From: Saksenaea vasiformis B4078
Lineage: Eukaryota > Mucoromycota > Mucoromycetes > Mucorales > Saksenaeaceae
Assembly (NCBI GenBank): GCA_000697055.1
Contig: JNDT01002356.1
Span: 186,001-250,000, forward strand
DNA: 64,000 nt
Reading direction: 5' to 3'
Shown here: in pieces, positions 1-64,000 of the stretch
Layout of the letters: each line of letters starts with the position of its first letter
How positions within the stretch are numbered: the first letter of the stretch is position 1
Program-made: the position numbers and the translations under genes
The notes under the pieces: model-generated
The model's database searches: none
Seen by the model: only the letters and a program-made list of their open reading frames with translations
What the model was told of the DNA's origin: nothing

Positions 1-2659
1 TTATCTCATCTTTTCTCTTTGGACTTTTATAGAGCTGGGCTGAATGTCAATCCAAGAACTATTTCTGGAACCACACACGGACACAGAACGCCCCAAGCAT
101 ACCCACATCGATGCAATGGATCTAAAAGGAAAATCCCAGGGTCCTTTTCTTTCCATTATTTTCTTTCTGTTATTTTTTTTATGCGTTTACTGTCTGCCGC
201 TCCTACATTTCCAGCTGTCATGATAAGGCGTCCCCAGGGCAACAGGAGTGACTGCAGGTTTTGCGAGGGTGTGGGGGTTGAAATGTCCAAGCCGCACCAA
301 CATGAGTGGCTGTCCGGCTTCATCGTGGACTTCGTGCCTTCATTGCCGGAATCTTCGTTCCATCAAATAAAGATCGGTCTTCCACTAAATCAAGAAGTTA
401 TGACAGACCTAAAGAACAGAAAGCAGACGTCTCCAGTTAAGAATGCAGGAGTTCAAAAAGGACAACAGATAAACAGCTAACAGAGCGTGAAATCCGATAT
501 CGTGTTGCGAAACCATATTTGCCGTAGTCTTAGGAATCATACGTCTTTGAAGCATGTAGGTTATTTTTTCAATACGATGATTTCCAAAGCAATCTAAAAA
601 AAAATATGGTTGGGGTGTTTGCATCATGGTTGGACAGCTTACCACAATTAGTAAATTCTTTGCTTCTTCACGCTCTCGGATGTTCTTCCTAACAATGGCG
701 ATTTTGATTCGTAAATCCTGCAATCTTATCTGGTATTTAATCAGCGAAGTAAAGTTATCTGCTTTTATCATCCGGGACCTCCCACATCTTTCTCCGCGTG
801 AGCTTTGCATGGGGACGTTTCGAGAACCGCGATCCTTCCTTTCGTCGAAGCGTTGAACATCGATCCACTAGTAGCAGCGATTTCTGTTACTTATTGCCTT
901 CCATAAGACACCACTCTACAGATACCCTGACAATTTCACTTTACACTATGCAGCTGCCCTAGAGCTGGGAAAGAGAAGGCCGAGGATCTGGCTTCCTTTC
1001 ATTCACCCACATTTGGTTCTTCTTATACAGAAGGACCATACCGATTCTTAATTTTCTATCACATTGTGCGTTAATCCTTAGTGGCATCTATGCTTGTGGG
1101 CTTCTTTGTGCGATGTTTGAATGAGTAAACAGAACTGCTTCGGTGACCCCTAACCTCTCATCTGCTTTGTATGACAAAAGTACAGGTATAGCCAGGAAAT
1201 GTAGGCTTAAAGGATCAGTAGGCTAGCAGAAGGCACAGGAAACCCATTTCACCGTGAACGCTGCTCGTGTGGAAAAGTGGCATATTCCGATGGAAGCGTG
1301 AAGTCACAACATGATGATAGAATTTCCGAAATCTGTCATTGACGCGATTAAGATCTCATTGAAAAAATGCATGTCCTCCTGACACAAGTCTTCGGACCAT
1401 AGCATGGAGTTTTACGCTGAAATATTGCAAAAAGATCTTGCATTTAAGCAAGATCCATTCCCACGAACGTAATACTGTCACCTCCTCTGACGCAAACGGT
1501 CGGTGAGCGATGCAAACCTTTGCAAAATCCCGCACTCAGTGAAATATCGCAACCATCCTAGTTCAAATCATAACTTCGTATGTGATACCAACAAATTCGC
1601 TTGTCTGTCGTTCAAATCTTTCGCGCTATGGCAAGTGCATTGTGCACCATGGACCACATCGGTTATGTTGTATGAATTCCCCAAAACTTGATTAAAAGGC
1701 ATATTTTTTATTTAACTTTTTCCCGAGGTCTATATGGATACTCTTGCTGCTGAAGAGCACACGATTCATCATCTATTCATGATCACTGGGAGCACTGCAT
1801 TAAACGAACGTGTGCATAACTATAATTCTCAAGTCACATGTCCTATAAGGTTTTCTATGTCACCGAAATCATTCAACTCTGGTTTAGGAACCTATTGCCC
1901 TGTGCCAATAAAGAGATAAGGATGGCGACTATTTCCCTACTGTCTCGCTATAAAGTATTTGAAAGGCGTGCGCGAATTATTCCTGCGCATGGAGAAAAAA
2001 TAGTCTGTAACCTTCGTATATAGCAGCTGAAAATGTAACACAATCAAGGCATATCATAACTGCTGCTATCTGTATAACGGCACCGTGAAATCATGAGTAG
2101 CATATATAAAGCCTATCTTGAATTTTTTTTTTCATCTTCATATCTGTTAAGAATGATTTTAAGGTTTGCCTGCAGCGCTACCTGGTGTATCGTCAAACTG
2201 ATAGCTGTGTGATGGCATTCTAGAAGGAAATGGTAGACAATGCTTTAAAGAGCTATTTATTTATATGTTTATTGAACAAACTTTTATGGTAATCTATATA
2301 AACTTTGCGTCCATGAGGAGCCACTTTTACGCTAAAAAAGAATCAAGTATGCGTTCGTTAATACATAAGTTGGCAACAAATTTATATACTACTTACATCA
2401 ACGCGGCCCCTCGATGGACGCGAAATTCATATAGACAGAATAAAAATTTGTTCATGGTTAGTAAATCGAATAATACTTGAATGTCATTTTAATTGCCCCG
2501 AAGGCTAATTCCATGAGGTTCATGGCGGCCGCACCCCACATCGTGATGGGTGGAAGTGGGAGAAGAGGAGAAACACGGCAGATGCCGGTTGAAACGCACT
2601 GCAGCGGACTTGAAGCGATACAACGTCCAGCGATCTATTGTACAAGATGAGTGATGCTG

Positions 2660-2740
2660 AGCGCGACAACATTTATTTTACTTACTTAAGTGATGGGTAA
2701 AAAGGCCACCACAGCTGAGACGATTCGGGACAGAGGTCCT
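2660..2740 (+). repeat. degenerate dispersed repeat, copy 1
   Basis: Resembles 63766-63834. Shared blocks are ACTTAAGT, a GATGG, CCACAGC and GAG.CGATTC.GGAC in the same order, roughly 70% identical by eye. No coding potential and no clear terminal repeats. The family is not recognised. Confidence 0.45.
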
Positions 2741-3953
2741 ACGGGCTAAACAATACATGAAAGAAATGAGTGATCCTGGATGCGTATTCCATTAATAATA
2801 TATACCGGGGATGTAAAATGAACAGAGCCAAAGAAAAAAAAAGATTCATGCGTCCCTTTAAATACTATTGCTTTACGCGTTCCGATTGGTGCGTTGGGTA
2901 CCTATTACAATGGACCAGCGCAATACACTTCTAATTCAGAAGTAAAGGTACCTGATTCTCTGCGCAAAGATCTACTGCTCCTCACCGCAGAATTGAGTTG
3001 ATGTCAATGCAAAGTAGGATTTGGATGACGCAAATGTTTATTCGAATCCGGTGTTTTCGTTGCTATAATCGCTCCCCACACTTCCAGCAAAGGTCTGACC
3101 ATCGCTTGACCAATCATATTCTGCTTTATGATTCGCTTATGTGGCTAGTACGACAATGGCCTGCTTTTTCATTTCGCACGCCCAAGAGCCGATCCTCTTG
3201 AACACCCAAATCGTACTCTTACATTTCAGGAATAATCGAAGAAATACATTACAGTTAATTTACAGATGTCTTTTCATATCATCGTGGACAGAATTCAGCG
3301 TTAATATCCGTCAGAGTTGTGCTAAAAAGTAACCAATAAAGCGATCCTGACATCTATGCCCTCAAACTACCGTCGTGCCTTTTCCTTTTTTTTCTTCCTG
3401 ATAACGAAAGAATACGCTTCTTCCTTTCTTCGCGTCCACTCTTAGAAGAAAAGTACTACTTTGTAAGGACACGATACAAAGCAGTCTATTACTTATATGC
3501 AAAATGATAAGGGGACTAAGGGCAGAAAGTGCATCTGGTGCTATATGCACGGGAAAATAGACAAGGATAAATTCAGGAAAGGTTGAATCAAGTTGAAGGC
3601 CAAGCATCCTCTTCACTTCTCTTTTGTTTACAGACGCAAATCATGTGAAATGGGTCAAAGGTAGCCTTTGAGGTAAGCATACCTCATTTATTATTCCTCG
3701 ACCAACTATTCCATTATATTACTTTGAATACCTATCTGGACTACAACATTGCATATAGGCTTCAGAAAAGCTATGGCCTACCGACAAATTTTTATTGATT
3801 TTGGCTGACTAACACTCGGCTTGCATTCTGAAAAATGTCGTATCTGACATGGTGCATACGTTCTTATGGCCCACCTGCATGTATCACTGCATATAATACG
3901 ACGCGATACTCAGGTAAGCATATGTTCGTTGACCAATTTTTGAAATTATGTTT

Positions 3954-4070
3954 GCCATACCAAATCCGACCCGCGCCTTGGGGAGCTGTACGTTGCACAG
4001 TTGCACATCCACCGAAACTACCCTGAACCTTATTGACTTCCGAGCCGGGAAATTTAGTTTGGCTCCCTAA
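3954..4070 (+). repeat. MITE family, diverged copy A
   Basis: This stretch aligns by eye along its whole length with the intact element at 58173-58318. It shares the blocks AATCCGACCCGC, ACGTTGCACA, CCACCGAAACTACCCT and CTTATTGA..TCCGAGCCGGGAA, and it ends in a degraded GGCTCC. The outer terminal repeat is only partly kept (GCCATACC at the left). It is an older or truncated copy. Confidence 0.75.
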
Positions 4071-4442
4071 CGACCGGCTTTGGCTCAAGAAAATACCTAT
4101 GTGCTCGTTGTCACTTCATGCCTTTTCCCAACCATTTACGCTCTGCACCACTCGATTCTATACGCATACGTTTTACATAGTCATGCGTCACTGATAAAGG
4201 GTAAGTCTCTGAAGCTTCCAGCATATATACTGAGTCGTTTTGCAGTGTGGTGCACCGTAGTGGTCATCACTTGGTTGGGCAAAAGCAGGCTGATGCTGGA
4301 AAATCTGTGACTTCGACGAGGGTGTCCGAAAGTCAATTCCTTTTCCAGCATTGAAAAGCAGCACAAACAGCTAGTTCCGCTTTCTTTATTGCCTTTTTTC
4401 AAAAAAAAGATCGCGAGGCTGTTCAAGATCTTTTCACGCGAT

Positions 4443-6709
4443 ATGCTTGGTCCTCCTCCCCCAGTGAATACGCAACCCGATACGTTGTTAGGTGCTGCTC
4501 ATTCTTCGACTGGTAGTGGGATTCCCGAGTTTGTGAAGAAGTTGTTCCGGTAAGGTCTTGACTGATCTTGCATCTGTAAACCTAAGACTTGGTTTATTTA
4601 CCTTTAGTATGCTCGAGGATAATTCATATCCTCACATACTATCTTGGGGTACTGGAGGTGATACGTTTGTCGTCAAGGAGCCAAACGAGTTTGCGCGATT
4701 TATCCTACCAAAACACTTCAAACACTCTAATTTCTCCAGCTTTGTACGGCAACTAAACAAGTATGACTTTCATAAGATTCGAAATCCAGAAGATGGGCAC
4801 CGTCCGTATGGGGATCAGGTATTTAAAAAAAGAAAGAAAGAAAGAAAACGTTCGACTGGTTCATTTCGATTGATTCTCCGTGTGATACATGAATTGATAG
4901 GCTTGGGAATTCAAACATAACAATTTTAAATATAACAGGAAAGAGCTATTAGATGGCATCAAGGTAAAAAGAGAAAAAAAGGATAAGAAATAATCAGAGA
5001 GCAGTAATGTTGATCTGTTTCTATAGCGGAAATCAACCGTCAAGTCGGTTCGAACATCTGCGTTGTCGGCTAGTGGAGGATCAACGCACAGCGATCAATC
5101 TAGCGCAACTTCATCAAGAGCATCCGAAGAAGATTTTGGAGCATTGGTATCCCAATTACAACGACAGGTGGAAGATCTGCAGCAAAAGCAGGAAACCATG
5201 ACCACGCACATGCAAGACTTGGGACAAAACTACGGCGCTGTTCTCCAAAATATACTGAAATTTCGGAAGAACATGTCGGCGCAGGACGGACTTATGCAAA
5301 CCATAATTCAGTACATGATCAGTCAGGGTAAAACGATAACGACATATTTTAAGTACGATGAGGTTTTTGATCTTTAATTTTTCTTTTTGATCAGGCGTGA
5401 TTTTGCGCGGGCGTGAAATCAATGGCGGTGGCAATTTTTCAATGGGATCTCCGAGTGATATGCAGAGAATATTGGAATCGTATAACGATGTCGCACGAAC
5501 AAGTGATGAGGAGTTGAATCAAATAGCGAAACACGTGGAACTTTTGCAACAGCTTTCCGATCCCGCGCCGTCTTCAGATCCGTCTGTGCAACCACCTCAT
5601 TTAGCATCGTCCGTTCCGGTTGCACCAGCTTCATCTTCTAACAATACCTCACCTTCGTCTTCCACACACAGTACACCTCTCCCGGCGACAGCAGATACCA
5701 TCATCAATATCTCGACAAGTGATTCCACCTACAGCACCAGGCCTAACCATAACAACGCAGTTGTCAGCAACCTCGACCGCCCGCAAGTGAAGATACCCTC
5801 CACCACAGCTATGATTGCCCAGTCAGCCCCCAAACGTCAATCATTGATTCCCGGCTGGTCAGTTCCTCCGAAAGTTCTACTGGTCGATGACGATTCCATC
5901 TTTCGACGACTGTCGACCAGATTACTACAAGTAGCAGGTTGCAACATTGATGTTGCAGTGGACGGCTTGGAAGCCCTTACCAAGCTAGGAACTGGACGTT
6001 ATGATATTGTCTTGATGGTAAATTGCTTATTTTCTTTTTATTTCTTTAAAATAAGAGAGAGACATGGGCGACTGATTATCGGGTCAACAATGGATAGGAT
6101 ATCGTGATGCCCAATTTGGATGGCATTTCAGCAACAAGAAATATTCGTCAATACGATACATGGACGCCTATCATTTCTATGACATCTAACACAGCAGATC
6201 ATGATATTCGTGAATACTTTACCAGCGGCATGACGGACGTTTTGCCCAAACCTCTTGACCAACGAACGTTGCTAAAGATGCTAGAACGATACTGTGCTCA
6301 TCTCAAATCTGTCCAGCGACGCCAGCAGGGGCATGACTTACCTGTGCATCGAAGCTTGGGCGAATTTAACGTAACAACTCCTCAGCTGACAATGATTGAT
6401 GGATCCCAGGAAGAGAACAGTCAACAACAACAACAGCAGGAAGCAAAAGGCAAGCAAGTGGCACCTGCCTGTGTTGCTATGCCCAGTACAACATTTATCA
6501 ATATGCAAGAATTTGCTCAGTTAAACGACTTTATGGGACTTGTCAATCAACAGCAACAACATATCGCTTTTGTGGAACCTCCCACTCTGTCCTATTCCTC
6601 AAACTCTTCTTTTGATAACCAATGGCACGCTTATGTAAATAACCATTCCCAAGACGAGCCACGGAAAAAGAAAGCAAAGCATATGCAAGACAGCGCCAGT
6701 CCGTTTTGA
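4443..6709 (+). CDS. SKN7: SKN7/PRR1-like transcription factor (HSF DNA-binding domain plus receiver)
   Basis: Exons 4443-4549, 4608-4818, 4901-4963, 5027-5327, 5395-6017 and 6098-6709 join in frame to 638 residues. An HSF-type DNA-binding domain (about 27-133) contains FVKKLFRML, a [12 protein letters not shown] recognition helix and an AWEF..NNF...[11 protein letters not shown] end. A coiled coil follows (about 165-235), then a Ser/Thr/Pro-rich linker. A response-regulator receiver domain (about 360-480) has VLLVDDD, phospho-acceptor Asp436 in [11 protein letters not shown], and Lys in VLPKPLD. The tail is Gln-rich. By family, such proteins receive phosphate from a Sln1/Ypd1-type relay and control oxidative, osmotic and cell-wall stress genes in the nucleus. 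The third exon (4901-4963) is small; without it the HSF domain loses its last strand. Domain identity is certain; assignment to Skn7 rather than a paralogue is inferred. Confidence 0.93.
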
Positions 6710-7176
6710 AAAATAAATCAAAGGATCACGTTTACCTCTTTTTTTATTTTATGTAAACGTGCTGCCAAGGAACCAGTATGGATCTTAACGAAACATTACA
6801 TACCTTTTTCCTTAGTTATTACTTTTATCTTATAACTTAGCAATTTGAAAAAAAAAGAAAACAACGAGAAGGCAAGTTTTTTGTTGCAAGGAAGAGAGAG
6901 GCACATAGATAGCAGGAAAAAAAGTCCACCGTTGCTCAGCTAATGCAACACACCAACCAACTGACTCTTTCTTCTAGTTGAACAAATAAACATTCCCACA
7001 ACAAAGTTAGCGTGAAGAGACACCAGCCCATTGGCTTAATGCACATGGCGCTCGGACAACTAGAAACAGGAGACACAAGCCTAACAAAAATCAACCAGTT
7101 TTCTATTTCATGTTCAAATAGGCTCCTTCTTTTTCTGTCTTTTTTTTCCTTTCTTTTTTTTTTTTAGTGAATGATT
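6710..7176. other. convergent intergenic region
   Basis: Space between the converging 3' ends of the SKN7-like and chitin synthase genes. It is A/T-rich with T runs; no coding potential or other structure is seen. Confidence 0.6.
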
Positions 7177-10100
7177 CTAGAAATGAAGCGCTTCCTCGAT
7201 ACAGTAATTGATGAAATCTTTTCTATAGGACATGTCCATGCCAAAATGTCTACTGAGTTGTTCCCGGACTTGTTTTTTTGTCACGGTCATGAGATCAGCT
7301 GTGGCAGTGATTCGTTGCACTTCGCGACGAATCTCCTCGTCTGCCGGGCCGGTCATGTAAGCGTCCATATGAGCACTTTGTTCACTGTAGAGGGATGGCG
7401 CATGCATCAGGTGTGAAGGGGCAAGAACTGAGGGTGGCGCCGCCTGCAGCTGTGGTTGCGAGTACCGGAAGCTTGCGGCGTCATTTGCATACATTGGTTG
7501 TTGGACACTGGCCGCATAATAGACAGCAGCAGCTGCAGCGGCGGCTGCAGCTGGTGGTGGTGGATGGGGATGACCTACGACAGGCTGACCCATTGTACTA
7601 TGGTTGTTGCTGTACGTGCGTCGGCTTGTGGCGGTGATGCTGGTCCCTTTGGTTTCCACCGACCCCGTCTCCCATAGTTCACCTTCGTGATCATTCCATT
7701 TTTTGAGAGGAATCGTTTTGGGGTCAAAATGGCCTTCATCAATAGGCAGTGCTTTTTTCTGACCACCCTCTCCAACAACAATACGCGTGTTACCCCAAGA
7801 AAAGTCATCGAAATGCCAGAAAGAATAAAGAGGAATAAAGAACGAAAAGAGAGGAATGGCAAGGATATAAACAATCATCCATCCAATATGTTCCCACTAA
7901 GAAATCATCAGTCAGAGTTTGAAGTAAAAGAAATGGGTTTTACCTTTCGTCTAAGGATGAAGATCATGGCTTGCAGACCATAGACACCACAAAGTGTGAC
8001 AATGGAAATCATGGGCACCTGACCAGCGTCTGTAGCGAGGCGATAGATGAGGTAGATCAGATAACATACAACGGCAGGCATGGCCAATGTACTGAGGAGA
8101 TCAAGAATGACGACAAAACGCATAGAAAAGCAGCAGAAACCACAGAGCTGAGGCAGGAAGACCAGTTCACCGAGGTTATGGATAGTAGAGTTAATCCATC
8201 GGCGACGTTGAGATAGCAGCACGCTCCAACGGTCTGGTGCGTTGGTCAAACAGCTAGCATCGGCAGTAAACTTGGTCTTGTAGGTGGGGAAATGCTTCAG
8301 AATCAGCGTGGTCAGATATCGATCCTCACCCAAGTGGAGAAGATTCTTCTTGTGGAGCGTATTGACTTTGTTCTCAGCATAATCTTCAATGACTTGGTTG
8401 GCAACCAGCAGGGGTTGATTCTTTCCCGGCGATCGGATGCGATACATGCAGAAACAACCAGGAAGACAAGTGACACTGCCAAACAGCGATTCGAACGCCT
8501 TGGCCAAGAAATGGGAAATGTAGTACTCGTACACCTGAATCATCGTGACCCAACTATCTTTCTCGTTGGCCAGCTTGGTTTCACCACAAAGACCGACAAT
8601 CTTGCTGTCATGGACAAAGCAAGATACCATACGGTTGAGCGAGTCGGACATAACTTCCGTATCAGCGTCGATCATGAGCACGAATTCATAGAAGCTTGGG
8701 TTGACACCGATAACGTTTTTGATTTGATGGAAGATCTCAAGTTCCATAGGCGTCATGGGTGCCTCAAAATGAACCTTGTTCAGGAAACGCATAAGTACCA
8801 TCTGCGAATCACGCTTGCCACGGTTGCCAGGCTTTTGTCGTTCGTTAGGGCCACCGACTTTGACGACAACCACATAGGGTACCACATGGCCGGAACATTC
8901 GTACAGACCAGAATAGATCTTGCCCATATTGTGCTGTTTCGAACCCTCACCTAGGGACAGAAACGAGAGTGGTTCGGGATCAACATTGGGATCCACACCA
9001 AGGATATCAAGAACGATACGGGGAGTTGGCCGGTCGTTACCGCTACCAATGATCATGCCATCACAAACTAGAAATAGAAGTTTCCTTTTGTCGTCGTAGC
9101 GCAGAACAGCAATGGAATCGATCGTCTTGCGCAGTGATTCTTCACTTTCGGTGTAACAAGGCACTTGACAGACAATAAACTTGTCGTAATCTTCCGGTTC
9201 GCGATGGGAACCCAACTGGAGTGCAGCAAGAAACTTGAATAAGATGACCGCCACAAGAAAACCTACACAGATGGATCAGATATTGATTCCGAAAGAAGCT
9301 TAACACATACCTGTGACAATAAGTAAAAAGTACTCTGAAAACTGGCACTGTGCGGAACGACGTGTGTCGACCTTGCCAACGAAGAAGAGGTTACGAAGAC
9401 AGACGAGTTGTCGGGCACGAAGCTCTTTGTCGATTGGTAAGGCATCAAAATGTTTTGAGATATCCGTGCCTGCTAGCTGTCGGAACAGTTCAACGATACT
9501 GTTGTCCATAAAGTTCAGATCCACGTTGTTAGCGAGGACCTGTCCTTTGGGAGCACGCGGTGCGCGACCACCCATCAGGTAGTATGTCAGATCGTAGATG
9601 TCGCCGTGCAAGATGGCCCACTGGCGATGCGCATTGATGTCACCGACGTTTACGACGTTCGTTGCTTGTTTCAGGATATCACTCGGTTCATAGCCCATGA
9701 AACCCAGGCGGTAATTCTTACGCATGTAGACCATTTGTTCAAAGTACCAATCGGGCCTGTAATCATTTGTGAAGTAGCGGAAATCGTGGTAAGCAGCATT
9801 GCGGTCAGTGAGGTTGACTTGGAAGTCGAGGACAACTTCATCAGGGACATGACCGGTTGTTCCATCGCAAAGCGCTGAGACTTGTACAGGAAATAGGTTT
9901 GTTGCATCCTTGCCACCGTACTCGAATACGGCATGATCCGGTATGACTTCAGAAGCCCAATGATGCGGTGCGAACTTGGTTAGATCAAAGACTTCTCCAC
10001 GAATCGCTACATAGGCGCTATCCTTTTCTGACTTGCTTTGCAGCTCTGATAGCGAAAACACATCTTGATGGGGACAGATCAATGGACCAAAGAAGACAAT

Positions 10101-10757
10101 GAATACAACCATACAAGCGGACAGCAAAAGGATAAGAATACATAAGGCGACTTTTTCTCTCCATGCGAGACGAATATCCTTCCGCTTCATACTCCCACAA
10201 TGGCTTAGGCAGGGTGAAGGGATCCACCAAGTGAGCATCCAAACGAGGATCAGCCATTTGCGTCTTGCTCCTGACAACTGCTCTGCCTCCTCCAATTCCT
10301 CTTCTTCTTTCGCAGCCTCTGCTCCTCCGTGTTCCTGCTTGCCGTCATGCATTGCTTCAGTCTGGGTTTGACTGAAAAGGTCAGATGCGCCATAGTCGTT
10401 TACAGGACTTGCGTCATCGAGATATTCTTCATCAGAAACGGCTGATGAAAACTGGTCATCGTTGAAGGAATAGGCATCAAAGGTATCACGACGTTTCCTT
10501 GGCGATAAGGCTTTTTTTTTATATTACAAAAAGTGTTATCTTTTCGGTCGTGTTGCGTATAGAGGTAGCGTGTGTAGAATGGGTTTTCTTTACCTGTAGG
10601 TGACAGTTTTGACTTTTTAGATTCTGATTTTTCCAGACTGCGTAGATCGTCTTCTAGGATCCGAAAAGCGGTGTTGGAGAGGTAGATCTAAATGTGTTTT
10701 TTGTTTTTTTCTTGTTTTGACTTTTTGAATGTCCCTTGTCCCCATTCTTTTCCGCCT

Positions 10758-10816
<59 letters not shown>

Positions 10817-13046
10817 TAACCTCCCCATCGCTACGAAATATGTATATAGGAGAAATGCTTACCTTGTCACGACCAATACCGACGTGTGTTTCATTCCAAC
10901 CGAGCGTTTGCATGACACTTTGACATTTTTCTTTGGGAGACAACGCTGGATCCAGAGCTTTCCCTAGGGTTACAGGCAACGAAGCGGCATAACGATCGAG
11001 GAACTCTTCCATGGTGAAGATGGTGTTGTAACTTATTCTGAGACGTCGAACTATTTCGACCAGTTTGAAATGGGCGACTTGGTTGCCGACTTTCTTAGCA
11101 TCGCATGAGTTTGGAAGCGATAGTTCATTGGGTCGCATGCAGAGGACAAACCAGGGAATCGTGTTAGACAGTGCTTGAGTGAGGTCAGCAACGGCAGTGA
11201 CAAGTTGATCAGCAACGGTCGGCACGGTGACATCAGGCGTAACAGCAGGCTTTTCGACCGTCGTTGGCGGACGAAAGGGTTTGATACCGAATTGTGGTGA
11301 GGAAACTCTATTAGGCGTGCTATAGTCTTCGCCAATGATCTTGTCACCAAAAAGAGTGGCTACCAGACCATTGGTGGTAGGGGCGCTGTAAGCATTGCCA
11401 CGGAAGAGGGCAACAAAGTCATTGCATAGGTAGTCTTCGTTTCTGTCAATGAAGCCTCGGGGATCGTATGTGGTCTGACCCCAGTAATGCTGGATAGCGA
11501 ATAGCCTCGCACCCGTCTCGCTCTTTTTATAAGTTATCTGATCACTGCTGCGATTGGCGCTTGCGAAATTGTCCAGGAGGACGTCGTCTGAGGGTCGTGG
11601 ACCTTGGCGTGTTGCTTGGGCACTAAGGACGCTAAATAATCCTTTGGCAGGATGCATCAGGAGATCAACGGTTGTGCTCGTCGGCCAAGTTTCGGCGGGG
11701 ATGGGTACACCCTGATCAGCATACTCATGCAAATCGCGCTCAAAGACGCTGGTCAGCATGAACTGATGGACGGATTCGTTGAGGAAGTTATGTTGGAGTT
11801 GGTCAAAAGAGGCATGTGTTGCTTTTGAAGTGCCTGGGCAGTCGAAGAGGCCTATCAGACTGTGGTGCTGGGAGTCTTTTGTCAGTTTCTCGTTGAGTTG
11901 TTCTGTCAACCAGGTAAATATTAAGGCATAGAGAGTTTGAGCTAGATCATCCCTGTGTTTTGCAGCCTGGACGGGGTCGAGAAATAAAGTGGTGATGTCT
12001 CGTTTGATCATCTTGCTTTTGTATGTTAGACTGCTCATCAGTGCCTTTGGATCGACGCCGAGGAGATCGGCAGCAATGGTGAGCTCATCCATGTTTTTGA
12101 TTATGGCAGCATCCTGAGCATTGTTTGGATCTTCGATAAACACAATGTTGCCCAAATGAAGGATAGCGGCTAGTGCCTGGAACAGCTGCATGATCATGTG
12201 TTTCGGAGCTATAGATTTAAGGGCCTGCCGCAAGTTGGCATAGTTCTGTGCGTCGTCAACAGAGGATGCGCGTGAGGTTATGGTGCGGACCAGATAATGA
12301 TAGACAGACCAATCCGTCAAAGACAACCTCGTCTTCTCCTCGGGTGAGGCACCAGACAGCAAGGCATAAAAGACATGGAAGTTTCGTTCGTCTTGTGCGG
12401 CGTCCGTTACACGCGACTTCTCGAGAGCGTAGGTCATCCATTTTGCTCCGGAAATTCGGCCGCGTTCAGTAAAATGGATCTCGAGGTACTGTGCGAATCG
12501 GGAAGCATTATCGTGTGTCGCTGTCTTGGCATGACCGAAGCAATCCCATATGACTTGGGCGCATTGTAGATGTTGCTGGATCCTTGTCTGTTTCTTGGTG
12601 CTCAGACCAATCAGATGTGACACAGTCTGACGAAAATTCTCGGACTTCCCACTGCCACTCTCACCACTGTTGAGAAAAACAAAGTTCATCCAGAGGGGTT
12701 AAAAGATTAAAAATAGGTGTAAAAGGGGAGCTTCCTACCTAAACAAGATCGATTGGTTGATACTCGTTCTTCGCATATGAAAATAGGCATGATTGACAAG
12801 CTGGAAAAGATGTACTTCCCGCCATTGATTTGATTTTGCGCTTTGGGTATCTTTGTACTCTGCCACGTAATCGGCCGAGATAGCTGACGTGGCTTTATCA
12901 GGCTGTTTGTATGGATTCAAGGCAATTAATACCGATCGGTTGATGCAGGTGTAAATGTGTTCATTCAAGTATCGTTGTCGAAGGACTTCTGTGATGTTGT
13001 CAGGTTGTACATCCGATAATTGGACCAGGTCTGTGATCTGTGTCAT
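7177..13046 (-). CDS. csmA: class V chitin synthase with myosin motor-like domain
   Basis: Six exons (13046-12739, 12666-10863, 10687-10594, 10510-9311, 9262-7944, 7896-7177) join in frame to 1,814 residues, the usual size for this family. The N-terminal myosin-head-like domain (about 1-720) keeps a P-loop GESGSGKS near residue 105, an altered switch I (DNASRF) and a switch II-like DCPG. Two membrane segments and cytochrome b5-like sequence follow (about 760-1080). The GT2 chitin synthase core has DAD near 1335, GED near 1448 and QRRRW near 1488, so the catalytic set is complete. Further membrane segments precede a C-terminal DEK_C-like domain. It transfers GlcNAc from UDP-GlcNAc to chitin at the plasma membrane; in related fungi the motor-like part aids delivery to hyphal tips. 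Intron 10688-10862 contains a long CT microsatellite. Confidence 0.96.
10759..10812 (+). repeat. (CT)27 microsatellite inside chitin synthase intron
   Basis: An uninterrupted run of 27 CT units lies in the 175-bp intron 10688-10862. On the coding (minus) strand it reads as a purine (AG) tract, not as a polypyrimidine tract. It is likely length-variable between strains. Confidence 0.95.
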
Positions 13047-13854
13047 GTTTGGTGTGATTACGGAAGAAACCCTTTTTTTATGTATCCTTGTATGTGTGCC
13101 CCCTCTTTTTTTTTTTTTAACACAAGCTTCTGGCTACTTTTACAAGGGATAGTACTATTAGTAGTAAGTAGTAGTAATAAAATAGGAAGAGGAAGAAGAA
13201 GATCAGAGAGGAAGAAGAGCAGATAGCATGTCCAAATAAAAACGCAGACCTCCTTATATCACCCCTTTCCTTGATGACCCTTCTGAAGACATTCAAAAAG
13301 AAGCAGCATCCCTTGATCGCTTCTCCGTATTTTCTTTTTAGTTCGCTTGTCCAATGATAGGCAGTTATTCCTTCGCTTTTGATTTTTTCATACAGATATG
13401 TTCTAACGTTCAGATAGCGGTGTCTATACAGACAGCTGTATGAAAACCAATTTAATTATCGGTAAGATGCCCGGGAAAAAGGTTAGAAGCAGACGGTAGA
13501 TCTGTAAAACTTTGCATTTTGTCGTGCATCTGCATATTTCTTTGTAGATTCTGTAAAAGAAATAACGGAATCTCTCTTTCATATGTTATAAGTGAGGCTT
13601 AGTGATCTTCCCGTATTCGCACGGGCTCCAGATTCCACTTGTGCGTGTGAAAGTAGTCCTTTGTTTTCCCGTCGATCACAGAAGGTAAAAAACGATTGTC
13701 GGTCTGTAAAATCTGACCCCAGCAAGTCATACAACTCATACCTTATCCGCGGGAGACAAATTCCATGGTAGGACAAGAAAAAAGTTAAACAAAAAAGAGA
13801 GAGGAACGATTCTCAAAGGAAAACCTATTCTTCTTCTTCTTCCTTTTTGGACTT
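13047..13854. other. divergent promoter region
   Basis: About 0.8 kb between the divergently transcribed chitin synthase and RhoGEF genes, probably holding both promoters. It has T-rich and GA-rich tracts and no credible coding sequence. Confidence 0.55.
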
Positions 13855-15534
13855 ATGGATTCGTGCGACCGGTTTGCTTTGAGCACAGCAAGTACAACGA
13901 GTGGTGAAGAGTCCACTGGTGTATCTTCGGTTGAATCACAGACGCAACGTTTATCTTTCCTTCAAGATTCTTATCAACAGTTAATGGACGATTTATCGAT
14001 CATTGATGATTTATATACTACATATGGAAACGAGAATGAAGCGGAACCTTATGGTAATGTCAATGACATGATGAATAGATCGTTCACCACCTGTAAAAAG
14101 ACAAACAAATTGCAGAGATGGCTAAAAACGTGGAAGACAAATACCGTGCTGTCGATCAGCTATATCAAATGGAGTCACATTACCTACGAGATTTACAAAT
14201 TTTTTATGACACCTTTGTCACCCGTTTCCGACCATGGTTCGATCAGTCTAGTACCAAAGAGGCATTCGCTAAACAAAAAGTAATCGTATCCTCGAAAGAC
14301 ATGGAAGCGTTATATCAAAATCTGGAACAACTTATTGTTATTCATAAAACATTCTTGAATGTTCTCAGTGAAAGGTATATACAAAATGGTGTGTCGGTTG
14401 GATAGAAAGGTTAAATTTATTGGCTGTTGTTTCCTAGGCTACAGATGTGGGGTCCGACTCAGCTCATCGCCGATGTTTTTGCCAGTCTCGTAGGTTTTTT
14501 TTTTTAATAATTCCGGGTAATGCCGAATAAGTTCACTAATGAGCTGAATAGTATTCACAATTGGCCACCTATGAAAAATTTATCTCCAACCATCCACATA
14601 CTGTTCTTTTGTTGGACAGCTTATACAAGGTCCCTGCATTTACGAAATTTCTCGATGTAAATAGAATAACCTATAGCATTTACCGTCAACTTAAATCATT
14701 TTTTTTTGTTTAGAGCGGTGCCACTTCTACCAATCAATCCTCCCACACTGGGTTGTCCTACTTTCGTTTACCTCTTACGCGCCTCAATGTGTACACGCAA
14801 ACATTAGGACAGCTTGTTCGATGTAGCGACCCTTCTCATTCAGATTTTGCAGCATTAACGCAAATGACCCAAAAATACCGAGAATTGGAGAAGGCGTGGC
14901 ACGATAGGTAGGACAAAGGCACAAGACTTCACGTGGTTTAAACTTTCTTTTTTGTACTATCCACAGAATACTGGATTGTCAGATGCATCTGTTAGTCTTG
15001 GAAGCTTATCGAGCCATTCAGCAATGCCCTATTAACGTGACATTCAATCGACGGTTATTGTTATATGCACCTCTCATTAAAGTGGATCTCGATGATCCCA
15101 GTTCCACGTCAGACGTACGCACTTACTTCCTCTATAATGATTCTCTGATTTACTGCCGTCAATCAAAAGAAAAGAAAGGACATACGACACGGCTACATTA
15201 CAAGGGAACGATTGAATTAAATGTAGCGGAAGTTCGACCATTGCCCAAAATCCTTGCCACGAAGATGACCGAGACCCGGAAGCCGTTTCTATTTCGTTCC
15301 AAAAAGACCGAACCAACACAGCAACCTACGCAAGCTTATGGCTTTGAAATTATCTCGACAGATATTAGCATTGATGCCATGTTCAATCAAAACATGCAAG
15401 CTGCAACTGCAAGTGGAGGCCATTCTATACGACGTCGACATGTTTGCAGAACAAAAACGTTGGCCGAACAACAATCCTGGATGGATATGCTGCGCAAAGT
15501 TATTCAATCCGTTCAATCCAACAATAATCCCTGA
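13855..15534 (+). CDS. Rho guanine nucleotide exchange factor (DH-PH domains)
   Basis: Exons 13855-14053, 14116-14374, 14438-14489, 14552-14656, 14714-14907 and 14967-15534 join in frame to 458 residues. After a Ser/Thr-rich leader, a DH domain (about 70-300) opens with YQMESHYLRDLQIF and includes VLSERLQMWGPTQLIADVF, YSQLATYEKFI and a LPLTRLNVYTQTLGQL helix that matches the conserved DH core. A PH domain follows (about 325-455), with LLLYAPLIKVDL, TYFLYNDSLIYC and a closing QQSWMDMLRKVIQSV helix. By family, DH-PH proteins load GTP onto Rho/Rac/Cdc42 GTPases at membranes and control polarity and wall synthesis. The specific GTPase cannot be read from sequence. The protein is short for a fungal RhoGEF and has no CNH or DEP domain. 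Confidence 0.88.
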
Positions 15535-18335
15535 TTTGGCAACTTTTTTCTTTTCTAAGGATTTGACATCCCCTTCTGTTCTTTTACTGTTTATTTGCGT
15601 TAATTTTTTTTTCCATTTCTTGGATACGTGTATGTACTCTATGCCATTTTTTCTTCAAATTTGAAACCATAAACAATGCTCTGCATACAAAACCGTCTTC
15701 TTAGAAAGTGTTATAGTGCGTTCCGGAACTATTTTATATTAAGGGTTTGTGCTCACTCGGTCATTGTGTTTTAGTGTGGGACAAAGATCCGTCGGACGAC
15801 CCGCTTTCGCCACTAGTCACAACCTCTTCCGTTCAAAGCAGCTTCGCGTCAAATAGCATGAGTCATCACGGAAATGGCTATGAATAGCCCCTAAGAAATA
15901 AAACACGCGGTCATGAGCATGCGGAAGTTTGAGAATCGGAACACCAGACGGTGGAAGGGGCTGGCCATTTGATGAGTTGCTCATTGACTCCTTTGTGGTG
16001 ATGTCGGCAGCATGGGCTCCTGGCTGACGGTACGATAGTAACCACGTTGTGAAAACCGTTCGTTTGGTGGCGGACCACTCACGGTCAGGGGCTGCCTTAT
16101 AATGGAAGGAGTCCATACGCTAACGATCGTTGACGGAACTTAGGTTAAATATAGACATATCTTTATTCTGCATCTGGTTACTGCTTGAAATGCGGGTGCA
16201 AAGATCTTTATCAACCATCTACATTCAAGAAATCATGGTCCCTACATATGGATATTTTTGCTCCATTGTGCAAGCACTACAAACAAACGTTTAATTCTAG
16301 ACCTGTCCTACACTGGTCTACAGTACGTTTTCAACGCCGCTCGTCGTTCCGCCCAATTAGACAGCCATCTTTCCCTAACTTTCTGCCATGATAAATTACT
16401 GGAGTCGAAAACCAAGAAAAAGAGAAGGGTTGATAAGAGAAAAAGTGCCTATCATGTCAAGCGATATGGCATAGCCCTCGAAGCCCAAGATACACCGCTC
16501 AACCTGGCATCGATAGCAAATAACAACCAACATGGTTCATGAAAAACAATAGAGACGGATTTTCCTACGCACATGCCAATCCATCGAGCAAAGGCATAGT
16601 TTGAAGCTGCAGTGAAGAAATTGATCGGACGGCGAGTGCAGACCTGTGGTTTGTGTACGTCCTGTGTATGGTATATAAAGGGTTCCGCCGAGCCTGACGC
16701 GAAAGATCAGAATAGTGACGTGTTGAAAACATTTCTTTTGTTTCTTTCGTTGGTTCTTTTCTTTTTCTTTCTTTCCTTCATCATCTATTGACAACCATAT
16801 TTATTTTATGCTTTGTCAGTAAATGTGCAGCAGTTTCCTACGTACTTTTTTTTTGATACGGACTATGAAAATCTGGGGAAAAAAGAACACATTTCCTGAT
16901 GGGCAACGCTGTCACGAAAAAGGCGATTTCATATCTCTTTGGAGCCATATCTTGCGCAAGCGCTCACCCACCAAAATTACCTTAAGCCTTATTGACTGCC
17001 GATCCAGGAATTTGGTATTGCTCCTAAGACAAAGCTATAATCAATAATAACAGATGAGGGTTGCCTTTTTTTTTTTATTGACAGCTATATTTAGGATCGA
17101 GGTTCAGTGTGATGAGTCCGAGGAGGTGAAGCTAGATGGCTTCTTGCAAGCTGAGACTAGCAGAACCCCCACTTGTTGTGATCGAGCTCGCTGGGGGGAC
17201 GAAGACCCACACAGAGCTGAAGTACCATAGTGACGAATAGAAGATATATGGTACATGTCTTAGTATCGTAGAACGGTCATGGCCCCAAGTCGACCGGTTA
17301 TATACAATCCTGTACTTTGGTATGATGAACTGCGCTATACCATATGTCTCTTGACCATGTTGCAGAAAGGGTCGCGTATTTCGAGAACCTGGTACAAGTC
17401 GACAGGCTTTGGGTCCGTCGTCGACATGCAGAGGTGAGAGCATATCAGCGGGTATTGTGTCAGAAGTAGGATATAAACGATGATTCTCTCTAGGTGAAGT
17501 TCCCGTCGACGGTTCACGAGCTAGTGTGCCTTGCAGCACAGTTTCCAAAGCTGTACTGCTGGCGTGATGCTGTCATTGTTCAAGCACAGCATTGACAGCA
17601 CGTTGTAAATATGCATTTTCTTTTCGTACAAGTGCGATTCATTAAAAATTCTTTATGGACGGTTCGATGGAATTGTTGGGTGTGGGAAGCAGATTATCTT
17701 ACATTAATCCAGCGCTAATCCTTTCGTGTACTTGTCTTCCGTAGGTTTGACCATATGCCAATCTTCCTAGTGATTAAAATGGTTGGAGTTAAAAATAAAT
17801 CAGATCAAGTTAATCTACGATTAGGCAGGTGGAGTCAATGAAAAAGTTTGAAAATTGGAAAAGGAGTGAGAGAGTGGGGAATTGTAGTGATGTCTTCCAC
17901 ATTATATCGAAATGAGACTTGATAAATGCGTTTTTTTTAATACACCTATTTCTTGACTCTTTCTGTCGTTTAAGCCGTATAATTTGTATCGAACCATACG
18001 CTGCGATCCCACTTACTTACGTTTCATCACAATAAGCAATAAATTGTCACTAATCCCAGGAAATTGGTTACCCTGTATCGCCGTTTTGTGCTTTTTGAAG
18101 TACTATATTGTGGTCACTGATGAAACATTTGCTTATAAGACGCACATTTCTATATGTCTTTTTCCCAAATTGAATGGATGTTAGGTGACACACAGATTCC
18201 CGCAGTGACCACAAAAGATCCAAATGGAAGAATTCGGAGTCACGCGCCCCGATGTCCGAATCACTGCGATTTGTCTGATACTGCACTTGATTGAACCTGT
18301 CTTCCCCCTTTTTTCCCTCTGTCCCAAAGAACAGC
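15535..18335. other. gene-poor region
   Basis: 2.8 kb without a supportable gene. It contains a diverged MITE copy (16939-17030). A TATATAAAG sequence near 16674 has no recognisable gene after it. Short minus-strand frames at 15817-16116 and 17132-17548 have no domain features. Confidence 0.55.
16939..17030 (+). repeat. MITE family, diverged copy B
   Basis: Starts with TTTGGAGCCATA, continues through CACCCACCAAAATTACC and CTTATTGACTGCCGATCCAGGAA, and ends GGTATTGCTCCTAAG. It aligns with the inner part of the 58173-58318 element. It carries the inner terminal repeat but not the outer left end, so it may be a shorter subtype or a decayed copy. Confidence 0.7.
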
Positions 18336-19134
18336 ATGTACACAAACAGAAGCACTGGATCGACTGCATTAAAGCGGTTAATGACGGAATACAGAGGTAA
18401 CTTGAAAGAGATGGAGATGGTTACAGAGAATTGACCTTGTTTTTTTTTTTGGTAGAACTGACGTTGAATGCGCCAGAAGGAATTACCGCCGGTAAGGATG
18501 CCTTTTAGCAATCATCCGTGGAACTGACTGTAACAGGACCCATCGATGAAAACAACTTCTTTGAGTGGGAAGCTCTGATTGCGTAAGTAATGAATGGCAC
18601 TTCTTTATCTCATTAACCGAATTTTTGCAAATAAAGTGGACCTGAAGGCACACCATTCGAAGGAGGTCTATTTCCCGCCACATTGACATTTCCCAAGGAT
18701 TATCCGCTTAGCCCACCTACCATGAAATTTACTTGCGATTTCTTTCATCCCAACGTTTATGCCAACGGCACCGTATGCATATCCATTTTACATCCTCCTG
18801 GTGACGATCCGAACATGTATGAAAGCAGTTCTGAACGGTGGAGTCCGGTGCAAAGTGTAGAAAAGATCTTACTGAGTGTGGTCAGCATGTTGGCAGGTAA
18901 AGCAAAAGAATGGTGGTGTCAAATTGGGGGGAAGATTGACTGACTTCTTTGTCTTTAGAACCCAATGATGAAAGTGGTGCTAATGTAGATGCTTGTGTAA
19001 GTCGACGCATGAATAGGTGGAATGAGCATCTTCTTTTTTAGCTAACATAATCCGTGTAGAAAATATGGCGAACGGATCGGGAAAAGTACAATCAAATTGT
19101 AAGGGAAAATGCACGCAAAACTTTGGGATTGTGA
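18336..19134 (+). CDS. UBC7: ubiquitin-conjugating enzyme E2 (UBC7/UBE2G2 type)
   Basis: Exons 18336-18396, 18456-18491, 18537-18582, 18637-18896, 18959-18996 and 19060-19134 join in frame to 171 residues (family about 165). The UBC fold is complete: [20 protein letters not shown] at the start, [13 protein letters not shown], catalytic Cys95 in [10 protein letters not shown], and the acidic insertion [16 protein letters not shown] that marks the G2/Ubc7 subfamily. It ends [16 protein letters not shown]...LGL. Ubc7 enzymes work at the ER with Cue1/gp78-type partners to build K48 chains in ER-associated degradation. The start fits the subfamily N-terminus with a seven- to eight-residue extension. 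Confidence 0.95.
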
Positions 19135-19757
19135 AGAACAGGGAAATCACGTAGAGTATGATAAAAAGGAGGTTTCAAATAGAACACAGTGATTTTAAGC
19201 ATCCAACGTTTCGATATGCGTGAATTTATGACTCATCATTTGTAACTCGATTACTGCACTATGTATCCGATAATGGTGTTATCCCAAGCGTCACAGAGAA
19301 CTATGATACATCCTGATCTGCATCTTTTCAGAGAGAACCTATTCGATCAGTTGTTGGTTAGATAAGATGTCTCCATGGTAAAGAGGATCATAATAAAGTA
19401 CTTCATGCAGTGCATCTTCCATCATTGTCCTAGTAGAAGATAAGACTGCCCAGCCGAAAAGGAAAAATACAAAACTATGCCAGTTATTGGGTCGAGAGCA
19501 TGCATGCTTGGCAGGTGGATCGACCGATCCAGTCACTGAATTGAGAACAAGGAAATAGGTAAGCACAGCAGCTTAATTAAAAAGGAAATAAGGGTACAGA
19601 AGAGCTGTTTGGTCTTATTGGTTATAGAGATCGCTTCACTGAAAGATGCTCCACATTGAAATACCTTGATACAGGCAGGACTAACCGAGACATCCAATCT
19701 TTTAACAACAGCAATTTCATTTGCTGAAGGCTTTCCTTTATCATATCTATTTGGTTC

Positions 19758-20093
19758 CTATTTTGCATATAGTAAAGTGAAATTTACCTCGAGTTGTGCC
19801 ATTGATTTGTTCAAGACATCTAAAACGGATTGTGGTGTTGGCATATTGGGGGTGATGAGAAGTTCATCACGTTCACGTTCTGGGATAGCACATATCTGAT
19901 CGACAAGTGAAGGACTTCTTGCAGCTTTGCAAGTCATCGCTTGCAATAGCCGTACGCGATCGCATTCTCCCTCAGATGTCTTGGGCTTTCTGGCATAGCT
20001 AACGATGTAAAAGCGTGGCTTGAGGGGCCTAACCACATTCAGGGCAACTTTCAGGTTTCCAGCCAATGTTCTATTGGTCAGCGCGAAATTCTG
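19758..20093 (-). CDS. unrecognised small protein (fragment of gene model)
   Basis: An open stretch of about 110 codons begins after a good acceptor (TTAACAG before 20093) and runs to a stop at 19758. The product is soluble-looking, with a basic N-terminal half (NVVRPLKPRFYIVSYARK) and an acidic second half (IPERERDELLITPN). No family is recognised. A first exon may lie near 20225, just upstream of and divergent from the eS31 gene. Further open frames at 19339-19566 could be 3' exons, but the only nearby intron would be 30 bp, too short for this genome. Treat both ends as unresolved. Confidence 0.35.
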   Translation of the reverse strand, partial: QNFALTNRTLAGNLKVALNVVRPLKPRFYIVSYARKPKTSEGECDRVRLLQAMTCKAARSPSLVDQICAIPERERDELLITPNMPTPQSVLDVLNKSMAQLEVNFTLLYAK

Positions 20094-20325
20094 CTGTTAA
20101 GTGGCGCAACGTCACATATCCTCTGAGCATCCCAGAAAAAATTTTTTTAAGATTTTTTAGTCGGATTGTCGGGTTTGTTCTTTCCCTTTGTCCACTTTTC
20201 CAGATAGTGAGGAAGGTTCGTACAGCATAATAGCCTGGTTGAGTTAAGCAATACTAACAGTTATTTTTTAATAGATTCTTTTTCATCCTTATATCTTTGT
20301 TGAAAAATAATCGAGTTATCTGATC

Positions 20326-20873
20326 ATGCAAATCTTCGTCAACTCTCTCGCGGGTAACACCCTTGCTTTCGAAGCCTCTACTGTGGCCAACGTCAAGGCC
20401 ATGATTCAAGAGCGTGAAGGCATCCCTGCTGATGCCCAGCTCTTGTCTTTCGCCGGTAAGCCCCTTGTTGACGGTGAATTGGCCCTTTATGGTATCGGAA
20501 ACAACAACACCATCGTTCTCAACGCTGAGTTGTTGGGTGGTGCTAAGAAGAGAAAGAAGAAAACCTACACTACTCCCAAGAAGATCAAGCACAAGAGAAA
20601 GAAAGTCAAGATGGCCATCCTTAAGTACTACAAGGTTGATGAAGCTGGTAAGGTTACCCGTCTTCGTCGTGAGTGCCCCAACGCCACCTGCGGTGCTGGT
20701 GTCTTCATGGCCTGGCATCAGGATCGTCAGTACTGTGGCAAGTGCCATTTGACCTATGTCTTCAAACAGGTAAAGTAAAAAATGAAAGCATTGGTCATTT
20801 ATGGTCGGAAACACTGAATCCTTGTCTCTCTTTTTTTTTTGTTTGTTTATTCTTCTAGGGTGAAACCGCTTAA
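20326..20873 (+). CDS. divergent ubiquitin-like (FUBI-like) fusion to ribosomal protein eS31 (S27a)
   Basis: Exons 20326-20769 and 20859-20873 give 152 residues. Residues 1-72 are a ubiquitin-fold leader beginning MQIFV and ending in a cleavable Gly-Gly. Compared with ubiquitin, the Lys6, 11 and 63 equivalents are Asn, Ile44 is replaced by Ser, the LRLRGG tail is NAELLGG, and only the K48-like Lys (FAGK) is clear. Residues 73-152 are a canonical eS31, with a basic [20 protein letters not shown] leader and a C4 zinc finger (CPNATC...CGKC). Processing at Gly-Gly should release the 40S subunit protein. The leader is too altered to act as normal ubiquitin and resembles the FUBI leader of eS30 in logic. 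Ribosomal-type codon use (GGT, AAG, CGT) supports high expression. Confidence 0.93.
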
Positions 20874-20974
20874 AGCAGATCTGTAGTTTTTTGTTGTTCA
20901 TAGAAACTACCTTGTGTGTATGTGTTATAAAGATCTTTCTTCTTGACACTTCATTTTTTTTTTTGTTTGTTTAA

Positions 20975-21297
20975 TTAATCGTCGTCGGAAACTGGGTCAC
21001 TGGACAGAGGCTGGGATACTGTTTGTGTTTTTAATAATGCTTCGTGAAGTACTTGCTGTTCTTCCAATTCTCGCATATTCATTTGTTGCTGCTTAAATTT
21101 CTTTTTTCGTTCCTCGTCCTTCTCCAAACCCGCCATCATGAGCTAACGAGATTCGTCTGCTTCAGTTCCAAGTCATCGTGAGACCTCATTCTTTTGTTTA
21201 CCTCCTTTTCATAGTCCTGAACGTAATGGACACCGTAAATAGTAGCACAGCAGAAGACAATGGAAGCACCTAATGTAATTTTGGCTGCCGTGGACAT
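20975..21297 (-). CDS. PET117: PET117-like mitochondrial cytochrome c oxidase assembly factor
   Basis: Exons 21297-21202 and 21142-20975 join in frame to 87 residues. The N-terminus has a small residue start, AAKITLGAS, then one hydrophobic segment and GVHYVQDYEKE, the Pet117 signature. A second exon gives MMAGLEKDEERKKKFKQQQ and an acidic tail. Pet117 is a single-pass inner-membrane protein that supports complex IV assembly and heme a synthesis (with Cox15). The gene converges with the eS31 fusion, with about 100 bp between the stops. In-frame codons upstream of 21297 are not needed, because this ATG gives the family's standard N-terminus. Confidence 0.85.
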
Positions 21298-21868
21298 GGT
21301 GATTCCTTGTTTATATATTTGACGAGGGGTAAAGAGAGGATTTGCCTTTGGACAACCAGGGCCGTCCATCAACAGCCTTCCTTTTACCGCGTGACTGCGG
21401 TGATCTATCGCGGACTTTTGTCTCTTGCATAACGCTCGAGCAATCGACAACAAGCGGGTTTTGTAGTGTATTCTTATAAAGGAGTGATGCTTGCATCACG
21501 AAAGCTTGCGGGAAACTGGGAAGAAAGAAAGAAAGTGTGTGGGATTGTCTTTCTTTCCATTGCCACGAAATAAAAGGAGAGAGAAAAGAAGAGGCAAAGT
21601 CGTAACGCATTCAGCTGTCAAACGATTTGATTATGCTAGATGCTGATGCGATACTTTTAGACAAGCTCCTTGCCTGGTATTTGTGCAACTTCAAGGAAGC
21701 GGAGGAAACTCATTACATCGATGTCTCTGTGTTTTGTACCAAGTCCCTGTTATTTAGAGATGAGGCATGATTGATGTTCCGATGTGTAGACAAAGCTCAC
21801 TGTATATGGAAACACGATAATCCTCGTCTTCCTGTTATGGAACACATTCTACAGGATGGTCTTTACAA
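21298..21868. other. intergenic region
   Basis: Promoter side of PET117 plus spacer. A short minus-strand frame continues upstream of the PET117 ATG but adds no family-like sequence. Nothing else is seen. Confidence 0.5.
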
Positions 21869-22637
21869 CTATCTACATATATGACTTGGGTGATGGGGCT
21901 GAGGAACGATAGAATGTGCTCGCATTTGGTCAGTTAAAACTTGCTTCGAATCCGCCGTATCTGGTAGATGATGTTGGATGAGGACACGCATGAGGTTTGC
22001 GATGATTCTAGCATGGTCAACTCTTCTTGCAAGCAGGTCAAATCGAGGTAAATTTTTTGCGCTCATGGAATTAGTAGTGGTGGTCAGTTGGAAAGACATG
22101 TACTTGGAGCCGATGTATGGCTTCATTTTGGCACTCAGGCGAATGCTTGATGTGATCAACATGTTGGAAACTTTGGTCCCAATCTCCAGGTTTGGCTTTA
22201 ACTGAACGTTGGAGACTCACAGGCCACACATCAAGGTACACCGTATCAACGGGTAGTGGTATCGATGTGGCCATCGCAGCACCCTTCTCTTTTCCGAACG
22301 TTTCACGGTGAGCACCAACGTGCTTTGGTCGTCCGTACGCTTCCACTGTATTAGCTATGACGGCTTGTCCATTGCGAGTGTTATGGATAATGGCCCCAGA
22401 CAACACCTTCGCCGTCCAGTACTTGACTCGAGGATGGAACTCCCAGTCATTATTCGACAATCTACAAACGGCTGGAGACAACTCAATGTATTGGCATTGC
22501 CGGATGTGCTTGCCATAGGGCGATGAGGCGAGAAGACATTCGAGACTTACAACAGTCGTGGGTTGCTCATTCCATGCAAACAACCTAGGAACCAAGTTCA
22601 CTTTTTGAAGTGAAATTTCGCTTTCCTTAGTGATCAC
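21869..22637 (-). CDS. unrecognised protein-coding stretch (two open frames, possibly one spliced gene)
   Basis: Two long minus-strand frames abut: about 188 codons (22637-22071) and about 97 codons or more (to 21869). The first has no stop over nearly 570 bp and could splice near 22215 into the second. No ATG is evident at the 5' end, so a first exon may be missing or the gene may be broken. Visible residues include CRLSNNDWEFHPRVKYW and PLPVDTVYLDVWP in the first frame and KMKPYIGSKYMSFQL in the second. I recognise no domain. It could be an orphan gene or the remains of a mobile-element protein. Confidence 0.35.
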
Positions 22638-22738
22638 TAAAAGTGCAAAGAAGTGAAAAAAAAAGCGATCGCCAAATATGGAAAAAGGAAAAAGTGATCA
22701 CCAAATTTGGGAAGAAAAAGTGAAAAGAAAAGTGATCG
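22630..22738. repeat. tandem palindrome-bearing repeat (GTGATCAC/GCGATCGC)
   Basis: Four GATC-centred motifs occur at 22630 (GTGATCAC), 22665 (GCGATCGC), 22694 (GTGATCAC) and 22732 (GTGATCG). They are spaced 29-38 bp apart and separated by purine-rich AAGTGAAAA-type spacers. Two are followed by CCAAATATGG and CCAAATTTGG, themselves palindrome-like. It lies at the 5' side of the minus-strand coding stretch and could be a protein-binding array or a decayed minisatellite. Confidence 0.6.
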
Positions 22739-23377
22739 TAGTTGTTTATCAACGTTTTGCTCTATCATAATATATCAAATCTGCAAGCTCCTGATTGGCC
22801 ATTACAGGATACACTGTACCATCAAATGTGATTGGATCAAGGTGATTACTTTATCAATAGCGGAGGCAGTTATGTATTACTGGTCTACGGTTCATGTAAA
22901 TTCGAATAGATAAACAAGAGTGCTTCATTATTAGTATAATTTAAGGGTGCTTTATCTAATAAAAGCTGACTAGCTGCGTTACTACTTTTCTGCTGTCTTA
23001 CGTTTTTTTTCTCTTGTTTTCTGATCAATGGCCAGGCGTGACAGGTGTCGCAGCACTTGCCGAGAAAGACCTTTTTATCATATAGGTAGACTATGTGATA
23101 GCACAAGTATACACCGAACTTGCAGTTCTCCAAAATAGAGATGATAAGGAGCATGCATGGCCGTTAGCACATTCTGTCTGGAAAAGGGACGATAAGGAGG
23201 GCTTATATCAGTGATATGTTGCCAATGGGAAAAAGCAGTGTTCAAGCGGCGCAAATTTACGCAGCAGCTAATCTTTCTCACCACCAAGCGTGAAATACGG
23301 CTTATTTGTTTATTATTTTTCTTGTTCGCGTTCCCACCTTTTCTTCAGTGAGCGTGTCGACAAGAACTTCTGGGAGC
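22739..23377. other. intergenic region upstream of RING gene
   Basis: A/T-rich spacer and presumed promoter of the RING gene. No coding sequence is supported. Confidence 0.5.
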
Positions 23378-24965
23378 ATGGATCAAGACACAGAGGGCAA
23401 GATCGATAAAGAGACGTCGCTTACTGGGGATGTTGACAAGGATCTCAAGAAATCATCGTGCGACCACTTCGTTCGATTAAAAGAAGGTGAACGACTTTCA
23501 ATAACATTCGAAATCCTGACATATATCTCCAGCTTTCTGCTGTACTATTTGTGTGGAATATTTTGATATACCACATACATTGGAGTGTGGTACGTCCTAG
23601 GCAATAGCGTCTGTCTGTTTACGCGTTACTGATCAATCGATCATTATAGGACATACCTTTTGTGCGGAATGTCTGATTCAATGGCTGGCTAGACAGAAAC
23701 AATGTCCTACATGTAGACAGGTCATTGCTCGTCGTCCTGTTCCGTCCTACACGGTACAACATCAAGGTATCCTTTCTGACTGGGGATCATTTCTTTTTCT
23801 TTTTCTTTTTTTTTCCTTACCGTTTTTTATTAGTGCATGCGTTTAAAAAATGTTTCCGTGAGGAGTGTGGCATAACAACCAGCATAGTTGAGGAAGTGAA
23901 ATACCAAAGTCCTGATCATATGTGGGGTGAACTTTTCCCGATAAACAACAGGACAACCTATATCCAAGATGCAGATGATGATGTGTAAGTTTTGTTAAAG
24001 GTATATCTATTTATGGGAGACTCATCTCGATTCTGAATAGCCGTCGCTGTGCTATCTGTTCTTGGGAACTTGAACCGGATGGTATATGTGAACATTGCGG
24101 TTTTCGCTACAACATTCCAGCAGAGGAGGAGTCACAAGAGAGTATGGAAGAAGAGGAAGAAGAAGAGGGAGACTTGGAAGGATTTGTTGTAGGCGATTCT
24201 GAAATAGAACACGATACAGACGCTAGTGAGGATGATGATTCCGAAAGCAGTTCCGAGGATGACGCTAGAGACAATCAATCAATGTACTTGCGAAACAATA
24301 ATAACAACAACCGTCGTCCTGGCAATCGTTTGAACGAGGTCGTCTGTCTAAGTTCCGACGATGAGTTTGATCAACGTCCGCGCAGCAGCAGTAGTAGTAA
24401 CCGACGTGCCCCTGCCATTTTATGGGATGACGAAGAAGAAGAAGAACATTATCGTGGCATTGCTGACCAAGACACGTCGCATTCTGAAAAGAGTTCGGAC
24501 GACAGCGCGACATCCGATGACGACGATTCAGACTTAAATACGAGGATAGCCGTCGCTTTGGCTGGCCATAGAGACGAAGATTCTGACAGAACATCTACAT
24601 CGGATGAATCATCATCGCAACAGAGCACAGACTCGGATCAAGACAGTGATACTGCGAATATGGTCTTTGATGAACAGACGTCAGATAGTTCGTCCGACAC
24701 CAATGAACCTAACGGCTATATCTCGCCATCCGATAGCGAAGCGTCTGACAATGATGATATAAACCAAGAAAGTGAACCGACCAGCGAGGAATCGTGGTCC
24801 GTTTCCGACGCGTCTGATGGCAGCGAGATAGCGAGGCCCACACGAAAACGCATTGTGATTTCATCCGAAGATGAAGACGATGTCTTTCAACAGGAACCAC
24901 CCATAGTGTCGCACAGCAACAAACGCTCTCGAAAGAAAAAGGGAAAACACCACCGACGTTTCTGA
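23378..24965 (+). CDS. RING-type E3 ubiquitin ligase with acidic Ser-rich tail
   Basis: Exons 23378-23486, 23533-23589, 23650-23766, 23834-23984 and 24041-24965 join in frame to 452 residues. A C3HC4 RING finger spans about 40-77 (CTIC...CGHTFCAEC...CPTCRQ). A second four-Cys knuckle lies at about 148-164 (CAIC...CEHC). From about 175 onward the protein is a long Asp/Glu/Ser-rich disordered tail with many SDSE/SSDDE tracts and a basic C-terminus (KRSRKKKGKHHRRF), which may be a nuclear localisation signal. The RING supports E2-dependent ubiquitin transfer. The acidic Ser tracts could be CK2 sites or SUMO-interacting-type patches, but that is inference. The start is the first ATG in frame with the RING. 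Confidence 0.85.
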
Positions 24966-25331
24966 GTCAAGCACATAAATTACTTGCCAAGTAGCCTGAT
25001 CTGTGAATCATCCTTCTTTTTTTAAGAGAAAAAGAAAAGCTGCTCCTGGCGGTTTTTGTTCAAAATAATGTATCATTATGGCGCATAGTAGTAATGCCTT
25101 ATCGGCTTTGTTTTTTTTTTTTTAAAAAAAAAAAATTGTATGAAATCATTCGTTCGTTCGTCTCATCCAAAATAGCGATATCAATAAACACTGTTTTTTT
25201 TTTTTGACCAACAAAAAAAAAGAGAACTCGTAGGATCACGTGTGGAAGTGTGTGGGAAAGGGGTCCCGTTCCTTTCGTCGTTGCCCGTTTTCTTTTCTTT
25301 TCTTTCTTCTTTTTTTTTTCTTTTTGCGTGT
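24966..25331. other. intergenic region with homopolymer runs
   Basis: Contains a T/A run near 25110-25135 and T tracts near 25195. It lies between two plus-strand genes and has no other structure. Confidence 0.5.
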
Positions 25332-26237
25332 ATGGACCGGTGGCGTCAACTGTGTGTTCAAGCGTTTGACAATGATGCCGATGCTACTCATGTTGTTCTT
25401 TTTGTCGAGGGATGTGGTCGACAGACAGAGCATGGACATACGGTGACGTTAAGTAAGACGACACCAAAGTACGATATCACACGTGCCATGCTCGAGCAGA
25501 TCGGATTTCAACGTCTCCATGACGAAGACGAAAAGAATGCAGACTATGTTTTGCCAAATGAGACATGGATGGAATATGCAAAGGTTAAACGTCAGGCACG
25601 TGAAGCGTGGCATGAGGAACGGCAGGCTCGACTAGCCCAACGCCTGCAAGAGGCTCTGACCGAATTTGACGCGCTGCCTTTGACACACGACCACCGATTG
25701 GCACTGGTGCGAGAATTTGCGCTGCAACACCAGACCGATGTCGGATCTGTGCCGTTTCTCCGTGGCTTTGTTGGGCTGCTTCAATATCAACTGTACAAAG
25801 ACAGATTGGTCGAATGGCAGGTGAGTGAGTACGTGCTGACGCAAAACGGCGAGGAGGCGATGCTGGCGTACATCCGTCTACTACGCGGCGTTCTCGGATT
25901 GCAACTCGTGTATCGGGATCAAACCGAACAGCCAAGTGTAACTATTATTACGATCACAAACGAGCCAACGATCATCACCTGGCGCATGAATGCTTCATTG
26001 TCTGACGATCAATTGTCGGATATACTGAAAGCACTGCCACAGATGCCTCATCCGTCCAGATCATTCTCCTCCTCCTCGACTCAGGCCTCTTATACACTTT
26101 GTGATATCCCTCGCGAACGATCATCACCACCACTTCATTTACTACTTTCACCTCGAACCCTATTTCATTGGCTAGGTATTCTGATCCGCCGTTGTTGTTC
26201 ATTGCTCAAAACCCCAAGATCATCCTCACCACTTTAA
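25332..26237 (+). CDS. hypothetical protein, 301 residues
   Basis: A single open frame starts at ATG 25332, following a pyrimidine-rich leader. The first two thirds look like a soluble alpha-helical protein: ITRAMLEQIGFQRL, then a charged helix EEAWHEERQ-like stretch from about 105 rich in Arg, Glu and Ala. The last 60 residues are Ser-rich and end with a short hydrophobic, basic segment (LFHWLGILIRRCC). No family is recognised. Sustained coding over 900 bp with a balanced composition supports a real gene; an unseen 3' intron could change the last residues. It converges with uL13 at about 170 bp. Confidence 0.6.
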   Translation: MDRWRQLCVQAFDNDADATHVVLFVEGCGRQTEHGHTVTLSKTTPKYDITRAMLEQIGFQRLHDEDEKNADYVLPNETWMEYAKVKRQAREAWHEERQARLAQRLQEALTEFDALPLTHDHRLALVREFALQHQTDVGSVPFLRGFVGLLQYQLYKDRLVEWQVSEYVLTQNGEEAMLAYIRLLRGVLGLQLVYRDQTEQPSVTIITITNEPTIITWRMNASLSDDQLSDILKALPQMPHPSRSFSSSSTQASYTLCDIPRERSSPPLHLLLSPRTLFHWLGILIRRCCSLLKTPRSSSPL

Positions 26238-26408
26238 ACTATATTTTAAATCATAATATAAAGCCGCTTGCTTTACGGAGTTCTCCCGCGTCACAAAAAA
26301 AAAAAATTCGCTTCCTCTTTTTTTTTTTTTATTCTACACGCGTACTAAAAGAAAGTACTTTGACAATGTGTGTGTATGGTTTCTTTTTTTGTCAACGTAG
26401 TTGTCATT

Positions 26409-27225
26409 TTAGTTACCAAGAGCGACAATGGAAGCATTGACATCCTTGAGAGCGGTGGCCTGGGACTCGATGGCCTTGTTCTTGATGGCCTGGAGAGCAA
26501 CCTTGCGCTGGTAGTAAGCGGCGCTCTTAGCCTTACGCTTGTCTTCAAGCTTGGCAACGACGTCCTGGTACTTCCAGCCGACTTCGTGGGAGATGCGGCC
26601 AAGAGTGGTGTACTTGCGACCGGGCTTGAGCTTGAGGACGCGGAGAGCATCGGGAACAACCACACGCTTGACGCGGTCATAGGGAGGGGGGACACCCTCG
26701 AACAACTTAATGCGGTCCAAAGCAGCGGCACCACGAGCGGTCTTGTGGGGGATCATACCGCGGATAGCCTTGTACAAGATGCGGGAGGGAGCGCGGAAAT
26801 GGAAGGCACCGTGGCGGGGGTTGACAATACAACGCTTGCGAAGGTAGGCGTGGTACTTCACTGTAAAATAAAAAAAAAAAAAAAAGAGAAAAAGTGTCAT
26901 GGTGAGATGGGAAGTTCCACATCGCTCACAATTTTTTCTTCTTTTTTACGCCATTCTCTTCTAACTTACACTTGTTACGGAAAAACTCGCCGGACACATT
27001 GAGTTCCTCACAACGGACAACAACGACCTTTTGGCCGCTGAGAGCTTGCTTGGAAACGATGGAAGCGAGACGTCCGAGAAGATGACCCTTGCCGTCAATG
27101 ACAACAACCTAAATCACATGGCGAATCACACACGTCAAAAACAAGACCCAAAAAATCCGTGAGTTTTCGTGCTGCCAAGGTTTGAAACGGTTTCGTCGAC
27201 GCTTTACCTTTTCAAAAGTCGACAT
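26409..27225 (-). CDS. RPL16: 60S ribosomal protein uL13 (L13a/L16)
   Basis: Exons 27225-27208, 27108-26970 and 26860-26409 join in frame to 202 residues, the usual length. It opens [22 protein letters not shown] and continues [52 protein letters not shown] and [22 protein letters not shown], all hallmarks of eukaryotic uL13. It is a structural protein of the large cytosolic subunit. The first exon is only six codons, a pattern frequent in fungal ribosomal protein genes. Codon use is strongly biased, as expected for high expression. Confidence 0.97.
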
Positions 27226-27716
27226 TGTTGAACAGGAGAGAAGAGAAGGAACCAATTTTTTCCCCAAATTGATGTGTTATTTTTTTCTTCGCGCCTATGT
27301 GGCTTGTGTGTGACGTTGTTGGTTCAAAGCCCGCCTTTTTTTTTTTTTTTGGTTACCTCGGACAGTGCTACTGCTCATTGCTCTGTGGCGGCGAATCAGA
27401 AAATTCCATAGTGCAGTATCATTTATTATTACTATTCTATTGATTTAATTATCGACAGTAAACCAAAAATAAAAAATAAAAAAAGCTTCAGTGTCAGGAT
27501 CATGGTAATAAAGATAACAGTCTCATTATTCTAAGGGCTGCACTATTGTTCCATCGCATGCTACAGTATCAATTGCAATGGGATCTAGTCGAACAGAACC
27601 CTTTAACGACAAAAACTACTACTTTTTTTTTATTTATTGAAATGAAAAACGGGGGTATGATTATTTTGGATCTTGGATGATAAGATAATAGTAGCTTTTC
27701 TTTCTTTTTTTTTTTT
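27226..27716. other. intergenic region
   Basis: Promoter of uL13 plus the 3' flank of the coiled-coil gene. T runs at about 27330 and 27700. No further signal is seen. Confidence 0.5.
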
Positions 27717-30277
27717 TTAGCATCGTTTGATCTTCTGTTTCACTTTGCTGAGCTGAGAATCTACCTCGTCCAGCATTTCTTCAAGTTCTTCTTTTCTTCT
27801 ACGTGATTGGTGTCCTCCACCAGTCAATGGGATCTTTGAATAATGCGATTGGAGCTATTAATAAACAAGTAAATCATCTCGGCTTGTTCATAGAAAACAA
27901 GCACGTACCTTTTCTTTCTCTTTCGTTAGCCGCATCAATTGATGATCTAGGTCATCCTCCTGACCGGATGTAGATCCGTTAGATATGGAAGACTTGCATT
28001 CCATTGTTCCACATGGCTTTGTAATAATGCAATCATGACATGATGGGCTAGACAAAAGGAGAGAAGGTGCAGGAGAAACATTCGTGCTCTGCGTCGCCGC
28101 AGATTCACCTGCGTCATGATATTTACTAGGGTGAATCTCGGGTGATGTATTAGATATTCCTGTGGGTTGGATGGGGGTACTAGGTAATGAAATGCATCAG
28201 GAGAATCATCTTTTAGGATATCCTTAGTTTCTTACGTAGGTCGTGACTTCCTAGAAGACCTATCGTCTTCTGCAATGACTGCCTGAGCCGTAATAAGTTG
28301 ATCCATAGTAGATGTTAGGATTCGAATTTGATCTTGAGCTTGCCCAAGTTGATGCTAAAGACAACTGGATTAGAGCAATTTTTTTAAAAAAAAAGTGAAG
28401 ACTTGCCTTGAGTTGATCGATTTCATTATCTTTTTGTTTCAATTGACTTCGCAACCCTTCCTTTTCCTCAGCCGTTTGGCGTTGGAATTTCTACACACAT
28501 AAAAAAAAAACATGAGGCGTTTGCTTTCCTGCGAACTGATTGATTGACAACTAACCTCCAGTTCAGATTTAGCTTGCTCAGTCGCAAACGAATAATCTCT
28601 ATGATTAGCTGTAAGCCTCTTTTTTTTTTTTCTCTCTCTCTCTCTCTTTTTGTATAGCTAAAGAAGGATTTACCTTGCATTATCAGAGGCCACTTTTAAT
28701 TTTTCAAGTAGCATATCAAGATCTTCATCTTTGTGTTGATTTGCTAGCTGGCTTTCTTCCAGCTTTTGAGATAAAGTTGTCTTTTCATTTGTCAGCTCAT
28801 CCACCATCTGGCTGAAATAATCAAGATCTTTGCTAATAGCTAAATTGGAACCACGTAAGAAGGGATCAGAAGAGAAAGAGAAAGAAAAAAAGATGGGCAT
28901 GTTACCTTCTTTCTGTTTTTGCAGGACACGGACAATGGCACGTTCCTTTTCTAGTTCTTCTTTTAGGAATATGTCGTCTGGTGCCTGATCATACGTTGTA
29001 TCATCACTGGTAGTGGAGCTTACGACACTCGGACTGCTACTTGAATCCGTAGAATCAGCCCGTTGTTCACCATCGCTATCATTATCGAAGCTTTTGCTAG
29101 CTTTCGGTCCATCTGGTTTCTTCAAACCACGTGGTCGTGGCGTAGCGATGGTTGATGGTTTTCGTAGCCGAGTTGCTGTCTTGTTCGCGTTGGGTTTTGT
29201 GGGAGATCGTTGGGATTGGCTGCTTCGGCTCGGCGTCGGTCTCGGGATTGTCTTTTTTGGACTATCCGCGGATGGTTTCTTTTTAGCGCTTAGTTGACTG
29301 TCAGGAGAGGGTGGTGGGTCATGCGTGACGGCGGCGGTTGCGGGTTGTAATTGTTGTTGTTGTTGTGGTGGTGGTGGTGGCGTCGTCGGTGGTGGAGGAG
29401 ATGCAGCAGTAGTAGTTTCAATTGTATTTTTCTTAACTGCCTCCTCTTGTTCCTCCCGTTTTTTTCCCTCATGTTTTGTTTCCTTTTCTTCTGGTTCCTC
29501 ATGGATCGACTGTTCTGTGCCTGACAGTAGACGACGATCACCGGCAGATAGCATGAGTGACGGTTTACGTGTTATTCCTCGAGCTTCGTAAACTGGCGGT
29601 GGCAGTGGAGGAGATGGTGTTTGCTGCTGACGATGCTTGATAGGATCGACTAATCAGAACAGAACAGAACAGAACAGAACAGAACAGACAGATAGGTGAG
29701 TATGACCCTGGTTAACAATCTTTTTCTTTTTCTTCTTCTTCTTCTTCTTCTCGGTCACACCCACGTTCACCTAACCGTTGCACGTGGCTCTCTTTTCCAT
29801 CAAGTAAATAGCCATGTGCAAGATCCTCAGCACCTTTGAAGGGAAACATGCTTAATGGTGATGACATCGTATGTGATAATCCGGCATGATAACTTTGACG
29901 CTTTTTCAGCATCTGCGGTGAAGTCAAATTTTGAATTTTATGCGTAAAGAGTCCGCTACCAAAATAAAAATAAAAAACAGATTAAATTAAATTTGTTATA
30001 CACTCTTTTTTTTTTTCGCTCACCTCAGTCTACGGTTCTTCATATCCGCCATATCACGTATATCATGTCGAGGTATTGGTGTCGACGGTGGTGGGTTACC
30101 CGCTAGAAAATAATAGAAAGGCGATTGAACGTCAGGCAATGGATTATGTATGATTTTGGGAATGTTTTTACCTAGGGAAAAGGAAGACTGCGACGTAGTA
30201 GACGTTGTCTTATTCTTACCCAAGGTAAATTTCTTCCAAAACTTCTGTGCAGGTGATTTTTCCTTCGTCGTCGACAT
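27717..30277 (-). CDS. coiled-coil protein of unknown function, 662 residues
   Basis: Ten exons join in frame: 30277-30172, 30102-30024, 29955-29717, 29649-28906, 28839-28674, 28598-28556, 28490-28407, 28354-28236, 28179-27909 and 27854-27717. The N-terminus is basic (STTKEKSPAQKFWKKFTLGK). A Pro/Gln/Ser-rich and basic disordered part follows to about 370. Coiled-coil heptads run from about 380 to 525 (KEELEKERAIVRVLQKQKE; LLEKLKVASDNAR; LRSQLKQKDNEIDQLK). A second low-complexity stretch precedes a terminal coil (RRRKEELEEMLDEVDSQLSKVKQ). The layout suggests a cytoskeletal or polarity scaffold, but no family is recognised. The seventh intron (28355-28406) begins GC rather than GT, and the third begins with a weak GTTAAC. 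Confidence 0.75.
29656..29688 (+). repeat. (AGAAC)n pentanucleotide microsatellite
   Basis: About six tandem copies of AGAAC lie inside the third intron (29650-29716) of the coiled-coil gene. They end close to the donor side of that intron. Confidence 0.85.
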
Positions 30278-33200
30278 GAAGGCGATGAAGAAGATTGCAA
30301 ATGGAAGGGAAACGGGGAAAAGGAATGAATGTGGGATCAAGGAGAACCTTTTACACAGTTGTTAAGATATAGGGGACAGACACCGTTCACTTGACAAGTT
30401 TCAACTCTATAACTCGCATTGTGTGTGTATATGTATACTCGCGCCTGCTTGTTTCAGCAACCTTTTTTTTTTTTTACTCACGCGGGGAAAAACACGAACT
30501 AATACCCCGCAAACGCTGTCCTTTTTCCTCTTTGTGTGTGTGTATATGTATATGTGTATATGTATGTGTCTCATGGCCAACTTTTTCTCGGTCCTAATTT
30601 TTTGCCTCCCCCTCTCTCTCCCCTTCTTAGGTTTGCAACGGGGTGAATCATATCGGTTTACTATAGACAAACATCATGAACTCTGATAGATGGAACCCAT
30701 AAAGTTAAGAGGTTTGGTATTTAGCTATTACATCTCTCTAGGACATTTTTGGTTATGGAGACAATTTTTTTTGTTTCCTCGTGCCACACTGTCAAATTGT
30801 ATGACAGCTAAAATAAAAAAAGGAACTACGATGCGGATCTTCCGGATGACTGAATTCTGTTATGGCATAACCGAAACCCCATTTTGCTCGCATGATGACT
30901 TTGTTAGGGATCAAAAGCCATCTCTATTATTTATGACCGGAGCTATGCTTCGAGAAACAATTACGATTTGCTTACCTCCGTACATCTTTGTTCTGTATAA
31001 AATAAAGGCACAACCAGAAGGTGCAAGACGTGCGATGATCTAATTATTATTATTCATGCGCAGGTTTTTTAGTCTACTGCCGGTAATCATTTCTCTCATC
31101 TCTTTTTGATTGTGGCTTTGTTATTTATTTGAGAGCATTGTCAACGTGTACAACATACTATGATAACCGCGTCTCATCCTAAACGGTTATCGTCCCGACA
31201 GAGATTAACTTTAATTAGTTGTTCCGATAATGACACGACAACAACAACAACAAACGATCCACTTTAGAAGCATTTACCATGTTGGTATATACACCCGAGA
31301 ACGTTACGCGTCAAAATTCATCGAGACAACTAAAAGTGCCGCATCTAACCCACGCCCGGCATGAGTCTCTTTGGCAGAGGAACGAAGGGTAAAAGGGGGT
31401 TATTCGTTTGCCAGTAGTAGTACTGAGCGGTGCAACCTGTTTTGCAGCATGCCAAACTCCCTGCCGATGTCTCCTGCTGCATCTCCTGGAAAACTGTGGG
31501 TTGACCACGCTTAACTGCATCCCTCTCCTCACAAATACATCCACAGATGAGTAAATTCCATACTTCCTTTACCATAGGCAGTCAACTAAGAGTCGATCAC
31601 CTTCCTTTACCCCATCCCATCCAATACTGTTCAGGAGTCAGAATGCTCTTAATATGTGACAATGAGAATAAGAACTCTAGAAAGTTTTTAACAAGATACA
31701 CACAGTAAACGATCGAATCTCTTGTCACTAAACTTTTGTTTGGCGTCCGTAAAAGAGAATCTATACAGAAAGGTAAGGTGAAGGGTTTCCCCGCCGTTGC
31801 CCTACACTCACGCCCTGATCAGCCACCTGACTGATACCTAAGCTTTTTTTTTTTTTTTTACCCAAGCTATATCGCAGCAGCTAGCACGACTGCATTTACG
31901 CCGGAAGCGTTAGACTGCGGAAAAGTTCCCGTCTTTTTTTTTCTCTTTCCCCAAAAAAGGACAGTGGATCACTTTACTATCATGCCTGTCACTCCACTGA
32001 CTCATTTGTTTGTTGTACGGGGATACATGCTTCCAGAATGCTTGATCATTATTCAATCATTTGGTTAACCTGCATGGAGCAACCTAACAGGTTATTTCAA
32101 ATGATGTGCAATGATCCCAGCGATATTTGGCTCTGCAGATAAACATAGCCTTGCGTGATCACATCTTGATCATCAAAATTCACTAATATTTGTGGCAAAA
32201 ACCCGCAGAACTTAGGCCTGACATGTTTACTATGACAACTAAGAATATTCCCACGTGTTTATATAATATGCAGCGAGTCAAAAGTGTGAACTTGGTGGAT
32301 TTCGAAGGACACACACACTCCATCCGTTAGACAGACGTTACTTCTTTTTTTTTTCGTTATGAGTGGGCTGGAACCGGTCTGAAAGACTGATACAAATCGC
32401 ACAAACTTCTGTTTCTTATTATTACCTGAAAATCTTCAAGTCAGTGCCCCCATCCAGGGGGAAAAAAAAAAAGGAAAAACCTAGGCTATGACACGTGCTT
32501 TTGTCACATTCCACGGTTAGTGCCATAGGCCCGCACCTGAAACACGTAGAACGCGCGTTTTTCTTTTGATCTCGAATACAATCGTGACGATGGATGGGTT
32601 GCACACCATCTAACTTTAGACCTTTTCAATTTACTTGTAGAAAAAAAATAGATCAACTATCCTATCTCTCCCACTCTATTTACGCATGAGATTCAATATA
32701 CTCCAAGGGATAGCAGCTCTTACACATTCGTAACATTTGAAATTGAACGGAGTTTTACGGTTTTATCTCGCATGCCACACACACACACACACACTCTCTC
32801 TCTCTCCCTTAATCTATTTGTCTGCGTGCGTAGATACAACGGTAAGATTAACCCCACATGCACCTCAGACAAAGTGAAAATATTACTACTACTATCCTGC
32901 CATTAATGATTGCATAAAGTCAATCCCACCAAATTAATTTCTCCATCAAGGAGATTTTAAACCAGCGGGAATACGCTAAAGGAGAACTTCCACGCATAAC
33001 TATGTGTCTCTCTCTCTCTCCACATTTTTTTCCTTTTTTCAGAGAATAGTAGTATAACGCGCCACACGTATGAAGATTAACTTCCTGCAGCGTTTAAGCT
33101 TGTCGTATAGTCCATCACAGTTACTAAACGGGACATCGTTAACGCTAATTTCCATTGAATGCCATTATTTGTTATGCAAAAGTATGCACAAGGTACAGGA

Positions 33201-35297
33201 GACATGCCTGTAATAAAAAAAATAACTTTTTTCATAAAGAACACAATTCATCCAATGGAAATAGACTATTTGAATGATATAGCACTCTTTACAACAACCA
33301 ATGAGTGGCTGTGAAGTTGTGGCAAATCAACCACTTTCCTCACGTTGATCGTCAATGCATGTATTTCACGTAAAGAGTTCCTTACATGAATTTACAGCAG
33401 TAAAGGCCAGTAGAGCTATGATGATGATGGTGAACATCTTTATCTAATCAATCATTCATTGCTATTGTATGATATTGAAGGTTTTCTCAAACTAGTTCTA
33501 GACATATGACCCCGCAGACATTTTTACAGGCGCGGTTACCGTGTCGTTATGGACTCCACGCGCGTATATATGGAAGGCGTTGTAGTAGTGCCACTATCGG
33601 TTCGGGTTTCTTGTACACGACAGCGCGGCGGTTATGAAGGATTGGATGGGAGCAAGTCCCCATTGAGCGCTATCCGGAACTGTTGGGACTATAGTCAATG
33701 ACTATGGATAGGTCGCTAGGAACTATAGCCGACAGCCTACGAAAGGAAAGTCATCATCTTCCAATGGCTGTTCAGAATCAGGTGTGTGTTGAAACATTCG
33801 GCTGGTGCCAGCAATCGCGGTGCATAGAGCGGCTTGAATGTCACGATTTCGCATTGACCTGCTGGCTTTTTTTTTTGAAACGGATTCTCTGCACCCATAC
33901 ATATCGAGATCGCATGAAGGGATATCTTTTTCTGTTATTGTTGTCTCAGACTTTCTCCGTTTCTTTCTTCGTCTTCGGTCTTATTTACTGATTCGGAATA
34001 GTGGAGCCAGATCTGTGATGTAAGGTATTCGTCAATCATGCCCGCGCTGTCGAGTGTGCTAGGGCTGCTGAACGCTTAACTTTGGTCCTCTTCTTTTTGC
34101 ATGTCCCTTGATACGCGACCCAACACTGGTATCTGGGGTCTCGATAAGCATGATTGGGAGGGAATTCTGTTTTCCGGCGTTGTGCTATGATTGAAGTTCG
34201 TGATACTTGGGTTGGCCGTAGTTTTTGAAGGTCTGTAGAAATGGGAACACAGCGCATTTCCTTCTCATTCCATCTCTCTGTAATATCAGCTCTCGGCTCC
34301 TTTTTCAAGGAATCCGATAGATGGGCAAGTAGACGTGGTGTAGATATTCAAGACCTCGATAGTACGGAGTTCAACGTTATAAAGAGGTTTAATCTTTTTA
34401 TCAGGGATCAAAATTGTCTAGTCTGATAGATTGCTTGCAAACTATGATGCACTAGTTGTTCGTTTCATTATACGTCTCACACTTTTTCAAACCTCTCATG
34501 ACTCTTCCATACAATTGCTCGTCCACGCGAAACGGATGATCTGTCAGAAACGTCATTCTTTCCCATCTCCTCCACGTTTTCCTCCATAGTTCTGATTCTG
34601 CTCAATCCGCTGAGCGACCAATTGCTGTTCGGATGCTTCGTTGATGATGATTCATCTCCGGGAGTAGAGTTATCTTTCTGCGGAAAGCTATTCATCTCTT
34701 CCCTTATGTAGTGTCACATCTCCGATGATGAATGCTTCACCGACGATGGGCCTGGCCGCAAATCTTTGGTCCATTGTCGACACAAATTGAGGAGCTTTGC
34801 CGCATTGTATCTACATGTAGTAGAACATGGCATTGTCTTTTCTGCCATGTCCCCTTTGAAAGCAAACCGAAAGGCATTGTTATTACTGTCTATTTCTTCT
34901 GTCGGCCTGCTTATCCAGTACTACAAACGTGAATACCCAATTAACTTTTTGGCGTAGTGCTGGGGCAGCCAGCATATGTATTTTTTGGCGGATTCACCAC
35001 TAGCGAAATTTTATTGTTAAACACTATTCGCTTCTTCCCCTGCACTCACGTCTTATGATACATCATAGAATTTTTTTTTTTTTTTTTACTTGGTATTATT
35101 AAAGAAGCAGTAAATTCATATTGTGTTCAGTATGTGGAGATGGCTATGGTTAATTTCTTTGTTTTGTTTTGTAATCCTACGCATAAGGTGACAGAGTTAC
35201 TGAATTTCAATCGTGGGGGGAGGGGATACCCTGTTATTTTACAGATCCTTATCTGGAAACACTTGATGCTAGCACGAAGAGAGGTTTGTCAAAAGAT
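30278..35297. other. 5-kb gene-poor region
   Basis: No gene can be supported. The region has frequent T runs, a CA/CT compound microsatellite (32776-32807) and short frames only. Minus-strand frames at 34036-34308 and 34477-34695 are the most protein-like (the first has Cys/Lys/Arg-rich sequence), but they lack domain matches I can name. Decayed transposon sequence is the simplest reading. Confidence 0.55.
32776..32807 (+). repeat. (CA)n(CT)n compound microsatellite
   Basis: About nine CA units followed by about seven CT units in the gene-poor stretch. No gene context. Confidence 0.85.
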
Positions 35298-36246
35298 CTA
35301 CGGATGTTGAATCGGTTGATGTGCAAAGGCTGCAAAGATTAGATCTAAACCGGAGATCGCGGTGCTAGCTGTAGACCGCACGAGGTCCTTCATTTGGTCG
35401 GCGAAGTCGATACTGAGGGTGGACGAACCACCAGGAGCTGGAGCTGGACTTAGTTGATTTCTTATCATATTGATGACATTCATGATCATCGTGAAGGCCA
35501 TCTTGAAGGCCACCTTGAGCACCATTTTTACCACGAGCTTAATATAAAACATGGGGCTCACGAATGGTATGGGAAATAGCTGCCGTGCGACAGGGATAGA
35601 ACGGCGGGCGATGGCGAGTCCATTTGAATCCCCCTCTCCAGTCAACAACGGTGCCAGGATGCCATCCGTAACGCTCCTGGCGATGTTAATAAGCCCGGTT
35701 GCTATATCGTTAGCCAAAATATTGGTCTCGTTGAGGACTTGTCTAACAACAGCCACGGCGGTGACGAGTAGCCGATCAAAGTCGTCACCGAATGGACCCA
35801 TCACCGCGGAAAATGGACGTGTCCGCACGATCGTATTGATGGATTCTTCCACTTGTAAGAGGAACGGATTAACGCCCGTGAACAAGGAAAGCGCAGCATC
35901 AAAGACACCATCAATGACAACTAAAATGGGACTACCAGGTGGTGCCTGCTCAACATGATATACCTCCTTGCCAGTGGTCAATTGTTTGTTTGGATTTTGT
36001 TGATCGTTCTCAACAGACGGAACGCTATGTCCATGTAGTTTCAGCGCATGGTTATCCACTGCGGAAGGAACCTTGGTAGGTGTAGCGATAGACTAAAAAG
36101 TTATATCTGCTTAGCGTTAAAGAATAAAACACGCATTATCATCACAACGCTACCGTGGATGGTGTTAGTTCTTCTGCGAGTGGAACAGATACAGCTAAGG
36201 TCAGAGGAACAATAAACAAGCTGATCTTCAGAACACAAATCCTCAT
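35298..36246 (-). CDS. putative secreted protein, 295 residues
   Basis: Exons 36246-36154 and 36092-35298 join in frame. The first 20 residues form a clear signal peptide (MRICVLKISLFIVPLTLAVS). The mature part has a polar N-terminal section, then a long helical body rich in Val, Ile, Leu and Ala, with stretches such as VDGVFDAALSLFTGVNPFLL-like and LVVKMVLKVAFKMAFTMIM that are amphipathic or membrane-active in character. There are few Cys residues and no catalytic motif I recognise. Secretion is inferred from the signal peptide; function is unknown. It could be a cell-surface or effector-like protein. Confidence 0.7.
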
Positions 36247-37197
36247 GATTTCTCGTCTTTTTTTAGGGGGAGGTCACAAAATCCTTTTGACGATCGACTG
36301 CTGCTTAAAAAAAGAAAAGAAAAAGAGAAACAGAAGGTGTACTTTTTATATTATTATATCATTACAGCCACTATGTAATTCCTCAAATATCTTTTTAAAC
36401 CAACTGACAAGCAATGGCAAAATTCTTTGCTTTTTCTTTTTTTCTTCTGATGCATCTGACCTACGGAAAGATAAAGAAGGGTTATACTGCATGCAACAGA
36501 AATATGAGATCATCGATAGCGACACATATCCTCCCTTTAGTTCATAGTCTGATGCCATCACAAAGGAAATCATGCCGCCGCCCGCGCCATGCCTATAGAA
36601 CTGGCTTCCTTTACGTAATTTCGAAATACGTGGTCATCATGTATTCAAATTAGGTAAACAGCATGGCTGCCTTTTTTTGAAAGAGTTATCCTCCATTCAG
36701 ATTACTGCGCATTCATTCTATCTATCTTAATGCAGGATAATTGGGAGAGGGCAGTCGACCTTTGTGAAAAGGTCAGACTTTCTTTGGAATGATCAAAAAG
36801 GCGCTTAGTGATCCTATGTTACACGACCCGCAACTAGCTCAGATCTGCCTTGAACCTTAAAAAACTTTTTGTAACAAACAGGGCACTTTTAATTGATGTC
36901 CGGTTCGGAATAGTTGTCACGGTTAACACCTAATGAGGGATACAAGGCTGCAAGCCATTTGCTTTTTTTTTTTTTCGTGAAGTTAATTACATACAGTAGT
37001 GGAGAATCTTATTCTTGACAAACTCCATTCTGGTCACGCACAACTAAGCTTATCCATCAGCTTACTGTGTTCTGTGTTGCAGACAAAACCCTTTCTCCTT
37101 TCAGTCACAGCGTATTTTCCCTCTCCGACTCTGCATTTCCATCTTTCACCTTTTCCGGGCGCAGTAGTAGGCTTTCTCTATTTCATTGCACACAACC
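36247..37197. other. divergent promoter region
   Basis: Spacer between the secreted-protein gene and the SYLF-SH3 gene. A frame at 36414-36653 begins with a signal-peptide-like segment but has no further support. T run near 36965. Confidence 0.5.
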
Positions 37198-38786
37198 ATG
37201 ACGGTTCGAACGGCTAAAGAACTTAAAAGTAAACAAGACTATGCTCTTGTTTTGCGTTGTTACTCATTACAGTTATAGACGACACGGAACGTGCCATACA
37301 GATTTTGGAATTGTTCACAGGTAAAAAAAAAAAAAAAAAAAATGCAGGTCGGAGTACGATAAAGTGTTATGCTAAGCGGTTCTTGGCAGATCCCAACAAG
37401 GGTCGAGATATTCGGTTACTGATTCCACCATCGATTCTGGCCAATGCTCATGGCATTGTCTTTATTCGCCTGATTCGTGTGGGACTTATGTTATCAGCCA
37501 AGACAGGAACAGGCATTATCGTAGCAAGGTAAGAAAAGAAAAAGAAAATCATGCAGCTCATACAGGCAGTCTATATTATTAGATTACCTGATGGCAGTAA
37601 GTTTGGATACATTCTTCATTTACCTTTTTTTTCAGATAATTAAATTGAATTCATCAAAAAGCATGGTCCGCACCCTCCGGTGTCTCCATCACCTCGCTCG
37701 TAAGCAAATAGTAGTAGCGAAGAAAGAGAAGTTGCGTCTTAACAGCTAGTGGTTTTTTTTTTGGTGTGTGGCTAGGGTTTTGGTCATTTGGCAGGTGCTG
37801 AAGTCATTGACTCCATTATTGTGATGAATTATCGACAAGCGCTGAATGCATTTTTGGAGAGCGGAGGACAGCTTCAACTTGGTGTAGGCGTGTCATTAGC
37901 AGCGGGACCTTTTGGTCGAGCAGCAGATCTTTCGGCTTCAGCAAGTCAAAGTCATGTTGCTGCTACCTATGCTTACAGCGCTTCCAAAGGTCTATTCATT
38001 GGTAAGTTGGCATGTGATAGAAAAGGGAATAATAATAAGAATAATATACATGACTACTTACTAACGTTTTCTTTTTTAGGGTATTCCCTGGAAGGATCCA
38101 AAATCTCGGAACGTGTCAATACAAATGCAGCCTTTTATGGACGACCGATCAGCGCAAGAGAAATTCTAACAGGTGGCGTATCTCCTCCTCCTATGGCACA
38201 ACGGTTATATGCTATTCTTCATTCACTTGGGGCAGGTCCACGACCTGGCATTTCATTTTCTTCTTCTTCTGGTCCTGGGCCAGTGTATGCACAGAACCCT
38301 GCCTATCAACAGCCAGGTTATCAAAGCTACGCAACACCTTCAGGAGCAAATACATTTTCGCCACCTCCCCCGCCGCAACGTCGGACAACAACAACAAGGA
38401 TTCAACCATCCTCATCCTCCACATCATCACCACTACCACAACAAAACCAAAACGCGACGTTGTTATTCCAGGTAGACGACGAACCACCACCACCTTATGA
38501 ACCACAGGGAGCACCAGCCACTTTGGATACAAAAAGACTCTATCATGACAACACATGGACTTCACCTCCCAAATCACTTCCACCTCGTCCATCTGAAACC
38601 ACATCAAGCGTAGTTGTTGCAAAGTATGATTTTGTTGGGCAAGCACCAGGCGATCTGTCATTTTCAGCTGGAGATCATATTATTGTTACCAAACGCAATG
38701 AGAATCGTGAAGCATGGTGGGAAGGAGAGATTGGAACCAAGACTGGCTGTTTTCCTGCAAACTATACAGAAGATCTTACGGATTAA
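37198..38786 (+). CDS. YSC84: SYLF-SH3 protein (Ysc84/Lsb3 family)
   Basis: Exons 37198-37228, 37273-37320, 37348-37528, 37583-37596, 37662-37699, 37776-38001 and 38080-38786 join in frame to 414 residues. Residues about 1-225 form a SYLF domain: IPPSILANAHGIVFI, GTGIIVARLPDGTWSAPSG, GAEVIDSIIVMNY, then VSLAAGPFGRAAD and the GYSLEGSKISERVN..FYGRPISAREIL end. A Pro/Gln/Ser-rich linker follows. A C-terminal SH3 domain (about 355-414) has AKYDFVG, DLSFSAGD, WWEGEIG and FPANYTE. Family members bind phosphoinositides and F-actin through SYLF and bind Las17/WASP-type partners through SH3 at endocytic actin patches. Two tiny exons (14 and 38 nt) are needed to keep the domain whole; the acceptor before 37662 is weak but required by homology. 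Confidence 0.9.
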
Positions 38787-39105
38787 AAAAAAAGAAGAAG
38801 AAGAAACAACAGTTTATGCTATTAAATAAATACACAATTTATTGGATTCCAAGAGGTTGCATGATTTTTTTTTCTTGGGATTTTGTTTGAGTCGAAGATG
38901 AAGGGAGAAGGGGGAAAGTATTATGATGTGTGTTTCGTTTGATCAAGAAGAAGAAGAAGAAAAAGAAAAAAAGAGAAGAAAGAGAAAAAGAAGAGGAGAA
39001 AAGAAAATAACAAAGAGGAAAAAAGGGTACATTAATATGAACAGCTTATGTTGTGGGATGTGTGTGGCAGAGGATATCTTGATGGGATTTGTTTCTTTTT
39101 TTTTT
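38787..39105. other. convergent intergenic region, purine-rich
   Basis: Purine-rich stretch (38945-39030, AGAAGAAG type) between convergent 3' ends. No gene is seen. Confidence 0.5.
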
Positions 39106-39909
39106 TTAGAGATCTCTCTGGTTCATGGTAAGAGGGGTTGTGGAATTTGGTAGAGATTGACGTTGACGATGTACGATAGAGTCCCATGGAGATTGTTCAG
39201 TCCAGAGAGAGCCAGCTTGTTTAATATAATCCATGCTTTCCTGAGTTGTTTCCCATCCTCTCCATCCACCCGTCCAAGTGCGTACAAATTCTAAGAAGCG
39301 AGCTTTATCTTCGTCACTGACGGCGGCGTCATTATTATTGGATTCGGCAAGTGATGCGGGGCGTGTTGTTGGGGGGCTTGATTGCATAGAGTCTATGGAG
39401 GACTTGTCGACCATATCCAAGGCTGATGTAGGTCGCGATTGAGGAGGAGATGTAGGTAGACGACGAATGGGGGCGGATTTAGTTGACAAAGTGGTTGATT
39501 TACTTGGAGGTAGAGAGGCGCGTGCTGGTAGGTCCATGGAGGAAGAACGAATTTGTCTTGCTGCATCACCAGTTGATCTGGGACGTGGAGATGTTCTCTT
39601 TTTTGGATCTACCTTTGGTACCATTGCCTTGAGTCGTTCGATTTCAGCTTCATAGTCAATACAAGAGTTCATGCCAGCAAAAGGATCGTCACCCTGGAGT
39701 GGAGAGAAGGACTTTTTCTTTACTGTCGAAGTATCATTCCAAACAGAACGTTTTTTCTGGTCTTGGACCATGGAGAATGAGTCGTCGACAAAGTCCTTTT
39801 TAGGCATCCAACGAGGAGAAATCACGTAAGAAGAGGAAGTAGAAGGACTTGGTTTCTTGTATCGCAGATTTCTAGCAGTGTCTTCCATAGATTGAAAAGA
39901 CTGCACCAT
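39106..39909 (-). CDS. hypothetical disordered protein, 267 residues
   Basis: A single open frame starts at ATG 39909. Most of the protein is Ser/Pro/Thr/Arg-rich and disordered, with candidate basophilic phosphorylation sites. A short helical acidic element lies near 85 (IDYEAEIERLKAMVP). The only compact-looking part is near 205-250 (DKARFLEFVRTWTGGWRGWE and SLWTEQSPWDSIVH), which is aromatic-rich and may be the conserved module. No family is recognised. The 5' flank holds a (GT)15 tract. Confidence 0.6.
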   Translation of the reverse strand: MVQSFQSMEDTARNLRYKKPSPSTSSSYVISPRWMPKKDFVDDSFSMVQDQKKRSVWNDTSTVKKKSFSPLQGDDPFAGMNSCIDYEAEIERLKAMVPKVDPKKRTSPRPRSTGDAARQIRSSSMDLPARASLPPSKSTTLSTKSAPIRRLPTSPPQSRPTSALDMVDKSSIDSMQSSPPTTRPASLAESNNNDAAVSDEDKARFLEFVRTWTGGWRGWETTQESMDYIKQAGSLWTEQSPWDSIVHRQRQSLPNSTTPLTMNQRDL

Positions 39910-39946
39910 GAAGGAAATAAGGAGAAAGTTTTGTTGTTGTGTGAGA

Positions 39947-39952
<6 letters not shown>

Positions 39953-39982
<30 letters not shown>
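39953..39982 (+). repeat. (GT)15 microsatellite
   Basis: An uninterrupted GT run just upstream of the 267-residue hypothetical gene. Long A runs and a second GT-rich tract (about 40112-40144) follow. It is promoter-proximal low-complexity DNA. Confidence 0.9.
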
Positions 39983-39986
<4 letters not shown>

Positions 39987-40364
39987 GCTAAGATGGATAT
40001 GTACAGCAAAAGAGAAGCAATGAAGAGAAAAGAAGAAAAAAAAAAAAGGAATTCGGGTTATGAATAACAAAGAAAAAAGAAAAAAAAAGAAAAAAAAAGA
40101 GAAGCCTTTTTGTGTGTGTATATGTGTGTGTGTGTGTGCGTGTAGTTGTGTTAGACGTGGGACATGAAAAGGGTGTACGGGACCAAAGAAAGAGAAAAAA
40201 AAAAAAAAAAGCTGCTTGGCCCACTTTGTAAGAAAAAAAAAATAATAATAATTACCCAACCCAAAAAAAAAAAAAAAAGCAAGTCTCTCTCTCTCCCCTT
40301 CCCAAAACCCAAAACATGGTGAATTTTCCATGATAAGCCACTTGACTCATTTAAAGAATCTCCG

Positions 40365-40904
40365 TCATATTCTTCTTCGTTTCGTAATTGGTTTTGGTTG
40401 TATGGGTAGTATTGTTGTAGTAGTAGTAGTAGTAGTAGCATTACTAGTAATAGTAGTATTGGTAGCAGTATTACTGGCAGTTGTTGTTTTTTTTCTTTTT
40501 CTTTTTTCTGGTTGTTTAGATAGACGTTGAGCAATCGCTCTACTTCTTTCTTGTAATTTTTGTCGTACATCTTCCACTGTTTCGTATTCAGGTGCATACG
40601 ACACTCGTAATAAACTAGCGTAAAAATTACGATCGTCTAGTGATCGTTTGGCCAGACGAGCTGAGGTCATATTTGAAAACCGAACCCATATGACATCCAT
40701 ATATTCCGTAGATGAAGGATGATCATCCAATAAATGACATTCATCCACTTGTCCAAATGCATGACATTGTTTTAATAATTCCTCACATAACCCAAGCGCA
40801 GGCACGTTTTCAAATATCAAGTACCGTGATTCTTGACCAACTGTATAAACACGCACTGCCCGAGGTGTCCTCGAATCACGATACGCTGGTCGATTCGTTG
40901 CCAT
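40365..40904 (-). CDS. RBM48: RBM48-like RNA-binding protein
   Basis: A single exon of 179 residues from ATG 40904. It carries one RRM (about 15-110): RAVRVYTVGQESRYLIFENV, LCEELLKQCHAFGQVDECHLL, MDVIWVRFSNMTSARLAKRSLDDRNFYASLLRV, then the diagnostic SYAPEYETVEDVRQKLQER that follows the RRM in RBM48. Human RBM48 acts with ARMC7 in minor-spliceosome (U12-type) splicing. The C-terminus is a Thr/Asn tract encoded by a GTA/GTT-type trinucleotide run, ending in a basic PKPITKRRRI. The 390-bp upstream spacer is shared with divergent uL22. Confidence 0.85.
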   Translation of the reverse strand: MATNRPAYRDSRTPRAVRVYTVGQESRYLIFENVPALGLCEELLKQCHAFGQVDECHLLDDHPSSTEYMDVIWVRFSNMTSARLAKRSLDDRNFYASLLRVSYAPEYETVEDVRQKLQERSRAIAQRLSKQPEKRKRKKTTTASNTATNTTITSNATTTTTTTTILPIQPKPITKRRRI

Positions 40905-41293
40905 GAGGGTTTGACGGTAAAAAAAAAAAAAAAAAAGAAACTGAACATCAGGGAAACCCTCCAAAGGTTGAAGAAATTGAACCACCGAATCGGACCTTTG
41001 TTTCCACGTGAAGTCCGGCTCGCATTTTCGGACCACCGGGCTAGGGGGAGGGGAGGGGTGATCTTTGCCATCGAGGTGTGTAAAGCTTTGGCTCCTTCTC
41101 TTCGCTTGTGCGTATTTATCGCAAGGTAAGAAGAGACAGACCATCGATAAAAAAAAAGAACACGAAGCACGATCATTTCGCAGATTTACCGATCAATTTG
41201 GATGGATGCGACATGAACGATGGAAAAAAAAAATCCGAAAATTTATTTATTTACTGACAAACCCTCCTTCCTCATAATATAGACTCATCAATC
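40905..41293. promoter_or_regulatory. shared divergent promoter of RBM48-like gene and uL22
   Basis: A 389-bp spacer between two start codons on opposite strands. It contains an 18-bp A run near 40919 and a G-rich patch near 41041-41057. Its role as a bidirectional promoter is inferred from layout only. Confidence 0.5.
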
Positions 41294-42071
41294 ATGGTCA
41301 AATACGCTACTACACCAGCCAACCCTGCCAAGGCTGCCAAGTCCAAGGGCGCCTACCTTCGCGTTCATGTACGTATAAAATAAAAGAAAAAAGTTGAAAT
41401 GCGCGCGAGATCCATTAGTAACTCTTTTTATTATCTAATAGTTCAAGAACACCCGTGAAGTCGCCGCTGCTATCAAGGGTATGAAGTTGAGCAAGGCTTA
41501 CGCCTACTTGAACAACGTGACCGAGCACAAGCAGGCCATTCCTTTCCGCCGTTTCAACGGTGGTGTTGGCCGTACTGCACAGGCCAAGGAGTTCGGTACC
41601 ACCCAGGCCCGCTGGCCCGTCAAGTCCGTCAAGTTCGTTACTGACTTGTTGAAGAACGCTGAGAGCAACGCCGAGGTAAGGGGAAAAAGAGAGAGAGACA
41701 GAGAAAAGTGGGTCAACATGTTCATTTATGCCGTTCCTCTTTTTTCTTTTAGGCTAAGGGCTTGAACGTTGAGGAACTCTACATCTCTGGTGTCGTTGTG
41801 AACCAGGCTCCCAAGCACCGTCGCAGAACCTACCGTGCTCACGGTAGAATGTAAGTAGAGAACGCTTAAAAAATAGAAAGAAAGAAGGAAAGAAGGAAAG
41901 GGAAGCTAACTGTTTTTTTTTTAATATAGCAACCCTTTCATGACCTCGCCTTCTCACATTGAGGTTATCTTGACCGAGAAGGATGAAGTTGTCCCCAAGG
42001 CTACCGACAAGAAGGTTGTCCGTCTCAACGCTCGCCAATTGGCCCGCAACGCTCGTCTTGCTCGTGCTTAA
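41294..42071 (+). CDS. RPL17: 60S ribosomal protein uL22 (L17)
   Basis: Exons 41294-41368, 41442-41675, 41753-41850 and 41930-42071 join in frame to 182 residues. It starts [19 protein letters not shown] and contains [85 protein letters not shown] and [14 protein letters not shown], matching eukaryotic uL22 throughout. It lines the peptide exit tunnel of the large subunit. Codon bias is typical of ribosomal genes. Confidence 0.97.
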
Positions 42072-42394
42072 ATGTCTCTAGGCTGGGATGGTAGTTGAAA
42101 TAAAATAATGCAAAAATGAGTTTGTTCACAACATAGAGTCACCATGTGATGAATGTACTGCGAGCCGCATGTTTTCTTTTTATTAATCTAGCCGAGTAAA
42201 AACCTTGCATCATCATCTACACAAGGATCGAAACACATTTCCTTTCATGTAGGATCTGTTAAGGCCTAGCTTACTACCTTTTTTTTTTTTTTACTGCTGG
42301 TGCTTCCTTTTGAACTAAAGTAAAAAAGAAAAAAAAACTTTAGCCATAGTGACAAACAAACAAATAATGAGAGAAGAAGAAGAAGAACAGAAGG

Positions 42395-44128
42395 TGGTTG
42401 GACAGCTAATAAAAACTTCCCAACAAACATTGATCTTGACATTTGTGCCCGCTGAATCTGCAAGTGTTGGCAAAGAAAAACGTGAAACGAATTGACTTGG
42501 CTCACACTTTGCTGTCCTATGACATCGAGTTACATAGAGAGCGTTCACCGCGCCCATGGAAACCGGAAATAGCTTGCATACTAACGACATCTTGTGGAAA
42601 AGCAGAGAAAAAACGTGTGGTCTGTATAGCATGGTCTGCCGTTTAGTGTAAAGCGTCCAGGTGATGCAGGTCAGGTCATTCTCTATCCAAGAATAGCCAT
42701 CGGCATTACCAAGGCTATTCTTTTGTGCTGATAACATTTGTTCCCAAACTCTTTTTTTTTTTTTAATTGTCGTCTTTTGATGACAAGTTATGCAGGAGAA
42801 ACAGCTTTTCTCTCTGTCTCTCTCTCTCTGTTTCTCTCTCTCCTTTTTCCTTAAAGAGTTCACGCCGAATGAGTTGTCTACACATTCTCTCTCCCGGCAT
42901 GACTCGGAGAATAGGACGGCACGAAGGGTCGGTTATGACAAAACAATGATTCCCTTCATCGATAGGACGTACGTAATGGCATTGACAACAGAAAATAATA
43001 TATGAATGCTGTGATCCCCGCAAGGACATGTTAAGATTGAGCTGGTTTGAAACGTTGTTACAAGAGAAGTATATACCAGCCGCAGAAAACAGATTTGCAG
43101 CAAAAAAAAAAAAAAAAAAGGAACCCACGCAACGCAGCTAGAAGCATGCAGGTGAAATCACCTACATTCATTACATCATAGACAAGTGCAAGCATGTCAG
43201 CAGGAGAAACGCCCTCTTCAGCAACATCGTGATTCATGCACTTGGTCCGCGGGAATGATAAAGATTGCATTAAAAAAAAAACAAATACGCAAGGATTATT
43301 ATTATTATTATTATGTTTACCCACCTTGAGTTTTTTTTTCTTTACTTTAGTCACCTATCTTCTTTTCGGGCCATAACGCCGATGAAGCGATCTTCCTTGG
43401 ATGACTTGCAAAACATGTGGACGGGTCGCTAATGATGATCATGCACGGAAACAATGGGTTGCAGTAGTACTTCTGTGCGAGGGTAAAATAATAATAATAA
43501 TAATTCTTACCTTTTGCCGTCGATCGTCATCTGTACTTAAGTCCCATAAATCACTTGTTGTTTCCTGGGTAGATCATCCAAAGTCACAGCACGTTGTTTT
43601 TTTTTGTTTAAGAAAATGATTAACCTTCTTTTGTGGCGTCGTCAAATTCACTTTTTCTGATTAAAAAACCAAAAAAAAAAAAAAGAAAGAAAGAAAGAAA
43701 GAAAGAGCCATTCGCACCCTCGGCAATCTGTTGCCTATTACAAGTGGCGCATTGAAACGTACGATGCATCTCTTCCCTCCTTCCCCCAAAAGTGATGCTT
43801 AGATCCCCTGGGCATGGAAAGTAATTTGAGCGTTGTATGGCGAGATCTTGTTGTTCCCGTAGGATAAGGAAAAGAGAGAGAGGAGGAGGGGAGGGAGACA
43901 TCTGACCAAGCTGGTACAGTTTTTCTTGCTTTTCAATGTATGACTTGTTGACATGGTTGCAAAGTTGCGCAAAAATGAGGATTGTGTCACATTTCATATG
44001 TTTAAACCCTACCATGTTGCCCATTTATCGCGACACTATCTGATGAAAAGAAACAAAGACTGTCGAGAAAAAGCCTGTGAGACTTGTCCATCAGAAGCTA
44101 TGTTCTTCGTTGTTTCCGTTGCCATAGG
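42395..44128 (-). CDS. tentative Cys-rich multi-exon gene
   Basis: Several minus-strand open pieces carry CxxC pairs and have usable splice sites. They include one with FQCATCNRQQIAE (about 43720), an acidic SDLWDLSTDDDRRQK exon (about 43510-43560), and FCCQCHYVRPIDEG with CFVITDPSCRPILRVMPGE (about 42870-42990). A further piece holds VWEQMLSAQ...GYSWIENDLTC (about 42670-42760). Another frame with CVKC lies upstream (44129-44365). The picture suggests a zinc-binding protein, but phases do not all resolve and no family is recognised. It may also be a decayed gene. Confidence 0.3.
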
Positions 44129-44365
44129 TTATCCAATCAGGACGCTAAATTGAGTAGTCAGGGTCATGTTGGAAATGAACCGGATGGGAAATGCGCCAAA
44201 AGCAACATTCATGCAGCGATGTCTGTCATCGCGTTGCCGGATGACACAATACATAGACATACAGTGCACAATCAAAGGGTGTAACCCAGCCGGCAGACGT
44301 CTGGCTTCAGGGACGTCAAAGAAAAAGACAGCATGCTTTCCAATGACATTGCATTTGACACACAT

Positions 44366-45802
44366 GTTTTACATTGTTGACATTGACCAGGAAATAGAAA
44401 TAAAAAAAATATATAGTTCATCATTCACATTTTGACTTGCGCATGAGAGAACGAAGAAAGAAAGTTTGTGCAAATCAGCTTTACGTTCATGTGTTCTGTT
44501 GCTTCCCTTTCTCCATTGGGTGAAGGTCAGAATTTTTGTGTCACTTTGTCCACAGTTCCCATCATAAAGGAAGCTATTATCCTGGAAGAGCTTTACAGCC
44601 GTTTGCTGTAAACATTCTTAAATCTGAGAAACCTGGATGGGCGAGGGGCGTTTCTTCTTCTATTTGCACACTGCACCCACAGATAAACATGGGTATCCAT
44701 GGTTTCTCTTTCCACAGCAACCCCCAAATTACCCTCGCAACTCAACAAGAAGCATGTCTTTCAAAAAAGTTTTTTTTTTTTTTGATAATGCATCCTTATG
44801 ACCACAAGACACCGAGAAAAAAAAAAGATTACCTTGTCGTGACAGCCGTTTCTTGCTTGGGAACTGAAGTGTTTGTTTTTTTTTTTTTTACTCATTTCTG
44901 CCTTGTGTCACAGACAACAAAGTGGATAGAGAAAGAGAAGGGTCGAGATGGTTGGTGCTTTCGGCAGCCAGCGCGGACGTAAAATAAATAAAAAAAAAAC
45001 CTAAGCCTTGGTCAAGTAAATTCTAAGCGTCGGCTTTTCTTTTTTTCGCATAGTTTTGCGCGACGCGTTATCCAATGTAACTGACAGCAAAATTCTGGAT
45101 AGCCCTTTTTGGGTTTATCCGCGGTCAGAACAATTCTATCTATCGATTTAAGCAGAGGTTATATGGAATGAAAGGAGGAGAGCGCTGTTTTGGATCGTAG
45201 CACGGTGATTCAATCTATTGTAATATATGCATAGGGAACCTATCTTATCATCCTACACATTTTCTTTTTTTTTTTACCCCGCATAAACGTACTCCTGAAG
45301 ATAGAAAAAGAACCTTTTTACTTGACAATCCATAGACCATGGATTACAAAAAAAGAAAAGCCAAAAAAAAAAGTAGTAGTAATAGTAGTAGTTAGTCGTT
45401 CCCACTTTTTTTAAAGAAGGTTGCCTAGATCAAGTGACAAGTTTCACTTTGCATCAACTGATACGCATGATAATAAATAAAAACCGATATTGAATACATG
45501 TTGCTATATGAAATGATGCTATTGATTTATCATTTTTATTTATCATTATTTTTTTTGGGTTTTGATAGCTGTTGTCTGTTAGAAGGTAAAAGAAGGTAAA
45601 AAAAAAACAAGTGATATATTTGTTCTTTTGTATCACATGCAGCGTCAGCCGGGAAGTCTCACCTGATTTGTTGTGGATCGTTCCGGTACGATGTGTGCAA
45701 GTGACAGGCTGAGTTTTTTTTTCTTGCGTTATTTGGTTATAAAATGACACGTCCCCACTCGTATTTTTCACCTTTTTCTTTTTCTTTCCAAAGCTCATCC
45801 AT
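44366..45802. other. intergenic region
   Basis: 1.4 kb with T and A runs and a short AGT/AAT trinucleotide stretch near 45375. A plus-strand frame at 44536-44982 is interrupted by low-complexity sequence and has no domain. No gene is supported. Confidence 0.5.
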
Positions 45803-47398
45803 ATGTCTACTCAAGAACCAGTTACTGTTGCAACGGAGACAGCACCTACTGCTACCACTACTATTACTACTACTATTACATCCGCAGCCCCTGTCCCTGT
45901 GGAAGCCCCCAAGACGGAGGAGCAGCCAGCCCAGGCTACCACTGAGTCAAAGGAAGAACCCAAAGAAGAGGCAAAGAAAGAACAGGAGGGCGGTGAATCA
46001 AAGGCAGAAGAACCCAAGCAAGAGGAAACAGAGGCAAAGACATCAGATCAACCTAAACCTACACCTTCCCGATCAGCTACTACTGCCAAACGTCTTTCTG
46101 CATTCTTTGGCAAAGCTAAAAAGTCGTTGTCTCCTGCTGCGGACAAATCGGATGAGAAGGAAAAACCACCTGCTCTCCCCACTGAGACAGAACAGCCCAC
46201 CGAAACTCCTGCTCCAGAAACCACTACTACTGCTGCTCCTGCAGAAGAAGAACAACAACAACAACAACAACCCACCACTACTACTACTACCACTACGCCT
46301 AATGCTAATACTGCTCATGAACCCGAAAAAACCGAAAAACGAAAGTCTAATTTCCTTACTGGAATTTTCGGTCGCAGTAAGGTAATTTTTTTTTTTTGAT
46401 CATTTGATTTTTTTTTCTGGATCCGTTCTGTCGGAGTACGAAAATTGATTGGGTTGGTGTTTCGTGCTTGTGTGGTGTTGCAACATATTTTTTTGGTTGA
46501 GCTTGTTGGACGATCATCCTTCCCGGGTAAACCAAACTAAAAAAAAATTATTTTAGACTGCCGCTAAAGAGACGGAGGTTAAATCGGAAGAGACCGGTGC
46601 TGCTCCTGCTGATGCAGAACAAGGTAACCTAAAACTTGCCTCTCAAGAAAAAAAAAAAAGAGATATACTCACACTCTTTGCTTTCCCCCCCTCCCCCTTT
46701 AATAGGTGCTACTACCTCTGAACCTGCTGTAGAGGAACAGCCAGAGACTGCTGCTGAACCTGCTACTGAAACGACACCTAATGAACCTGCTGCTGCTGAA
46801 ACGACCGAGACCTCGGCTGGTACAACCCACAAGGAGACAAATGTGCTTGATCAAATTAAACGTCATTCCTTTGTCAACAAATTCTTTGGAAAGAAGAAGG
46901 AAGCTGAAAAACCAGCCCCAGAAGAACAACAACAACCTACTGAATCTTCTGCTACGGAGGAACAACCGGCTGAAACTACTGCTGCTCCTCCTGCTCCTGC
47001 TGGTAAGTCCAGTGTGTAACAAACCCTTGATAAAAAAGAAAAAAGAAAAATGAAATAACTCATTTATCAAATTAGAACCAAAAGCGGAGGAACAGCAACA
47101 GCCTGCCACTACTCAGGAAGAACCTGCCAAACCTACATCGCGTCCTAGCTCTCCTTTGGGTCGTCGCTTGACCCATATGTTCAAGAGAAACAAGAAGGAC
47201 AAGAAGGAAAAACAGCATGAAGGTTCTTCTTCCTCTGAGGAACAACAACAACAATCCGCTGCTGCTGACACTGGTGCTCCTGTCCCCCCTGCCAAGGATG
47301 ACCAGCCACAGACAGCACCCAAGAATGAAGAACCTGTGGAGGTTCCCGCGGCTGCACCCGCAACCACAGCCTCCCCTGCCGTTCAAGCGACCGCATAA
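45803..47398 (+). CDS. disordered Glu/Thr/Pro-rich protein with four basic-aromatic repeats
   Basis: Exons 45803-46381, 46557-46623, 46706-47002 and 47076-47398 join in frame to 421 residues. The sequence is almost entirely Thr, Glu, Pro, Ala and Gln. Embedded in it are four short related modules: KRLSAFFGKAKKS (about 46088), KRKSNFLTGIFGRSK (about 46337), KRHSFVNKFFGKKKE (about 46858) and GRRLTHMFKRNKKDKK (about 47161). Each has the pattern basic pair, Ser/Thr, aromatic/aliphatic patch, Gly/Lys cluster. They could act as membrane-binding amphipathic helices or as Ser-phosphorylated docking motifs. No family is recognised; spliced-frame continuity and repeat conservation support a real gene. 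Confidence 0.75.
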
Positions 47399-47822
47399 AT
47401 GACATTGTTATCGTTATTTCTTTTCTCCAAATTTTCCCTTTCTTTCTTTCTTAATAATGGTTCACTTGGAAAAAAAAAAGCCAAGTGGATCTTTTCTATA
47501 TTCTTTTTAACTTGATGCAAATCTGGACTTTTTTTACCTTTTATTATTATTATTATTATAATCAGACTCTTTTCTTTTCTTTAGCAAACTTTAATGATAA
47601 CATGTTTCTTTTTTTTTGTGCCTCTTATCCAAGTTACACAGGTAATAAATATCATATTTTGTCACGTCGTACGGCGAACATGAATGGCGCCACGAAACTA
47701 GACAACCTGCATCCCACTTCTTAAACACACGAAACAAGAAAAAAAAAAGAAGAAGAAAATAAAGCTTGTATTTACACGGAAGATAAAAATAACAATAATA
47801 GAAATGTGAGAGGTTTGCATTC
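47399..47822. other. convergent intergenic region
   Basis: A/T-rich DNA with TTA repeats between the 3' ends of the repeat-protein gene and MCM5. Nothing else is seen. Confidence 0.5.
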
Positions 47823-50863
<3,041 letters not shown>

Positions 50864-52139
50864 GCTTTCTCTGTTTAAAGGTACGCGAAACGGAACACCA
50901 AAACATTTTTAAAATTTGGTCCCTTTCTTCGTCCCAGACGTGACGGTTCAAATTTGCACTTCCGGAATCAGAAGTTTGCAGCCCGACCCACACTCTGGGA
51001 AAGAGACATCATGTATTCACATAAGTGCTATCCCAGATATCACCTCCTGAAATCTTATGGAAAGAAAAAAAAGGGACAAAGAAAAAGTCATAGCAGGTCT
51101 TTTGATGGAGAAGCAAGCGCAATTGTAAAGCACTACCATCCATCACCTATCCAAGACAATAGCGTGTGTAGTCCATCAAAGTATCGGCGTTGTTGTACCA
51201 ATGGACACCTATATGCCCGCTGCCATAGCAACGGTCATCCTTGCCGTTGTTGCTACCTATTTGGCAAAGAACAGACGTGGGATCGGAAACCATGATCCGC
51301 GTCTCTTTACCGAGACCACCATGATAGGAAGGCCATCATCATTCCAGAATACACAATAATGGATCAATGCATATGAACGAGGCTTGAAATGTCATTATCT
51401 TATCAAACGATGGCTCCGTTCGGAACGAGGTGTAACACATCTCCGGTTGGCCACTTGAAACTTACAAAGACAGCTCAAGAAGCACCGTTCCCGACCCAGA
51501 ACGTTTTTCCCTCCAAAGAAAAACAAGAGCAATTTGAGCATAGCCATGGTACGGCTAGCCGTCTGGATAGGAACCAGGAGACATAAAAGGCTGCAGCAAG
51601 AAAGGAAATAGTCGACTTTTAATGGCCTTTTTTTTTAAGAAAGGAAAATTTTATTGGCGCCGCCATGTTGCACTAGCTATCCGCCCGTTGCCAACTCGGG
51701 AGGCAAACAAAGGGAAGCTGTAGAAATAACCAAGGAGTAGGATGGATTGCAGAAAAATGAGGCGATACGGACCCGGTAGGAATTGAATCTGTAGATCGCC
51801 GTGGCTTAACAGGCAGACTTTCATTTGTGCACATGAATTCCAAAAATAAAATGGCTGTCTATATACAGTTAAGATGATCATCACGAAGATCCTCTTTTTG
51901 AAAAAGCCATTCCCTTTTAAATTATGCGGCTACTGTACAGTTTATTGCAAACAATCACTAGGTACGAACTATGTTTCCAGTCAGTGACTGATTGTGGGAG
52001 AAGCAAGTTTAAAGGAACTTCCAAGATGGTTTTGATCATGCGATGGGGGATGACATAAAAGAGAACGGGGAGATAGAGAAATATATATGTAATATATACG
52101 CCCTCTCATCTTTTTTTTTAATACCACATCTATGCATGT
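50864..52139. other. intergenic region
   Basis: 1.3 kb between MCM5 and VRG4. A small plus-strand frame (51201-51359, 52 codons) has one hydrophobic segment (PAAIATVILAVVATYLA) but nothing else. T run near 51628. No gene is supported with confidence. Confidence 0.5.
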
Positions 52140-53544
52140 TTAAAGCTTGTTGTTTGCTTGTGCGGCATCCATGGCACTTTGACTTGAGGATGACATTGGA
52201 ATACTTTCTGCTCGAGGCGTGGCTGTGTTTCGGTTGCTCATCGTCTTGGCATAGGAGTAGACTAAGCCAGCAATAAAGCCTAGCACAAATCAAAAAGTGT
52301 TCAATGCACATGGAATAAGAATTTTTTTTTTGGTTCTTAGATCACTTACCCACGATGATTGCCGTAACGTTTCCGAGGGTCGCGCGATCTCCAAAGAACA
52401 GAATGCCAGAAGCAGCAATAGGGAGCTTATTCAATGCACCCACCATGGAGTAGGTAGTAGACGATGTTGTTCGTACACACCATGCCGAAGCATAGGACAT
52501 GGCAAAAGCAGAGGCGCCAGAAAAGATCATAGCCCAGATCATCTGTTGACGACTTTCAACTGGACTGTGCAACAATAAATTAGCGATCCTTTTTGTCCCA
52601 CCACGTGCATTCTACTTACAATATCCTTTCAAAGTTTTCAGCACTCCAGTCTTCAAAAATAAAGCTGGGGATCAACAAGATAGGAATGGACAGAAGATTG
52701 TTGTAAAACACAGTATCAAAATCCTTGAAATTGGTCAGCTTGATGCGTTTGCGCATGTACAAGACAAATGCAGCGGATGAAACACAGTTGCTCGCCATCC
52801 AAAAGTATCCGATAAACGTTGTGTCCAGTTCCACGATCTGCGAAAGCGCCTCAGAAATGTCGGCCCAGCCGGCAATCACGGACGAAAGTACCTAGAATTC
52901 ATATCAGAACATCTCTTCTTTTTTCATTTTTTTCTCCTCAACTCCGTTATGTATATATATACCATTAAGGCGAAAGAGATCAACATCAACCGAGTTACGT
53001 TTCCTCCAAACCAAACGACTTCACCGTATGCAATCAGAATAATGGTCAGATTCTTAAAAATGGTGTAAATTGGAATCCGCAGGTACTGGAGTGACTTTGA
53101 ACCGGTGTAGATCATTGCTACCAAAGCAAAAGCAATTGGAAACCATTTACGAGCTTCGTCTTTGTCAAAGTCACGATATTTGATAAGGTTAAGGAACTTA
53201 AAGGACTGTAAAAGGATCACTGTAACCACATTCTAAGTTAAAACAAAATATCAGTACTCAGACATCGGTACAAAAATCCACAAATAAAGAAAATAAAAAA
53301 ATAAACTCACCTGTACGGCCAACAGCAAAAAGTTCATATTGAAACCGTATCCACTGACAACATATTTATTGGTTACAGTCATGAGAATGCTTGCAAGACA
53401 GTAACTTGCGATCGGTAACGCAGCGCGTGCACCAGGAGACAATCGTATTATGGAAGGGGCAACAATGGAAGGGCCAGGGTATGGTGGAGGTGTGTCATCT
53501 TGCTCCTTTACCACGATCCTGTAATCTTGCTTTCCCTCAGTCAT
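52140..53544 (-). CDS. VRG4: GDP-mannose transporter (Vrg4/Gmt type)
   Basis: Exons 53544-53311, 53232-52963, 52891-52620, 52564-52350 and 52279-52140 join in frame to 376 residues. The drug/metabolite-transporter fold has about ten hydrophobic segments. Signature motifs are [44 protein letters not shown] (with the FKNLT nucleotide-sugar motif) and [15 protein letters not shown], where GALNK is the GDP-mannose recognition motif of Vrg4 proteins. It exchanges cytosolic GDP-mannose for GMP across the Golgi membrane to feed mannan and glycoprotein synthesis. The cytosolic N-terminus is Pro-rich; the C-terminus is Ser/Ala-rich. A CRE-type TGACGTCA lies 154 bp upstream of the start. Confidence 0.95.
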
Positions 53545-53660
53545 TTTTCGCAAACAGAGAAAAGAATTGGCCCAATGGGATGTGCAAAAGAAGAAAGAAA
53601 AAAAAACTGTCAGAGCCCAGCCCAATAAGAAGAAGAAAAGAAAAAAGGGGGCGCCAAAAT

Positions 53661-53896
53661 GGGTTCCGCTACACGCACCCCACCGGGCGCACCCCAATGA
53701 CGTCAGTACAGATAGCAGAAGAATTTTGTTTCTGCTTACCGTACGAAAACCCGTGCCTAACAGGAGGCTAGATGACAGCTCTTTAACTGTCTGTGAGAAC
53801 TTGTTCTTGCACTGTTTGTGGTGGCCGTGATGGCCTCTGAAGCGCTGCTGGACGAGAGTCAATGTTACATCCAGATCGAATGTACGCCTCCAGTAT
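53661..53896 (-). ncRNA. candidate position of Fanzor guide RNA (fRNA)
   Basis: In Fanzor and TnpB loci the guide RNA is usually made from the 3' end of the gene and its downstream flank, ending near the element boundary. Here that interval lies between the Fanzor stop and the candidate left inverted repeat. No structure was computed, so only the position is proposed. Confidence 0.2.
53698..53705. promoter_or_regulatory. CRE-type palindrome TGACGTCA in VRG4 promoter
   Basis: A perfect 8-bp palindrome 154 bp before the VRG4 start codon, inside the 240 bp that also hold the 3' end of the Fanzor locus. bZIP factors of the ATF/CREB class bind this sequence. Regulation of VRG4 is inferred from position only. 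Confidence 0.45.
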
Positions 53897-56800
53897 TCAT
53901 CGCATGTTTTTTCCAGCATTCACGTCTCGATTCCACACCTGTTGGGACTATGAGAAGACATTCTATAATATATTGAGAACCTACAAGTTGGCGTTCTCCA
54001 TTGGTATCCGAAAGGCAATGTTGGCACATCCGTACCGGATACAATATTGACTGCCACGATTGCAAACCTATCGTCAAGTTAGTACATGATACAATTTCAG
54101 GCTAAGTTGATAGTATCGTAAGTTGTTCTTGCGGGACATACTGAAGAATAGCAGAGCACATTATTCTCATTGTCCACGCAACGTTGTCTTCTTCGTTTAT
54201 CAGTTGCAATTCGTAGGTATTTTTTTCTATCAATTTCATGAGCGTCAGATGAACACGTACTGAAGACCATGTATACGAACTTGTGTCTACACCTCTGCCT
54301 GGCCTGACGAACTTCGACCGTCTCATTGTCGCATATACTGCACACTTTGCTTGTTCGGTATTCGTCAATACAGACAACTAGTGCCTTTTGGGACAGTATT
54401 TGGCGGAAACCCTAAGGATGCGATTTAGCAACAGCATGTTTAGATTTGTACATACCTTGATTGGTAAGGGCGCCTGGCCATGCATCGGCCGTAAATCTGC
54501 GTCGCCAAACGCTACTATCGCCGGCCTAGTATCTTGTTGCTCGAACGCTCTAATCCACTGTCTTTCTCTCTTGCGCACTCTTTTCTTATCCTTATGTACC
54601 CATTGCAATGGCTATACCAATTGTTACAAACTATGCCACAGCCTTTCATGACCTTACAATGTCTGCCGCTCCGTATTTCCCAATTAATTTGTCTGCGATA
54701 CAATGTAGTGCCATCTTCCGTTGAGCAGCAAGGCGCTCCCGAGTCTCTCTGTGGCGATAGCTAGAATTGAGCTCTTTTATTCTATTTCCATATATTATTA
54801 GCTTGAACAAAATTACAGCCGCTTAAGTACCTGCACGATTCTTGACTCAGCGTTCTGACATAAGCTGCAAACTCTGGTAAACTGCCAACTTTGGGTGGGG
54901 TGTCACTCAGCCGCGTGTACACATCTTGGATCTCTGCATCCTCTCTGTTCCGAAGTTCTTGTTGCCTGGCCCATGCAAACATCGACGCCACCCTAGATTG
55001 GTACATCATTAGGTTTAGAGATACAAACAGTATCTACCACTACTGATAGTGCCTATTGGTAACGGAGTATATATGTTCACGTCTGGTCTCAGGATCGGCT
55101 AGATCGGAATCAACGGCTGTGATTATAGATCGTATACCTAATTGATCAACTAGACGTAAACCATCCTATCTATGTCTTGAGATTTTTAATCATACCGGGA
55201 TCAACACCAACAATCCGATGTGTCTCGAGCGTTTCTGGAGTCCAGCCGACGGGTTCCTTTCTCAGATGATATATGCCACTGCTTTGGTTGGAAACGTCCA
55301 CGTTCCGCGAAAGGAAGTTAAACTCTTTTCTGGATGATGGCGTTGGCACTATAAGATGATAAAATACCAAAGAATGAGCAAACATGGAACAAAAGGAGCT
55401 GTATTGTATATGATGATACATACTTCTGGGAATTGTATTGACAAATCCAATGCTGACTGACACACCATCCGTCTGCAAGCTGTATATAAACTTGATCTGG
55501 GCGGCCCATGAAACTATTGCGTCTGGTTAATACACAAGAGTCATTCCAGGAACTAGCATACCGTCTGGACCATCAGCATAGCGCCTGAAATGCTTCTGCA
55601 CTTTTGAGAAGTCGAAGATTGCTTCCCATACTTGTTCCTTCCAAAGCTTGTTATCTCGGCAGCGACGCATGAATTCGGTCTGCGGTATGACCGTTCGCCG
55701 CGGACGCATTTCGTATCGTCTTTGTACAGATGTCTAAACAACGATATTGAGCATGGTGAAGAACTATACGCAATATCTATATAGTTACCATTAGCTGCTC
55801 TGGCACGGGCATTCCTTTCCTTTCCGCTTCTACTATGAATTTATGGAATATAATGTTGTTAAAGGGGAAGAAAGCTATATGCAACGTTAAATACACGTTA
55901 AACAGTTTCACTGCATAATCTACCGGTCTGATGTTTTGCCATTGGAAGTAATGTCCAACGTTTCCCGTCCAGTTCCACCGTCCTTTGAAGCATCCAATGC
56001 ATGTACTGTACAATGTTGGCAGCTGCAATCGGATTCAGTTCTTCTTCGTCTTCTCCTAGTTCCAGCTGGGCGATATATCGTTGGTACCCCTCAAGACTTT
56101 CGCTGCGATATCAGTGAATTAATACATGTTTTGCAAATGCAATCCTTACGTGTATAGTATCTCTAGGTCAACCCGACGTGGGCACCATTCCCAGTCTTCT
56201 GGAATGAAAGGGTCATCACGGAAGATGCTTGCAATCATGTTATCCGCTAAGGAAAGATATGAGTCGCTGCTTCATTTAAAACCAGTTCTAACCAAGCTGC
56301 CGGTAAGTTTGTGGCAAGCTGATATTATCATCCGACGCCACATCTTGCCAGAAGGCAATCCACAATCTTCGCAGGTATTTCGGCCAGTTCTCCTTCAGAT
56401 GGCGCTTGGTTGCTGGAAATGGTATTGTTTTCGTGAGTATGTTTAGTTCTCATCTGCAAATTCAATTACCTGTGGCCATCTGTGTAGCAAATGTACCGCT
56501 GGCTCCCTTGAAAAGCGATGTGAGTTCCGGAGGGACATAGACTGTCAACCATAGCAGGTTAGAAACCGGTCAAGAAAAAAGGGATATGTTACATACACCG
56601 GGCACGAGCTGGCACGAAGTCATTAACATAGGTATCCGCTAGATCTCTTTGCCAATCCGCTCTAAACGTCCGCAGCTATACAAAACAGTTACAGACCCCA
56701 AGAAACTCAGTCAAGAACTTACAAGAGAGACTTGATCGCTTTCAGATAGTGTGCCCGCCATGTGAAAGCATCGACTCCAAAAAGATGATTCTGTTATGGG

Positions 56801-57063
56801 CGGACAACCAGAAAAGTGGTGCTGAGTTTCTACCCAACGCAGAAGATGCATGTTTGCTAAGTTTGCAGCATCTCTTCTTAATATTGTGTATTGTTCTGCC
56901 AATGTACGAAATAGATACTATATTAATTGTTAGTTACTTGATATGACATTGGCATACGTACTCTGTAATCTTTGTACGGTTCCCGAAGTAACGTAGACAG
57001 TTTGCACTGTCTCGTTACCGAAAATTGACTTATTTCCCGAAAAGAGACACCCCGTTCCGCCAT
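53897..57063 (-). CDS. Fanzor (eukaryotic TnpB-family RNA-guided endonuclease), possibly truncated by a nonsense codon
   Basis: Eighteen exons join in frame to 714 residues: 57063-56962, 56917-56723, 56675-56597, 56541-56470, 56412-56293, 56246-56150, 56102-55924, 55874-55789, 55733-55562, 55522-55424, 55348-55196, 55137-55044, 54992-54831, 54760-54658, 54611-54456, 54411-54261, 54067-53985 and 53938-53897. The C-terminal RuvC nuclease is complete: Ruv[20 protein letters not shown] with Asp450, Ruv[19 protein letters not shown] with Glu640, and Ruv[16 protein letters not shown] with Asp706. Zinc-ribbon pairs CSIC (647-650) and CQHC (688-691) sit between. [16 protein letters not shown] and [10 protein letters not shown] are also typical. 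Fanzors cut DNA guided by an RNA made next to the gene. TGA 53897-53899 directly follows NMR, and the frame then stays open to 53783, so it may be a new stop. The large intron count suggests long residence in the host genome. Confidence 0.88.
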
Positions 57064-58172
57064 TGCGGCGGTGTAGGCGGTCAAAAAAAAAGGTAGGAAA
57101 GAAAAAAAAAAGATGAAGAGAAGAAAAATCTGTTATGCAGCAGTGGAGAAGTAAACGATGGGATAAAAAACTGTTTCTCATGGTTGGGTGTATTTATCAG
57201 TGGCGCACAATGAAAAGCGGGATCTGAAAACTATTTGATTCATTGTCCCCACTTTGATTTCTCTTCGTTTTTCTCAATGGACATGCTTGAATGAGCACCG
57301 CTTGATATCAACGGCAAACATCCTTCAAATGACCTTTCTGAAAGAAACGAATACTCGTTATTACAAACGTTTATATTATTAGACATCGCCGGTCATTTCC
57401 ATCGACTGTGTCCTTCGAAAACACAAGGATGCTTGGAAGCTGCATATTTGTTTGGAGAATAGTTTCGTGTCTACAAGACTTTTGAATACCTTCAAAAACC
57501 CTTACTTTATATTCTAGTCGTTTGTTGCTCATGCTGGGCCCAACGAATGTGGAGTGACCTTTTGAGGTGGCTCCCAATAAAATGGAACCAGACAACAACA
57601 GCTGCAAATACCTTCAACTACGCCATTTTGAAGGTAAAGGGTGCGCCAGTGCGGTGCGCGCAGAAAAACCCAGAACTATGAACAGGACGGTGATGTCTTC
57701 AGATCATTTCTTTTTATAGATCTTTGATGGTGAGCACTGAGAGAAAACAAAGATGGAGAATCGGGTAAATCATACATATATTGTACTTACTTGGTAGAAA
57801 GAGCCATAATGAAAAGGAACAATAAAAAATTTTCTACACCAACAATAATGATTACTGAGTTGGTTCTAGGTGTCAACTACATTGGATGATGACTGCATTA
57901 TCAATGGTGATCTCTACCTCTTTAGATATTACAACTAGCGTACGTCAGATAGTGTGTCATGAATCTTAATGCAATATGGGACGTTCCTATACTAGACGCT
58001 GTTCAATACAGAAGCGTTCAGTTTTGCACACAATAACAGAATAATATACGTACAATAGGACGTTACTGAACAAAATCAGGTTCATATTCACATAGAGTAT
58101 TATTCGGCATCACAGTGAAACAGAAAATGACATAAATGCATTAAAAAAGTGTGGCATAATCGAACAACAGAT
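57064..58172. other. 5' flank of Fanzor and gene-poor spacer
   Basis: Presumed Fanzor promoter followed by A/T-rich DNA. It contains a perfect 8-bp hairpin (ACCTTCAA..TTGAAGGT, 57610-57635) close to the candidate right inverted repeat. A minus-strand frame at 57371-57607 has no recognisable domain. Confidence 0.45.
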
Positions 58173-58318
58173 TTCTTAGGAGCCATACCTAATCCGACCC
58201 GCAGTTTTTTGGAGCCATACGTTGCACAACCGCACACCCACCGAAACTACCCTAAACCTTATTGATCTCCGAGCCGGGAATTTGGTATGGCTCCAATTTT
58301 TGGTATGGCTCCTAAGAA
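58173..58318. mobile_element. 146-bp MITE with perfect 17-bp terminal inverted repeats
   Basis: The left end TTCTTAGGAGCCATACC (58173-58189) and right end GGTATGGCTCCTAAGAA (58302-58318) are exact reverse complements. A second, inner GGAGCCATA...GGTATGGCTCC pair nests inside (about 58217-58294). There is no coding capacity. Two diverged relatives lie at 3954-4070 and 16939-17030. This is a miniature inverted-repeat transposable element; the transposase family that moves it is not identifiable here. Confidence 0.9.
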
Positions 58319-60206
58319 AAAGGATCGAACAAACGAGCATTTTGACACGCTCTATGGCAAAGCGGATAGATGGAGACCGCTCCACATGAACATGAGGCTT
58401 GAACACAACGTGGCTATAATGCGAAGATAAGGCGCATCACATATCTGCGTCTAGTCCCAATGAACGATAGAAGAACAGTATGTTGTCAAAGGCGGATCCG
58501 CGAAATTTGACGCAACTTTCTTTGTCATACTTTGGCACTCAGTTGGATATTGAACTACCGTACTTTTCTCGTAACGACTGTAAAGCGATTGCAAGAATAG
58601 CTTTTTTAGCAAGCTTTGACCGCATTATCTGGAGTGCGCGTAGCAAATCTATCAAGCTGCGTCATTCCTGGGGGTCGATTATCGGCGTTAATAATTCCTA
58701 CACCGATACGTCATCTACCGCCCACTACTTTTTTTCATTGGTATGTTCATGTCCACATGCGATTTATGTTTCCATCATGGTCGTCATGTCATTTGCATAG
58801 GATATGGTGTTTTCTCCCTTTGATAAGATAACAAAAAGGACGTAGAAGAATAAAGCATTTGGTATAAACTTAAACCATCCCTTCTTAAGGAATACTGCAG
58901 CCACACAGTACAAGTTATGATGGAATGCCCTATTGCCTACATTTCTAACTATGTATGAGACTATAGAAAAGGTCTGGAACCAAGTATCTCATTTCTGCTG
59001 CTTGCATGAAGATACATTCGCAAAAGATATTAGGGAACATCCCCTCAAAAGTAGATCTATAATAGAGGGACAACAGTACAGAATAGTGTGTTTATTGAAG
59101 AAAAATGATACGCAGATTAGGATTCTATTTGTTCTATACTGCTCGAAGCCGCCCCTGAATTCACGGAGAAATTCACGTCTCGTTTACAATGAATAAAACC
59201 TTAGAACAGGTATCCATCGATGAGCACACTCTTTTCTGCAAAGAGGACACGAACATGGAACGGGCGATCCGGAAGTCCCTTGGATAATGTTTTACACAGG
59301 CAAACAACTTTTCTCGCCCATCTGGTGGTACAAATGGGACGGAGATCGACAAGATTACATCATTTGTCATGCAGAACCTTTCATAATGCTTCCCATCTTT
59401 CTGCCAAGGCTACAAGTACCCACTTCGCCGTCGGAAATTACTTTCTCCACACTCAGAGGAATCGGACGGAGTACGTGGCTTGGACCACAGATAACTGATT
59501 TTTGTGTAATAAAGGCGTCTTTTTTTGGGAAAAAAAAAGAAAAAAGAAAAAGAGATAGTAATCGTGCTCTTTGCTCCTCATGCCTCGTCACTTCATCACT
59601 TGTTATAGAAATTGTTCTATTACCGGGAGAGAAGTACGGCATTGAAATCTGTACGTGTCAGCAAAACGTTGCTCATCCAGTGGCGTTCGTCGTGCATTAA
59701 AATGAAACTGTTGTGCAGGGGTTCCGTGGAGTAAATGACATTTGCCTTGAAGAATGGAAGGCTTCAGGGAGATACTCTCCACAGCATTTTTAGTCGCCAA
59801 TGAGATGGCTTGCATTTTCCCTTTACAAAGGGTTCACCATCATAGAGAAACCATTGAACTTAACTCTGTTTGTTTGTAACCAACAATTGCATTGCTTAAA
59901 CAAATCCTATCGCGCTGCAGTCTAGATAAAGCATTGAGACTGATTTATGACATAACGGGTATAACGATGGCACAAGTATGCAATGATTCTGGTAACGTTC
60001 ATATCGCTTCAATAGATGCAAGTTTGTAAGGGATATGTTTCAATCAATGGTAGCGGATAGTGATGTCTTCTAGAAGGGGACCCCTGGTGTCGATCTTCCA
60101 TGCCGGGACAATATTTAGCCGGATAGGTTAGGTTTCGTTTTCAGAAACCACCGCCTGCCCGTCCGCCTGAACAGGATCTTCCCTTCCCTTTCTCTCCATT
60201 GATTTC
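58319..60206. other. gene-poor region with decayed coding fragments
   Basis: Holds the possible LINE remnant at 58480-58800 and short minus-strand frames (for example 59603-59815, 70 codons) without recognised domains. An A-rich run lies near 59530. No intact gene is seen before the metallopeptidase start at 60207. Confidence 0.5.
58480..58800 (+). pseudogene. possible LINE remnant (zf-RVT-like C-terminal domain)
   Basis: A 106-codon frame reads ELPYFSRNDCKAIARIAF, then a spacer, then AHYFFSLVCSCPHAIYV. The order (Leu-Pro..aromatic-Arg-Asn start, helical middle, HFFF..C.CPH end) resembles the zinc-binding domain at the end of non-LTR retrotransposon reverse transcriptases. The upstream Cys pair and the reverse transcriptase itself are absent. 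It is judged by eye from pattern only and may be chance. Confidence 0.25.
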
Positions 60207-63200
60207 ATGGTCCTACAAAGCAAGGCTAAAAGTCCAGGGCCGATGTTTCTGGCTGATATGAATTCGGCCAGTTCGCGTCCGGGAGCTTTGGGTTCATGGT
60301 TCCGTGTCATTGCTTACTGTCTTTGCGCCATGATCCTCGCAACCCACCTCCATTACCGACTTCCTATGCCAAAATCGCACCATAGCAGCACCCAGGGAGA
60401 CTTGCTTGAATTTTCTGAAGATAATGCCATGCAAACCATATCATATCTTAGCGATACGTTAGGCTACCGTAAGCCAAAAAAAGAAAAAGGAGTCCGCTTA
60501 TATATACAGTACTTGTTCATGCTCATTATTTCTTTATTATTATTATTATCATCTAGGCATTGTCGGTACCATAGAGGAAGCACAGACCATTGACTATTTA
60601 GAGAACATGGTCCGTACCTATAAGAAGAATGCTCAGGGAATTGCTGGTGCTCCACAATTTGATATCTGGGTACAAAAAGAAAGCGGAAGCCATCGATTCG
60701 ATATCATGGATAAAAGTAAACACACACACACCCACACTTGTGGAAAAATGGATAAACACATGCTGACTGATGGATGATCACAGTGGTATTAAAGTCATAC
60801 ACCAACGTGACAAACATTATCGTGCGGCTATCATGCCCCATGGATACATCGGACCGATCGTGTGAAAAAAATGCAATCTTGTTGAATGCCCATTTCGACA
60901 CAACCCTTGGCTCGCCTGGTGCAACAGACGATGGCTCAGGTACTGCAGTGATGCTTGATATCATCCGTGTCCTGAGTCAACGCGACTGGTCCGGTTATAA
61001 GAACTCGATTGTTTTCTGTAAGTGAATTGAAAAAAAGCCAGGTTCCGGGCGCAAGTTAAATTGGGTTCATCCTGTTGGTCAGTGTTTAATGGTGCAGAAG
61101 AATCACTGCAGGATGCATCGCATGCATTTATCACGATGCACGAGATCAAGGACACGTAAGTTGTGGGTTGGGCGAGGTCAAGGTAACTTTTTTTTAACGG
61201 CCTTGGGGAGAACAGGATCCGGGCTGTCGTCAACATTGACGCGTGTGGAACCTCTGGACGAGAAATTCTGTTCCAAGCAAATTCAAGAGAAATGATTGAA
61301 GCATACAAACAAGCTCCCTATCCGCACGGAACAGTCATGGTAAAAATATTCTATTTCTTCCATTATTATTATTATTAGCTGCATGGAGCTGATCTAAAAG
61401 AGCTATAGGCCAACGATGTCTTCCGTACGGGCTTGATTATCTCCGACACCGACTTCAGACAATTTGTGCAGTACGGCAACTTAACCGGTATCGATATGGC
61501 CATCTACAAGAATTCGTACTTGTACCACACGCATTTGGATATCACCAAGTACTTGCAACCTGGATCTATCCAACATTTGGGCGAGAACACATTGGCTATT
61601 GTCGATCACTTAGCCAAAGCCACGGAGTTAACAAACATCAAACAAACAAGTGAGGTGGTGTTCTTCGATGTCCATGGTATTTGTTTTACGAATTGCCCAT
61701 TTCTTTATATTTTTTTCTAAAACGTTGCGTTAGGTCTCTTCTTCATGGTGTATTCCTGGTCGACAGCGTACCGCATTCAGATGGCAACGGCTATCTTTGC
61801 CGGTCTTTTCTTTGCGCACGTCGTCCGCAAAACAAGTCAGACATCACCTTATCGGCCATTGGGACATATCCTTGTGTCTTATCTCAAGTCGGTCACGAGT
61901 GTCCTGCTGAGTTTCATTGGTGCATTGGCCGCACCTGTGTTGATTGCCCTGTTCTTGATGTCGGAAACCGTCGACCTGCCTATGGTGTGGTTTTCGAGAG
62001 AATGGTATGGCGCCCTTATTTTTGCGCCCATGGGTTATCTTGGCTCGTACGGTATTCAGTACCTGTTCTACTACATACCAGGACCGGAACACGTGGATAT
62101 CGAATATGGCACGCTCATCTCCATCATGGTTACGTTTGCCTTGGCAACAGCCTTGTCAACCCAGACTGGCGTTGCAAGCTCGTACATCTTTTGGGTCTAC
62201 TGTTTTATCTTGCTCATTGCATGTATGATCAATGAATTCCTGCTGAAGCCTGTCCAAAAGAAGAGTAAGGTGAAAGAGCCAAAAGTGCATATGTGGACCT
62301 ATGCAGTGAGCACGTTCCCTCTCGCTCTCTTGTATACCGATTACGCCCACGCCTTGATCGACATTTTTGTTCCGCTGACAGGCCGCATGGGTGTGCAGAC
62401 ACCTGTGGATATCGTTGTTGCCATTATCTTTGGCATGATCTCCTTCATGGTCAGCCTGCCCTCCGTGGCCCATGTTCATCGGTTCGGCAAACGTTATCTA
62501 GGAAAAATCCTTGTGCTGCTCTTTGTTGTGCAAGCGGCCGCTCTGGGTGCGGTCTTCTTGGGTGGAGGTGTTTATGGCGGATGGGCTTTCCCTTACGATG
62601 AGCTTCATCCTAAACGCATGTAAGTGATGTCTTTGTCTCTTTTTATTGAAATTTGTCGCGTTGTGGAAGTGCTGATAGAAAGGATGTAGTTTTGTCCAAC
62701 ATTTGAAAAATCTCACCTCGGGTGAAATTACCGTCGGCATTGCTGAGGCGGACCGTGGTCCGTACATCCACACGATCGTCCAAGCGCTCGAGAACGAACT
62801 AGGTGTCAAGGCAAAGATCCATAACGAGCCGTCGGATATGAATGAATGGGAATCGGTTTATCCTTTCAACGCCTTCTTGGGTGGCTACAATTTGGACGCC
62901 ACCCCCTACATTCGAAAGCACGGAAACAGTGATGTCCTTGCCAATACAACAGCGCTTGCTGACGCATTACCGGGGCCATTCCCAACGTTAACCGTCCATA
63001 ATGATACATATGATCCTGTTACCGGTGTAAGAACCTTTTCGGTGGTGTGCGTCGCGCCAACGTACACGTGGACAGTCATTACGTTTGATGGTCATGTGGT
63101 AGACTGGAATGTTGGTGACGAGGAGCCCTTGTCGACATCGTCACACTATGTATTGCGCCACGTCGCAGGCTACGGTAGCGAAGGATGGCGGTTGGATCTG

Positions 63201-63416
63201 GCTGTACGCGTGCCAGAGGAAGAGCGTGCCCAGGCTGAGGCAGGTCAATGGAAGATGCGGTTCGAGTTTACTGCGCTTGAAAAGGAAAGTTTTGCAGGCC
63301 ATCGCAAGGAACGCCTTGTAGCCGATGTTGGTATGCTGGCTGCGGTCGACCGTATTTTGCCAATCTGGGCCACACCTACATGGCTAAGCACTGTTGTCAA
63401 GATCTGGGAACTGTAG
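60207..63416 (+). CDS. ERMP1-like M28 metallopeptidase, membrane-bound
   Basis: Exons 60207-60468, 60557-60715, 60784-61017, 61083-61155, 61216-61339, 61409-61676, 61734-62619 and 62690-63416 join in frame to 910 residues, close to ERMP1 (about 900). After one N-terminal membrane segment, the M28 catalytic domain (about 85-400) has RIVGTIEEA, metal-site motifs NAHFDTTLGSPGATDDGSG and NGAEES, NIDACGTSG, SDTDFRQFVQYGNLTGIDMA and the final His in YLYHTHLD. About eight membrane segments follow (about 430-720), then a luminal C-terminal domain. The arrangement matches ER metallopeptidase 1 and the related fungal vacuolar protease Pff1. It is predicted to be a zinc aminopeptidase facing the ER or vacuole lumen. 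All expected ligands are present. Confidence 0.92.
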
Positions 63417-64000
63417 ATCGTTTTCTTATCTTATCATTTTCATCCTCTGCTAGCTAACTAGTCAGTTAGTTAGGACCTCGTTCTAGCATTGTAGACCAAA
63501 ATCCCTCATCCATAGAAAAAAAATTTTCCATCCGAATCTTTTTTTTTTTTTTTAAAAAAAAGAAAGAAAGAAAGAAAAGAAAAAGACAGCTGTTATGTTT
63601 CTTTTTGGGAAAAAGAACGTGTGTGATATATTGTCCTTACCAGTTTGCCTACTCGGGCAAAGCGTACGTCACCCGAGGTCATATGGTATCGCGTTGATTT
63701 AGCGAGTGGAAGCAACTACAGAAGGCTGGAAGTAATGCAAATCCTGGAGATCTCCCGTGACAGATGAGTTTGTGACACCATTTACTTAAGTAGATGGCGG
63801 GCAGTGAGAGCGCCGCCACAGCAGAGCCGATTCAGGACCAACAAACACCACGTAACTTTTAAAAGCACAAATAGCTCCATACTTGCAGGTCAATCGAAGG
63901 AAATATCTGATGACTTTTTGGAATGGAACGGAGCGGAGCGGAGCGACAGAGCTTCAGTCTTTCTGTTTTCTGAAAAATCGTTTGCATCTACGTAGATGAA
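63417..64000. other. 3' flank of metallopeptidase gene
   Basis: Contains a T/A run (about 63538-63585), then a copy of the degenerate repeat at 63766-63834. No gene is seen before the window ends. Confidence 0.5.
63766..63834 (+). repeat. degenerate dispersed repeat, copy 2
   Basis: Partner of 2660-2740: ACTTAAGTAGATGG, CGCCGCCACAGC and GAGCCGATTCAGGAC align in order with the first copy. Family unknown. Confidence 0.45.

What the first reader, a model, noticed from the sequence alone, without database searches (positions are those of the whole stretch)
53897..57063. Intron-rich Fanzor with a complete RuvC active site
An 18-exon minus-strand gene reconstructs to a 714-codon frame with RuvC-I Asp450 (GVDPG), RuvC-II Glu640 ([14 protein letters not shown]), RuvC-III Asp706 (WNRDVNA) and two zinc-ribbon CxxC pairs. 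This is the signature of Fanzor, the eukaryotic RNA-guided nuclease family related to TnpB. Every splice phase agrees, which is strong evidence that the model is right. Seventeen introns suggest it has lived in the fungal genome for a long time.
Basis: partly seen in the sequence, partly recalled or inferred. Interest (0 to 1): 0.9.

Follow-up and report, generated by a model that had tools for sequence, protein, structure and literature searches.

The report
Decaying fungal Fanzor in a transposon
This is an intron-rich gene for a Fanzor-type RNA-guided DNA-cutting protein carried by a mobile element in a fungus; the kind is known, and this copy appears to have lost a splice site and its protein tail, so it is probably no longer fully working.

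Summary
The gene is real and Fanzor-like, but not "complete". The minus strand carries 19 exons (not 18). Two distant fungal proteins, aligned with introns allowed, together place 13 of the first 15 introns exactly and far outscore resampled DNA. D450 (DPG), E647 (six residues before CxxC, the Fanzor-type displaced glutamate), zinc-ribbon cysteines and WNRD are encoded. Pfam TNB matches only below cut-off; the family profile matches a Fanzor-like ORF of the same genome at 94.7%, E 6e-8. The gene lies in a repeated element with terminal inverted repeats, about 53661-58672. Against relatives, this copy has lost the 5' splice site of intron 17 (GT in 6 of 6 other copies readable there) and has a TGA just after RuvC-III where 6 of 8 copies have a sense codon, cutting 38 residues. 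Intron positions are shared with diverged subfamilies, so they date the family, not this insertion. Extra: a bounded 396-site block (late exon 2 to exon 4) differs from the C626 copy at 32% of sites against 5% outside, a recombination tract.

The parts
53661..58672 (-). Repeated mobile element carrying the gene (limits of DNA similarity to the C626 copy; 5' limit near 58672 set by eye, 3' limit 53661)
   Evidence: blastn and end alignments; the 3' end matches 12 places of the genome, some only in part
53661..53695 (+). 3' terminal inverted repeat (18-base core 53661-53678); the same sequence in inverse orientation starts the 5' end of the C506 relative
   Evidence: core found 24 times with up to 1 mismatch (6 exact), 0 for the reversed control pattern
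58631..58649 (-). Degenerate remnant of the 5' terminal inverted repeat, compared by eye with C506
53897..57063 (-). Fanzor-like gene, 19 exons: 57063-56962, 56917-56723, 56675-56597, 56541-56470, 56412-56293, 56246-56150, 56102-55924, 55874-55789, 55733-55562, 55522-55424, 55348-55196, 55137-55044, 54992-54831, 54781-54658, 54611-54456, 54411-54281, 54226-(54142 cryptic / 54117 in relatives), (54101 or 54050 cryptic / 54067 in relatives)-53985, 53938-53897
   Evidence: 13 of the first 15 introns placed identically by P0001 or P0002; introns 16-18 rest on other copies and paralogs
55196..55348 (-). Exon 11 with RuvC-I aspartate D450 (GVDPG)
54281..54411 (-). Exon 16 with displaced RuvC-II glutamate E647 (E-x6-CxxC) and first zinc knuckle CSIC
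54068..54116 (-). Intron 17 as in relatives (49 bp); donor dinucleotide lost in the window copy only
   Evidence: with this intron the frame of C409 and C62 is open from exon 13 on
53985..54050 (-). Part of exon 18 with the second zinc knuckle CQHC
53897..53938 (-). Exon 19 with RuvC-III WNRD, ending in a TGA (53899-53897) that is a sense codon in 6 of 8 copies
53783..53896 (-). Former coding tail of 38 residues, open to the stop that ends the frame in C409 and C62
56450..56847 (-). Mosaic block (late exon 2 to exon 4, introns 2-3, start of intron 4): 125 of 396 sites differ from the C626 copy, against 180 of 3623 outside

Best explanation
A Fanzor1-type gene of Mucorales fungi, carried by a DNA transposon with terminal inverted repeats and no detected transposase of its own, now in an early stage of decay. 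The family protein (789 aa by the relatives' exon limits) would bind a guide RNA made from the 3' end of the element and cut DNA with a RuvC domain using D450, the displaced glutamate E647 and the WNRD aspartate. This copy still encodes those residues, but it has lost the donor of the intron between the two zinc knuckles and stops 38 residues early. If that intron is retained the frame ends before RuvC-III; a cryptically spliced product could keep RuvC-III but still lacks the tail. Shown: exon structure, motifs, repeated element, the two lesions. Inferred: RNA guidance, cutting, loss of function, Mucorales host (from the two homologues). Not seen: the guide RNA, any transcript, or the fold.
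For: Independent spliced alignments of P0001 (35% identity over 96% of a 674-residue query that lacked the last exons) and P0002. The motif D-X199-TS-XX-C4-X13-RD fits the published Fanzor/TnpB pattern; DPG and E six residues before CxxC fit the published Fanzor hallmarks. TNB Pfam 18.8 bits (below the 26.3 cut-off) and OrfB_IS605 11.3 bits (cut-off 30.5); TNB in 4 of 7 family rows, best 4.9e-5. Profile link to the L003 ORF, which matches TNB at 56.8 bits and TnpB- and Cas12-type solved chains weakly, best E 0.0012, none named Fanzor. Element. Lesions; of 18 loci given to, 9 of this family show the WNRD-type motif and all 9 read on past the position of the stop. Past selection on the protein: dN/dS 0.37 to C626 outside the mosaic block (32 silent, 41 replacement changes), 0.19 to C596 over 177 codons.
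Against: No above-threshold Pfam hit for the window protein and no solved structure found by sequence (partial protein) or family profile. NCBIfam: TnpB in 1 of 7 rows at 0.0072, while an unrelated family (MbnC) scored better in 1 row, 4.8e-4. No usable structure model (mean pLDDT 32.7 and 31.3). Two GT-AG cryptic readings around intron 17 keep the frame and both CxxC pairs, so some protein with all three catalytic residues could still be made. dN/dS against C118 is 2.5 on 9 changes, and 0.3 and 0.6 against C409 and C62 on 12 and 18, too few to judge. RNA folding of the 3' end is only weakly better than shuffled (z -1.74, 10 of 200 shuffles as good). No target-site duplication was found. Sequencing error at the two lesions cannot be excluded.
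Confidence: 0.84

Rival explanations
1. The copy is still active: a cryptic GTATGT donor 25 bases upstream (with the acceptor at 54102 or 54051) gives a 754- or 737-residue protein with all three catalytic residues, and the 38-residue tail is dispensable.
For: Both readings are open and in phase; exons 1-16 have no stop or frame break.
Against: The cryptic donor is also present, inside the coding sequence, in the 6 other copies readable there, so it is not a site made for this purpose; the donor loss is seen in no other copy and the stop in one (C118). In SpuFz1 a residue of the C-terminal loop, R631, lies in the groove of bound DNA (PMC11423790, passage of a figure legend), so a tail may matter.
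Confidence: 0.12
2. The gene has been domesticated by the fungus and serves a host function.
For: Purifying selection in the history of the coding sequence; the element ends about 116 bp upstream of what looks by eye like the start codon of a gene on the same strand.
Against: Closely similar copies elsewhere in the genome, element ends still recognisable, two lesions in this copy.
Confidence: 0.03
3. Not Fanzor: an unrelated protein with chance motifs.
For: Only sub-threshold domain hits; no match to solved chains.
Against: Hallmark residues in the published order and spacing. In the family alignment DPG is kept in 6 of 6 rows that reach it, DEY before the zinc knuckle in 5 of 5, WNRD in 3 of 4 (the C363 row has WNRH). 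hhalign E 6e-8 to the L003 ORF.
Confidence: 0.02

Closest known systems
Mucorales Fanzor1 elements ROr-4, PBl-3, MCi-4 (Bao and Jurka 2013, PMC3627910)
   Same: Fanzor1 proteins from Mucorales fungi, in elements with terminal inverted repeats that do not encode a transposase (passages read)
   Different: Those have MuDr-like repeats and 9-bp target duplications; here no target duplication was found and the superfamily is not assigned. Their sequences were not compared here.
SpuFz1 of Spizellomyces punctatus (PMC10432273, PMC11423790; passages read)
   Same: Fanzor1 in an element with inverted repeats; D-E-D RuvC site (D383, E541, D606 there)
   Different: The family profile matches no solved chain at E up to 10
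Fennellomyces sp. T-0311 hypothetical protein BJV82DRAFT_676465 (P0001)
   Same: 35% identity over 96% of the 674-residue query; same DPG and DEYRTSKVC motifs
   Different: The deposited protein ends after the first zinc knuckle; it has no family name in the record shown
Rhizopus microsporus hypothetical protein RMATCC62417_09663 (P0002)
   Same: Family member by profile, E 2e-104; places 10 introns of the window model
   Different: The deposited protein ends before the displaced glutamate

Membership tests
Fanzor | RuvC-I D in a DPG motif | tested here: met
   GVDPG, D450; hallmark from PMC10711439, passage
Fanzor | RuvC-II glutamate displaced to six residues before the first CxxC | tested here: met
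   [12 protein letters not shown]647
Fanzor | D-X(125,275)-[TS]-[TS]-X-X-[C4 zinc finger]-X(5,50)-RD | tested here: met
   D450, 199 residues, TS, KV, CSIC...CQHC, 13 residues, RD in both cryptic-splice models; pattern from PMC3627910, passage
Fanzor | TNB/OrfB zinc-ribbon profile match | tested here: inconclusive
   18.8 and 15.9 bits against a cut-off of 26.3; 4 of 7 family rows match at E up to 1, best 4.9e-5
Fanzor | Profile similarity to recognised Fanzor/TnpB proteins | tested here: met
   hhalign 94.7%, E 6.2e-8 to the L003 ORF (TNB 56.8 bits), over 89 columns of the RuvC-II/zinc/RuvC-III part only; no match to a named Fanzor was obtained
Fanzor | RuvC and WED/REC fold | tested here: inconclusive
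   Two predictions of P0001 failed, mean pLDDT 32.7 and 31.3
Fanzor | Guide RNA from the 3' end of the element | tested here: inconclusive
   Folding z -1.74 only; no RNA data
Fanzor | RNA-guided DNA cutting | not testable with these tools
   needs an assay
Fanzor1-type TIR transposon | Terminal inverted repeats and repeated copies | tested here: met
   the 5' repeat of this copy is degenerate, and the inverse pairing is seen by comparison with C506
Fanzor1-type TIR transposon | Target-site duplication (9 bp in the MuDr-like Mucorales elements) | tested here: inconclusive
   No direct repeat of 7-11 bp at the window copy's ends; for four other ends no partner in the stretch held
Functional Fanzor gene copy | All family splice sites and the full-length frame kept | tested here: not met
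   Donor of intron 17 lost; TGA 38 residues early

The most novel reading that the evidence does not exclude
Fanzor copies in this genome exchange a discrete N-terminal cassette (about residues 58-150, in the part where Fanzors carry WED/REC and read the target-adjacent motif) by recombination between diverged subfamilies, which would give an element new target-motif specificity while keeping its nuclease half and its 3' end.
Probability: 0.15. Interest if true: 0.6.

Novelty: new member of a known kind. Interest (0 to 1): 0.36.

Why it matters
It adds a Mucorales Fanzor subfamily whose window member falls below the standard domain cut-offs, in a genome with at least 137 TNB-like places. It shows that an exon chain with all catalytic residues can still be a decayed transposon copy, which here only comparison with other copies revealed. 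The mosaic block, if such exchange is common, would bear on how Fanzors change target specificity.

Tried and rejected
Structure prediction of P0001 alone and with P0002 gave unusable models, so no fold search was made. Three protein database searches gave only P0001 and P0002 (in only the roughly 8000 candidates sharing most words were scored). Source of the mosaic block: 6 matches, all in C626, C506 and the window's own gene, so no donor found; C506 as outgroup does not say which copy is the recombinant. Selection on the protein alone as the cause of the block was rejected because introns inside it differ too (27 of 121 sites; exons 98 of 275). Target-site duplications: none found. Guide-RNA structure: weak. 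The C596 row was translated at a wrong offset and is not used. Pfam on the neighbouring Fanzor-like fragment L031:2864-3466 gave no family; its reading as Fanzor rests on motifs by eye. The 2023 Fanzor survey by Jiang et al. is recalled, not read; I recall that it treats introns in Fanzors. Literature searches: Fanzor with intron (36 papers, 20 listed), with transposon or Mucoromycota (142, 20 listed), with introns or a survey title phrase (29, 15 listed), with gene conversion (5, 4 listed), with Mucorales, Lichtheimia or Rhizopus (1,825 with any two terms, 5 listed, none with Fanzor). Only listings were seen, and passages of PMC3627910, PMC10432273, PMC10711439 and PMC11423790; I claim no absence from print on this basis.

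Full report
What was checked. The window is G000:C624:186001-250000 of an unnamed 38.7-Mb assembly; that it is a fungus of the Mucorales is inferred from the two homologues. On the minus strand between 57063 and 53897 I placed exons by splice-site consensus and phase. The result is 19 exons with introns of 39-75 bp (91 bp in one alternative for intron 17), all GT-AG and in phase if cryptic sites are used for intron 17. D450 sits in GVDPG, E647 in [12 protein letters not shown], then CQHC and WNRD.

Is it more than chance? Among the roughly 8000 best candidates from 5.8 billion proteins the only match was a Fennellomyces hypothetical protein, P0001, 35% identical over 96% of a 674-residue query that lacked the last exons. 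A family profile added a Rhizopus microsporus protein, P0002. A spliced aligner that was not told my exons scored P0001 at 613 against this DNA, with at most 56 in 30 resampled sequences, and P0002 at 408 with at most 50 in 20. Each placed 10 of its 15 introns exactly as in my model; together they cover 13 of my first 15. The other 5 of each differ, and the P0001 alignment took one frameshift and two stops in poorly matching stretches. Neither deposited protein reaches the last exons, so introns 16-18 rest on other copies and paralogs in the same genome.

Is it a Fanzor? The published pattern D-X(125,275)-[TS]-[TS]-X-X-C4-X(5,50)-RD (PMC3627910, passages) and the two hallmarks DPG and a glutamate six residues before the zinc finger (PMC10711439, passages) are met. 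Domain libraries are weaker: TNB 18.8 bits against a cut-off of 26.3, OrfB_IS605 11.3 against 30.5. The NCBIfam TnpB model matches 1 of 7 family rows at 0.0072, while an unrelated model (MbnC) matches 1 row at 4.8e-4. No solved chain matches the partial protein meaningfully (best E 0.11, unrelated) or the profile. The seven-row family profile matches an ORF of another family in the same genome at 94.7%, E 6.2e-8, over 89 columns from RuvC-II to RuvC-III. That ORF has TNB at 56.8 bits and weak matches to TnpB- and Cas12-type chains. I therefore file it as Fanzor-like, with the fold untested.

What carries it. DNA similarity to a second copy at C626 runs from 58674 to 53688, with gaps, and end alignments set the limits near 58672 and 53661. 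The 3' end matches 12 places of the genome, this one included, some only over the last 35-60 bases; the 5' end matches only the window, C626 and C506. The last 35 or so bases appear in inverse orientation at the 5' end of the C506 relative, which makes them a terminal inverted repeat; the 18-base core occurs 24 times with up to one mismatch, and 0 times for the reversed control. The 5' repeat of the window copy is degenerate. No target duplication was found. Between 57000 and 59000 the longest frame is 109 aa, so no transposase was detected; a spliced one was not searched for. Bao and Jurka describe Fanzor1 elements of Rhizopus, Phycomyces and Mucor with inverted repeats and no transposase, and predicted multi-exon element genes.

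Is this copy intact? No. In 6 of 6 other copies readable at that place (C409, C62, C651, C596, C118, and C626 up to its insert) intron 17 begins with GT; the window has AT. In window coordinates this intron is 54116-54068, and with it the frames of C409 and C62 are open from exon 13 to a stop at 53783. Second, the window's TGA at 53899-53897 is CGA in C626, C409, C62 and C651 and CAA in C596 and C552; only C118 shares the TGA. C409, C62 and C651 share one junction and are not independent. Of 18 loci given to, 9 of this family show the WNRD-type motif and all 9 read on. The stop removes 38 residues. In SpuFz1 a residue of the C-terminal loop lies in the groove of bound DNA (PMC11423790, passage), so loss of the tail may matter. 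The other copies I read are no better: C626 holds a Tc1/mariner-like insert, a deletion over the second zinc knuckle, a frameshift and lost splice sites; C409, C62 and C651 begin at 55069, joined to another Fanzor-like gene; C596, C118 and C552 match only from the 3' part, and C651, C118 and C552 are also cut by contig ends.

Age and selection. All 13 paralogous loci aligned share several intron positions and phases with the window: 8 of 9 in C506, 13 of 18 in C363:79500-86000, 12 of 18 in C624:20500-27000, lowest 7 of 18 in C606 and 5 of 10 in C360 (same phase, within one residue). Several of these alignments needed frameshifts (0 to 6). The query was my model, so the protein side is not independent, but the aligner was not told the introns. 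The introns thus predate the split of subfamilies. Coding changes between the window and C626 outside the mosaic block are 32 silent and 41 replacement (dN/dS 0.37), and 0.19 to C596; C118 gives 2.5 on 9 changes. The family was under purifying selection; that this copy still is, is not shown.

A mosaic block. Between window and C626 a changepoint scan finds 56847-56450 with 125 of 396 sites different, against 180 of 3623 outside (Fisher p about 1e-52, for a block chosen by the scan). Introns inside the block differ too (27 of 121), so this is tract replacement rather than selection on the protein. No donor was found in the assembly, and C506 does not tell which copy changed. The block encodes part of the N-terminal region; that this is WED/REC here is inferred from other Fanzors, where WED and REC read the target-adjacent motif. 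One such tract is shown; cassette exchange as a habit is conjecture.

Verdict.

Noticed in passing
whole genome G000: At least 137 TNB (TnpB zinc-ribbon) places at E up to 0.001, with only 150 of 388 candidates scored: a Fanzor-rich genome with several diverged families; the window's own gene is not in that list.
   Followed up: partly
L030 (C409), L031 (C651), L032 (C62), junction at window 55069: Three copies, 99% identical to each other, join the 3' part of this gene to another Fanzor-like gene (CAIDPG; WNRDVNASKN), apparently nested or fused elements.
   Followed up: partly
L029:5583-6854: An insert with a 370-codon open frame sits inside the C626 Fanzor copy; Tc1/mariner-like by eye, not by a profile.
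   Followed up: partly
window 53544 downwards, minus strand: A gene on the same strand seems to start about 116 bp beyond the element's 3' end; by eye it resembles a GDP-mannose transporter (recalled), but Pfam with one exon gave nothing above cut-off.
   Followed up: partly
window 58650-58672: About 22 bp outside the 5' repeat remnant are shared with the C626 copy although the flanks beyond differ; unexplained.
   Followed up: no
window 55043-55038: The donor of intron 12 reads GTAGTG where C626, C409, C62 and C651 have GTAAGT; possibly a further weakening of splicing.
   Followed up: no
window 58172-58319: Several short inverted repeats around GGAGCCATACC within the element's 5' part.
   Followed up: no
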